Source of the DNA: Liolophura sinensis
Taxonomy: Eukaryota > Mollusca > Polyplacophora > Chitonida > Chitonidae
Reading direction: 5' to 3'
Length of the DNA: 64,000 nucleotides
Assembly (NCBI RefSeq): GCF_032854445.1
Contig: NC_088295.1
Span: forward strand, 26,277,385-26,341,384
The translations under genes were made by a program, and so were the position numbers. Below, one piece after another: positions 1-64,000 of this stretch (position 1 is the stretch's first letter; each line of letters begins with the position of its first letter). The notes below the pieces were generated by a model, which worked only from the letters and a program-made list of their open reading frames with translations, made no database searches and was not told the origin of the DNA.

Positions 1-2930
1 TATTGGCCACCTTTGCACTCTTTAGGTGTAAGCATAGTTACAGAACTTTCTAGACCCGTTAGGCCTAAATATGTCGACTTTAATATGTCCTGCTGCTTTC
101 GTATTTAAAAGCATCAAGCGGCAGTCCGTAAGTCCATTCGTGGGAGAACAATGTCTGAAGTTCACGTAAGGCTTAGATACGTGTATGTTTAGCTAATTGA
201 CTGAAGTATATGGCTGAAGTACCTACACGTTTAACTGTTTAACGTTCACGTAAGGCTCTGAGCTGTACACGTTTAGTCGGTTGATTTAAGTGTACATGTA
301 TGTCAGACAGATGTGCATGTTATGTCAACATAGGGCTGAGATGAGCTGGTTTGGTTGGCTGGTGGGTTCTCGCGACACAAAGGATTTGAACACGTCTGAT
401 GTCTGTGGTAGGAGTATATACACGTACATGTACGCGAGTACAACATATGGCTAAAAGTGAGCGGGAAGAAGAAACAGATGGATATGTCCTGGGAATGATT
501 GACCAATACACGTCACCTATATCTAGAAGCCGTCGAGAAATTCTACCGATACCCCTCGTCAAATTCCCAATATGAATATTTCATAAGACGAAATTGCTTA
601 ACCGCGAAAAGCAGAGATTTCATCTTGAACGTGTCACGAAGGTTTTTACGCAACTCGCCGCTTAAGAAATCGTGTTTAATCTCGTTGCAGTTCCGAACAT
701 CTGAAACACGCTTGGTCGCATTTCCCTAAATAGGTTGACAGGAATTCGACAGGACTGCGAAAGATATGACATTATCTCTTAAGAGTTCATCTGTAATTAG
801 CTTAGTCCATCCCACAGATCTGGCTGGCTGGGCCTATAGACTGAATAGGGAAACTACAGTTGACAGGAATATCGCGCGGAAATGATACCAATATATAGCG
901 GACAGGGAGCCAGTAGCACAATGACAAATGTATTATTTAACTCAGAGAAACAAATGTGAATTTGAATAAAAACAAGGTATTGCAACGACAACAAAGTTTT
1001 CAAGAGATACGACTTCTCAGATATTTATTGTAGATTTTAGCAGTCTGAAAGCTTACTGGTGTTTTATTGTAAATAAATAAAATAATCGGAAGCCTCTTGA
1101 TTTTCTTGAAATGATCGTGAGAGGTATATAGTGAAGGTGGTGTGAGACAACTCACGGCTCTTTGTAAATAATGAACAACCTGTGTATGCTATCACGATAT
1201 GTGGCTACACGATACTGTAGCTACCTTCCCCGGTTTATTTATTTGGCTACATCGTATCTTAAGTAATCCAGGCCTTTATGCAATTAGGAAAGAAAACCAA
1301 TAAAAGCACCATCAGCATTAATGGCTATGGAATGATAAATGTCAAGTTATCACGTACATCTGGACGACAAAGTTTTGTTTTGATCTTTGAATATGAGCAC
1401 GAGAAATTATTCTACGCGTTATACATAAATATGTGATAACCTTGTTTTTCACATACACCAAGACTTGATGTTCTTGATTCAACTTTATCTCATCACTTAT
1501 GGGGAAGAGCCTTTTGGCAAATTCTTTTGGACAATTGAATAAGAACCACTGCGTTGGCATAGTTTGAGTAGTTTCCTTCTCCGGTCACATCGTATACAAC
1601 CATGAAACAGGCTGACATAAAATCGTAGTTATTCATACGAAACGATTGCTCTAACAGCGAGACATCTGCTCTGCAAAATTGGACTCTCAAAGAAACTTCC
1701 TGTGACTCTCGAACAGAAATTTGACTTTGATTATATGGGAATGTCAGTTCAGAAAACCAACATTCGATTTGCAATGTACAGCTATGCTTTTGACAAAAAT
1801 TTGGTTATACATCCTTAGATAACACAAATTGCTGTCATAAAACTTGAGGTTATGTGGTGCCATGCTTCAGCAGAATGAGTTACGAAAGAAGACCATCGTT
1901 AACAAGGTGAACTTAAACACACTGTCTTATAAATGACGGAAGACTTAAGCTTAATGGCGTTAGGGTCAGGGGCTTTGAATGCTATTGATTTTATACCGGT
2001 TCACACAACATCCTTAATCAGATTTGTCTCCTGTTACAATGGGGTCTCGATTTTTCTTATTGACTATAAAGGGAAGTGGGGCATGATTTTCCTGATAGCA
2101 CATCAATAACCACCAGGACATAACCACCGAACAACGGTCATCTGTATAGTGATGTCAAATGGTCATGAATATGCCAAGAACTGTCAAGAATGCTTATAAC
2201 ATAACAGGCCAGCGTTTGATTATAAACACACATCTAACTGGCCTTTGACGTCAGAATAGCTGTCCACTTTCCAGAACGCCAATTTAATCAGGCCAAGTTG
2301 GAAGCCTATAGGTTTAATCCAGAATCAGACGAAGCCGTCTGTTTGACCAGTGTGAACTGACCTGGGTTAGTGGCTCATGATCCTTCCAATCTGTGATGGT
2401 ACCTGGAAGGGTAAGGGAGCAGAGGCAAGAGCCAAAGGGTGAGGTGTTTAGGGCGATTTCTGGAGAAAGTATTTTCTGGTTTCATGGACTTTAAATACAT
2501 TCATCGTCGTGATTTCCTAAATAATATGTAGGCCTAAAACGAGAGTTTATGTCTAATGAGAAAGATATTTCTATATACCTGTAGACATTTTTTCTAATGG
2601 AGAACCACATTATTATCATGAGAAAGTGGTATTTTGCCCAAACACTGAGGCTAGTTTTGAGAAATGCTTGATATAAAGCTTTTGTTGGACAAAAAGCATA
2701 TATGTGTGTATATGGATATTTAGCCCAAACAATGATTTGCACATTTCGATATCTTACATCAAACCTTTAAATGTAAAAACAAAAAGTGCCTTATGACGTG
2801 TGAATTCCAGAAAGATAAACAAAATAGATATAAGTGAATAATACTACAATCACTAATTGCAACGGTTCCTCGGTTTACAAGTAAAATACACACCGAATGC
2901 TTAATATATTTGACTGTTGTTAAACGACAT
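1..2930. other. noncoding stretch, no gene recognised
   Basis: AT-rich sequence with stop codons in all frames. The short open frames show no recognisable domain. The one local structure is a diverged direct repeat: 'GTTCACGTAAGGCT' occurs at 160 and again at 244. Each is followed by a related stretch of about 50 bases containing a GTTTAG and an AAGT motif, giving a period of about 84. Confidence 0.6.
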
Positions 2931-2936
2931 TCTCAA

Positions 2937-3065
2937 GAATTTTATCTCTTATACTATGGTGGTCAGGTTTTATGGATGAAGGAAAACCACCAACCTTTGA
3001 CAAGTTACTGACGAACACTCCCACGTGTTATGAACAAATATGCGCACTATACTGGTGGAAGAGTG
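2937..3065 (-). mobile_element. SINE family B fragment
   Basis: Read on the minus strand, this piece carries the family B block 'GTCAGTAACTTGTCAAAGGT' followed by GGTGG, a CCATAAAACCTGACC segment and a degraded tail. The same block recurs at 61.1 kb, 62.5 kb and elsewhere in the window. The tRNA-like head is not recognisable here. Confidence 0.5.
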
Positions 3066-3069
3066 TGAT

Positions 3070-4925
3070 CTTAAACGAACCTTGAAGTGCGAGAACGCTT
3101 GTTGTCAGCAAGGCCCCCAATGGGCAGTGAAGGTGGGGAAATATTTGAATTGCCTGTTCAAGGCTGGGTTTGAAGCCGTACATGGTGTGTCATAGCGATT
3201 GAAAGGCAAACACCGTGAACACTCGGCCATGATTCGCTGCAAAGTGCATAGTGTGTTGGTAGATATAGCAGAAGTATCATGCTAAGCATAAATTCTTGCT
3301 GTCTCTAGGACAAGAAAGGCAAATGTGAAGCGACAATGATACTTAAAGAATTTCATATACCCAGATTTCAGTCTGAGTTTTCATCAAGAGGAATTAAACA
3401 AAACACATTAAAGTTCACTGAGAATTTATCTCCTGATCTGTGATAAATCAACATTATTCACAAGGTATTCTGACGGCACGCACGTCGTTAGTGTATTCCA
3501 CAAAATGTCTGTCCCGCTAAAAGGTCACGGAGCTAAATATTTGGCTAGATCGAATGTTTACAGTTTTCCAGTTTCCTGTGACCATCCTCTCCTGGCTGTA
3601 ACCTAGTGCTTCCAAGGTGTCCCGCTCTAGGAATCATTCGATAGGTGACCAAATCAAGAAGGAATGTCGTAGGTCCCGTGGGGCGATAACAATTCCCTGA
3701 GAAACCAATCGGTGTTCAATTCGTCATGGTCATATAGCCGATGTCCTGGAAACGTTGACCGGAAGCCAGTGACCTAGCTGGTAATTTAGAGAATAACCTG
3801 ACAGGTAGACCCAATTAGAAATTCTTGCTGTAATTTAAGTAGGACACGTTAAAATTACGGAGTGTTCCAATAATATGTCAGAACTTCTGTCTTTCGGTGA
3901 GGAACAACTGAGAAAGGGCTCTGTAGAGTGCAGAGAGGCTCTACTACCAGCCTGGCTCAGCCGTTTTAACCACTATCCACTTTGGCCTCATTTTTCTCAG
4001 AAATATGTTCATGTGAATGCTGAGAGACTGTACACGTATTCAGGACAATATTGAAAGAAGAGGTTTACCCAAATGATCTTGCATTATTTTTCATGGGAAT
4101 GTATACTAAAAAAAACGACTGTTATTCAACCGAATTAAACCAGGAGTATGAAGTGTTTTGTCTTCTAATACATGTAAATTAGAGGCTGTAATAGAGGCCA
4201 CAAAAATTTTTACCACAAACAAAGGAAGCTCACTGTCGAAAACAGGTAAAATAAGGACAAATGCTACCCGTGGACAACCCCTCTCCCCGTGGTTGTCAAC
4301 TATAGCCGCCAAAATCCCACACACGCATCAAAGATCATCACAGGCATGTGTTGAAAGACAGCCAACTGATGTTACGACAGAGACTGAACACAGTCATTAG
4401 CCGCAAGTATATCATGAGGAGAAATTAAACGCGACACCACACTTTGAAAGCAATGTCTGTTTCCATTCTGGTGCATATTGACAAAAAAAGGCCATTGTCC
4501 ATGGCTGATGCAATCAAGATTTATAACAGCAGTGTAAATAGTAATTTGTAGCAGAGATCTATGTACATTTATTGTAAGCCCTGCGTTGTATGTTTGAGTT
4601 ACTCAGCGTGTTAAATCAACACAATACTTCCTGGGTATAGGTATTCTGTCAAGTGGCATCTTCTAATATGCTTGGCTTTCAGTGTATCTCTCAGTACTGT
4701 ATATTAACTGATAGTTAAGCACAATGAACGAGACTGTTATGAAACTCTCCGCATATTTCAGTTTTTGCTTTACCAGAGTTCATATTGTATTTATGCTAAG
4801 CCCGCTCCTGCAGCCATACAACTATTGAATTAATGTCTACGTCACGTGATTTAATACCTGTCATACTGTCTCGTAAGGTAATGGAAGTCTACAGAGGATA
4901 TTAGCTGTCTTCTGTATTTGAGTTT
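3070..4925. other. noncoding stretch, no gene recognised
   Basis: No recognisable gene, RNA or repeat. Two overlapping short open frames on opposite strands near 4.1-4.4 kb look like chance. Confidence 0.5.
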
Positions 4926-4927
4926 TA

Positions 4928-5506
4928 ATGCTTCTTAACGCAAGCCTGGGTTTTCATCTCTTCCATGAAAGTTTTGACTCTAGCATGCGTGTTTCATGTT
5001 GGATTCCTGCTTCGCGTCCAGGGCTTTGCTCAATATTCACCCATTTAATACCAGACATTTCTCAATCATCATTGACTGATTTATGTTCTCCCTCAGGTTC
5101 TCTGTTGTTCTCTACCGATAGCGAACCTAGAACAGACAATGTCATGCCTCCGTACAAACGTATTCCGTCCCTCTTAGACTCCAGTGACGCTATATTGTTG
5201 TATTTCCGGGAGATGTACGCCACGTGGCTCGAGATCTCCAGTAAAGCTGAATGCACCCGTTCCATTGAATCGGATTGTTACACGTCCAAATGGCCTGCCC
5301 CTTATAAGCTAGACACTGCCTTAGCGCCAGACTGTCAATGGAGATCGGCTCTCCGCATGAAGATAATGACGGTAGACAAGAAAAAGTGTACATCTATACC
5401 AATTAGCGCCCCACTCGGCACCCTCAGCAATGACAAGGACATTTTACTGCGTGCTACGATTTACCTGTCGGGTACAATTTCCCGTCCAAGACTAAACGCA
5501 GACTAA
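4928..5506 (+). CDS. 192-codon ORF of unknown function, possibly spurious or an exon
   Basis: One of the longest single open frames outside the LINE and the tandem arrays. It runs ATG to TAA and is immediately followed by a second short ORF (5506-5688) that overlaps its stop. I recognise no domain, signal peptide or membrane segment. The second half (about residues 70-190) is richer in C and G than its surroundings and has a protein-like composition, with scattered Cys, Trp and Tyr. A pyrimidine-rich tract ending in CAG lies at about 5080-5095, so part of the frame could be an internal exon rather than a single-exon gene. Shorter ORFs overlap on the minus strand. It may equally be a transposon remnant or chance. 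Confidence 0.25.
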   Translation: MLLNASLGFHLFHESFDSSMRVSCWIPASRPGLCSIFTHLIPDISQSSLTDLCSPSGSLLFSTDSEPRTDNVMPPYKRIPSLLDSSDAILLYFREMYATWLEISSKAECTRSIESDCYTSKWPAPYKLDTALAPDCQWRSALRMKIMTVDKKKCTSIPISAPLGTLSNDKDILLRATIYLSGTISRPRLNAD

Positions 5507-5689
5507 TGTTTGAAACAGCCGATAGAATGCAAACGCCAGAATATCAAGTTCGTCAGCACCGTTGTCTAGAAATTGAAACTTTCAGTGTTAAAAACTGCTT
5601 TTGCAAAGTGTTTAAATCACACATCAGACCGCCAACCAAAGAAAAGTATTGTCCACAGTTAAATGTCAAAAGGTTTGACTTCATTTAGA

Positions 5690-6027
5690 TAAACAAAAAG
5701 CTTCACAGCCACACAAACATACTTTAATGCTTAGAACAAATGTCATTGTAATAGATCTGTTCTCTGATGGCGAACAAACTCACGAGCGAAAAACATGATA
5801 TAATTAAACCTCACCGTTTGTGACGTTGGTTTATTTGAAACTTATTACTGCATTTGTCACAAAGCTGTCACAGGACGGGATGTGGGTAAACACTCTTCGA
5901 GACGACTCAGATGAACAAAGATTTGATTACGACTCACGTGAAAGTAACGTGGAGGCGTTCCAGTTGAACCTTAACGGTTTATATCACCTGTTAGTCCGTG
6001 TGCCCAGGGGTGCTGTCGTTACATAGC
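5690..6027. other. noncoding spacer before tandem array
   Basis: No recognisable feature before the array. A chance ORF (5820-6026) runs through it. Confidence 0.5.
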
Positions 6028-6930
6028 ATGGGTTACACCGTGTCCTTTCAGTGTCCCTACAAAAACATGATGGCGCCATGTCCTTACAATGTGCATACAA
6101 AGCATGGTGGTGTGGAATCCTTACATTGTTCCTACAAAACATCGTGGCGCCATGTCCTTACAATGTGCATACAAAGCATGGTGGTGTGGAATCCTTACAT
6201 TCTTCCTACAAAACATCGTGGCGCCATGTCCTTACAATGTGCATACAAAGCATGGTGGTGTGGTATCCTTACATTCTTCCTCAAAAACATCGCGGTGCCA
6301 TGTCCTTATAATATGCCTTCAAAGCATGGTGGTGTGGAATCCTTACATTGTTCCTACAAAACATCGTGGCGCCATGTCCTTACAATGTGCATACAAAGCA
6401 TGGTGGTGTGGTATCCTTACATTCTTCCTACAAAACATCGTGGTGCCATGTCCTTACAATATGCCTTCAAAGCATGGTGGTGTGGAATCCTTACATTGTT
6501 CCTACAAAGCATCGTGGTGCCATGTACTTACAATGTGCATACAAAGCATGGTGGTGTGGTATCCTTACATTCTTCCTACAAAACATTGTGGCGCCATGTC
6601 CTTACGATGTGCATACAAAGCATGGTGGTGTGGTATCCTTACATTGTTCCTCAAAAACATCGTGGTGCCATGTCCTTAAAATATGCCTTCAAAGCATGGT
6701 GGTGTGGTATCCTTACATTGTTCCTACAAAACATCGTGGCGCCATGTCCTTACAATGTGCCTACAAAGCATGGTGGTATGGTATCCTTACATTCTTCCTA
6801 CAAAAATATCGTGGCGCAATGTCCGTGCAGTGTCCCTACAAAGCATGGTGGTGGCAAGTACGGGGAATACTGTACTTTCTGTTTTCCTACAAAATGTAAA
6901 TGGTGCTGCCGTTTACAGTGTTCTTTCAGA
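6028..6930. repeat. tandem array, 37-bp monomer in 74-bp dimers (left part)
   Basis: Two related 37-bp half units alternate. One begins TACAAAGCATGGTGGTGTGG and the other TACAAAACATCGTGGCGCCA, and both contain TCCTTACA. The 74-bp period is exact where measured: TACAAAGCAT occurs at 6096 and 6170. There are about 24 half units, well conserved in the middle and degraded at both ends. Neither 37 nor 74 is divisible by three, so the reading frame shifts from unit to unit. No unit contains a stop in any forward frame, so three long overlapping ORFs (up to 317 codons) arise as a by-product. The array continues at 12531 beyond the inserted LINE. Confidence 0.93.
6919..6930 (+). repeat. target-site duplication, left copy (LINE)
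   Basis: The 12 bases TGTTCTTTCAGA are identical to 12519-12530 directly after the LINE 3' end. The local array consensus here is closer to TGTTCCTACAAA, so the shared non-consensus bases support duplication at insertion rather than array homology. Confidence 0.85.
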
Positions 6931-7202
6931 ACATCCTTGCACGAAGTTTAGTTGTTCTCTTGGCTAGTGGGTGAGCGGGGTTGTAAATAGAGTTAGTCCT
7001 TGGCTGGCCGTGGAACTAGCCTTTGTGCTCTCAGCTTTTGTTTAGTGGTCACCCAGTCTGAGGGTGGTGCGACATTACGTTCTGTCGCTCTTAGCGGCAG
7101 GACGTATTCACTAGCCTCTCTGTAAATAGCCTGTACATAGTTTAGTGCATTTCCACTTTGTAATATCGTATCTAGCATCTACACTGTTCCAAACGCATAG
7201 TT

Positions 7203-8720
7203 GTGGTCCTCTCTTTAGGGTGGCAGTTCTCGCCCTGGCCCACAATGTTGTGGGCAGGGCGAGTAAATAGACCCTTAAGCCTTAAGCTTGTAATACAGGG
7301 AGGCGTACAACCGGTTGAAGTATACAATCGGCTAAAGGAGTTAGTGGGGAGTGGGCCTAATGTCTTAAAGGGACTAATCAATGTCTCTAGAGATGTCTCT
7401 AGAGTGGCTACGCAAACTGTGAAGGAACAGCTGTTGGCTAGCGGTTTCACATTCAAAGGGGTAGATTGTCCAATATATGATGTTGAGGAGCAAAGGCTCC
7501 TGGTTAGATCTCGATGTCCGATCGAGGTGCCCGATGACACTATTCGAGGTTTGATGTCCCGGTCCATCACGTCAGCCGGGAACATTACCTTTTTGATAGG
7601 TCACTTGAGAATGGTATGCGCCGTATTTACATGAGTGGTGTGACCGAGATCATTTAACAATCAATTTCGGTTGGAAATTTTAGAATTCCTTTGTGGTACA
7701 CAAGTCAGGTCCGTGCCTGTCACATCTGTGATAGCAAAGAACATTTCAAGGCCGACTGTCCTTTAAAGGATAAATGCCTCAAGTGTAAACAGGCAGGCCA
7801 CTTTCAAAAGGACTGCCCGTTGAGCGATGAAAATGACAATGGCGATAATGACGATAACGATTGCAATGATAATGATGATGATGATAAAGATAGTAATGTT
7901 TATGAAGTTGAAGGTGACAATAAAGAAGAGAATGAAGGTCGAGGAGATGATGATGGTAATTATAGTGAGGGACATGGGGATGATATGGAAATTGGGGTTT
8001 CTGGCGAGTCTGTTCCTTCCAGTCAACAAAATAAGGGGACTTTGGATAACTCTGCTGCTGACAACGAGGAAGCTGGAGAGTGGCAAGTTGTCACTAACTC
8101 CATGTCCTCCAGCAAAAAGATTCGAAATAAGCGCATTGATGCTACAAATAAGGTCAGGAAGTTAAGCGAATCGCCAGTAGTAGGTGGGCCCCAGACGTAA
8201 AATGGCGCTGAGTGGGCTGTCCGTATCAGTCAAATCTCGAATACCTCCTCACCACCTAGATCGTCAGAAATTTCGAATACTACGCCATCCTGCATTAAGG
8301 AGACGCAATCCAGTGGCGTGACGCTCTCCAAAGGTGCACTTGGTAAGATCCCGTCCTTATGGGGTAGCACGTTCAGCCCTGACACATCTACAATGTCACA
8401 GTTAGGCACTAGAGATATAGCAGATTGTCTTGATCCTCAGGGAAGCTCTCAGCAATCTGATATGTCTAGGGTTGGTGGAGAATCCAATATGGAGGAATCT
8501 CTTTGCACCCGAAGACTTGCCTGCATATACTAATGGCAAGGGTGAGGTCTTGGTACCTATCTCAACATCCCTGGGGTCGTATTATCGCACATTGTGACGT
8601 GATTCTAAAGTTGACAAGGTTAAAAAGCAGAGGAAATTGATAACGTTGTCACAGGAGGATTTTGCTGAGCGTAGGGCAGCGATGTATAAAAAGTCCAGAA
8701 AAAAGAAAAAGAACAAATAA
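7203..8720 (+). pseudogene. LINE ORF1 (Gag-like nucleic-acid-binding protein), broken
   Basis: ORF1 proteins of this LINE type coat the element RNA and bring it back to the nucleus. The true start is unclear: the open frame at 7203 begins with GTG, and recognisable protein starts near 7310. The N-terminal part runs to about 7590, where the frame shifts. The new frame reads through an RRIY/MSGVTEII segment, meets an in-frame TAA near 7654, then continues with two zinc knuckles of spacing C-X2-C-X4-H-X4-C (CHICDSKEHFKADC and CLKCKQAGHFQKDC, about 7720-7820). An Asp/Asn/Glu-rich low-complexity tract follows at about 7825-7960. The C-terminus is interrupted by further stops (near 8198, 8531 and 8595) and ends in a Lys/Arg-rich tail at 8720, 9 bases before the ORF2 start. 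Confidence 0.82.
7229..7263 (+). other. strong hairpin near the LINE 5' end
   Basis: A 17-base arm, CTCGCCCTGGCCCACAA, is followed by a 2-base loop and a 16-base complementary arm with a single bulged base. It lies in the 5' untranslated region or just upstream of the recognisable part of ORF1, where internal promoter or translation signals are usual in LINEs. A role is inference. Confidence 0.7.
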
Positions 8721-8729
8721 ATATTAATA

Positions 8730-11700
8730 ATGGCTACTACAAAGATCTTACAGTGGAACTGTAGAGGATTGAGGTGTAACCTCGCAGAGCTCCAGATGTT
8801 AGCTCAAGACCTCAATCCTATAGCTTTTAGTTTGCAGAAGCCCTGATGACTGATACTAGTTATCAATGTCGACGTTATGTATCTCATCACGCTGTTGCCA
8901 CGTCTATGAATGGAAAGGCATCAGGGGGTTCTTCTCTTTTGATTAGGCAGGGTGTAATACACAATAGACTGGCACTGAACACCGATTTGCAGGCGGTGGC
9001 GGTGTGTATCACCCTGGGTATAGTATTAACAATCTGTTCTATTTATATACCACCTTCTTCTACTCTTCACCAACAAGAGCTGCAAAATTTACAAGATCAA
9101 TTGCCTAAACCGTGTCTTCTTTTGGGTGACTTTAATGCCCACAGTGTTCTCTGGGGTGATTCTAAACGTAACCAGAAGGGCTCTGTATTGGAGGATTTTA
9201 TATCTAATAACTCTCTATGCGTCTTAAATGATGGCACACATACTTACCTTCATCTTGCAAAGGGCACTTATTTGGTCCTTGATTTAGCTCTGGCTGATGC
9301 AGGGCTAAGGTTGGAATTCAGCTGGAGCGTCCATGATGATCTGTGCGGAAGCGATCACTTCCCTACCATTCTTACCTTTGAGGAGCTGGTATCTTCCTCC
9401 CTTCCACGCTTTAATTATGATAAGGCTGACTGGCCCCGCTTTGCTGTTCTGTGTGGTGAAACACTTACTAACGACCTTTTTCTCGATGCAGTTGATCCTA
9501 TCCAGTTATTCTCGGATCAGCTAATCGATGTAGCGGTTCCCCGTATTAAGAAACCCTGGTTCACGGAGGACTGTAAACGAGCTAGGCGTTTCAGGAAAAG
9601 TGCTGAGCGCGTGTACCGATGTAGACCATCTCCCGGTAATTTAGACGATGTTAGGCGTACTCGAGCTAAAGCCCGTAGGACTATTAAACAGTCCAAACGT
9701 GACTCTTGGAAACGTTATTTTTCTAAGATTAATCATCGTACCCCTATGTCAAAAGTCTGGAATATGATCCAACGCATCAAAGGCAAGGAATCCAATGTCA
9801 ATGTCAATCATCTTAAAGACGGGAATAATTCTTTGACAGAAAAACTTGACATAGCCAATAGGTTGGGCGCTTCTTTTGCGCATCATTCGTCTTCAGATAA
9901 TTACTTGCCTCAGTTCCAGCGTAGCAAGGAACGGACCGAGGCAAGTCCTCTTGATTTTACATCCTCAAATGAAGAATCTACATTTTCTCTACATGAACTA
10001 TCCGCATCCCTGAGCAAGGCCCATGACTCAACTCCAGGGCCAGATGATATCCACTATCAGCTTTTACAACACCTTCCTAGAATCTTCCTTGAGGGTGCTT
10101 CTTGGAATTTTTAATACCATTTGGATTTCCGGGAATTTTCCTGCCTCATGGCAAAACGCTATTATTGTCCCCATCCCAAAGCCCGGAAAGGATTCTACAG
10201 ATCCAAATAACTACCGTCCTATTTCCTTAACCAGTTGTGTATGCAAGACTATGGAGAGGATGATTAACGATCGCTTAGTCTGGTTTTTGGAGACTAATAA
10301 GTTGATAAGCGACATTCAATGTGGATTTCTAAAGAATCGCAGTATTGTTGATCACCTTGTTCGTCTAGAATCCTTTATTAAGAACGGTATCGTTAATCCT
10401 GACCATGTCGTATCTGTCTTTTTTGATCTGGAAAAGGCATATGACACTACTTCGAAATATGGCATTATGAAAGATATGCATGGATTTGGACATAGAGGTC
10501 GGCTTCCTGACTTTATTCGTAAATTCTTAGACCATCGTTACTTCCAAGTTCGGGTTGGGGCTACCCTACCTGACTACTTTGAACAAGATCAGGTTGTTCC
10601 TCAAGGCAGCATTTTATCAGTTACTCTCTTTAGCATTAAGATTAATAGCCTTGCCAGAGTTTTATCTCCTAGTATGAATATGACCCTTTTTGTGGACGAT
10701 CTTGGTATCTCTTGTCGAGGGAAAGGTATGCACACTATTGAGAGACAGTTGCAGATTTGCCTTAACAAAATCCATGCCTGGGCACTGGAGAACGGATTTA
10801 AGTTTTCCAAGTCGAAGACTAACTGTGTACACTTTTGTCGGAAGTACTTCCCCCATGAAGACCCCAAGGTATTTTTACATGGGTCCCCCATCAAGGTTGT
10901 GCCGGAGGCAAAATTTCTCGGGGTGATCTTCGATAAGCACCTTACATTTAAATCTCACATTAATTATCTTAGAGCCAGATGCCTAAAGGCGCTTGATATT
11001 TTGAAGGTTGTCTCTAGTGCTCGATGGGGAGGGGATCATGAAACCCTACTTCAGCTCTATCGATTCGTTCTAAGCTAGACTATGCCTGCAGTGTTTATGG
11101 AGGTGCGTCACGCTCCCAGTTGAAGAAACTCAATACTGTACATCACCAAGCCCTACGGTTGTGCTTAGGTGCTTTCCGTACCTCTCCTGTGGAGAGTCTG
11201 TATGTTGAGGCAAACGAGCCTCCCCTGGAGCTTCGAAGAACTACTGTAACTATCCTTACAGTATATCACCAAGCTTAGAGCCAATCCATCCAACCCAGCC
11301 TTTGACTGTGTCTTCCATCCGGAATTTGAAGACTTATATGCTCAGAAGCCATCCATTGTTCCTCCACTAGGTGTCCGCATCCAGGAACATGTGCAAGCAG
11401 CTGGACTTGGGCTGGATACTATCACCCCCATCCAGGAAGATCCACCGTGGTTATGTACTGAGCCTCAGGTTCCTCCCTGAAGAAATCTTCCACCAACCCT
11501 TTGGTATACCAACAGGAGTTTAGTAATATGTGTTCAAAGTATCCATTTTATCACCGTATATTCACTGACGGTTCCAAGAATGATGATGGGGTGGCTTCTG
11601 CCGCTGTCCTTGAGCCCAGAACCATTTCAACTCGGTTCCAAATTCCTGTTCTGTATTTACTGCGGAAGCCAAGGCAATTTTGTGCGCACTTCGGTCCATT

Positions 11701-12354
11701 AGAGAGCTAGGAGGTAGCAGATTTCTCATCTGCTCTGACTCCCTTTCCTGCCTCCAGGCAATTCGGGCTAGTTTGCCTGTACATCCAGACATTCTGTCTA
11801 TCAGGGAGATGTTTAAACGACTTAATGAAGATTTTATCATTGTCTTTTGTTAGGTGCCCGGGCATATGGGTGTCCCAAGGGGCATATGGGTGTACTGCTG
11901 CAGATGAAGCCGCGAAGGCGGCTCTGCATTCCGTTATTACCCAAACTGACGTTCCATATTCGGACTTGCGTTCACTTATTTGCTCCTATATCAAGCGCTT
12001 GTTTCAGGCTCAGTGGGATGACCAGACAACCAACAAGCTGCACGATATAGACAGTTTGTTGGTCCAGCACCTTCCCTTTCACGGCATCGTCTCCGCTCTT
12101 CCATTTTGAGGAGGTGTCGTATCGGTCACACACGTGCTACGCATGGGTATTTGTTGAAAGGAGAAAATGCTCCTCATTGCTTTGCTTGTGATCAACGGTT
12201 CACAGTCAAACACATATTGCTTGACTGTGGCGACTTTGCTCCTGTACGAGATTCCTTTTATTACGTGAGCTCTCTTTCAGAACTTTTCAATTCTGTAAAA
12301 AGTGATACTATTTTTGATTTTCTCTCTACCATTGGTATGGCAGGAAAGCTGTGA
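8730..12354 (+). pseudogene. LINE ORF2 (endonuclease-reverse transcriptase-RNase H), broken
   Basis: ORF2 cuts the target DNA and copies the element RNA into it. It starts at ATG 8730 with LQWNCRGL, the first APE endonuclease block. A one-base loss near 8835-8842 shifts the frame at the conserved Gln-Glu site. The 8846-10114 frame then carries SIYIPP, LLLGDFNAHS and GSDHFP. A shift near 10080 leads into reverse transcriptase (10023-11078 frame): IPKPGK, NYRPISL, FFDLEKAYD, VPQGSILS and the catalytic FVDD. Shifts near 11068 and 11245 and a stop at 11478 precede RNase H, where all four acidic residues are visible: FTDGSK, TAEAK, CSDSLS and AADEAAK. A TAG at about 11852 replaces an expected Trp before VPGH, and that motif is followed by a short local duplication. 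The C-terminal RIGHTRATHGYLL, CFAC and HILLDC motif ends at 12354. Confidence 0.9.
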
Positions 12355-12518
12355 TTTTAAACTACCGTCTGTGTTTGTTATGTGACTTCTGGTGTTCTTT
12401 TTTGACTGAATAGTAAATGAATTATCCGTAGAAGATCGAGTACTTGACGTTTTATTGTCGCGATAAAACTGAAATACTGTTGAAAGCGACGTTAAAACTT
12501 TCACTCACTTACTCACTC
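12355..12518 (+). other. LINE 3' untranslated region and tail
   Basis: About 160 bases after the ORF2 stop, ending in CTGAAATACTGTTGAAAGCG, then ACGTTAAAAC and a TCACTCACTTACTCACTC tail. The end resembles the 3' end of SINE family C, seen best at 17700-17760. Confidence 0.75.
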
Positions 12519-12530
12519 TGTTCTTTCAGA
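12519..12530 (+). repeat. target-site duplication, right copy (LINE)
   Basis: TGTTCTTTCAGA, identical to 6919-6930. The array sequence resumes immediately after it. Confidence 0.85.
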
Positions 12531-12625
12531 GATTGGTGGCGCTGGTTGCTTACAGTGTTCCTACAAAGTATCCCTGCACTATGTACTGTGCAATGCTGTA
12601 TATTCAGTGTTCTTACAAACCAAGG
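12531..12625. repeat. tandem array, right part beyond the LINE
   Basis: Degraded units of the 37-bp array, containing TTGGTGGCGCTGG, TTACAGTGTTCCTACAAAG and CAGTGTTCTTACAAA. Joining 6930 to 12531 restores array periodicity, so the array is older than the LINE insertion. Confidence 0.8.
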
Positions 12626-12799
12626 TGATTCCCATCCTCTGCTGTGGGAGAACAACGGTACTCAGAAATATTTTGCATATATGACGGTGGTCAGCTTTAT
12701 TTTTATATTTTATATTTATATAGGCCTATGCTTGGGGTTTTACTTCGTACTTAGCAATATTTCAGTAATATGACGACGATGAGACATAAGGTGTGTGTA

Positions 12800-12962
12800 C
12801 ATATAATGTTTCTTTTGGCAGGGCGAGTCCATGCCGAAACTGAAGTATCATGCCCAAGACACCAGCAATGACACCCCACCCAGTCACACTATACGGACAC
12901 TTGGCCGACCAGTCCTATTCCTTTGCTCTGAAGCACTCAGTACTGAGCACATCTCGATTGTT
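12800..12962 (-). mobile_element. SINE family C fragment
   Basis: On the minus strand it reads GGACTGGTCGGCC, then GTGACTGGGTGGGGTGTCAT, a GGTGTCTTGGGCATGATA block and ATGGACTCGCCCTGCC. The same order occurs at 48050-48160 and 30280-30410. The tRNA head and the 3' tail are missing. Confidence 0.65.
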
Positions 12963-15187
12963 TAGAACTAACAGAACGACTCATTCAAAACTTACAGGTC
13001 GACTGCGATCAGTTTATAATGTAAACTGAGCAAGGAAAAAGTAAATTTCCCAAGTTTACAGTGATGGCATCAAACAGGACTCGTTACAGGTGACCCGCTT
13101 TCTTGTAATTATTAGGTGGGGGCGTTTTGATTTACAATTGCGATCAGAGATTCGTGACTTCAGGCAGACTACTTGGATAATTAGAGTAATAAATAAGCAA
13201 TACCAGGTAAACAGGTATAGTACAATGACGTAGTGATATTAATCCCCAGCCGTGGGCCTTCTCGTCCAGAACAAAAATCCTAACTCAGAAATCACACCAA
13301 ATCAGACATTCAGTCTCAAGAGTAGATCTAAATTACAACAGAAACGTCGTGCTTACCGTATTATATGCGTGTAACCAAGATAATCACTAGTAGACAGGAC
13401 TAATAATCATGAACTCGACTCTGTAATGGCTACCGGTTGAACATTTGAAGGGAGTCTTAACCATTATCAAGATATAAATATATAGACAGACATACGCTAG
13501 GGGAAGAGGATGGGTTTGTCAGTCTGAGCTGTGACGAGAGTTTAGGGGTTAGTGTGGTGAGTTACTGAAACCTTGAGAACCCATGACAGCATTTACAGAC
13601 TAATCCGATTATGCTATCACGGTTACCTTGACCCTTATCACACATGCCGCGATTGGCTAAAGTCAGACTACACACGCCTTCTGACGGCCAACTTAGAGAC
13701 AGGGTAAGAGGTAAATCCACTCAAATAACACCGTACTTACTTAGTTTACAGAGAAGACAATATGTCATCGCCAGGCCATGTTAATATCAAAGAACCCCTC
13801 CAGGTGCATGAGCTCTAGCTCTGTGACGTCAGACACCAACCAACTAACCAAATCATCGAATTTCTATCTACTGCCGGAACTAAAATACCTTGAACTAAGT
13901 TAACCGACGGAATAATTGACACGATGTCTGACTCATTAACTGGACTTATTTATCTATTGATTCGAGTTGAAAGAAATCGCTCAGTCGTAATAACACTGTG
14001 TAACTCGTTCGGGTTTCGAAAAGAATATTCGTTTATTTTATCAGGGTGACATTCTATTTCATCAGAAGTACTTGAATACAGAGAAGTAAACCATGCCTTA
14101 CTCCGCTGTGTGTTACTTCTATTTCTTTAAATTCAGCTGTTTGTAAAATCAGTCATACACGCTACAAAAATTGCCTTTAGTCAGTGTCACCTAACAACGC
14201 AAGCTCCACACATTTAGACGTTGGGCGTCTATGTTATTACAAAGCAAATTCACTTAGAATACTTTTTCTAATTCATAATATTAAAGCTCATAGGCTTAGT
14301 TTCGACACCAAGAGCTCAACGCCTCGGATGACGCCATAATTATAAAAAATAAGTTGCTTACTGGACAATGGACATGAAGAGTAATTTGTTTTACCATAGC
14401 AGTACCAACCAGCGGTTTGAACAAACTCCATGCAAAAACATAGCCTACACCTCTGTCTCTGGGGATAACTACATCGCTTTAATTTCCTAATATCCATATC
14501 TGAAACTATACTACCGTGAGATCATATGCTACAAGAGATAAAGTAAAATTCATTCATTGAGGTTATTGTATTTAAACGTGCGAACGATTTCAAATATGAC
14601 AGTGTCAGAAACAGGATTTACAGTAAAGTCGACAGCAGTTCAGGTAACTGTTGTCACCCTCTTTCAAAACATGTTGAACTATGCCTAATACAAGCGAGCT
14701 TATAGCCTTTAACATTATGAATTAGTTAATGTGTTCTAACCTCATTTTCCTAGCAAGAATATGAACTTCAAACATATCAATGTGTAGAGCTTGTTACGTG
14801 TCACTGACTAAAGACAAGATTAGTAGCTAGTATGAGTGGTTTCACAGACAGCTGAATATAGGCGACCTCTAAAACAAATAGGCTACAATGTATGTGCTCA
14901 ATCCAGTGTGACTAACCACTATTGTGTTGTTACTGAAATTACACAACGCTACGCAATTATGGGAAATCATTTTACTTGTTGTGGAACCTGATCCTCGAGC
15001 ACCTGCACAAAGGGATGTCTTGGGCATCCGATGAGATTCAGATTATAATTAAAATGTATCTTTTGAAATAAACAGGTAGAATAAAAAGCTAGCTGAGGTA
15101 AACTGACCAGAGGACGTATTTTACGGATTAACATCACGTGGTCGCTGCTGCTCTAGTTTTAATCTCCACGCTGTTGTATTTTTATTG
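12963..15187. other. noncoding stretch, no gene recognised
   Basis: AT-rich; no recognisable gene, RNA or repeat was found by eye. Confidence 0.5.
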
Positions 15188-15412
15188 AGGCGCAAAGACC
15201 CAGGATCTTCTCACCAATCCAACCGCTGAGAGTTCAAGTCCAGAGCATGCTGATTTCCTCTCCAACCGTACGTGAAGTCTTCAAGCAGCCTGCGGAAAGT
15301 CGGTAGTTTCCCCGGGGCTGTGCCCGGTTTCCTCCCATAATAATCCTGGTCGCCGTTGTGTAAGTGAAATATTCTTGAGTATGGTGTATAACACCAATGA
15401 AATAAATAAATC
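15188..15412 (+). mobile_element. SINE family A copy
   Basis: A diverged tRNA-like head with a promoter B-box-like GAGTTCAAGTCC. It is followed by the body block CAGCCTGCGGAAAG, then GGTTTCCTCCCATAATAATC and the tail TGAAATATTCTTGAGTATGG plus ACACCAATGAAATAAATAAAT. Confidence 0.8.
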
Positions 15413-17485
15413 CTAGTTCACGAAGCGTGCTCTCTTTGCACTGTTTTCTTGTAAATGTTTATTATTATGTGATATAAAGCGACATAGCATTTTGAGTAAT
15501 TCTAAACCAGTAGCATCTAACAAATGGTAATAACATTTCCGCAGATTTTTAACTCAGTTCTTCTAAAACCATGGCGCAACGAGAGTATAAGTCGCTTCTT
15601 GTAAGGAATTTACATGAAGCGTTACAGTAAATTCTAACTAAGGTAAACTGGCAAGAAGCTTGATTTCAGCGGTCACGTGCGACCATTTGCCAACTATAAC
15701 TTATCTGGCCCTGCTTTGGTCAGGCTTCATGCACTTTTGAAATTATCCTTAAATAAATTATCCTTATCTGGATAGTAATATACCAATGCGCACTACATAT
15801 GGCGTATCTTGCCTTGTTGCACATGTGGATTTTGTGTTAAATGTGAAGATTTCAATCTGCTTCACAAGTCTTTAATTAAAAAACTAATGTATCAAGGTTA
15901 CTCCATCAAACGCATTCACACAAGTTTCTCATATTCCATTAAAACAGTCTGCCTAGCAAATGTATGAACACCTTTATGGTCCACGAGTGGTAAGCGAATG
16001 TCGAACTCAACATTTGGACTGTTTATATTCACCTTTCAGTACTTTACATAGGTTTTCAGAATATCCTTCGTGGTCGCCTTTTTATATTTATCTTTCTTTA
16101 AGCAATTCTTGATCATATTCTTCAATACGGTGTAAAGCATGAATCAAATAAATAAAAAGCAATTCTTGATGCTTAATTCGATATCTGCATTGTGTTCCCT
16201 GTCGTCGTTTAGTGGTACCCAAAAGTGAATATGTGATATCATGGCAGCTGTTACAAATGCGTCACTGTAATATGAGTAATAGATAGGGTTGTTCCGTCTG
16301 AAATATAACATCCTGTTTCGTGAATATACAAAGTACCACTGGTAGAATGCTAAAGGATTCCAATGTAACAACAACAACATGAGCCTTGTTTAGTTTTCAC
16401 CTTTCTTATAAATAGTTTGCTTTCTAAGTATAATAATTTTCATTTCCAAGACGTCAGTAAGATGCCGGCTGTTATACCTTAAAGTGAGAACAAATAAAAG
16501 TCTTATTTTACAAAGGAGCATGCGCTGAACATTCTTGGATGACGTAGGGTCTTCAAAGTCTATGCCTTGGAGAGGACATCACAAGTTTAAAGTAATCAAC
16601 TTAAATTGCTGTGGAAACGTGAACAACTTTTTGTCGTCTTCCTAAAAGTATGTTTTGCTTTCAACTGAGTCTGATAAATTCTGGCAAGCATGTCATACGG
16701 GAGCAAGAAGACTGCCAAAGGTTACACACATTTGGCAGGTGATGATTGCTACGTGTAACGAACCTTATTTTTGCCGGTCGTAAATCTGGCGTAGACAAAC
16801 AGCCAGTGACTTTGAAGAGTATCTCATCTCAAAGGATTTCCGTTCCTTTGCTGTGAAGGTGTTTTATTTTCGGAGTTGACATGTCATGCAAGATCCACTG
16901 TTTTAGCGTTCGTTTAATTGATCCCCAAATTTCTGACGTGTCCGTTTCATAGCGGTGATAAATTCACCCGTATTGTCCGCCGTGTTAAATCAGTTTTCTG
17001 TAAACAGCACGTAACCATGTGTATGATTTGTCTGATTATTCAGTTTTCTTTCACCGTCCAAGCATAACACTATAGAAAACGTCCTTTATTACTTCGATTT
17101 ACTTGAAAGCTGATAGGGGTAATTGTTGTTACTCAAGATGGAGCTGGCCGCTAAGAAAAACAGCAATATTTCAATGATAAAGTCAATTAAGTGGCACAAA
17201 TTGGTAAGTTCCGGAATGCCTCAGTGTTCCACACTTACTTCCTGACACCCAGAGCAAAGAACCTGGTATGGTAAGGCGGGAAATCGGCCCCAGTGTAAGA
17301 AACTGTGCACGTCAACAAGAGAAACTGACTAAAGCCGTGAGTGACAGCTATTGACACACTCGTAAGGCCACTTCTTTTCCTGTTATATGACAAGCATGCG
17401 ATTTATAAAGCTCCAGTCTGCTTCGGGAGAAGTAGATCCAGGGTCAGTCTTGAGTCGTGTCACACCTAAAACCTGAAAAGAGGAA
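15413..17485. other. noncoding stretch, no gene recognised
   Basis: No recognisable gene, RNA or repeat. Short minus-strand ORFs around 16.1-16.4 kb have no recognisable content. Confidence 0.5.
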
Positions 17486-17489
17486 GTTG

Positions 17490-17762
17490 TAACTTCCTTG
17501 CTTGGCGTTAAGCGTTAAGGGCATAGTACAACGACTGGTTAACCTGTATCGGTATGATGTCTCGGGGTGGGGTGGGGGCTGCTTACTTGCCTTAGGTAAG
17601 TCGTCTCAGTGAAGCAGCACTAGGTACAAGAGCGATCGAAATCCGTCCTTCAACAAGGAGGCACATTACACAAACATGCACTCTAAGGACTCCTTCGTCG
17701 TCATTTGACTGAAAAATGGTTAAGTACGGCGTTAAATCCCAAGCACTCACTCACTCACTATA
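17490..17762 (+). mobile_element. SINE family C copy, 3' portion
   Basis: The copy has CTTGGCGTTAAGCGTTAAGG, an ACGACTGGTTAACC block, GGTATGATGTCTCGGGGTGG, and a 3' end GACTGAAAAATGGTTAAG followed by GGCGTTAAATCCC and (CACT)n. This 3' end closely parallels that of the LINE at 12455-12518. Confidence 0.65.
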
Positions 17763-18004
17763 AAGCTCCAAACAATCACAGAAGCTGTGCTTTGGTCGAA
17801 AAATCGAAAAATGGTATCCTACTCCAGTGACACTGAAAAGATCTTTTTTGCGTTAGACTATGAAAGCCGGATGAGAGCATCGTGAGCGATTTGCTCCGTC
17901 CTCGTGCAGTGGGCCACAACAACGTGATGGAGACCAGTAGTAGTCTGGAGCTCAGCCCGCTTAAAGAAATTTAAACGTTTGTGTTTGGGACATTCTTAAA
18001 CCTT

Positions 18005-18200
18005 GCACTACACTCATGAGACAAACTTCCTCTCCCATAGTATATACGTGGGCAGACATGGCAGCAGCCTGAGGATGGTGGTGGGTTTCCCCAGGGCTCT
18101 GGTCAGTTTTCTCCCAGCGTAATGATGACCATGCACAGTCGATTAAGTAAAATATTCTTAAGTACGATGTAAAACACCAACAAAATAAACAAATAAATAA
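18005..18200 (+). mobile_element. SINE family A copy, 5'-truncated
   Basis: It lacks the tRNA-like head and starts in the body (CTTCCTCTCCCATAGTATA). It keeps GCAGCAGCCTGAGGATGGTG, GGTTTCCCCAGGGCTCTGGT and a diverged tail AAATATTCTTAAGTACGATG with ACACCAACAAAATAAACAAA. Confidence 0.8.
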
Positions 18201-19110
18201 TAAATCGACGAGGATGGCCACTGAGCTACAGCTATGATGTATCTGTGTGTGTACATGCGTGCATTGTTCACATGAGATTCGTGGTCAGTATTTTTCATCT
18301 AAGGTCTGACAGTTCCGAAGTAAATATATTGATCACGTGATGTTTGTCGTCTGGCGACGTTCATTCAGTTTCATTGACGAGGAACATTAGTTCAGGGTTT
18401 ACTGAAACTGCGTATACTTTGCAGTTCTAATGGTGGCATCTAATGACCATCCTTCTCAGCACTGATTCCCCTCTTGATATAGTGTTTTTCCTGCATCTTT
18501 CAATATCCTCCTATATCTATGTAATATCTACTCATCCATGTTTATGTGATATCTTTCCATCAGCACCTACAATGTATGTTAATAATAAGACAAACCTAGA
18601 ATCATAATGTTTACAAACAAGTTGTAAATTTTTTTTGTCTCTCTCTGTTTCCTAACATGAAATTAAATATGACCAATATTGTGTTCATTTCATTGTCCTA
18701 AGGATGTACATTGCACATCACAGGCCCCACTTCCAAGCTCTACGGGAGATGAGCAAATCTAATTTTAGACTGGTTCGCAGACACTCCGCACATCGTGTGT
18801 AACTTACAGCTAACATGATGGAGACACAGGAAACGCCTGGCTGCACGACTTACTGGCTTGAGGCGGCTCGAAGTCTTGCTTCCAACTGGTTCAACACTAA
18901 GGGATTTGAAAAGAAACACTTCCCCCCACCTTCCCCCCACCTTGCGCGCACACAACCTGCATGGAATTAAAGTCAGTATAATAAAACACTTATTAAGTTA
19001 GTTGGGTTAATAAAATGAATCCTGAGGACCTAACACACACATACAGTGTGCACTCGTGCACCAATTTAAATGCGCACATGCAAAGTATTCTTGTTTGCGT
19101 GTATATTTTT
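18201..19110. other. noncoding stretch, no gene recognised
   Basis: No recognisable gene. A short C-rich run (CTTCCCCCCAC, duplicated) lies at about 18920-18945. Confidence 0.5.
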
Positions 19111-19112
19111 CT

Positions 19113-19290
19113 TTCTTTATTTTGATTGCGTGGCTTTTTTTACGCCATACTGAAAAATATTTCAACGTTACACGACGGCATCCAGCATTATGGTGGGAGG
19201 AAACCCATGGCCATTCGTATGTTTAAGGCAGATCTTCCCACGTATACGACCGGAGGGGATGCCAGCATGGGCTGGATTTTAACTCGTAAT
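19113..19290 (-). mobile_element. SINE family A copy, minus strand
   Basis: The tail is at the left (TTTATTTTGATTG ... ACGCCATACTGAAAAATATT), followed by ACGACGGCATCCAGCATTAT, GGTGGGAGGAAACCCATGGC and GCCAGCATGGGCTGGA. The head is lost. Confidence 0.75.
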
Positions 19291-19860
19291 ATCCGCATAA
19301 GTCTGAGGGCGTATCAGTCATATCCTTCATGTTATTTCAAATTACACTTTAGAGCGCGATATTGAGGTAATCGGTTCACGTGTTCAGGTGTTCACGTGTC
19401 AGTCCTATCATTTTGAATTAAATTCACGCTGAGAAGCGGGATTTCGTATTACATGAACTATATCCCCGCCCTGCATGGGTCATTGTGCCGCTAATTATTC
19501 TGCTTGTCTCATCGAGAACTGTAGTAATATATCATGAAGATAAAATCTGAGAGAATAACTGGATACAGATGAAAAATTCAGAGAAAAAGACAGGAAATAG
19601 AATCTTTGATACAACTAATATAAATGCAGTTCTCTAGAAATATAGGTTTTAGCCTAGCCAAAACATGACAAAACTTATCACATTATAAAGTTTACGTTTA
19701 CATATGAAGACAAAGATTAACCAAAACGAAACTTTTACAGCAACTACTATGACCTACTATGACTATGACTACTATAAGTTTCATGGGTGCTTCGACCAAA
19801 TTTTATACTTCTGATTCGCAAATTTACAAAATTGTACTAGAGCTCTTGAAATTTGCTCTT
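19291..19860. other. noncoding stretch, no gene recognised
   Basis: No recognisable feature. Confidence 0.5.
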
Positions 19861-20030
19861 TCTTACCGTATCTCTCTAGGGCCGATTCTTCGCCTTATTG
19901 TACCTCTCTGGGGCAGATTCTCCACCTTATCGTACCTCTTTGGCGCCGATTGTCCGCCTTATCGTACCTCTCTGGGGCCGATTCTCCGCCTCATTATACT
20001 TCTATAGGACCGATTCTGCCTTACCGTATC
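19861..20030 (+). repeat. 32-bp tandem repeat, about 5 copies
   Basis: The unit is CCTTATCGTACCTCTCTGGG followed by GCCGATTCTCCG. Units start at 19861, 19893, 19925, 19957 and 19989, and a partial sixth runs to about 20030. The outer units are the most diverged. Confidence 0.9.
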
Positions 20031-20324
20031 AGGTTCTTTGTTTTCCCAGCGGATAAAGCTCGTGACAATCGATGCGACAAAACAAGCATCAACCTTCAAA
20101 CAAAATGGACGTTCCAGGTCAAAAGTCACAAGGCCAGTTTCCAAAAACGACGTTTACACAGACCTCCAAAGCGCAGAAAAAGTATTCGAAGTACGAAATA
20201 AGAAACTGTGCCATTTAATTAATTCTTTGAACAGTTGAACTCTAACGATTTCTTTAAATTGGCTGATTGAACAGGTGAACATCAATGTTAGTATAATTGT
20301 AAGGTTCGTTACTGAAATGCCAGA

Positions 20325-20400
20325 CAACTTCAGTGGCCTAATGGTTAGAGCGTCCGCCTCGAAGTTGGGAGACCTGGCAGTTTAAATGTTTGCATGGATA
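20325..20400 (+). other. tRNA-like SINE head (not a working tRNA)
   Basis: CAGTGGCCTAATGGTTAGAG and GCGTCCGCCTCGAAG resemble the A-box and anticodon-arm region of a tRNA. The B-box region is degraded to GGCAGTTTAAAT and no closing acceptor stem follows. The CGAAGTYGGGAGACC string also occurs in the family C head at 47938, so this is probably an isolated SINE head. Confidence 0.55.
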
Positions 20401-21534
20401 ACAATACATAGAATAATACACATGTCATTCAAAAGGCGTTATAGATCTCGCAATGTACAATTTGTTAAATTTCGTAGATTGTCTGCCGATTTCAATTTAT
20501 TTATACTAAAATTTATGATACTAAAATTATAAAATGGACGATTATCACCGGGAACTGCCTTCTCTTGTACGTGTCTGGCACAGTTACGAGTACACACTAA
20601 AACAAAGACAGCAAATGACAAAAAACTTCTGTACATATCTAATTTGTAAAGGTTATTTTTCTTTCAAGCTATAACAAATAAGATCATAAAATAATACACG
20701 TGTCACATAATATCGTTCATGTTCCAGTTATGAAATTAACTTAACAAAGACGAATGTCTTTATTACCAGAATGCAGACGCCATCAAACAAGATTACAGTT
20801 TCCTTTTGTGGCTGCCTTTGTCCATTTTAGTGCCACCAGACTTTCGCCCAGTCTAGTACACATTTCATTTAATCTAAAAGTGCACATTGGCTAATGTGGT
20901 TCTTTACACGTAGCACATAATTTATGGCTCATACAAACCCAATTACATCACTGAGTGTGGATGCTTCAGAATGCCAGTGCCCGTTGCGTCAAACGGTTTG
21001 CGGCAGCCTTACAAATTTGGAGAGTCACCTTTTCAACCCTATCAGGTCTAATCGGTCCTTAAGATTTTATAATGTTTCTCACGAACCCTGCAGTGATCGG
21101 TTAAGCGGTTCTGTCTCTCTTTAGGGACCAAAATACCGCCCAAAACACCGACTCTCTACAGGATCAATGCCTGTGGTTAAAGGTTTTCTTCTTCTCTTTG
21201 ATTTGATTTAAATGTAATGCGAAACCCTAAGTCCATGTTTTTGATGAAAATCAAATTGATTGAAAATCGAGATTCTCTATCATCTAGCTGTATTGAAGGC
21301 TATCCAGAGGCCAGTGGTTTATTCAGAAAACACCTCAGGTCCATTGGGAACATTGGTGATTTGGTGATGAGAACTGGAACAAACAGCCCACAGCAGGCTC
21401 TTTCGTAACAAACCTCGCTACTGAACAGGACGGAAAAACGACTACAGTCTGATGACATGTTTACCGTTATAGTAGTATCAAGCTTTCCAAACAGGTGGCT
21501 ACTTTTTGTGGTGAAGACTGTTGCCAAAATTAAT
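20401..21534. other. noncoding stretch, no gene recognised
   Basis: No recognisable gene, RNA or repeat. Confidence 0.5.
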
Positions 21535-21685
21535 TAATTTATTTGTTTGGTGCAGGTTTATGGGAGAAGGCGGGTGATGGGAGTAAACCACCAAATTTCG
21601 CTGGGTAGACGACAAACCTTCTGACTTACAGGCGACTGTCGAAACAGCGGGAGCTAGATATGAACACGCGACCACACTGGTCGAT
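21535..21685 (-). mobile_element. SINE family B remnant
   Basis: A minus-strand arrangement: TTTATTTGTTTGGTG tail, GGTTTATGGGAGAAGG, GGAGTAAACCACC, GACAAACCTTCTGAC, then a GAGCTAGATATGAACACGCG stretch that looks like a reversed B-box region. Strongly diverged. Confidence 0.5.
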
Positions 21686-24600
21686 TGCTTGAATCCTTAT
21701 ATTGTACACTTCATTTTTTATTTTCACTGAGGATGGCAATTTGTCATATATTCGTTGGCATGTCAAACGAAAAACACTGGCTGTCTTAACCTAAATGGCA
21801 ACTATAACGAACATTGTCGACATCTTGAACCTTTGCACTGAAATCGTGCCACGCTATACCACAGTTTATTGGCTATTATCACCTCGTGCAACCACCTGGT
21901 GCAGATGTCTTGGACTCCCCCACACTAACACACGATTGACAGTAGCTTAACCTATTATTAAAACTGAGGTAATCATTTTCGCCCACAAACCTCCACCTGT
22001 TATGTGGATTGGTTTTAATGTACACATACATGTAAATATCAGGTTTAAGCGTGGCTGTTCGTCATTGTGCATAATTGTTATCATTTAGTTTAATAACGGT
22101 AAAACTCGCATTGGATTATAACTAAATGAAATTGGGACGTTTTCCACGAAGATGGTGGTTGTTATCATGGAAATATTCCTTTCGGTATTCAAATATATGG
22201 TATTTAAGTGAATATTGTATTTTCATTGTCCGTATTCTCTTAGTTGCTCTCGCCGATTTGCGAGAAGGAATTTCCTGTAGACACTGCAATCAGCTGCCAT
22301 TCCTTACTGCATGAAACGGCGGCTGGCGGTTTCTTTTTTCGACGGTCCAGAAGTTTATTGACAACTTCTTTATAGCCTGTTCACACTGATTGAATTGAGA
22401 TTTCACCAACAATTTGTCGAAAAGTAATTGAATACGAACTTTAGTTCTGCGTCAACAGCTCTTCTGCCTTCTATTCTTGGCGTAAAGAACGTAGAGCTGT
22501 TCCACATCCTTCTGTCGTCGCTGAACAGGTCAGTGAACTTAGTGAGATGCGTTGGGATCCTTTTATGCCGGAACATGTTTTTGAATTTGTGTACCTTAAT
22601 CAAGTTTGCCCCTTTGCTCCGGTTTCAACATCAGTCTTCAGTGAGCACAAAAAACTACATTGATTACTGTCGACAAAAGGGTTGATGAAAAATCCAGTTG
22701 CAAACATAAAAGGGTAACATGAAGTTAAATGAGAATGAAAAGGTTAACATTGCAGTCACATGCATATCTTTTGTACCTTAATGATATTTGTAAGCCGCTA
22801 TTGATGAACTCCTCATGACAGCAAATTTTTATGTATAAAGGATTACAGAGAAGTAATTTCGAAATTCACAACATTCGAAATATTTTATGAATTGTCAAAT
22901 AATCAACCGTGAAGTGTGAGAACACAATCACAAAGCTTCCAAACGCCGATGGAAACGTGCGGTGAAAAGAAAAGTGCTGATATGATAATTCAAATGGCAC
23001 TGATCACACCACGCTCTCGCTGGACATAGGTCACACGATTTCACCAGCTATATCGTACGTTATCGTAGCTGAAAACGCTGAAGCCCTTCTGACCAAGATA
23101 ATTATCGCTACACTGACGTGTCGAAGATAAAGAAATATATTTATTGCTAAATTTATTTACCCGTTTATTTGACTAACATATTATTGTGTAATAATATTGT
23201 TTGTGCGTGGTTTATATTGAAATAGTATTGCATGTATTTGGTTTAGAGTTTGAGAAAACCGGATAACCCTGAAGGAAACCTCCGCTCTCACCAAGTACGT
23301 GACAAATCCCCGGAGTTAAAGCGGCAGTCTAACAACCAGGACCTGTATATTCGAGTATATGACCTCACTGGTCAGGGTGTATAGTCGTATTTCAAGAAAA
23401 TTAATTTGACACCTTGGCGCTTTAATGTTTATGTAAGAACGTCTGTTAATTTGTATCCGAGGATTTCCTGCTGAAAATAGGACATCATGAAAAACAAGAA
23501 TATTTTAGCCTACAGGGATTGGAACCTCATGGGCTGTATGGATTCAAAGGTTCGCTGGGGATGCCATGTACTCTTATACAAGGTGCTGATAGAATAATGA
23601 CAGGAATAAGCTCAGTTTTTACTTTTATTTGATTAGTGTATTAAACTGTAGTCAATGGCTGGAGGTTTGTGGGCATGTACACTACATGGTTTACGATTTG
23701 GGGTCTTACATGCACTATACATTAGTCTCGTCCTCGTCAGGTACTGGACAAACCTCTTCACTTAAAGCTGCAGCTGCAGCTGGGCTCGAACACGTGAACT
23801 TATGGGTGAAAGGCTAGTCGTATTTCAAAGCAACAATTTTTAAAAGTTACACTAGAAATGACCCTTAGTTTAACGTCTTTTACGTATAAAGAGCTCGGTA
23901 AATTCGATTTAATGTTCCATGACTGTGAACTCCTATTCCAGAGCAGTTCTCAAACAGACTTCAGCAGAAATGGAAGACGAGCTTGCCCGTGCTTACCAAA
24001 TTAAATTTTAAGCTTCAAAGAAGTACATAGTGCTCTATATCGAGTGTTAATATTATGGCGTTGCGGCCCATGGAGGGTGAAATATAGGTTGTCTTGAGTT
24101 CACGCTTGCGTCCTTTATTCCATTTTAGATATGGTAAATACCATACTATAGCCAGATGTTTCTGACAACGTACAGGCCATGGCATTATCAGCAGAGCCAG
24201 ACGGGTATCGACAAAACTGCAGTAGTGGGTAAATTCCGGCAAGACAGTAACTTCCACGACTAAAGACTAATCAATGAAGACCCGTTAATAGTAAGATTGT
24301 GTATGAATGTATAGGCGCCAAAATTACATACTACGTTTGGGTAAGAGCAATAAACCATGTGCATCTGAAGCATAATCTATATTAAATGATTTATGGACCG
24401 GTGTATATACGCTTTTCCTCTACTCTGACCACTCTATAAATGACGGTAATTGCTGTTTCTGACATGGAAATCTGCTTTACAGTTTCTACCTTGCATGGTG
24501 TGAGAGGAATTTTGCGATTCATTATCGTTTTACAGCTCGCTGCAGACTTTCTGTACCCGTTCGGTGGATCCAGGATGGCTATTAAGATATATCTTTGGTC

Positions 24601-27600
24601 AGTGATGACTGTAAATGAGACACTCAAAACTAAAAAGTAAGATTCTTTCTTTCTGTGGACTGTATTCGGCCATTAGTTTTTGTTGTTGGTGGTGGTTTAG
24701 GTTGTTATTATAATCTTACTTGAAGTTGGTTTTTGTTGTTATTATACATCTTACTTGTCAATGTATAATTTGGGCCATTCATAAGTAAGACTCTTTCCGT
24801 TTTGCGTTGTGTTATAGTACATGCATGTTAATGATGTTAACGATAATGCTCTGTTTTTAATATAGGATTTAATCAACAAGTTTTCATAGGAAATAATAAA
24901 CCGATTTGGACTACATGGTGGCGTCTGTCAAATACATACGGATATCACATCTCGCCAATCTCACACACAACTACGAGATGTTTTTTCTTCAAGTGACTCC
25001 TTCGGGGTTTTGATTTGTGAATATACATACATCTTGTCTTCTTAAGAAGGGGTGATCCGGTGTAAGTGACTGCGAGCTGTGTCTGTGAAAAGTACATAAG
25101 AGGCGGGTGACTATCTCTTGTCCCTACCGCTCGAGGGAAGGACTTAACGCGTCTGGAGATATGTCACGTTTACTTCCGCTAATTCCCGCGGATCTTCCAA
25201 TCATATTAATTTCTCCGGGACTGACAAGTTTCTAATCGACCGAGGATCATATGAGAATTACTGTGCATTATCCTTAAATGCATGACTCCGTACGAAACAC
25301 GGACTTTTCTGGGCAATCCAATTACGTCAACTAATAGAGTAGAAATATTTCAAAACTAGTAATTTTCCCCACTTTTTTCACTAATGGCTCTCATCGAAAA
25401 GGAGAAAATGTTGTTAATAACCTATCTACTTTCTCTCCTAGCGACTATGATTTGGAGAATGAAGAATGGTCTTCTTGTAAGGAAACTCAGTTTAATACCC
25501 ATTATGAATCCAGTCGAGATTAAACTCCTAATCCTTAAAGGAAACGACGCCTGAAAATAAAACAACGTGCGCCTATAATTTTTTTTTTTAAATAGAGAAA
25601 AGAGAGACTTTTGTTATTACTTTTTCACGAATTTCCATGTTTCAATGCAGAGTATAAACGAAAAAAAAACAAGTACACTGTAAAACTTTCAATATCGACT
25701 GTGTATTGAATTGGGAATTAGTAAAAGTATGTGTTACAGAAGTAGCCCGAGGAAGTTCAAAATGTTGAGGAATTATTGCTATCAAACTTAAAAGGAGTGA
25801 AGGATTCTGGTTAAAGCCGTATTTCAGCTCCATTGTGGGGACATCCAAACTTAATAAAACTATTCAACAAATCGTTTTCATCTTTTAGGCTATAATCAAA
25901 TGTTCATTTTTTCAATGAAGTTTGCAGCATCAAGTTAAAACAATAAATGTTATAAAACAAAAGGCAACTTAATCATTTCTGCATGTATGCGGTCACATTT
26001 GATGTCTATGAAATTCCTGCCCTAGCTGAACCTAAATTCCATATATGGTATACTTCACTTGTTGTTTGATCGGTTTTTCACTAAAACAGCATTCAACACA
26101 AATATTCTTAAATTGAAGGATCTTTAGTTATTCTCATCAAATTATTAGCGCGGGAAGTCCATGCGCGAAAGCGACGATGTTAGCAACCATTTGTTTCAAA
26201 ACATAGTGTGACAAATTATGACAAATATTCAAATCTTTTTTTTGCCACGCCACATATTCTGAGGGTTTTTGATTTTCACATCTGACAGATAACTTATGTA
26301 TTGATACTAAAACTGGCCTGTGTACGCAGTTATTCAAACTTCCGCTTTTGCCCATGTTGTTCAGTATTGCTTTAATTCGTATAGTTTTACATTGCCATTT
26401 TATATACACTATGGTTTTAAAATTTTTAATTACAACCTCGACCTTACTGGCAGGAAATTATCATCACATTATAATTTAAGGCGTACAGTAAACACAGTAA
26501 AGTCAGAACAGCGAAGACAATCACACGTAAATTGTGAAATAAGGCCTCTTGTCAATTTACTCCAGTTAGGGTTTTATTCTAGCTGTTCATGTAAATGCTG
26601 AAAAAGTAGCTCTTAGCACCATGACTTAAGTAGAATTAGGTAAAAAAATATACAATGATGTTAACTGCAACATATTAGACGTCACTGGTTTAGAATTACT
26701 CAAAATGCTGTGTTCTCATCACATTTAACATACAATCACATTAAAACAGTGCAAAGGAAATGGTAGTTATGAGCCACCAGCTAAGACTTAGAGACATTAG
26801 TAGCTAAAGGACCTGCCATGTCAAGCCGCTACTCCTGGAAATTCGACTGGAACGGTACTGGTGATATTGTTTTCGCTCTGCACCAAATCGATTCGTGTTG
26901 GATGGAATTAAGGAAACACGGTCAATGGCCGATTCGATGGTAGTTTATGTAGTATAAAGTAAGTGAAGCCTGTGAGCGTATGATCAGGCCTTGGTCAGAG
27001 TCTGTCAGCGATAAGAGTTATGGATTTCGAGGTTAATATCAGCTGACATATCTTGGCAGCTTTATTATACCAGCTCAACGATGGACTCATTCAAACGTCT
27101 ACCAGTATATGTGAAGTAAGACAATTCATTAAGACAGAACACTCTCTTAAACGTAATACCTGAAGTCAGATTGAATTTAACTTTCACATCGTTTCACAAA
27201 ACGAGAAGAAACATTTCACTTCAGGTTTATAACAATAATGTAACAACTCTTTTTCCAGTATTTCAAAAAAGTCCCCTTTTCCGAGGCAACAATCATGAAA
27301 GAAACACTACCTGATCCGGAAAACTTCGGATATAGCAGATTATCAAAATTCAGCATTCATCTAAGCGTTGCAAACAACTATGATATCGAAATTTTTCCTC
27401 AACAACTTTTGTCACTTATGCAGAGGCAATATTTGAAATTTATTTATTTTAAATCAATAAATGGAAGAGGCAGACATGCAGACGACGTGGTAATGTACAA
27501 TTACAGGCAGTAGATACAATGATGGTATGATACAGTAAGACAACAAAATAATGAAGGACATTTGCATTTTGGACTGTTTTTTTATGTATATAGCTTACAT

Positions 27601-27674
27601 TAATTTTAGCTTTCCTATTCTAATTCAAAGGTCATAAAGAGAAATTATGGGATTACCATAGTTGGTTATCTGCA
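21686..27674. other. long noncoding stretch, no gene recognised
   Basis: No convincing exon, RNA or tandem array. A weak family B remnant may lie at 23250-23370 (GAGAAAACCGGATAACCC ... TCACCAAGTACGTGACAAA). A short duplicated TTGTTGTTATTATA motif lies near 24660-24770. Short ORFs on both strands at 22.4-22.7 kb overlap and have no recognisable content. Confidence 0.45.
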
Positions 27675-28511
27675 GTTGTGAGCAAGCCGTCAGTATAACG
27701 CTGTACATGGTACCAGTTGTGAGCAAGTCGTCAGTATAACGCTGTACGTGGTACCAGTTGTGAGCAAGTCGTCAGCATAACGCTGTACGTGGTACCTGTT
27801 GTGAGCAAGTCATCAATATAACGCTGTACATGGCACCAGTTGTGAGCAAATCATCAATATAACGCTGTACATGGTACCAGTTGTGAGCAAGTCATCAATA
27901 TAACGCTGTACATGGTGCCAGTTGTGAGCAAGTCGTCAGTATAACGCTGTACGTGGTACCAGCTGTGAGCAAATCGTCAGTATAACGCTGTACATGGTAC
28001 CAGTTGTGAGCAAGTCGTCAGCATAACGCTGTACGTGGTACCAGTTGTGAGCAAGTCATCAATATAACGCTGTACATGGCACCAGTTGTGAGCAAATCAT
28101 CAATATAACGCTGTACATGGTACCAGTTGTGAGCAAGTCATCAATATAACGCTGTACATGGTGCCAGTTGTGAGCAAGTCGTCAGTATAACGCTGTACGT
28201 GGTACCAGCTGTGAGCAAATCGTCAGTATAACGCTGTACATGGTACCAGTTGTGAGCAAATCGTTAGTATAACGCTGTACATGGTACCAGTTGTGAGCAA
28301 GTCGTCAGTATAACGCTGTACTTGGTACCAGTTGTGAGCAAGTCGTCAGTATAACGCTGTACGTGGTACCAGTTGTGAGCAAGTCATCAATATAACGCTG
28401 TACATGGCACCAGTTGTGAGCAAGTCGTCAGTAAAACGCTCTACGAGGTACCAGTTGTAAGCAAGTCGTCAGTAAAAAACTGTACGTGGTACCAGTTGTG
28501 AGCAAGTTGGT
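27675..28511 (+). repeat. 41-bp tandem array, 20 copies, with higher-order repeat
   Basis: The unit is GTTGTGAGCAAGTCGTCAGT followed by ATAACGCTGTACRTGGTACCA. It stays exactly in register from 27675 to 28495 (20 full units plus a partial). Variant sites distinguish subtypes. Units 3-8 (27757-28002) recur in the same order as units 9-14 (28003-28248), a 246-bp higher-order repeat. The last two full units are the most diverged. Confidence 0.95.
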
Positions 28512-30155
28512 GTGATCTGGTGTAAGGTATAAGTAACAACTGATGGGTTCCTTTCCTCCATGATCTAACCCTTGTCACATGTGAACCATTTTTATTACCA
28601 TATATATATAGGTCTAAGGACTCTGGTGTGGATCAGCTGTCAAGACCAACAGGCTTTATAGGTGTTAGGAATTGTCGACCAGATACAGTGCAGCCTGTAT
28701 GTATATCCCTGAGACTGACAGCCACTCTAACAATGATCCACATATGTCTCTGTTCATTATTCCTCATGTTCATGCCGGATAACTATATTTGCATGAATCA
28801 AAATCAAATGCACTTTTATAGGTGACATTTCGGGTAAATACGTTCCGGGCGTTAATGAGGCATTCAGCGTGCATGTCTCTGAATTCATCTATACTTAGTT
28901 ATACATCAATATTGTTTGCAAGAATAGCTCGGCTACTTCAGTGCACAATAAAAGCTACAGGGCAGTTACTGTCTGAGCGGTCGAGAAATCTTCACTTGAG
29001 ATCATAAGTGACATGGACTAATGAGGCCGCCTGATGTATGTGTCACGTGACTGTGTCAACCGGTATGGATCCATACTCCTAAACAGCACATGTTTTTCCT
29101 GGTGAGACGTGCTTTTGGTGGTATACGTGTTTACCAACATGTGTTTTGGTTGTGTACTTGTTCACAAACACATGTTTTATTGAAATAGATGTTTACCAAA
29201 AACTTGTTTTTGTGCGAGTCTTTATCTGTCTCTCAGATCTTTTGCAATCTTCTCATCTTTACTTCCACATTAACTGCTCTGAATCCTTATCATTATATAA
29301 GTGTTTAATGAAATATTTCTTCTTCTTTCTTCTTTCTTATAAATGTTTCTTGGTCTTTCTTATTCACGAATATCTATGTATATTTAGTCTTACTTCATCA
29401 TTAAAGAAAACCTTGTGTTTGCAGCATAAAGATTTGACACGTACAGAACACACCACACGACCGAATTCGAGTTTAAAGAATGGAAAAGTAGGTTTACGGT
29501 TCTGTTTTTATGAAAGATAAGCCGAGAAGAAAAAATAAAGACCTAAGATATACCCTGAAACATGGAGACTACTCCTCGTAGCTAGGGGTCTGCCAGGTTA
29601 AGTATAAGTGAATTATTCTCCAACATGGCGTAAAAGTCAATTAATTAAGTAAATATAAACGAATCAGTATGTCCGCAAACCCAAAACAGTTTGATTTAGA
29701 TAATATGAATCAGTTTTGTAGCTGTATTCTCGTGTTGAGTGGTTCTACACATGAGAAATTCGGCCATGCAACGTGGGATGAAATATTTTCAAGATAATGC
29801 GCAAAACGGACAACAGGACGCGCCGTTGCGCGCTTTGATGTATGTCATCAACTTGTTCACCGGCAGTATCAACCGTTTGTGGGGCAAAATCGATGGAACT
29901 GACCTACATTAAATAATTATATGTATTTGGACAATATAATCTTGTTAGACGCATTAAGCCGCTCTTCTACGTTCGGATAATGATTACCAAAGCAAATCAG
30001 ATATCCACTGCAAGTTCACATTACTGAAGAGTGTCCTTCAGTGAATAGAAAACATTGCTATATACACCGGATGAATTGGATTTGATAATATGCACGTTCG
30101 AAAGATCGTTCATAAAATAATGACGTCATCTGCTCCACTTGTCTACATTACGTCC
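28512..30155. other. noncoding stretch, no gene recognised
   Basis: No recognisable gene. A T-rich 124-codon ORF (29146-29520) is Phe/Leu/Cys-rich and looks like composition bias. A very diverged SINE tail may lie at 29600-29655. Confidence 0.5.
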
Positions 30156-30159
30156 TCAC

Positions 30160-30440
30160 TGTTTCGACCTAGTGGTTAGAGCTCTAAGTCCATAGACCTG
30201 GGATCAAACCCAGGTTGAGTCATACCAAAAACTTTTAAACTGGAACTCGCTAGTGCTCAGCTCCGAAAGGTTAGGGGCTGGTAACATGACTGGTTGGTCC
30301 GGTGTCAGTATGATTCGTCACTGGGTGTCACTTCTGGTGTCTTCGTCGTGATAATTCAGCAGGGGTAGCACTTTGCATTGGCCTCATGGACTCGTCCTGT
30401 CACAGCGTATTCATACAGGTTGAAACGAGCTTGTACGAGC
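30160..30440 (+). mobile_element. SINE family C copy with tRNA-like head
   Basis: The head reads GACCTAGTGGTTAGAGCTCT with the B-box-like GGGATCAAACCCAGGTTGAG. The body has CTGGAACTCGCTAGTGCTCA, ACTGGTTGGTCCGGTGTCAG, ACTGGGTGTCACTTCTGGTG and ATGGACTCGTCCTGTCACAG. A clear 3' tail is missing. Confidence 0.75.
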
Positions 30441-31914
30441 CCGGAAAAAGAGTGTGGGCCATTTTACCTCATTAATAGTACGGAAAGTTCCGGTCACAAC
30501 AAACATATCGACCGAGGTGCGCGTGGGAGACAGAAATAGTGACAATGTGATCTTGCTATCCCTCCTACTCAATTGATCTAGGTATTATTTCAAAGATATA
30601 CATATTGTACCATAACTGACATGAAATAAAAAGAGGAAGCTTGGCTAAAATGCTACGTATAATGAAGTTTTAAGGCCGAACTCGGTTGTCCAAGAAGTAA
30701 GCTGCAGGTAAGCAGCAAGTTCAACAAGCACTAACTAAGCGACATCTTTGTGCTCCCTGAGACCCCTTTCTTTCTTCATTGCACTCCACCGTTCAAAGTG
30801 ACCACCAATTACAACTCTAAACTTGCTTGTCAACCTGTCGAGCTCTTTTTATGCCTCTTTTCGGCCGATCTTGTCACGAGCGAGCTGTAAGTTTGTTTAC
30901 ATATGAAGTCTATCGAGCGCTGTGCGCATGTTCCCCACTGAATTAAACGCGCCTCATTTAAGTAATATGGCAGACTCTTCAGTTTTCAGTTGTTTTTGTT
31001 TTTTGATTTTGTTATTTTTAAACATTCTCTAAGTGTATAATGCTGGGGTGGGATTAATGGGATTATTCATTCTGTAATAACGCAAAAATACCTAATATCT
31101 TCGGGTGTTTTTTTATAGAAATAGCGTTTGCATATATCATATGAGTTGAACACAGGTTATCTTCTTTGTCGTTTTGTATCTCCTGTGTCATAAATCTGTT
31201 ATTTGGAGTCATTTTATGTTCATAAATCTAATTTGGTAATCCACCCTAACACAGCAACGGATTATCAAGACATGATGTGTGAGGAGTGCGTATGAAGCAA
31301 GGACTGTATTGAACTATTCATATAGGCCTATAACTAGGCCTATAGTGTAAAGAAGTGAAAATAAAAGCTTTAATTCGTTCAGAGTGCTATCTGAATTACG
31401 GTGCTCAGGAAAATTTGGACGGTGGTTATGTCTGTGGTGTTACCAATCACACTATAACAGTCGAGTGGTTCGGAAGAGCTTTAACCTAGACTTCATTTAA
31501 GTCCTGAGTCGGGTCAGGCCTAAAATCAGTAATCGTATTAATAATTTTAAAGCCTGAGTGCCTTCGGCCGGGCTTTCGAGTGAAGCGCACAACAAGAAAT
31601 ATGCTGGTACAGGAACTTCGCTGCTACATGCAGCTAATATAATTGAAACAATGTTGAAAGTGACGTAAAATCGCCCAACAAACACACAGGCGCATGTGAC
31701 TCTCTGCCGTGAGAGTCACACCGTCGTTTCAAGTGCCCGAAATACGATATGCAATGTAAAGTTGCGCTAGCTTTAACTTCAAATATAACATACGACATAG
31801 ATTACTAACAGGGATTTGCGTGCGTAGGGATGGAGGGCATGGAGTAGGGCGTATCATAGCACCATGTTTTCAATGATTGGCTGAGGTCAAGTGCATGAGG
31901 AAGAACTATGCTAT
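30441..31914. other. noncoding stretch, no gene recognised
   Basis: No recognisable gene, RNA or repeat. Confidence 0.5.
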
Positions 31915-31924
31915 TGACACCATA

Positions 31925-32170
31925 CCTGTATTTATTTGACTGCGGCTTTACGCCGTACTCAAGAATATTTCAGTTCTACGACGGCGGCCAGTCTTATGGT
32001 GGGAGGAAACCAGGCAGAACCTGGGGGAAAACCACAGCCATCCGGAGGTTGTGCCAGACCTTCTTACTTACGACCGGACATGAATTCACAGCGACCGAAT
32101 TGGTGAGAGGCCCATGGGTCATTGCGCCGTGCTGCGTGCTAACCCCCTTGGCCACAGAGGCCCACCTTGA
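31925..32170 (-). mobile_element. SINE family A, near full length, minus strand
   Basis: The tail is at the left (TATTTATTTGACTGCGG ... ACGCCGTACTCAAGAATATT), then the body CGACGGCGGCCAGTCTTATG and GGTGGGAGGAAACC. At the right is a complete tRNA-like head ending GGCCACAGAGGCC. An imperfect duplication flanks it: GACACCATAC at the left and GATACCATAT at the right. Confidence 0.88.
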
Positions 32171-32212
32171 TACCATATACATCAGCTATGCAAAAAAGCA
32201 TATCATAAAGAA

Positions 32213-32730
32213 GACCAGTGACTGACCTATATGCGTTGAGGAAGGCCTTACATTTATGTTGATGACAACAAATGTCAGTCTTTCATTAACAGTGTACTAC
32301 AAAGAGGACCATTGATAAGACCTATACGCTGTGTCACACATGTATGCTGATGACAGCATACCATTGAAGACAAATGATTGACCCATGCGCTGTGTCACAC
32401 ATGTATGCTGATGACAGCATACCATAGAGGACAATTGATTGACCTATGCGCTGTGTCACACATGTATGCAGATGACAGCATACCATAGAGGACAATTGAT
32501 TGACCTATGCGCTGTGTCACACATGTATGCTGATGACAGCATACCATAGAGGACAATTGATTGACCTATGCGCTGTGTCACACATGTATGCTGATGAGAT
32601 CATATCATAGAAAGGGCTATGGATTGACCTATATGTTAATGGTGAAGTGAGTAATGTCATACTGATGACACCAGATATCACACAATAACAGCATTTAACA
32701 GTATTGGTCTATATGTTGAGGCCAGGTTTG
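32213..32730 (+). repeat. 61-bp tandem array
   Basis: The core runs from 32319 with starts every 61 bases (32319, 32380, 32441, 32502, 32563). The unit is GACCTATGCGCTGTGTCACA followed by CATGTATGCTGATGACAGCA and TACCATAGAGGACAATTGATT. Degraded units extend to both sides. GCTGATGACAGC within the unit is a short inverted pair. Confidence 0.9.
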
Positions 32731-33540
32731 GAACAACCATTTTAAGGTATTTTGATTGGAATTAAACCCTAGTCTGCCACTTTAAACGCAGACGCTGTAA
32801 TCACTAGTCCACCATATCGCTGAGACAGTGTCAAAGTTGGTTATAGTGTGGATTTCCATGTATTCTCATCTGTCTTAAAACTTACTTCATTTATTCTTTT
32901 GATTTCCGTTTGCGTAGTTGTCAGGAGTGTTTCGCTGTTTAAACAAGATGGCGTGTCGGTTGATGGGTAAAGAATAATGAGCCCACATCTCTACCATGTG
33001 TCTGACAAATTTCACCTATACAAACTGCAGAGCGTCACTTCAAATCAGAAATATTGGCAATGTAGCCACGATGCGGCATTTCTGCACAGTTCAAGGAAAA
33101 ATCCCAAATAGTGGTCGGCTTGCATTATACCGTACCTGGTGGTGACATCTAGCTGTCTTCGCCATGGCCTTACATTACGGATGAACCATAAATTACACAA
33201 ACGCGCTGTTTTTCTTCACTTTTTATGTAGCAAATTTGTCGTCCTCCACCTGTAAAACAGATATCCATTAACTTTCGCGAGTTATTTTGCCATATTACCA
33301 CACGCAACCTGTTTTATTCTCTTCAACAAATCAAAAAATCAACCTAGCATGACCTTCATTTTCTTGAACTGTGGCTGCTAGAAGTGAAGTGATAGCATTT
33401 TGCTACCCTCCAGGAGGGTGAATAGTAACAATGGGAAAAAACATTTCAGTTCTTCTATACTGACATCTAAGAACTTTTGATTTATTTTAATTAGGTGTAG
33501 CAGTGCACAAATTTATGGTGTATCAACTGGCTGTATTATC
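32731..33540. other. noncoding stretch, no gene recognised
   Basis: No recognisable feature. Confidence 0.5.
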
Positions 33541-33544
33541 CAAT

Positions 33545-33615
33545 CAGCTGGCCGTCGATGTATAAGTGAAATATTCTTGAGTGCAGCGTAAAACACCTAT
33601 CAAATAAGGCAAATA
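33545..33615 (+). mobile_element. SINE family A/B tail fragment
   Basis: Only the 3' end remains: GGCCGTCGATGTATAAGTGA, AATATTCTTGAGTGCAGCGT and ACACCTATCAAATAAGGCAA. Confidence 0.75.
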
Positions 33616-33659
33616 ACTATACACACAGTATGTCGATATCTAGACAGGCCTTCTCCTCA

Positions 33660-33855
33660 GCCTAGAACGTTCCATTAAGGAAGAGCAATATATGAGTGGG
33701 CATCGCGTTCCACTAAGGAAGAACTATGCATGTATTGGCGTCGTGCACAGCGTTCGTTGGAAATGGCGTTCCACTGGGGAAAAGCTATGCATATTTCGGT
33801 ATCTTGACCGGCGTTCCCTTGAGATGGCGTTCCACTGAGGAAGAACTATAACCGA
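33660..33855 (+). repeat. degenerate tandem repeat with GCGTTCCAYTRAGGAAGA core
   Basis: Four versions of GTTCCACTGAGGAAGAACTAT occur at irregular spacing (near 33668, 33707, 33767 and 33826), partly linked by GAAATGGC/GAGATGGC. Spacing varies, so this is an old array. Confidence 0.65.
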
Positions 33856-33859
33856 TCTG

Positions 33860-36160
33860 CTACAAGATCATTGTGACATGTTATGAAAGTGACTTTTAAC
33901 CGCAAGCTAGCAAACAAACTTGCTAACGTAAAGTTTTTTTCGATCCACTGGGAATTCCTTGCAATCACGAGACGTCATTTGCAAAGGGGCCAGCGATCTC
34001 TTGCCTCATTTAGGCATATGGGCTATTTATTTAGTTTGTGGAAGGCTTGCCAAGTCCCTGTAGTCGTATGAGATCATTTTTATTTTCGTCTTGCATATTC
34101 AAGAAAGCTACCAACGGTATAGCTCAAAACATTTACCAAAAACAGCAAGACCATCATACCAGAACATCAGGCCAAGTTACAACTGAAGAGAACTCCCAAG
34201 CTGACGACCCGATTGGCCTTTTGGGGGTCATTTTCTTAGAACAATGAAGCATGCTCTGCCCCCGACCGCACTTGACAAATCTGGCATATAACAGACACCG
34301 ACAAGGAAATTCACTTCGCTATATACTCAACCTAAGCGATTAGGTCGATAAGTAGGCTTGTGGCCAACACTAGCCTTTTCACCATCTTAAGAGGAAATAA
34401 ATGCGTAATTTGCCGAGGTTCTTCCTGTGGTACAGTGTTTTGTTGTATCGGACTGGGTCCTTCTGTGTACATTGAACAGTCTGGTGCTCATGCCTAGTAC
34501 ACGTACATATATCCCCAGACTAAAGACGCAGTATTTGGACCGATACATATGGGCATATTTTTGGTCAAAAATTTTATAGCATTATTTTAAATCTATCATT
34601 ATCAAAGACATAAAACCAGTCTTTGTTTATTATTAAATTGCTGTGATTATGTGATGTGTTAGACAGATTAAGGTTAAAACAGATACCAGAGTGGGTTTAT
34701 CGTGCAGAAAAAATAGGGAGAGATATTACATGTAGCAGAACATTGATGAACATAGTTTATTTGATTATCCAAAATTAGGCCACAATTCTGTCTTTCTAAA
34801 CCACCATTTTCTGGTAAGTGGAAACGACACATTTAATCCGGGAGCAAGCAGAGGTCTATCCGTCCGGTGGAGTACGGAGCCTTTGACACATTGAATGTAC
34901 AAAACCATGTATGAAAACTCCGAAAAGGTGATTCTTGAGTACGACATGCGCGCACAGGTCTCTAGTGATGCGGTTGAAAGAGCCCAAAACAAATTTTATC
35001 GGTCAAGATTGAGTGCCAGGATGAATCTCGTTCTCAGTCGTGACCGATACCTTTGCTTTTAAGTAATTGAGCCCAAATATTTACCTTTGATCCCTTCTTA
35101 AATTGTTTTGAGAATGGAGGTAGAACTGGTACGCGGCATGATAAATAGGCAGTTCTTTTTTGGCTTTAGTGCTTGGGTTGGAAACTTAACAATTGAATTT
35201 TAGTGATCATGTTGTCAAGAGCAAAGATCAAAATGAGTTTCATCCTCCTATTCAAACGTGACAGATAAAACTGGTCTTAGTCAAGGTCAAATCAGCACTG
35301 GGAAACGAGACATCGGTGTTGTGTAGCCTACTGCCTACACTGAGAAAACAAGACATTGTTCTCATATATGTGTAGTCTATGCTACGAAGAGAATATCAGC
35401 GCTGAGAAAAGAGATATTGTTGCCATATTATCTATTTCACATTTTGTTGGCCAAGAAATAAGTGTATTACATAACCAAGAAAATGTAACAATACGCGTGT
35501 GGACCTTGCTGTCCCTGACAAAACTGATAAGAAGAGATAAAAATGGTAGTATAAGCGTCATATCCGACATTCGTATACCATTCGTAGACCGTAAAGGGTT
35601 TTCCAAGTCGATCATCGCAAGATCCATTTCCAAAACAACGTTAAACACTACCTCCCGGAGACAAAGGTATGTAAGAAATTATATAAATAGGCAATAAAGC
35701 CAAGGGAGAACCTGATATCAGTTTTCAGTGATGCCGTGCAGATAGTGGATATTCCGGGCATGAATTCCATATCAAAGTTCAAATTCGTAGTTCATGAATG
35801 AGTTCCAGGTCAAATAACAATTAAACAAGGTATCTCAGTCGCGCTTTGATTGCAACTGTTCATAATGCAGATGTAATGAGCATGGCTGCCTTTACGGCCC
35901 CTAGCCCCAGGTTAAGCGGTATTACATACAGTTCGAACAAACACAAACCTCTTCTGTAAGAAAAAAAATCACGTCTTTGCTATCCTCCACCAGGCCAAAA
36001 TGTATAAGATCTACAGTTTTAAGCGCAGACGTTCAATTATTAACCAGAGAAAGGTTTGGGTCCGCGAGACTTGTAGTTATGATGGTGTATTTTAATGTTG
36101 GGTATAAAAACAGACATTGCAAAGGCTTTTGTTAAAACCTTTTAGCTGAAGGTATTTGTC
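33860..36160. other. noncoding stretch, no gene recognised
   Basis: No convincing gene. A 113-codon ORF at 35356-35697 overlaps an 88-codon ORF on the other strand and has no recognisable domain. Confidence 0.45.
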
Positions 36161-36161
36161 T

Positions 36162-36449
36162 GACCATTTTCCAGGTAACGTGGAAACGTTTGTTCCTTGA
36201 AAGAATGGTCGGCCTACCAGGCTTATCGCAACGTTTAATTTGTATTGAAGTAAGGCGTTGTCCCTTGGTGCTCTGTCTGTGTACAATTGTGTGAATGAAC
36301 CGACCATTTTCCAGGTAAAGTGGCCAACAACAAAGCTAGTTCATGTACCTTTGGTCGACCTAACAGTTTTATCACAGCGTATAATTTTTACTGAATTAAG
36401 GCCTTGTCTTGGCGTTATGTCTGAGTGTGTACGACTGTGTGAAAGAACT
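36162..36449 (+). repeat. two-copy 140-bp tandem duplication, diverged
   Basis: GACCATTTTCCAGGTAA begins both copies, at 36162 and 36302. Both continue with GGTCGRCCTA, TTATCRCARCG and ATTGAAGTAAGGC/ATTAAGGCC, then a GTGTGAAWGAAC end. Small indels separate the copies. Confidence 0.75.
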
Positions 36450-36535
36450 GATACATGAGTGAACGGAGTTTAACCAAACATGGTGGCTCTCTTGACACAA
36501 GTTATTTTCTAAAGATTTCAGGGTAAAGGTAAGCA

Positions 36536-36922
36536 ATGACTGTGACAACCTCGCACACGACAGAAAGTGGCCGTCCTGAGAGGGGCGCAGCAAACGCGAC
36601 TGTAACAATCTCACACACGGCAGAAAGTGACCATCCTGACATGTACGCAGCAAGTATAACCGTGAAAACCTCGCACACGACGGAAAGTGACCATTCTGAC
36701 ATGTACGCAGCAAACATGACCGTGACAACTTCGCACGCAACGGAAAGTGACCATCCTGACATGTACGCAGCAAGAAAGACGTTGACAACCTTGCACACGA
36801 CAAAAAGTGGCCGTCCTGAGAGGGATGCAGCAAACACGACTGTGAAGACAAAAAGTGGCCGTCTTGAGAGGGACGCAGGAAAGCATGAAAATGACAGCGG
36901 AAACCTCGCACACGACAGATAG
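36536..36922 (+). repeat. 60-bp tandem array, open as a 20-residue protein repeat
   Basis: Six units start at 36539, 36599, 36659, 36719, 36779 and 36839; the last is partial and rearranged. The unit is ACYGTGACAACCTCGCACAC then GACGGAAAGTGACCATCCTG and ACATGTACGCAGCAAACATG. Because 60 is divisible by three, the + frame is a 128-codon ORF from ATG 36536 to TAG 36922 with 20-residue repeats of the pattern TVTTSHTTESDHPDMYAANM. The minus strand is also open in more than one frame (171 and 143 codons). Unit differences include many amino-acid changes, so coding is not supported. It is Thr/Ser-rich if translated. Confidence 0.9.
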
Positions 36923-38540
36923 TGCATGCTCAATTTAACATTGCTATCAGTTCATCCACTGACTTAAACTTTGAACCCTGATTTTGAAAACTCTTCACTC
37001 TCAATTCCTCTTCAAGTACCAATGTACGCATGTACTGTGACCGACTTCTCTTAAAACTGTTGTTCGAGGCTGCAATGACTTAAAGACCTTGGCAGCTTAG
37101 AATTTTATATCAGCCGGCCACATGAAACGAGTTTCGTACTACAGTGTGATGAACTAAAAGTCGTACTTATGTATCTGACGACGTCGTAGCCAATGTATCT
37201 AAATGTATATGCGTCATTTTTGAAGCACAAAGTTCATGTTGTGTTATGTCTTGTTAAATGTTTCTACTGGTTCCGCGTCTGTCCTCAGGTTACAAGATAA
37301 TGTTAGTTAGTGGTCTGTTTTTGATGGACCGGTGCGAAATCCATTGGAACGTACGCTTAAAGATGGGTCTATTATCTTGTCTTTGGAGAAACATCCGGCA
37401 TGGCGCTGCTTTGTCCTTCAGCCTGGGATCTTCTGTCAGTCCTGTGAAAACCAGTACAGATGTGTTTACACTGAACTCTACAGGATGGGAGATAATTTGA
37501 GGAAGCCGATTTAACTCGGAAGTTTCACTGCTCGGGGCTTAGGGCCCGAATTTTATCGCATACTTCAAAAGGGTGACTATCACATTTTCAAAAGACTAAA
37601 ACAGGACTGTTTATTTCATAAAACACATGCACCAAAGCATCTTCTGAAATACCGTGGAAAACATATTTTTTGTCAACCTACATTTACATGCTACTGAGGT
37701 CACCTGCTGCGACTCACAGGAAAGCCTTTCTCCACAGTAATACCACTTTCTGATTTGCATGAACATTTTTCAGATCGATTCAAGTTTTATTGCATAATTA
37801 GACATTGAAATGCACTTAACTTGATTGGTGTTCGATACCTCAGATATTCAACTGCTATTCCTGGGATAGGCCAGCAATTACGGCAATGCACTCCACATTT
37901 GCAGAGAGGGCTGTGGACAATGCATAACTGATGATTAATTGCTTGATTCGTTGACTGTCACATGGACTGGTTTATTCTTCGTTACTTGGGTTAAGGAATG
38001 TCCGCGCATTCACAGGAAAAATCCGCGCATGTGGGTGTCCTAGTTTTTATGAACATACAGTGGCGTCCTAGCCAACCACGGTGTAAATAGTTATATGTGG
38101 GATGATCTATATTACTCTCTTCGTTTTTCTCTTTCTCCAGCATGACACCGAATCTAACATCTTACATCCGTACATCTCTCAACTGCCGTTAACTAGATTA
38201 ATTTTAAAAAAACGTCAATCCTTGGATTATCTCACTTCAGTGCTTTGCGAAGGGTTGTCGTAACGGAATATCACCGCACTGGAGAGGAAAGCTTCAGGCA
38301 CTTGACGTGACACGATAAAATATAAAAGATTGCATCACATAGAATAAAACCAGAGCAGCGACGACATTATGATAGTTGATAAATGGTATGACCCGTAAAA
38401 TGAGGTCTTTTGTCGATTTACCTCAGTTAGGGTTCATGTAAATGCTTAAACAGTACTAAATTACCAGCACCATAGTAGAAATAGATGTCAAAACCTACAG
38501 TAAAGACCCACCGACCCGACAATGACACCATCAAGTAAAG
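36923..38540. other. noncoding stretch with one weak exon candidate
   Basis: A + strand frame from about 37311 to 37514 ends in a Cys-containing segment (AWRCFVLQPG, FCQSCENQYRC) with a protein-like composition. An in-frame TAG lies at its left edge, another frame is also open, and no clear splice acceptor leads into it. Confidence 0.4.
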
Positions 38541-38544
38541 CTCA

Positions 38545-38600
38545 TGCTGGTGGCCGTCGTATAAGGCGTAAATCACCAATAAAATAAATAAATAATTAGT
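38545..38600 (+). mobile_element. SINE family A/B tail fragment
   Basis: GCTGGTGGCCGTCGTATAAG, GGCGTAAATCACC and AATAAAATAAATAAATAA. The AAATATTCTTGAGTA core is deleted. Confidence 0.65.
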
Positions 38601-38655
38601 TAAACACGGTGACACCGGTTCATATATTCTACAAACCTGTACTCTCACGAAGCGT

Positions 38656-40255
<1,600 letters not shown>

Positions 40256-40261
40256 CTCAAG

Positions 40262-40460
40262 TCAATTATGGGGCGTTGCTTTCTCAGATGATTAAAGCAC
40301 TATCTTGCTGTGATTATCAGAACCAAAAAGGTCCCAGGTTCGAATCCAGTTCTCGCTGTTTCAACAGTTGCTTATGATCTGAGGGTTTGTCAGGTTCCTG
40401 GAAGAGGTCGGTGGTTTATAACGGGCACTGTCCAGATTTCGACCACAAACACACTGTGAC
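40262..40460 (+). mobile_element. SINE family B copy with tRNA-like head
   Basis: The head ends in a good B-box, CCCAGGTTCGAATCCAG. It is followed by GAGGGTTTGTCAGGTTCCTG, GAGGTCGGTGGTTTATAACG and GGGCACTGTCCAGATTTCG. The conserved 3' tail is missing or decayed. Confidence 0.7.
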
Positions 40461-40961
40461 GAGGACAAAGTAAATCAATATGAGTTAATTTTGGAGAGTT
40501 GTTGAATTTAGATTAACAGCGCTTCAATATACTGATGTGTATAATATGACGTTTTACACGATGTAATATTTCATTCTGTTCATTTGAACTGCTCACCGAC
40601 CTACATAATTTGATCATCTTATTCAAGATGCAATAACATAACATGTGTCCAGCAGATATGACGGATATGTGAATTCCCAATGCAGAAATCTTACTTGTTT
40701 GTAGCATCCATGAATAGGATTCTGTCACGTACAAAACGCAATACTGCAGATGGAGAATTTTTCAAGTCAAATCTGACAGGCATCAGCAAGTTGGTTACTC
40801 TCCTTAGGCAGAGGCCGTAGCCTTACAGTATGCCAACCTCTACTGAAACACCCCGCAAATCCTTGTACGGGGAATCTGGAGACCAGTAGTACACTGACCA
40901 ATGGAAACGAACCTACTTACCGAAAAAGATTGTTGTTGTTTTATTTCAAAAGTCGGTTTGA

Positions 40962-40992
40962 CCATGGGAGTAGAATCCATTCTACCTCCATG
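40962..40992. other. near-perfect inverted repeat
   Basis: CCATGGGAGTAGAAT, a short centre, then ATTCTACCTCCATGG. The two 15-base arms are complementary except around one shifted C. Confidence 0.75.
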
Positions 40993-43900
40993 GTGTGACT
41001 TAGTTGAAAAGTTTGAACCAGTATACAATATGTTAGAAGAGGGTTTTCCAGTGCCGGTTGGGTATAATTTTTTGCATGAGTTTGGGATTCTGAGGATGGG
41101 ATCTGCGTGGAGGTCTGAGATTGCTGTGTTAACACTACCGTGCTCTGCAGCAACGTGAAGAAGGGGTGGGGGGCTTCCCTGTTTCTGTCTTCAGAGGTAG
41201 GCTAAACTCATTCATAAAATATCTTTTCAGAGAAGATTATCCCTGGAAGACTTTATCTTCGATGTATGCACAGAGCTGTTTGACCTTGAATTTCTCACAA
41301 ACAATTACGTTACGAATATATTTAATTTACCAGTGGAAATTTGTAGTCGTTCGCAAAGGCTTTCAGCTCGTAGTGAGTGCTCATTGGCTAACACTGATTG
41401 TGTCAATCACCACTTGTATTAGAAAAGCGTATGTCTCGACAGATCCTGAAACCATAAGTTTGTAAGGGTCTGTCGTAGAGATAGTACAAGTTGGTGAGCT
41501 CAGCTACACGAGCATCTACCACAGAATAGCTTCTCGATACCAGCAGCGACGTGTGGATTTAATCATCGCATTTGACAATTAATAGCCGTTCCTGATCGTG
41601 ACGATATAACTAATGCTAGTTCCGTGTTCCCTGTTCAACAACCTGGAGCGTATGGTAGATAGGTCTTATATCAAGCTTAGTGTAGATCAAAACTCCATAT
41701 ATTCCAGGCATTAAGAAGTTATTAGATGAATCACACTCAGCACTTTGTCAATCTTGCATCCAGTTGAAACCTAACATGTTGTAAGTGTCAAATAATGTTT
41801 AGCCGCCAAGTAATTCGAGGGTTGCGCAGTCAATTGAAGATTAAAAGGATTTCGACTACTAAAAAAAACAAAACATTGAGCAATACAACATGAAAACGGG
41901 AAATGTTTTCCTCGTTTACTACAAAAGCCTACCAGGACCAGGACCTACATTCCATCATTTTTAGTTATAAACCTTAATAGCCAAATATACTATGGATGTC
42001 AAACAGTAATGACGCAGTCCAACTGATCGCTTAGACATGGGAGGACAGTCTGTTGTGTCCTGAATTCTACAGTAGAACAAGTCACAAAATGAACAGAAAA
42101 ATAACACTGTTATCAACGCTGAGTTGCCTAATACAGCTTATAACAGTGAAAATGGCGAGTGTTTTCTAGAAAATAGCAAAAAAAAAAACATGCTTGTTTT
42201 AGCACAGCAGCACAGTTAACAATATTTTTTATAGCATAACAAGGAAATGCACCTGCCCTGTTAGAACATAACAGCATATATACCACCTTGAGTGTGCAAA
42301 GAAAGGACAATCCACAATCCCCTTACAGCATAACAACACTATCCTCCATATTTGTTTGAACATAATTCGTAATCTATAATGACACAATCCCCGATACTTA
42401 CTAGAACAAAAGGAACACTATCGCCACATTTGTTAGTGCACCGCAGCACAGTTTGCACATTATAATACCAGCATTGCATGTCACGAAATAAAAGAAAAGT
42501 GAAAAGTTAGTGGGTGTGTGTTAATTCTTTCTTCCCTTTATCTGAAGGGGTTTTCAAAGTCAGCTTAGGTTTGCTCATGTACATGGCGTTGAGGAAAGCA
42601 TAGATTCGGAATAAAGCTTAGGTGTAATTTCTAGTGTTATCAAATTATGTTTTACTAATGCAGAACATCACGATGAAAACCGATACAGTTAATCAAGCAA
42701 TATATGTTTAGCAGATAAATATAGCTTCTACTCTTCCCTAGAACGATAAATGCCCTGTGGTAGGCCTACACAATTTTCCCCTGCACTATCCAGGAAGTCG
42801 TAATGGATAACGTCATTACATTATTTTTCATATTTAGACACTGGCTGAGCTTCCACGTGACATTTAGACGCACTAAATGTGTATAAGAACTGCTTATACA
42901 GTGAACGTGTGTGTTTTGTTTATGTGGCCTCTAAGTCGTTCTTCCTTTCCTTTCTATTTGAAGGACAAATCATCTGATTTATTCTCAGTGAGAACAGAGC
43001 GATAAGTTGCACTTTTAAAGTTTGAACAAATGGCTAAATGGAAGTGATGGCAATTGAGCTTCACAGTGGGTTCCTCGGACGACTCTGGTCATTGCTACCT
43101 GCTAAGTGGCTTACATGGTTAGGAGCCACTGCATTATTCACTGTCTCATGAGCGCTTTTATGCACTAAAGAGGCTCCGTCTAGACACAGCATAGAACGAT
43201 TTATCAGGCCAGTCACGTAATTGGAATCGGTAATTCATTCCTGTAATGAGCCTGAAAAGACGCCCCCTTGTCTTTTCAGCTAGGAATTGCTAATTGAACT
43301 GTGGGATAAATACGTCTGTCTTTGCGGACGAGTAGAAATGTCGCGGCCTTTGTTTCACATAGCAAGATACAGTCTCGAAGATGACTGAAACTGAAACTAC
43401 CCCTTCGGTAAAAACCACAAAGACATTTCTGCCATTTCATGACTTTTAACAGGTGGCTTTTCTTCAGTGAATGGGAAGACAGTGCAAGATTGATGTTCTT
43501 GACCTTTGTGCGTTAAAAACAACAGTGTGTTCCCTTTTCATTTGGAAGTAGGAATTTTATTTTCGATTAAAAACTATCAAGAATGATTTACATATGATTT
43601 CAGATATAGCAAATGTAAACAGAACCAACTGATCAAGGGGCAATATTGTTAATAATATTGGATAATATTGGCCAAACAGAAATTCAGTCAATTAGCAGGC
43701 CTACAACATAAATAACAGTCCATAGAGTTAAATAGAGTGCCTTTGTCTGCCCGACAGGCGTTTTCAAGATCACGAGATTCCATCTAACGACTTTCTTCGA
43801 GGGTTTTTTTTTTCTTTTTTTTTTATCGCGTTAATGACTCTATTCGATTGAACCTTAGCGCCGTTTGTCTTCTGGGTTTCTAGAAGAAGAGGTTTTACAA

Positions 43901-45200
43901 TCCTTTCTAAAGCTCTGTTCGACTTGAAAATCACATCGACATCTCGCTTGTTCGTTACAAACGGTGGATTTGAACAGATGTGTGATAGAAAAAAAAATAC
44001 ACAGATGTCCCAGTTACATTCCAAGATGTCATTCTGGTCTCGTAAAACCTTCCGATAGCAAGGCTGAGTTCTCATCTAGTCAGGCTTCCTTTCCTAAGAA
44101 CTTTGTCGGACATCCTCGCCTCGGCTAACTTGTCGTATAACAGAGGTTATGTCGTTTGCCTCCTATGTGGCAGTTATTTATACTAGAGATGACACTTTGC
44201 ACAGAACTGGCATCTGTCGGCCTGAGAGGGCTCCTCATAGATGCTATTACATTTTACAGGCTGCGTAAACAGGCCACTTTGCTCTCAGATTTACAGAGAA
44301 GGATGGGGGGTTGCCGTGCTGTAAAGTGCTAAGACCTTAATATTACTCAGGAGGTCCTACCAATGAATGAATGGGTGTCTGCTGAGCTCTCCTTAGGTCA
44401 TTTTTTTTTTCAGCTGAAAAACTTGCACAATTTAGACTGATCTTTTGGCCGGGAATTTTGTCAGCTCACAACCTGACGTGTTAACAAGAGAGTGCTGTGT
44501 CTCTCAAGTCATTATAAGCACTGGCCTACAGTCACGCTAACTTTAAGTGGATAACTTAAAAACAGACCGCCTTCGACAAAAATAGTAGGTGTTCCTCGCA
44601 ACTAATCACAGCAGATATTCCTGATCACGATAGATCAACTTTAACAGGAATGATTAAGATAATGTAAACAACTTCTTAATTTGTCCATGTCCATTTCGGT
44701 GGAAAACCTAACTCCGTTTTCAAGTATAAAGATCACCAAGTTAGGACAAAATGTTTCCAACCAGCCCTGTTTCCTTGCTCTGACCTCTCAGTGCTGAGCG
44801 CTAACAGAGGCAACAACAAGTACAAAGTCTTTTGTGCGAAGCTGACTGTGCTGACTGAGGCAATGTCTGTATAATTAATCCGAGACCTGTTTTTGAGGTG
44901 GGATCCAGACTGACAGCTAGACAGAAGATACTAGTAAACCATAGGAAGACGCAAATGGCGTAGCTGTCTTCTGATTGTTCCCCATAAGAGCTTTCAAGCT
45001 TTCCCAAGGCATAAACAGTGTAAAACAAAAAAGGTCTTTTGGAGCCACACGTAATTAAAAACATGAGTTCTTTTGGAGTAAAACATAAATGCCATGACTT
45101 CATACAATTTTTTGGAGCCACACGTAAATGATTTGACATTCTCAGCGGCAAATATATATATTTGTGAAATATTTGCGATTTCTGAAATTTTCGTTTTATA

Positions 45201-45288
45201 ATTGCCTCTCTTAACATAGGAATCTTTAGAAAAACCTAATTGTTATTGCCTCTCCTAACCTAGGGAACTTTAGAAAAACCTAATTGTT
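45201..45288 (+). repeat. 44-bp tandem duplication
   Basis: ATTGCCTCTCTTAACATAGG begins the first copy and ATTGCCTCTCCTAACCTAGG the second (45245). Both end CTTTAGAAAAACCTAATTGTT. Confidence 0.9.
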
Positions 45289-46524
45289 TATAGATATAAT
45301 CAACATCGTGTTGGTAGACTACGAACATTTGCGACTGAGATTTGAACCGTTTTAACCACGTTTCATCAAAATGACGCAAATGTGCACAAAGTGGTTTTCA
45401 ATGTTGTTCACGATTATTGAAGGAGTGTGTGTCTTCCTTATGCTCTCTTATTTCCATATTCGATGTGTAGCATTAACCGATAATAACTCAACTATAACTC
45501 AACTTAGCCGATGGCCAGTATATAGGGTTTAGTATGCGGTTGGTGTTTAATAATTTGATGTACAGGTATAACTCAAGCCGATGACCAGTATAACTCAAGC
45601 TGATGATAGAAAAAGACTCAATCCAATCTATATGTTTCTATTCGCTAAGGTTCATCTTAAACTGGTTTTTGCGTCGTCTCCTGGGTAGCCGTTCTTAAAC
45701 TTGCAAAAAAGGGTGATATATCCATCATTTCTCATTTGGGGAGTCTACATACATAAGAAAAGCATGTTATTTTCGAGAGCACGTGTTATTGATTGGCCTA
45801 AAAACGCCAGTAGATTTCTGCCTTTCTTCGTACTTAGGCTCATTGAATCAGGAAGGCATTCGCTCTACCTTCAGCGACAGTTGTGCCTATATTAAGATAT
45901 ATAGGAAAGATAAAAACACAATTTTTTCTTGGCTTCCGTGTAATAATTGAAATCTGTATCACTGGTTCACATCCCGCGTTTTTGTCCCAGCTGTACATTA
46001 TCACTTAGGAAGGATTTCTTATCTAACGTATGCATTGTTGAATTAAACAACTACTGTGTAAACAAGTTAATTGAGTTTAACACTGTAATACGTCTACCGT
46101 GTAAAGCTTACGTGCCTGAACAACATTGAAGGGTCAGTGATCGGGAACTATGAAGAATGGCCAGAGGTATATAATGTTTGTGATTTATTATTCGTAATTG
46201 TTTAGACATAACTAAAGTTCTGGGGTTTCAGTGTGAATTAAGTTTAATAAAGTCTGACATAAGGGTATCACGCTAGATTGTGAAGGATAAAAACACACGA
46301 TTTAGATACGTTGCTGGTTAGAGCGTATATAGTGTCCGTCTCTCATCCACACTGTCTGGCTTGGCGCTGCGGAGACAAGGCCTCGAGACCATTGGATGAG
46401 GCGCTTAAATCAGCTTATTACCTCGTTGTCGGACGAAGGGAGGCCACAGTCGGAGAACACTTGAACAGTTACCAGCAGGAGTTGTGCCCCATGATACATT
46501 TGCTGCTCTTCTGTGGCAAGCCGT

Positions 46525-46572
46525 TGTGATTTATTTATTTATTTATTTATTTGATTGGTGTTTTACGCAAGT
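46525..46572 (-). mobile_element. SINE tail fragment, minus strand
   Basis: (ATTT)n then GATTGGTGTTTTACGC, the reverse of the shared family A/B tail. The rest is missing. Confidence 0.6.
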
Positions 46573-46929
46573 CGTTTTGATCTTCATTCTATAATTATAC
46601 ATAAATGTAAAATAAGTGTACACGTGCACAATTCTTTTTACATAAGTACACTTCCTTTTTATCATATCTGCATGTATTTGTACATATGTCTAAAAGCGTC
46701 GGTTTATTTGTACATACGTAAAATTGTTTTTAGTCATTTTTGCCAATATATCTGTAACTGTAGCAATAATATAGAGTTTCTTTTTCTCATATGGTTAGAC
46801 CACCTAATGAACAACATGTTCGTACCTTTACTTTTCCGAACGGCTGGTAAAAAATGTAATATTCTACTTTCAACACTACTAATATCTGACAAAAAAAACC
46901 AGAAGAATTAGGGTGTGTAAAATAAATAT

Positions 46930-47122
46930 TTATATGTACATATGTCCAAAAGATTTGTCCATATGTCTAAAACAATTTTACATATGTCCAAAACAATTTT
47001 ACATATGTATAATGAATGTTCATTTTACATATGTACAATTCTTTCGCACATATGCACAATTCTTTCATATGCATTTTTGCAAAAGAATTGTACAGATGTG
47101 CAATTGATTTGCACATATGTAT
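46930..47122. repeat. phased CATATG palindromes
   Basis: CATATG occurs at 46939, 46960, 46981, 47002, 47028, 47049, 47066 and 47114. The first three steps and the 47028-47049 step are exactly 21 bases. Most sites extend to the 8-base palindrome ACATATGT or close to it, joined by A/T-rich linkers such as CCAAAACAATTTT. Two more CATATG sites lie upstream at 46683 and 46788. Confidence 0.85.
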
Positions 47123-47189
47123 TACTATTGCATGGATATTAAAACGGCTCAAACCCAATTCACACCAAAGGCTTTAAAACGATACTTTT

Positions 47190-47440
47190 ACTCGCTTGGC
47201 GCTGCTTGGGTTAGAGAGCAAGGAAACAGGACTGGTCATGTCTGCATGGTGTCTTCGGCATGTGTCTCAATGGCGGCAGAGCTTTGGCGGCATGGACTAG
47301 TCCTACCACAAGAAGACACTCGCTCTGTCACAAGAAGAAACAGTATATGTGCACACACCTAATGATTTCTCGTCATCGTATGACTTAAAAATTGCAAAGT
47401 GTGGCGTAAAACCTCAAGCATGCATACATACATTCTGACA
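47190..47440 (+). mobile_element. SINE family C copy, 3' portion
   Basis: CGCTTGGCGCTGCTTGGGTT, AGAGCAAGGAAACAGGACTG, GGCGGCATGGACTAGTCCTA, then CACAAGAAGACACTCGCTCT and AGTGTGGCGTAAAACCTCAA with a CATACATA end. Confidence 0.7.
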
Positions 47441-47929
47441 TGAATCACCCGGCAATGCCCATTTTATCACCCAGATGAAGGCATTATATTACCATTCGTA
47501 CATGAACGGTTGAATTTATGAGTATTGATGGTATTGGCCGGGTTTAAATGCAACATAATGAACAAGCCTGTTTTAAAGATGGAGAGGGGATTCTGGCATA
47601 CTGGGCCTGCTTGTTTTGGATCTCATTTTAGGCCATCGTCTGTTAAATAGCATTATCAGACACGAAATTTTCAAGATTCTCTTGCTTTCATTATTGCCGG
47701 AGCCGTGGTGACTCCAACAATACATCGCATGTCAGAGAGTTCGCCAGTAATTTGCTAAGGCATTCTGGTATTCTTCACTAATAACACAGCGGCCGCCACC
47801 GTATAAATGAAGAAACCTTCTGTATGGACTCAAAAAACTATCAAAATGCATAAATGAATATATCTTGCGAAAACAATTGATTGTTTATACGTAATACTAT
47901 AGTAAGGAGCATCATGAACGTATCTATAT

Positions 47930-48245
47930 CCATCTACGAAGTCGGGAGACCCCGGGATCAAAACCGGGTCGGATCCAACCGAAAACTTTAAAAATGGTAC
48001 TTGCTACTACCTCGATTGGGGCTCAGCAATGAGAAGATAGAGCAAGGAAACAGAACTGGTTGGCCCGGTGTCAGTATAATGTGACTGGGTGGGGTGTCAT
48101 GTCTGGTGTCCTATGAATGATGCATCAGTGGCGGCCACACTTTGGCGGCATTGACTCGCCCTGCCACAAGAAGACAATATATATACACATACCTAGTGAC
48201 TCCTTACGACGTTAAATTTCGAACATACATACATACATACATATA
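47930..48245 (+). mobile_element. SINE family C, longest copy in the window
   Basis: The tRNA-like head remnant CGAAGTCGGGAGACCCCGGG with ATCAAAACCGGGTCGGATCC is followed by GAGCAAGGAAACAGAACTGG, TTGGCCCGGTGTCAGTATAA, TGACTGGGTGGGGTGTCATG, GGCGGCATTGACTCGCCCTG, CCACAAGAAGACA and a 3' end ACGACGTTAAATTTCGAACA with (CATA)n. Confidence 0.82.
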
Positions 48246-48261
48246 TATCCATTTACCACAC

Positions 48262-48580
48262 AGATAGTGGGTAGGTCGTGACCGAGTGGTTAAGGCACTG
48301 GCCTTTCAATGGCTGGGTCACACGAAACATGAGTGCAGTACTATTGTCCCTTTCCAAGATTCCCGTGTGTCCATTGTTTATAGGGCAATAGGCTGTCTTG
48401 TGTAATTTTACATGAAATTCAGTGGATATTACCTGCCTTCCACCAATCGGACCCATGTGACACATAGAAAAGTTCGCCAGTGTAACTCCGGGCAATCCAA
48501 TTTCCTTCACCCATATAATATACTGGCCGCCAGTATATGAGTATATGATGTTAAACAAGAAAGAAAGAAAATCCGACAGC
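48262..48580 (+). mobile_element. SINE family D, tRNA-Ser/Leu-like head
   Basis: The head GTGGGTAGGTCGTGACCGAG then TGGTTAAGGCACTGGCC looks like the A-box half of a class II tRNA. The body has CTTTCCAAGATTCCCGTGTG, CCACCAATCGGACCCATGTG and TAACTCCGGGCAATCC. The end is ACTGGCCGCCAGTATATGAG plus GATGTTAAACAAGAAAGAAA. This is the only copy I see in the window. Confidence 0.7.
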
Positions 48581-48584
48581 GTGA

Positions 48585-50200
48585 AGCCCTGTTCATACAA
48601 ATGCTTAGTTAAGCTCTAAAGTTTCTCTCATGACTCCCATCCAGGTATAGATTTGCTCTCATGATTTTTTTTTGTTAACTCCGAGATTTTCCAGAACTTT
48701 GTGTTAAGCAGTTTCATCTGTGAGTTTTAACCTAAATATAGACATGTATCGAACAGTGAAGTGTTCTGAAGAAGTTCGTTATGTTTAAGTCAATACATCT
48801 ACTGACTGGTCGTCTGTACGAAACATCTTTCCCCAAAGGCTGTTGTGTTTTACTTTGTGTATAACACGTGTACGGTCAACTCTATACGACTGAGTCTGGG
48901 AGAAATCCTATCACAGATCGTCAGTCTGAGAGGAAATGGATTTCTACCGCGTGCGGCTGTCTGTCGTCTGCTTACTTCTCAAGTTAAGCTCTGAAGCGGC
49001 CTATTCTGTTGTGGGGCCTGGAAACAGAGCACTATTGACAGCCATGTGTATCAATAACCGCCGGTAGAGAAAAGTCGATGAAACATATGTTTCTTTCCCA
49101 TTTCGATCGAAGTAAGACCATACAGGTTGAGCAAGTATGTGAGAGGAGTAGTTTAACCATGAACTGCTCGCCGTAACAAGTCGTGGAGGCTTGAAGAAAG
49201 GGGTTGGCGGCCGCTAGACATCTCGGCAGGTACACAGGAAAAGTCATCGGCGACAGTTGTGACATCCTGGTGTCAAAGAGGTGACTTTCTTTTAACTACT
49301 AAGCACTCGTCAAAACTTTGGTAAACCATCCTCAAATACGTCATGATAAGGAGTTGAAGTGTTCGTCAGTCAAGACCGAAATCGTCACTGGTTAAGGCCC
49401 GCTAGTTGTGTATCGCATTGGTAAGTTCTGGCTTATTCATTTCACATTTATACATTTTCTTCTTTGCAGGTACTTAAGGAAAATAATGCGGTCTGTCATT
49501 AAATAGACAAGTCACTGGTAAAGTACTATAAATTGCCGGTCGAGATATTGCTGCAAGATATGGCATGAAGCCATGGCCATTTATTTATTCATTTATGTGG
49601 AGCTCTATTGACATAGGCCTGTCTTCTCCTTCATAAATATTACAGTATATATGTAATACAGGCATATTTTCATACTCTAAAATCAACTCAAAAACTACAC
49701 ATAAATTCGATCATACAATTGCTTGCATGTGTCAGTTATAATTCCCTGATTTAAGATGTAAATTCGCCTAATAAAATGGAAAATGAGAATATGCAAAACA
49801 TAACGATCGTTCGATGTACACAGGTCTATATTCTTTGGGTCTAATTGTTTCCTGACTGAAGGTTACTCAAAGTGATAATTAGCCGTTCATTGCCAAGATA
49901 TTCAGGTACAGAAATGTGCATTATTGTCTTCATACACGCAGGTGGACTTTCTATTCCTTTCCCTTTGTACCGCAAACCATAAAGTTCAGTTAACAGATTA
50001 CTGTTTCTTAAAGGCATGTGATATCACGGAACAAACTGCTGCACCTCACCTGGTACCCCACAAAGTGCACTGCTTAAAATCGCAGAAACTTATTCTGCAT
50101 TCATAATTTTAATGACGAAACATTAGATGTCATATGTTACGAAGTAACGAAGACCTAATCAGTTGGTGTGTGCCATCTTTCTGATTGTTGGTCCACACTT
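48585..50200. other. noncoding stretch, no gene recognised
   Basis: No recognisable gene, RNA or repeat. Confidence 0.5.
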
Positions 50201-50204
50201 GCTC

Positions 50205-50460
50205 ATGAAGATGGCTGAACCTTGGTTAGCTGTCAGTACCAGACCCTTGACTAATGAAGTCGAGAATTCGAATCTCGAGTCCATCTAGCGCTGCTGCGAG
50301 TGCCACTCTAACTCTAACGGATTCGTCGGGCACCTAATGATGGGCGATAGTTTACTCGTGGCACTGGTTTCCGACAACCACAAACCACACCGCCGGGATT
50401 TTTAAGAGAAAATTCTTGAGTGTGGCGCTTAACACCAATCAAGTAAATAAATAAATAAAA
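50205..50460 (+). mobile_element. SINE family B copy with tRNA-like head
   Basis: The head ends in a B-box-like GAATTCGAATCTCGAG. The body has GGGCGATAGTTTACTCG, GGTTTCCGACAACCACAAA and CACCGCCGGGATTTTTAAG. The tail GAAAATTCTTGAGTGTGGCG then ACACCAATCAAGTAAATAAA is the one shared with family A. Confidence 0.75.
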
Positions 50461-50464
50461 CGTT

Positions 50465-52520
50465 TTGCTTGTAGATATAACCGTGACACTTTATATCCGA
50501 ATCACCCACGTTGCACTTTCGTAAACTAAATTACGTGGCATAATACATGAAAGAACTGCATGTGTAAGGATCGCATGGTGTTCTGCAATTCAATGACTAA
50601 CATACTAATTATGCATTAATTTCTTATTAAAGGCTTTTGTAATGTTTATAAATTTAAACTAATGACAAACCAACTAATTTCTATATCCATCAATGTTTTT
50701 TATTAAATTCAATATTCATTACAGATTTAAAGTCGTCATAAATAAGCATGAATACAATTAAACAATCATTGTATATACAGATGCCACTATATATACATAG
50801 CAAAAATGATATAGGACACAGTTATCACAGCAAAATATGTAAAAAAAATTCTATAAATTTTTGAAAGCCGAGAAAGCTCAGCATTTCACTCCGAGTGGCC
50901 ATAATGTAGAAGCCCTTATGAACATGGCCAATAACTAGCGCTGAAAGCGTCCCCTGATAATTGACTGTCACGTCAAGAAACCTGTTAGCTCTCGATTGTC
51001 AGTGTGGTTTCTTATAGTGGATAGACAGATATCAGCTGTCGGATATCGGATATTTTTTGTTTTTGTTTGTATTTTCTCATTGTCATATTGTTTAATACCG
51101 ATGGAACGGAGAGCTCCTAGATTTTTTGACGTCACTTTTTGACGATACCTATAACATCGCAGAATGACGTCACCAAATGAGTAGTTAGGTACTGATTATT
51201 GTTTGCTATGTATTTTGTTGATAAATAGTGAAGAAATTTTAAAATATTTTTGGAACATTTCTGAAACACTACTTTATTAATTAATTCAGCTTTAGTGGCT
51301 GATTTTATGTTCACTTTCAACATAATACAAGAGAACAGTGGCATATCCGAATTTAAAATGGATTTGATGACATCATTGTTGCTTATTTTTAACCTCGTCT
51401 TCAAATTAACGAATACAGGGGTTTTCTGACATCATGTCCGTCAAACATCCTAATAGCGCATCTAACTGACATGCAATTTATTGCATATATACATGGTACA
51501 ATGTGTTGCTGGCAGACCTTACCATCGTGTACGACCTGAGCTGAAGTCACAGTGATCGCATTGGAGAGAGGCTTCAAGGCCATTGTGCTGAGGTATCATG
51601 CTAACTACTTGATCACAGATGTCCCTACAAGATATTGTGTTGTGCCTATAACATTGCATATACTTGTTACGAACTAAACTGTCTGTATTATAAAGAGATG
51701 GCTTGTTCGAAATACACGACAGTTTAGCCGCACAAAAAAGTAACCAAAACCAGCAGATTTTATTTTACAACAATTTATTACGTTTAACAAGAACAGATAA
51801 CAAGACTTATACAAATGCTAAAGTATTTAAGTTTAACAAGAAAGGATAGCAGTATCTATTCAAATACTAAAGTACTTACATGTACAACGGTGTCAAGTCC
51901 AAACGGACGCATATATTCCACAATGCGGAAAACCATACAGGCCTAAATGCACAAATAAGAGGGAAAATCCACAGTATAACTGGGTGTATGACGAAATATA
52001 CACAAAATTCCACAGACAGGGTCCGTGTACTAATAAGCACTGTGTACACAAGAGCACAAATTAAATATACAAATTCAGACTGAACAAGTGCTCGGTGGAG
52101 ACATGATATAACAAAGCCAGAGGCTATAAAGACACCAAAATTCAGCACAAAAGGCCTACTAAAGTAATACACAGCGAAAGCATCCTAAACTCTCAATAAT
52201 TCTCCTTTCTCCCCTTTGGCCTGCTTTCATAGGTCTTATATAGACTGGTGGAGTTTTCTAGAATAAGAAAATTCTTGAACACTTGTTGTAAACAAACAGG
52301 GCCCGAACTGAGGGTATTCTGGAACATTCTAAGGCAGAGGCAGACAGCAGGCCCTGAACTCAGAATATGTAAACAGTGGCAAGCTAAATTTAGAAGCTGA
52401 CGGCAGTTGCTCACATAACAATACTGTACTGTAGTCAGTTTACTATAAGGTGAATTGGGCGAACACTTCCTAGCTGGTAAGGTTGATCTAATATTTTATC
52501 AGCCCACTAATCATGTACTT
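50465..52520. other. noncoding stretch, no gene recognised
   Basis: AT-rich. At 51780-51860 the motif TTTAACAAGAAMRGATARCA followed by AAATRCTAAAGTAYTTA occurs twice. This could be part of an unknown repeat, but I cannot define its ends. Confidence 0.45.
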
Positions 52521-52529
52521 CCATTGCGC

Positions 52530-52640
52530 TTGCAACCTGCGGATGGTCGTGGGTTTCCTCCCACCTTAACGCTGGCCGCCGTCGTATAAGAGAAATATTT
52601 TTGAGTACAACGTAAAACACCAATAAAATAAATAAATAAT
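52530..52640 (+). mobile_element. SINE family A, 5'-truncated
   Basis: GCAACCTGCGGATGGTCGTG, GGTTTCCTCCCACCTTAACG, CTGGCCGCCGTCGTATAAGA, GAAATATTTTTGAGTACAAC and ACACCAATAAAATAAATAAA. Confidence 0.85.
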
Positions 52641-52644
52641 TCCT

Positions 52645-54008
52645 TTGCTATATTGCATCAACGAGTTTCAGTCGTGATTTAAACCAAGTGAGAAAACAAT
52701 ATACACCCCTAGCTGATTCCGCAAAGTTCTGAAATAAGCCAAAATTTAAAATGTAATGAAAACGCTTATTTTGTTACAATATAGAAGTTAAAAATGGAAA
52801 CACCTAGCAATATGCTGAGGCAAACTTTGGAAAATAGGTTTCAGATTTAACTTATGTCAAAAATCGCTTTGTGGAATAAACTGATGCATGACAAAAGGCA
52901 GTGTTACCTTTATCATGTAGGCTTGAACACGTTAAAGTGTGACTGCACAGATTTGCTTCATTTAAGCGTTTGTTTCCTTTCCTCTCTGTGATGCTCCAGA
53001 ACCATGTACCATGCAGAAAGACGTTCCGATACACAGCTGCTGGCCCGTGTACAAAAGAATTTATCCCGTGATATGTGCCTATACATACCTTTATGAGAGA
53101 AGAAAGAAACAGACTAGAGTTGGGATGTAATATAATCGATTATAATTGTAATTGTACAGCCGTAAAGAGTTTATTACAATCATTTCAGATGTATATAATG
53201 TATGGCTTATGTACATTACATACCATTTATGGCCAAATTGTTCTTTCAAAAAACCTTAAAACCGCCGCGTTTCGGCAAGTTACTGGTGGCATTTCCCACG
53301 TATAATAATGCAGGAAATGTTTAGACGTCGATTTAAATGCACTCGTTGTTGATTGAATTCCTAACCAAGTCCGTCCATTGGTAAAACTTGGAGTTCAGCT
53401 CGCACCTGCCATGTTCCCATGCTCCCTTCAACATCCGCTTTGTGTACCACTCCGGCCCCGGGCACTGTTGTGTGGATCGTTTGTTTGCACAACTCCTTTG
53501 TATTAAATCCTTATCCATTGTGCAAGATATCTGATTTTTCCCTTGGGCTGTCCTGAGCGGTTTCGGGAGGACATGACCCGTGTTCAGGGGCAGGGGTCTC
53601 CTGTATGCAACTGGCTGTGGAGGGCGCGGCCTCGCCAACTGTATTGACACCCTTCCAGTTCACACAACATCTCCTTAAATATCGATTAAAACGCTGTTCA
53701 ATATCGCTCTATTCCACTTGTGGCTAACAATTTCCCCCAGCATTGTGGTGAGGTAAACCGGTTTAGAACACAAATGTACTTTAGCCTTTTCTCCAGATTC
53801 TGCCCAGCGTATAATTCAAACCGCAAACATTGTCAGCATGTTTGCAGAAAATATAATTAACGCAAGGATTTGACTGTTACTGGCTTTAAATATTAATAGA
53901 TGTATGTTTGGTGTGCAAGTTATAATTATCAGCTGTTTTTCTTTTGAATAAACTGTAAACTGAGCAAATGTGACTTACATGTTCAAACCGTATACGTATA
54001 CCAATGGC
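52645..54008. other. mostly noncoding stretch around the small minus-strand ORF
   Basis: Apart from the minus-strand ORF listed separately, I see nothing recognisable here. Confidence 0.45.
53333..53650 (-). CDS. small minus-strand ORF of unknown function, possibly an exon
   Basis: Open for 105 codons from a GTG; the first in-frame ATG gives about 62 codons. The C-terminal half has a protein-like composition with five cysteines and a Trp/Tyr-rich centre (CPGPEWYTKRMLKGAWEHGR, then CELNSKFYQW). The stretch is richer in G+C than its surroundings. No signal peptide or membrane segment is evident. It could be a single exon, a transposon remnant or chance. I recognise no family. Confidence 0.25.
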   Translation of the reverse strand: MSIQLARPRPPQPVAYRRPLPLNTGHVLPKPLRTAQGKNQISCTMDKDLIQRSCANKRSTQQCPGPEWYTKRMLKGAWEHGRCELNSKFYQWTDLVRNSINNECI

Positions 54009-54284
54009 ATAATTGAGGGGCCTCCGTGGCCGACGGGGTTAGCACACGAGAACGGCGCAATGACCCAAGAGCCTCTCACCAATGCGATCGTTGTGAGTTC
54101 AAGTCCAGCCCATGCTGGCTTCCCCTCTGATCGTGCGTTGGAAGGTCTTCCAGCAACCTGTGGATGGTCGTGAGTTTCCAACGGGCTCTGCCGGGTTTCC
54201 TCCCACAATAATGCTGGCCGCCGTCGTATAAGTGAAATATTCTTGAGTATGGCGTAAAACACCAATCAAATAAGTAAATAATTG
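54009..54284 (+). mobile_element. SINE family A, full length, with target-site duplication
   Basis: The element runs from GGCCTCCGTGGCC (54019) to the AAATAAGTAAATA end. It has a tRNA-like head with A-box region GGGGTTAGC and B-box GAGTTCAAGTCC, the body CAACCTGTGGATGGTCGTGA, and the full tail TGAAATATTCTTGAGTATGG. The 7-base ATAATTG is present at 54009 and again at 54278, so the listed span includes the duplication. Best reference copy of the family in this window. Confidence 0.92.
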
Positions 54285-54419
54285 TTTACACGGCATATAT
54301 AAATTCCACGGATCATTATTGATTTCATAATTTGTTTAATTAGTGTTTTATCTATTATGACCTAATTGCACGAATTTAGATAGATGTGTGATTAAAACCA
54401 GGAACAGAACCAGAACTAG

Positions 54420-54660
54420 AGCCTACGTAGCCTGGTGATCAGTGTGCTTTAGCGCAGGGCAGTGCCCCAAGAGCCTCTCACCAATGCCTGCGCTGTGAGT
54501 TCAAGTACAGCTCATGCAGACTTCCTCTCCAGTCGTATGTGCGAAGGTCTTGCAGTAACTTGCGAATGGTCGTTGGTTTCCATTGGACTCTGTCTGGTTT
54601 CCTCTAATCATAATGCTACGCGTATAAGTGAAATATTCTTGAGCATGGCGTAACTTTCCA
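54420..54660 (+). mobile_element. SINE family A, second copy, more diverged
   Basis: Same orientation as its neighbour 135 bases upstream. The head is diverged (GCCTACGTAGCCTGGTG), with CAAGAGCCTCTCACCAATGC, a B-box GAGTTCAAGTACAG, and tail TGAAATATTCTTGAGCATGG. It lacks the ACACCAATCAAATAAATAAA end. Confidence 0.85.
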
Positions 54661-54971
54661 GTCGGATCAAATCTTTTAGAACCAGATAACTTTTGTAACA
54701 TGCGACCACCTTTCGGCCAACGTTGTTCCATCGTGCGATCTATCGTCCATTTGCTCAGTGATGAGGGCCTTGGTTTATTGATTTGCTAATCGTACAGAGG
54801 GCACGTTCACATGCTTAGGAATCCGACCGCGTGAAACACAACTCATCAAACCACAGAAGTACAACTGCACAGCACCTGACTGGCTGGCGAAGCTGGATGC
54901 GAAATCGTCACACCATTGGTCACTGCATGAGTTTGCGTTTGTATATTAATGCGGCACCGCATGATGTCCGA

Positions 54972-55085
54972 ATACACGACTATGATGACCGGGTACACGA
55001 CTATGATGACCGGATACACGACTATGATGACCGGATACACGACTATGATGACCGGAAACACGACTATGATGACCGGATACACGAT
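54972..55085 (+). repeat. 21-bp tandem repeat (7-residue frame)
   Basis: Five full units of ATACACGACTATGATGACCGG plus a partial sixth, starting at 54972 and every 21 bases. In the + frame it reads IHDYDDR repeats inside a 90-codon ORF (54831-55103); the minus frame is also open. It lies about 380 bases upstream of the multi-exon gene's start codon. Confidence 0.93.
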
Positions 55086-55462
55086 CTCAACTTAATACGC
55101 TGAGAAATCTCCATGCGACTATGTTTAACAGGGTCCAACGACATTGGAGTTTTGGGGCAAAGAAGACCTTGATGGAAATAGAGCTATGCTACAGACGTAG
55201 ATATGAAAGCCATGAAAAAGTGTGTGTATAAAAACCATGAAAGTTCATAACAACAATCAAATACCTTAAATTCATATACTTGAAATGAAACTATTCCAAA
55301 CACACAATAAAAATTTCTCTGTTTATTTATTTGAAGGCTTACAGGTTTATGGGTGCATCGAACTTTTTCTTTTATGTACATACGTGCAGCGTTGGTATAT
55401 CAAATATAGTGAAACACTATGTGCATAATTCACAGATTGTATCGGACACACGGACTTAGACA

Positions 55463-58400
55463 ATGACTGACCTTAGATTTCCGGGGATGAACGCCGGGAT
55501 ACTGGCCAGTTTTCAAGCTGTCATGGAAAACATCGCCAAAACCAGGTAAGCGGCACAGGCAAAAGTTAGAATGGGACACGTATAACTATAACAAGAGGAT
55601 AATTTGTAACTATTGTTTCACGAATGGATTTTGAAAAAAAATTATAATCTGCATGCATTTTCCATGAATTTACCATAAGTTCTTATCACCGTAATTTGGA
55701 CGTATTTCGTGCATGTATTTATTTATCTGTAGAAAGTATATCGGGTATTGTACACATCAGCAAACAATAGTGTTCGATCACGTTTTTGTTCGTGTTTTTC
55801 TTTTTTCAGACTGAGGGACACATTTGCAAGTGCTCAGCTGAATCCAGAAACCATGTTGAAGGTATGACTTCATACAACTGATGGACATGTTCATATATGT
55901 CACTTCTTTATTGGAATAGGTCTATATTGGAAATATGGAACACGTTCAGGTGAGACAAATTTTAGAAAACAAGAAGCTGTGTGTGTTTTACAAATGGAAT
56001 TGTAGAATATAAGTGAATATATATTTATTTTATTTATTTCACTGGTGTTTTTCACGCGTTTGACGACCGCATCAGTATGGGTCGGGGAAACCGGAGTGCC
56101 CTTGAGTAATCTCACGTGAACCTAACAAACCACTTTATTTAAAGCCGCCAATGCAAACGCACCCACAGCAGCGAGAGCTGGATCCGAACGCGCGAACTCA
56201 TTAGGCAAGGTCACATTATCGGATACGAACAGATGATCCTGTGAGGCTTACATAGCACATATTCTAAACAGCTTTCCTAGATAACATTCATCTGACTGTT
56301 CATTGCTTTGTTTTTGCGCAGACTAAAGACACAGGAGACCGCTACCCTTGTTCCGGCGACCATCTAACAGCGCTGTCCGTTCGTCCGTCCTATACTTCAC
56401 ATAATAGGCTCAGTATGGGCATTGTCGGCTGCCTGCCGGACAATGTCCAGAGGGTATGTAGGTAAACGTCTGTATAGCTGAGTAATGTCCCTGATTTGAA
56501 AATTTGAGACCCACTTCTTTAGTAATTCAGATGGTTTAGAAAAGAAGGAGAAATGTCGGTTGTAGAAACTGGTTAGAAACTAGATATTTGGTAGCCTGAC
56601 CAGGAAACATTAAGATATGTACAGGATTAAGTAGAAAATGCCGAGATGTTTGGGGGATTAAGTAGAAAATGTCGAGATGTCTGAGGGATTAAGTAGAAAA
56701 TGTCGAGGTGTCCGGTAGATTAAACTGAAAATGTCGAGGTGTCTGGGGGCTTAAGTAGAAAATTTTGATGTGCCTGGCGAATTAAGTAGAAAATGTCAGG
56801 TATCTCGGGAATTAAGTAGAAAACGTTGAAATGTCTGGAGGATGAAATAGAAAATGAGGAGGTGTTTGGTGCATTAAAAATGTTCGAACGTTTGAACAGG
56901 ATGCATCAACATGAGTGGTCATTTGAGCAAATTTATTTGTTATTTATTTATTTGATTGGTGTTTTACGCCGTACTCAAGAATATTTCACTTAGCTCTGCG
57001 CTCAGCCCGGGCGAAACCCACGATCATCCTGGAAAGGAAGCCTGCTTGAACTCACAGCGACCGTATTGGTGAGAGGCTCCTGGGTCATTACGCTGTTCTA
57101 TCGCGCTCACCAACTGAGCCACGGAGGCCTCCATTTGAGCAAATCAGTATCTGTCTAGAGATTAGAGCAGGATATATAAAGATGTCTGGAAGCTTTGATA
57201 TAAACAGATCGAGATATCTGGACATTTAAACATGATACACCAGTCTATCTGTGTGGCAATTGCGTTGATGCGCCAACATGTCCGGAAGCCTTGCCGGTTC
57301 ATCTGGAAGTAGGGTGTGTTAGGACAAGTTATCTCTGATGCTTTGATGCAGGTACATCAAAATATTTGAACTTTTGAGCAGGATACACCAGACTCTCTGG
57401 AAATTGTTTAGTATACGTTAAGGTATTAACATATTTTCGAACAAGATACATCACGATATCTTCATTAAGGCCTATGTCACGTTTTCTTTACTTTTAGGTA
57501 GGATACAGCTCGATATCCATGTTATGATACGTGGAAGTTATTTGCCTTTATAGACAATTTGCATCTATAATCTGCTAAAAATGTTAAACGCTTAAATTCT
57601 GGATGTAAGAGTAATGAAGGAATCAAGGGAGAACAATTTAAGTATCAATGTTTTCTGATTGATAATCTAACGTGCCATGTTTTGGTTATTTTCTTTCAAA
57701 GGCTACGTGGAGTTTTTCTATAAAGCCTGGTAAGCAACATTTCACCATATCCTTTCCCTTCATGGCGGACATGATTCGTTCATGCCCAACAGACAGCGAT
57801 TTCCAAGCCTCTGATCCAACCAATCAGCTCACAGAAGCTTTATATATCGACATGGGGCCAGAGGTCATTTCCGGCTTTCGATCTATATCAACATTGATGT
57901 TGAACAAGCAAAGGTATATATTTTTCAATTTATGCACCTGCTCTAAGTCTCCATTGCTTTGCTGTAGGTTAAACAAACGACTATATTTTCATCACTGAAA
58001 AAAATATAAAACAATAAGTAAAAGTTTTTTTCAGATACAGTTTTTAATGGTATTTCTAGTTATGCATGCTTATTTTAATTTTTTCTTTCGCTATAGGTAT
58101 GTATTTTTGTCTCAACAGGACTTCAGTCGTTGTGGTTCTACTCACATTATTCGAAGTCAATTCCACGGATGGAATCCTGCGACATTTTGAAAGTATGATC
58201 AGAATGCTTGTCCACTCCAACACACCAATAACGCTGTGGAGACACCCGGTAATATCTCTCCCCAAATCTCGGTATTATCTATGAACAAATTTAAAAATAA
58301 GGATTCGTCTCTCTTTTCTCACACCGCGTTATTGTCTTAAGTGAGTTACACTGGACATGTAGAGAAATGTAGATGTGTTTACAGATTTCCTCACAATCAC

Positions 58401-61400
58401 ATGGATGGCAAACCTGTAATATATTACAGAGTTTACAAAATACAATATTCTTATTTTGAACTCAAAAGTGCAAAGTTAATTATTTGGTGTTCGTAAACTT
58501 TCTAATATGTCCTCTGTAATATATTGCATCTGTAACAAAAGAATAACAAAAGTGCCTAATTTTATACTTTAGGGCGTTTTACGATAACATAAATTATTAC
58601 TTCTAAATCTCACTCTGAAAACAATCGCCATATGCTCTTTGAGTATCAGTGAAAGTACGGGTCCTGCTATGGTTCAAAACGGGTATACAGCTATGTCTTG
58701 TTGTTGTTGTTGAATTGTATTTAACATGATTTCAGCTCTGTGTTATGGATCTCGACTCAATCGTACAGGAAGCAATTTGCAGCGCAAGCGCGGAGACCAT
58801 TCTGGAAATCCAGCATGAAAATATACAGAATTCGTTTCCGGGAAAGAGTAGACATGAACTCCATCAATATCTCAAAGTAATTGGTTTTCTTGGTTATTTT
58901 CGTGGAGTGTTGTATTTAATTACAATTGAATTTCAATTGAATGTCCAAAACTATATTAGTAAAAACATGTTTTTGCCAGAAAAGTTCTTCAGTACTTTGA
59001 ATCAAACATAAGCGGACTGCATCTCGCTTATCAGCAAGTGGGCGCTATATGTGGACTTCAGACATTGTCATAATGCTTTAAAAGATAGCTTGCTCTGATA
59101 TAAGCAATATGCTTCGAAAGCTTTTCGCTCTTTGGAAACGAAACCTTGCTGAACCGCCTTATCACACCATGTAACCAAACCCACTGTGAATCTTCATCCT
59201 TGTCGACTCAGATGAATTTATGGATAGAGTTACTATGAAAATGACGTTAAAACGATATGTTTTGTCACTAAAGATGTAAGCTTCATAAAGCTGTACAAAT
59301 TATTCTCTTCCCCCATCGTTTTCTCAGAATGTTTCAAAATATTTGTCGGAGAGGCGGTTGAAAGGCTTGAAGTCGTGTGCTTGTCTGTAAAACAGTGTAG
59401 AAGAACAGGCTAGAATATTAAATCCCAACTGAGACCAGATAAGCTTGAGGTAGGGTAGGCCTATATTGATAATTTTTTCCCCTGTCAGAGCAGATATATA
59501 TGCATGGTAGTCTGATTTAATTCTACTTAAACTGCAATGAAGGATCGCTGTGCACGGAACCAATCATGCAAGAGGTGTGTGTTTGAATCCAGTTAAAACT
59601 GCCTTTACGTCGGAAAGCTTGACAGGTAATTGTTCAGGTGTGACAACTCCTTACTACTGGTATAGTTTTCTTTACTATATAATATGATTTTATTCACAAT
59701 TGTAGGATCAGGTGATAGCTTCAAGGTTTCGCTCCTACAGCCAGCACTTTTACAGGACATCAAAAATTCTTTCTGACCCCACAGTGACGTCCCAGAATGG
59801 TAATATCAGCACGATGTTAGAGCATCTCAGGTGGGGACACTGTTCACCGGCAGACTTCAGCAAAGTGGATACGTACATCAAGGTGAGATCAGTATAGGAA
59901 ATGCTTCTTTGTGGTGAGGACCACAATAAGGATCAGTCACTCCATGCATAATTTCAGTTTTCCAGTCATTCAAATTGTGTTCAGTATTAAATAGTTGTTA
60001 AATAATGTAATCTGGTGATTCATGATAGCCAAGGAGAATGAATACTCAAACTCAGCAACTGCCATATTAATAGTCATGTTCAGTCAAGTTAACATGTAAG
60101 TTTTGGACGTAAGAAACGTTATATCAGGATTTTATATATTTTAACTGCATCTTACGTTAAAATTATATATAATAATTATGTTGAAATTTTATATAATTTT
60201 AAAAGATTTTGTGTAGCTATTGGGGTTTCATTTCATGCTTAATGACGACTCTGGTTCAAAGTGTGATAACCATTGTTCTATTGCAATAGTTAAGTTGTAC
60301 GTTACTGCTGTAATTCTTCAACTTTTTCGCATGTGTGCAAGGTGTTTATTCAGGCATATTCTGAGAACATTATTCTGCTTAGTCCTGAAATTTGTCAACC
60401 AACCAATATAGTGTGGTCTCACAAATTAAAATTAGGTTGACTGATACATTAAAAAGGTGCGTAAATCTCATTGAAAGTTGACCTTTCATATGTGAAAAGG
60501 TTGGGGAATTAGGGTAGTCAATAGTAAGATGTAGCTGATAAGATAATCACAAAGGCAGGAATGAACAATAGGCTTCACAGCTTAGGCCCGAATTACTTTA
60601 GACGAGTAAGGTTCCCCATTTTATTGACTGTTCCAAGCGTTACTGACGATGTAATATTATTCTTTCAAAAATTAAAGCGTCTAAGATGTAATTATGAAAA
60701 TATATAGACACTACTTCATGATTAGTTATCCTGATTTATGACGATTTAGTGTAACGAACTTTGGTTTGGATAAGGTTGGTGTTCCAGCTTAACGTTTACT
60801 CCTGTTGCTATCTTGACAGTCTTCACCCTCCTCCTTAGTCAAAAACTTCTGGCTGGTCTGGGGACATGAACAACTGGCCCTGAAAATATTTCCTGTTGCT
60901 AAAGTTGCACGTGAGCCTCGATGTTTCCAGTTGTCCAATCACAACTCAACGGCAGTTCTCAGCGACAGCAGGGTGTCTGTTGCACATGTATCAATAAAGG
61001 AAGGTCTGAAAAACATAATAGATAGCCTTAAGCAACAGGAGCCTCATGGTCAAACAGGTAACTGGACACACATTTATACTTATTTATTTATTTATTTATT
61101 TTATTGCTTTAATTAACGCCACAGTCGAGAATGTTTTACTTATTCGAAGACAGCCTTTTCTGTAAATTGGCGGAGGAAACCGGAGTGTCCGAGTAATGAA
61201 CCACCGGTCTGTGGTAAGTTACTGGCAAACATTTGCACTTGTGACATACGTCATACTGGTGGACGATAAGCGCGTTCCGGCGAAATAGATGTAAGATCGC
61301 ATAATCTTACTAATGTATAAGTGATTGTAATCTATAATTTATGTATATATATCACCGTATACTCAACTTTCACTTGTACACTTAAAAATTAACCTCTTAA

Positions 61401-63289
61401 TTTAAAGGAAAGTTTGTCGCCTGAGTGATGCCAGAATGTATTCTGTTATTGTTACACAATATTCTGTCATATTCAACAGAATATTCTGTTAGTCTGACAG
61501 AATCTTTATGTTGAAATAATAGAACATTGGTGTTCTATTTAACAGAATAATCTGCTGCAGTAGCAGAACACATTTTAGCATCACAGATTTTCTGTTAAAT
61601 TTACAGATTGTGTTTTTTTTTTTTTGAGTGTACAGTGGTGGAACGGGTTATGGGTGAAGGCATTAGACCGAGTCCGAGCACCTCTTCCCTATAGACAAAG
61701 GTCTTGCAGCAACCTGCGGATGGTCGTGGGTTTCCTCTCACCGTAATGTTGGCCGTCGTCGTAATGAAATATTCTTGAGTACGGCGTAAAACACCAATCA
61801 AATAAATAAGTAAATAAATATAGACACAGGCTTTGCAGAGGGTCATATGAAAAACCACTGAAATGGCTCTGTCTTGCATGAAAGATATTATCTTTTTAGG
61901 TATGAATGAGGGTGATGAGAAATGTGCGCAATGTTCCTGCTGCGCTTATGTACATTCTACATCTTCGCCGTCAGCGACATCACCATCACAAAACAGTAAG
62001 TCATTGGATGATCACCGGGGAAAACCTTCACAAACACGTTAATGCTGATTCGGATCCAAGCTAATGCACGTGCATTAAGGGTTCCCTTTCGAGTTACTGC
62101 ATCATGTGTTCATCTGCTAACGTCTATTTTGAAAGACTGATTATGGCCACCTATATTCTGCCACTTTTTAAGCACTTACATGAACAGATGGAATTACACC
62201 TTAACAGAGATAAATTGACAAAAGGGCATATTTCACGGGTTAGGTGTGACCACTTACCAATTATCACACTGTTGTCTTCACTCTGGATTTACACTTTATG
62301 CTTTAAGTCTTCGTTATCTTAGACATAAGGAAAAGGGACAAGACACATGAGGTGAACAATGAATTTATAGATTCTTCCGCTCATTGGCTTTAGTGACGAT
62401 AAACAGCAGGACGCTCAAATGGCCGCTTAATTGAGCAATTCGTTGCAGGACATTTTTCCTTTGCCAATATGGCAATCAAGTCTGTATCTTAAACGAGGGA
62501 AAGTGTGTCAGTAACTTGCCATAGGTTTACCTCGATCACTACAATTTCCTCCACCCATAAAATTGAACACCTACGTACCAAAACTAACAATTCTTCTAAT
62601 GTTGTGTTAAAAACAATAAAATAGAATAAATATGTACCAATCGAGATCGACGTTTGCCACACAAGACAATCAGTGGCCACAGAAACGAAATACTTCCCAT
62701 CACTCCCTTCCTGTTGCGTCGGAATAACGCACCAGTGATTATTACGAGTCCATGTTGGCTCCCTCTTCAGTCGTCAGTGGTAAGGCCTGACAGCAACCTG
62801 CGGATGGTCGTGGGTTGTGCTCGAGCTCTGCCCGGTTTCCTCCCACCGTATAACGCTGACGTCGTATAAGTGAAACAGTCTTGAGTGAGGCATGAAAAAC
62901 CCATTAAATAAAAACCTTACGTTTAATCTGATGGGGTCATTCTCAAAGTAACTCAGCCTTTTATTCTTCTAGAGTCAGAGCGGGGAAATTCGGCATTTCA
63001 CCGACCGCGTGCTACAAGGAAAGTCCGACAGTCCACTACCCCATACAGCGATGCCTTGAAAGCTGTGGCTGTTTCACCCTACAGACAGGAAAGCTGCAAA
63101 AAGTTCATAGCTTACGAGCAAAAAGAGTCTGTTTTCGGCAGCATGAATAGAGGGAACTCGGTGTTGGACAGAAGGTCCTGTTATCCACAGAAAATGCCAC
63201 ACCTTCACAGTCTGTATTGTGATTTCTTCGGAACTAAAGTTAACACAGCCTCCTCTTCCGCAGAGCCATCAAGTACAACTTCACTCTGA
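55463..63289 (+). CDS. ten-exon gene, predicted 525-aa protein; possibly M1AP-like
   Basis: Exons read by eye: 55463-55545, 55810-55861, 56322-56453, 57702-57913, 58119-58248, 58736-58876, 59706-59882, 60820-61057, 61900-61995, 62973-63289. Every intron is GT-AG and all phases join without a stop. The start has A at -3 and an in-frame TAG two codons upstream. A hydrophobic strand (TSVVVVLLTLFEV, about residue 161) follows an acidic-helical segment, as in an alpha/beta fold. FWLVWGHEQLALKIFPV lies near 317. Exon 9 has a Cys cluster (CAQCSCC) and the C-terminus is Ser-rich and basic. No signal peptide or membrane span is clear. The length, the TSVVVV block and a GLKNIIDSL block recall meiosis 1 associated protein (about 530 aa in human), but only weakly. 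Gene structure is solid; the name is not. Confidence 0.85.
56035..56200 (-). mobile_element. SINE family B fragment in intron 2
   Basis: Minus orientation: (TTTA)n then CACTGGTGTTTTTCACGCG, GACGACCGCATCAGTATGGG, TCGGGGAAACCGGAGTGCCC and GAGCTGGATCCGAACGCGCG, the last resembling a reversed B-box. Confidence 0.65.
56624..56890 (+). repeat. 31-bp tandem repeat in intron 3
   Basis: The unit is GGATTAAGTAGAAAATGTCG followed by AGATGTCTGAG. Exact 31-base steps occur at 56624, 56655 and 56686. Units then diverge and vary slightly in length, for roughly eight to nine copies. Confidence 0.88.
56920..57144 (-). mobile_element. SINE family A, full length, in intron 3, with 13-bp duplication
   Basis: The element occupies 56933-57131 on the minus strand, from the TTTATTTG tail to the head end GAGCCACGGAGGCC. 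The 13-base CATTTGAGCAAAT flanks it on both sides (56920 and 57132) and is perfectly conserved, so the insertion may be fairly recent. The body has lost the TATACGACGGCGGCCAGCAT segment. Confidence 0.93.
61075..61280 (-). mobile_element. SINE family B copy in intron 8
   Basis: Minus orientation: (TTTA)n, ACGCCACAGTCGAGAATGTT, GGCGGAGGAAACCGGAGTGT, GAACCACCGGTCTGTGGTAA, GTTACTGGCAAACATTTGC. The head end is degraded. Confidence 0.78.
61375..61634. mobile_element. MITE-like element in intron 8
   Basis: The ends are inverted: TGTACACTTAAAAA at the left and the reverse complement of TGTACACTCAAAAA at the right. The 260-bp interior is full of ATTCTGT/ACAGAAT in both directions, including the perfect 16-base palindrome AACAGAATATTCTGTT. 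No protein is encoded. A target-site duplication is not clear. Confidence 0.65.
61665..61835 (+). mobile_element. SINE family A copy in intron 8
   Basis: CAAAGGTCTTGCAGCAACCT, GCGGATGGTCGTGGGTTTCC, GTTGGCCGTCGTCGTAATGA, AATATTCTTGAGTACGGCGT, ACACCAATCAAATAAATAAG. The head is truncated. It lies just 3' of the MITE-like element. Confidence 0.88.
62505..62575 (+). mobile_element. SINE family B fragment in intron 9
   Basis: GTCAGTAACTTGCCATAGGT, TTACCTCGATCACTAC, TTTCCTCCACCCATAAAATT. Head and tail are absent. Confidence 0.6.
62745..62912 (+). mobile_element. SINE family A copy in intron 9
   Basis: GAGTCCATGTTGGCTCCCTC, GCAACCTGCGGATGGTCGTG, CTCTGCCCGGTTTCCTCCCA, then the diverged tail GTGAAACAGTCTTGAGTGAG with CCCATTAAATAAAA. 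It ends 60 bases before the last exon. Confidence 0.85.
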
Positions 63290-63307
63290 CCTTTTGACTT
63301 GATCTGG

Positions 63308-63313
63308 AATAAA
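63308..63313 (+). terminator. polyadenylation signal AATAAA
   Basis: The canonical hexamer lies 19 bases after the stop codon of the ten-exon gene, followed by GT/T-rich sequence near 63337-63365 that could be the downstream element. The 3' untranslated region would be very short. Confidence 0.7.
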
Positions 63314-63544
63314 ACCTGCAGATAACCTTAGATCTTTTGGTGTTTATTTGATCATTGTTCTCTTTCGATTGAATGGTTTGGGCAGTTTGGGTTGAATTTT
63401 GGCTGTCTAGGAACAGGCCTTTGCTGGCGCGTCGCAGTAGATTAACCTATGACCAGTGAGGTGGCATACTCCAATCCAGCATTATAGTTCAAGCCGTTTG
63501 CCAATGAAGTGACTGCCTGCACGGAGCGGGCCATGATCTACTCT

Positions 63545-63642
63545 TATCAGCGCTTGCATTAGTTCCCTCTACCATACTCCTGGCTGTCGTCGTACGAGTG
63601 AAATATTCTTCATTCCGGCGTACAACATCAAACAAAAAAAAT
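63545..63642 (+). mobile_element. SINE tail remnant (family A/B)
   Basis: TTCCCTCTACCATACTCCTG, GCTGTCGTCGTACGAGTGAA, ATATTCTTCATTCCGGCGTA and ACATCAAACAAAAAAAATAA. Confidence 0.7.
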
Positions 63643-63675
63643 AAAACAGATAACCAAACAGATAAAAATCTAAAT

Positions 63676-63922
63676 GAGACACACGAGGTGCGGGTTCAAA
63701 ACCACCCTTGGACAGAGAATTTCCAGTTTGCCTTGATCTCGTTGTTTATGGGGCCTTAGTCGACGAAGCTCGTGTGGCTGTTTCCGCAGTCTGACGTTCG
63801 TTGAAGACAACTTGTCTTCATTATAGGTGTGTCGTGTGTTAGTTTCCTCCACTCACAAAACTGACCGTCATCTTATAAGTGAAAAATAATTGAGTATGGA
63901 GTTAAACCACTACAAAGCTTAT
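63676..63922 (+). mobile_element. SINE family B copy, diverged
   Basis: A head remnant with B-box-like GTGCGGGTTCAAAACCACCC, then GTTAGTTTCCTCCACTCACA, AAACTGACCGTCATCTTATA and tail AGTGAAAAATAATTGAGTAT. The AAATAAATAAA end is missing. Confidence 0.7.
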
Positions 63923-64000
63923 CCAAGGGCAATGCATTTCTCCTGATTTTCTTGATTCCTACACCAGTAAACGGCTAACTGTTACACTACATGTCGTCGC

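Follow-up and report, generated by a model that had tools for sequence, protein, structure and literature searches.

A ten-exon gene of the chiton Liolophura sinensis and a possible von Willebrand A-like core in its 525-residue product

Do ten exons in the genome of Liolophura sinensis form a real gene, and does its 525-aa product belong to a known family, such as the meiotic proteins M1AP or TOPOVIBL (TOP6BL)? The exons lie on the + strand at 55463..63289 of a 64,000-nucleotide stretch of contig NC_088295.1 (26,277,385 to 26,341,384), which we refer to as the window.

Gene structure and tests against chance

The sequence-only reading had joined ten exons through nine GT-AG introns into one 525-aa frame, with an AATAAA after the stop. 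Both elements were reproduced from the window sequence: the frame plus stop gives a CDS of 1578 nt with no internal stop codon, all nine introns are GT-AG (phases 2,0,0,2,0,0,0,1,1 in order), and the polyadenylation signal lies at 63308-63313. An in-frame TAG (55457-55459) lies upstream of the ATG at 55463. A simple GHMM gene finder recovered eight of the ten exons base for base: exons 1 (55463..55545, opening with this ATG), 2 (55810..55861), 3 (56322..56453), 4 (57702..57913), 5 (58119..58248), 7 (59706..59882), 8 (60820..61057) and 10 (62973..63289, an Arg/Ser-rich tail and the stop codon). These were initially split over three separate chains, and were joined as a single gene only with a costly gene start. 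The finder skipped exon 6 (58736..58876, 141 nt, weak donor AAA/GTAATT) and exon 9 (61900..61995, 96 nt, Cys/Ser-rich, weak acceptor). Both lengths are multiples of 3, and omission of exon 6 or exon 9 raised a crude score by 3.1 or 1.6 bits, respectively; their place in the gene is plausible but unproven, and less sure than that of the other eight. Two mini-exons picked by the finder (57006-57068 and 61154-61213) were set aside because they fall within repeat copies or abut them, and a candidate mini-exon of 10 codons at 55920-55949 added 1.8 bits.

Splice sites were ranked with generic splice-site matrices, which placed the donors at the 91.4th-100th percentile among 4079 window GTs and the acceptors at the 87.8th-99.9th among 3660 window AGs. 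Every exon (GC 0.433-0.545) is richer in GC than every intron (0.268-0.415). With the GHMM, the 8.4-kb region around the gene scored 53.9 bits, a value that is partly fitted because the exon GC parameter of 0.47 was chosen knowing the gene's 0.469. Dinucleotide shuffles of this region (n = 150) had a mean of 0.2 and a maximum of 4.9 bits, and its opposite strand scored 1.0 bits. Control tiles of 8.4 kb were taken from the rest of the window on both strands. Three + strand tiles overlapping a retrotransposon (1-16.8 kb) scored 26.8, 33.4 and 23.3 bits, and the ten remaining tiles outside it at most 16.0 bits. A first control set of 17 tiles had left most of the retrotransposon uncovered, as well as 50.3-55.2 kb; adding the omitted tiles moved the top control from 14.4 to 16.0 bits, or to 33.4 with the retrotransposon included. 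Flank tiles with Pfam-confirmed genes scored 24.3, 38.9, 77.8 and 18.4 bits. The finder over-predicts, returning 13 chains of at least 150 aa over 144 kb, two of which are parts of the 525-aa gene and three of which are Pfam-confirmed.

Codon bias hardly helps the gene model. A leave-one-out codon score that was best in frame, among three forward frames, in 10/10 exons was discarded as support because it favoured GC and marked down the other frames for their stops; once both effects were removed, the true frame was best in four of the ten. A model built on two neighbouring genes gave 0.060 bits/codon in frame (0.001 and 0.013 in the other frames), with the true frame best in 6/10 exons. The same model applied to 300 sets of non-coding open segments gave a mean of -0.013 (s.d. 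0.038) and a maximum of 0.080, so at least one set exceeds the gene. The two real neighbours, each scored with the other's model, reached 0.014 and 0.013, and a model from the receptor gene only gave the 525-aa gene -0.055 in frame versus -0.097 and -0.104.

This weak bias, the weak splice sites of exons 6 and 9 and the finder's over-prediction would fit an exon chain that is partly or wholly spurious, made up of frames that are open by chance or left over from a gene in decay. However, the regional score far exceeds both the shuffles and the tiles outside the retrotransposon, and eight exons were recovered exactly in a frame without internal stops. We therefore regard a spurious chain as quite improbable. 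The locus looks like a real, ordinary nuclear protein-coding invertebrate gene, among repeats of mollusc-like type, with a strong structure for eight exons, and at present it is worth annotating as a well-formed, hypothetical animal gene.

Database searches and copy number

Profile searches, which the sequence-only reading had proposed as a check, found no meaningful family match in Pfam or NCBIfam, nor did comparison with PDB sequences; no enzyme or known domain was found in these three collections. Even at an E 10 cut-off, Pfam listed neither a von Willebrand A nor a Ku profile; at this setting HMMER filters still remove most matches with E above about 0.1. Several weak matches were set aside: Retrotran_gag_4 (Pfam, E 0.069, in one of six protein fragments), HpnD (NCBIfam, E 0.084), cyanide hydratase (PDB, E 1.5) and a P450 (PDB, E 0.6). 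The whole protein matched 16 PDB sequences, which were likewise rejected: 15 are protease dimers of tethered or covalent type, the majority HIV-1, with a best E of 0.075, and the remaining one is a trafficking-complex subunit (E 0.78). IMG/VR gave no match, as expected of a viral collection queried with an animal gene.

A search of the 609-Mb genome, which a diverged copy could escape, turned up no second copy. Ten of the 11 matches were the gene's own exons, and the other was a weak stray (C7:47221301-47221567, 31 percent over 87 aa, E 0.7). Neighbouring genes beyond the window edges gave no usable synteny clue. The lack of meaningful matches across all four collections is what a lineage-restricted gene of an undescribed family, unrelated to von Willebrand A/Ku proteins, would produce. 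Nothing found speaks directly against this explanation, but the lack of matches extends only to Pfam, NCBIfam, PDB and IMG/VR, and we consider such a gene somewhat unlikely.

Comparison with meiotic proteins

The Pfam result is uninformative on M1AP because Pfam holds no M1AP model, and human M1AP itself had zero Pfam matches. Of the human and mouse M1AP sequences used in our comparisons, the human one was checked at 12 residues and agreed at all 12, ten of which are printed in PMC8944341. The sequence-only reading had seen a resemblance to M1AP in length and a few short blocks. The lengths are indeed close (525 versus 530 aa), and by eye, with both sequences known, the blocks follow the M1AP order (NRLSM/SRMSL, TSVVVV/TSLEIT, SSLVKNFWLVW/HSLLKREWLLL, GLKNIIDSL/SLKNVESMLDSL). 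The sequence of parts (strands, helix, basic tail) is likewise shared, and the top, insignificant segment from hhalign coincides with one by-eye block (PSSLVKNFWLVW versus CHSLLKREWLLL).

This order was not borne out by any significant sequence score. Against human M1AP, hhalign gave a probability of 0.06 percent and a score of 12.5, compared with 24.0 for the best shuffle and 18.0 for the reversed protein. Local and global alignments fell under the shuffle mean (matched by 387/500 and 375/500 shuffles). One of nine further tests gave a score reached by 5/1000 shuffles, but the other eight were unremarkable (232-903 of 1000), so that 10 of 11 alignment tests, together with hhalign, were no better than shuffles. 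The printed optimal alignments depart from the by-eye register. The first von Willebrand strand expected for M1AP, already described as not obvious, was likewise not seen in exons 1-3. The one human M1AP intron that could be placed from print, after codon 358 (c.1073_1074+10del), is equal in phase to the nearest junction but lies 7 residues off in the hhalign register. PMC12162868 gives M1AP conservation only as far as fish. A highly diverged invertebrate M1AP orthologue acting with SHOC1-TEX11-SPO16 (ZZS) in class I crossover formation is thus unlikely, and a true invertebrate M1AP, nearly beyond sequence recognition, is distinctly so. Were it M1AP after all, a crossover factor whose published range ends at fish would have a much longer history, and the age of this human male-infertility gene and of its link to the ZZS complex would need revision.

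The other family raised for this gene, that of the SPO11 partner TOPOVIBL, which acts in meiotic breaks, fared worse. Mouse TOPOVIBL is of comparable length (579 aa), and PMC9671922 describes the protein as strongly divergent. The same text reports that its C-terminal REC114-binding helix with W562 is conserved in metazoans; no motif match to this helix, strict or relaxed, was found in the 525-aa protein, whose tryptophans lie only at 92, 200, 293, 320 and 323, with none after 323. The protein did not match PF15091 (TOPOVIBL). Zero matches to PF15091 in the whole genome are uninformative since its 14 controls also had none, which makes the reach of this profile in invertebrates doubtful. Exon 8, predicted to be strand-rich, follows a helical stretch, whereas TOPOVIBL would have a flexible tail after its transducer. 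A diverged TOPOVIBL is therefore highly improbable.

Predicted fold and comparison with known systems

Along the protein we noted by eye a possible strand NRLSMGIVG (exon 3), a strand pair, helices with TNQLTEAL, a strand TSVVVVLLT, a helix and a strand TPITLW. With its opening strand left aside, a von Willebrand A domain has a similar order; the metal-site residues and first strand of such a domain were not seen. Exon 4 is predicted, weakly, as strand-strand-helix-helix-helix (pLDDT 41.2). In exon 5, the hydrophobic TSVVVVLLTLFE is followed, as judged by eye, by a helix and a strand. Exon 8 (FWLVWGHEQLALKI ... GLKNIIDSL) is predicted as four strands and then a helix (pLDDT 52.7 for the exon alone); these single-sequence predictions are poor. 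The order is weak evidence; it would fit a degenerate core of von Willebrand A-like type with a strand-rich module after it, as has been reported for M1AP. PMC11377751 groups M1AP with the Ku-layout proteins.

For the product we tentatively favour, at something short of an even chance, a fast-evolving non-enzymatic adaptor. Its N-terminal part (about aa 70-205) would be a degenerate core of von Willebrand A-like type, connected by a helical linker to a strand-rich module (about aa 310-385) that closes with an amphipathic helix; the basic tail beyond it is long and probably disordered. Like proteins of the von Willebrand A/Ku layout, such an adaptor may hold partner proteins together; this role follows from the proposed fold, and we infer that the protein evolves fast.

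Among known systems, TOPOVIBL differs in its PF15091 domain and C-terminal tryptophan helix, and is alike in length and in a long C-terminal tail. M1AP differs in lacking significant sequence similarity and in its expected first von Willebrand strand, and is alike in length, in the by-eye order of a few short blocks and in its strands, helix and basic tail. The Ku-layout proteins Ku70/80 and INTS14 are unlike the 525-aa protein in that neither Pfam nor the PDB sequences listed a match between them and it, and are like it in having a strand-rich module after what here may be a von Willebrand A-like core.

Gene structure and score against chance

The ten exons that the sequence-only reading had placed on the + strand at window 55463-63289 were recovered unchanged when the DNA was read and spliced. 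All nine introns are GT-AG, the spliced gene holds a single open frame of 525 codons with its stop at 63287-63289, an in-frame stop lies two codons upstream of the ATG, and AATAAA was read directly from the DNA at 63308-63313. Since an open frame can be obtained by chaining in any 8-kb stretch when splice sites are free, we scored the gene. With generic animal splice matrices, its donors fell at the 91.4th-100th percentile among all 4079 GT sites of the window, and its acceptors at the 87.8th-99.9th percentile among all 3660 AG sites. Every exon has a higher GC content than every intron; codon bias was too weak for much help.

A basic gene-finding model, built on start and stop codons, splice sites, an open reading frame and an exon GC of 0.47 picked with this gene's composition already known, gave the region 53.9 bits, against a maximum of 4.9 bits in 150 dinucleotide shuffles. 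Among 13 control tiles from the rest of the window, on both strands, the three overlapping the retrotransposon scored 23.3-33.4 bits and none of the remaining ten exceeded 16.0 bits; flank tiles holding Pfam-confirmed genes scored 18.4-77.8 bits. The gene finder recovered eight of the ten exons exactly, initially spread across three chains; once opening a gene carried a cost, it merged those eight into a single gene that also took in three small additional exons. It left out exons 6 (58736-58876) and 9 (61900-61995), whose lengths are multiples of three; the crude score rises by 3.1 bits without exon 6 and by 1.6 bits without exon 9. The reported gene observation is correct and clearly exceeds what chance would give, and this is probably a real, ordinary invertebrate gene.

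Neighbouring genes and repeats

The window is C1:26277385-26341384, on a 96.4 Mb sequence in an assembly of 609,464,459 bases and 632 contigs. The gene finder over-predicts, giving 13 chains of at least 150 aa over 144 kb: two are pieces of the gene, three were confirmed by Pfam, two are transposon-like by eye and the remainder lack confirmation. The confirmed flank genes are a rhodopsin-type receptor (L014; window -14550 to -11645, before the window start; - strand; 7tm_1, E 2.4e-62), a trefoil and glycosyl hydrolase family 31 gene (L009/L010; 65547-81388; + strand; E 7.1e-60, first 668 aa) and an endonuclease III-like HhH-GPD DNA glycosylase (L011/L012; 92994-95421; - strand; E 1e-10, 136-aa piece). 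A repeated LDLYYSIPGKFTW-like stretch in the glycosidase chain looks like a tandem repeat taken as an exon, and a second chain at 98276-103231, which may belong to the HhH-GPD gene, was joined to it by eye only. A predicted 267-aa transposase-like chain (L016; -35705 to -34771; + strand) is mariner-like by eye.

Remains of a non-LTR retrotransposon occupy window 7100-12350; by eye, their open frames resemble a zinc knuckle, an endonuclease and a reverse transcriptase. Tandem repeats lie at 6043-6853 (74-base unit, 10.9 copies, 90 percent matches), where three long overlapping open frames (up to 318 aa) are probably not genes, at 27673-28507 (a minisatellite; 41-base unit, 20.4 copies, 91 percent) and in intron 3 of the gene at 56624-56877 (31-base unit, 8.2 copies, 76 percent). 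SINE-like copies in both orientations surround the gene and enter its introns (54019-54281, 54450-54670, 56940-57129, 61698-61813 and 62747-62911); the gene finder built doubtful exons from some of them.

Database searches, predicted fold and the M1AP comparison

A genome search with the gene's protein (E up to 1) returned 11 places: the gene's own exons account for ten, and the other is a stray match (E 0.7). The search scores best candidates only, so a diverged copy may escape. Pfam gave no match to the whole 525-aa protein at E up to 10 and one weak match to one of six fragments; NCBIfam and PDB sequences gave nothing meaningful, and IMG/VR no match. The sole eukaryotic genome among the collections searched was this one itself. 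These negatives bear on TOPOVIBL (PF15091), von Willebrand A and Ku domains; since a reconstructed human M1AP (meiosis 1 associated protein) sequence also matched no Pfam model, they say nothing on M1AP.

Exon 8 (60820-61057) alone was predicted to form four strands and a helix (pLDDT 52.7), and exon 4 (57702-57913) two strands and three helices (pLDDT 41.2), both too weak for a fold search; strands in exons 3 (56322-56453) and 5 (58119-58248) were seen by eye. The order of strands and helices in exons 3-5 and the predictions would be compatible with a von Willebrand A-like core from the second strand on. This fit leads us to prefer, tentatively, an adaptor without enzymatic activity, built around such a core, as the likeliest reading of the product.

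The sequence-only reading had suggested that the product might be M1AP or a relative of TOPOVIBL; its gene model stood, and the M1AP assignment found no significant alignment signal. The human M1AP query was a reconstructed sequence of 530 aa. Its length and 12 of 12 checked residues agree, ten of these positions being printed in PMC8944341. Blocks of the gene's protein follow the M1AP order by eye, in an alignment made with both sequences in view, and the best hhalign segment is one of them. The computed optimal alignments do not reproduce this arrangement, and local and global scores against the reconstructed human M1AP fell below the shuffle mean. Against reconstructed human and mouse M1AP, hhalign gave 0.06 percent probability and a score of 12.5, compared with 24.0 for the best of 60 shuffles and 18.0 for the reversed protein. 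In nine region-by-matrix tests, one had 5/1000 shuffles at the score, about what nine tries may yield, and eight had 232-903/1000. PMC11377751 describes a KU70/KU86-like overall architecture with a KU core for M1AP, and PMC12162868 has its conservation reaching only down to fish. The phrase 'meiosis 1 arrest protein' was absent among the literature matches listed for molluscs and sea urchins, which does not imply absence from print. An M1AP orthologue is an unlikely identity for the gene, and any meiotic role stays hypothetical.

Comparison with TOPOVIBL

PF15091 did not match the gene's protein; it matched nowhere in the genome, and neither did its controls, so this family model may not reach invertebrates. 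Since the protein has neither a PF15091 match nor a W562-type motif, the proposed kinship with TOPOVIBL is disfavoured. Whereas the last tryptophan of the gene's protein is residue 323 of 525, TOPOVIBL carries a C-terminal helix with W562 that binds REC114 and, according to PMC9671922, is conserved among metazoans.
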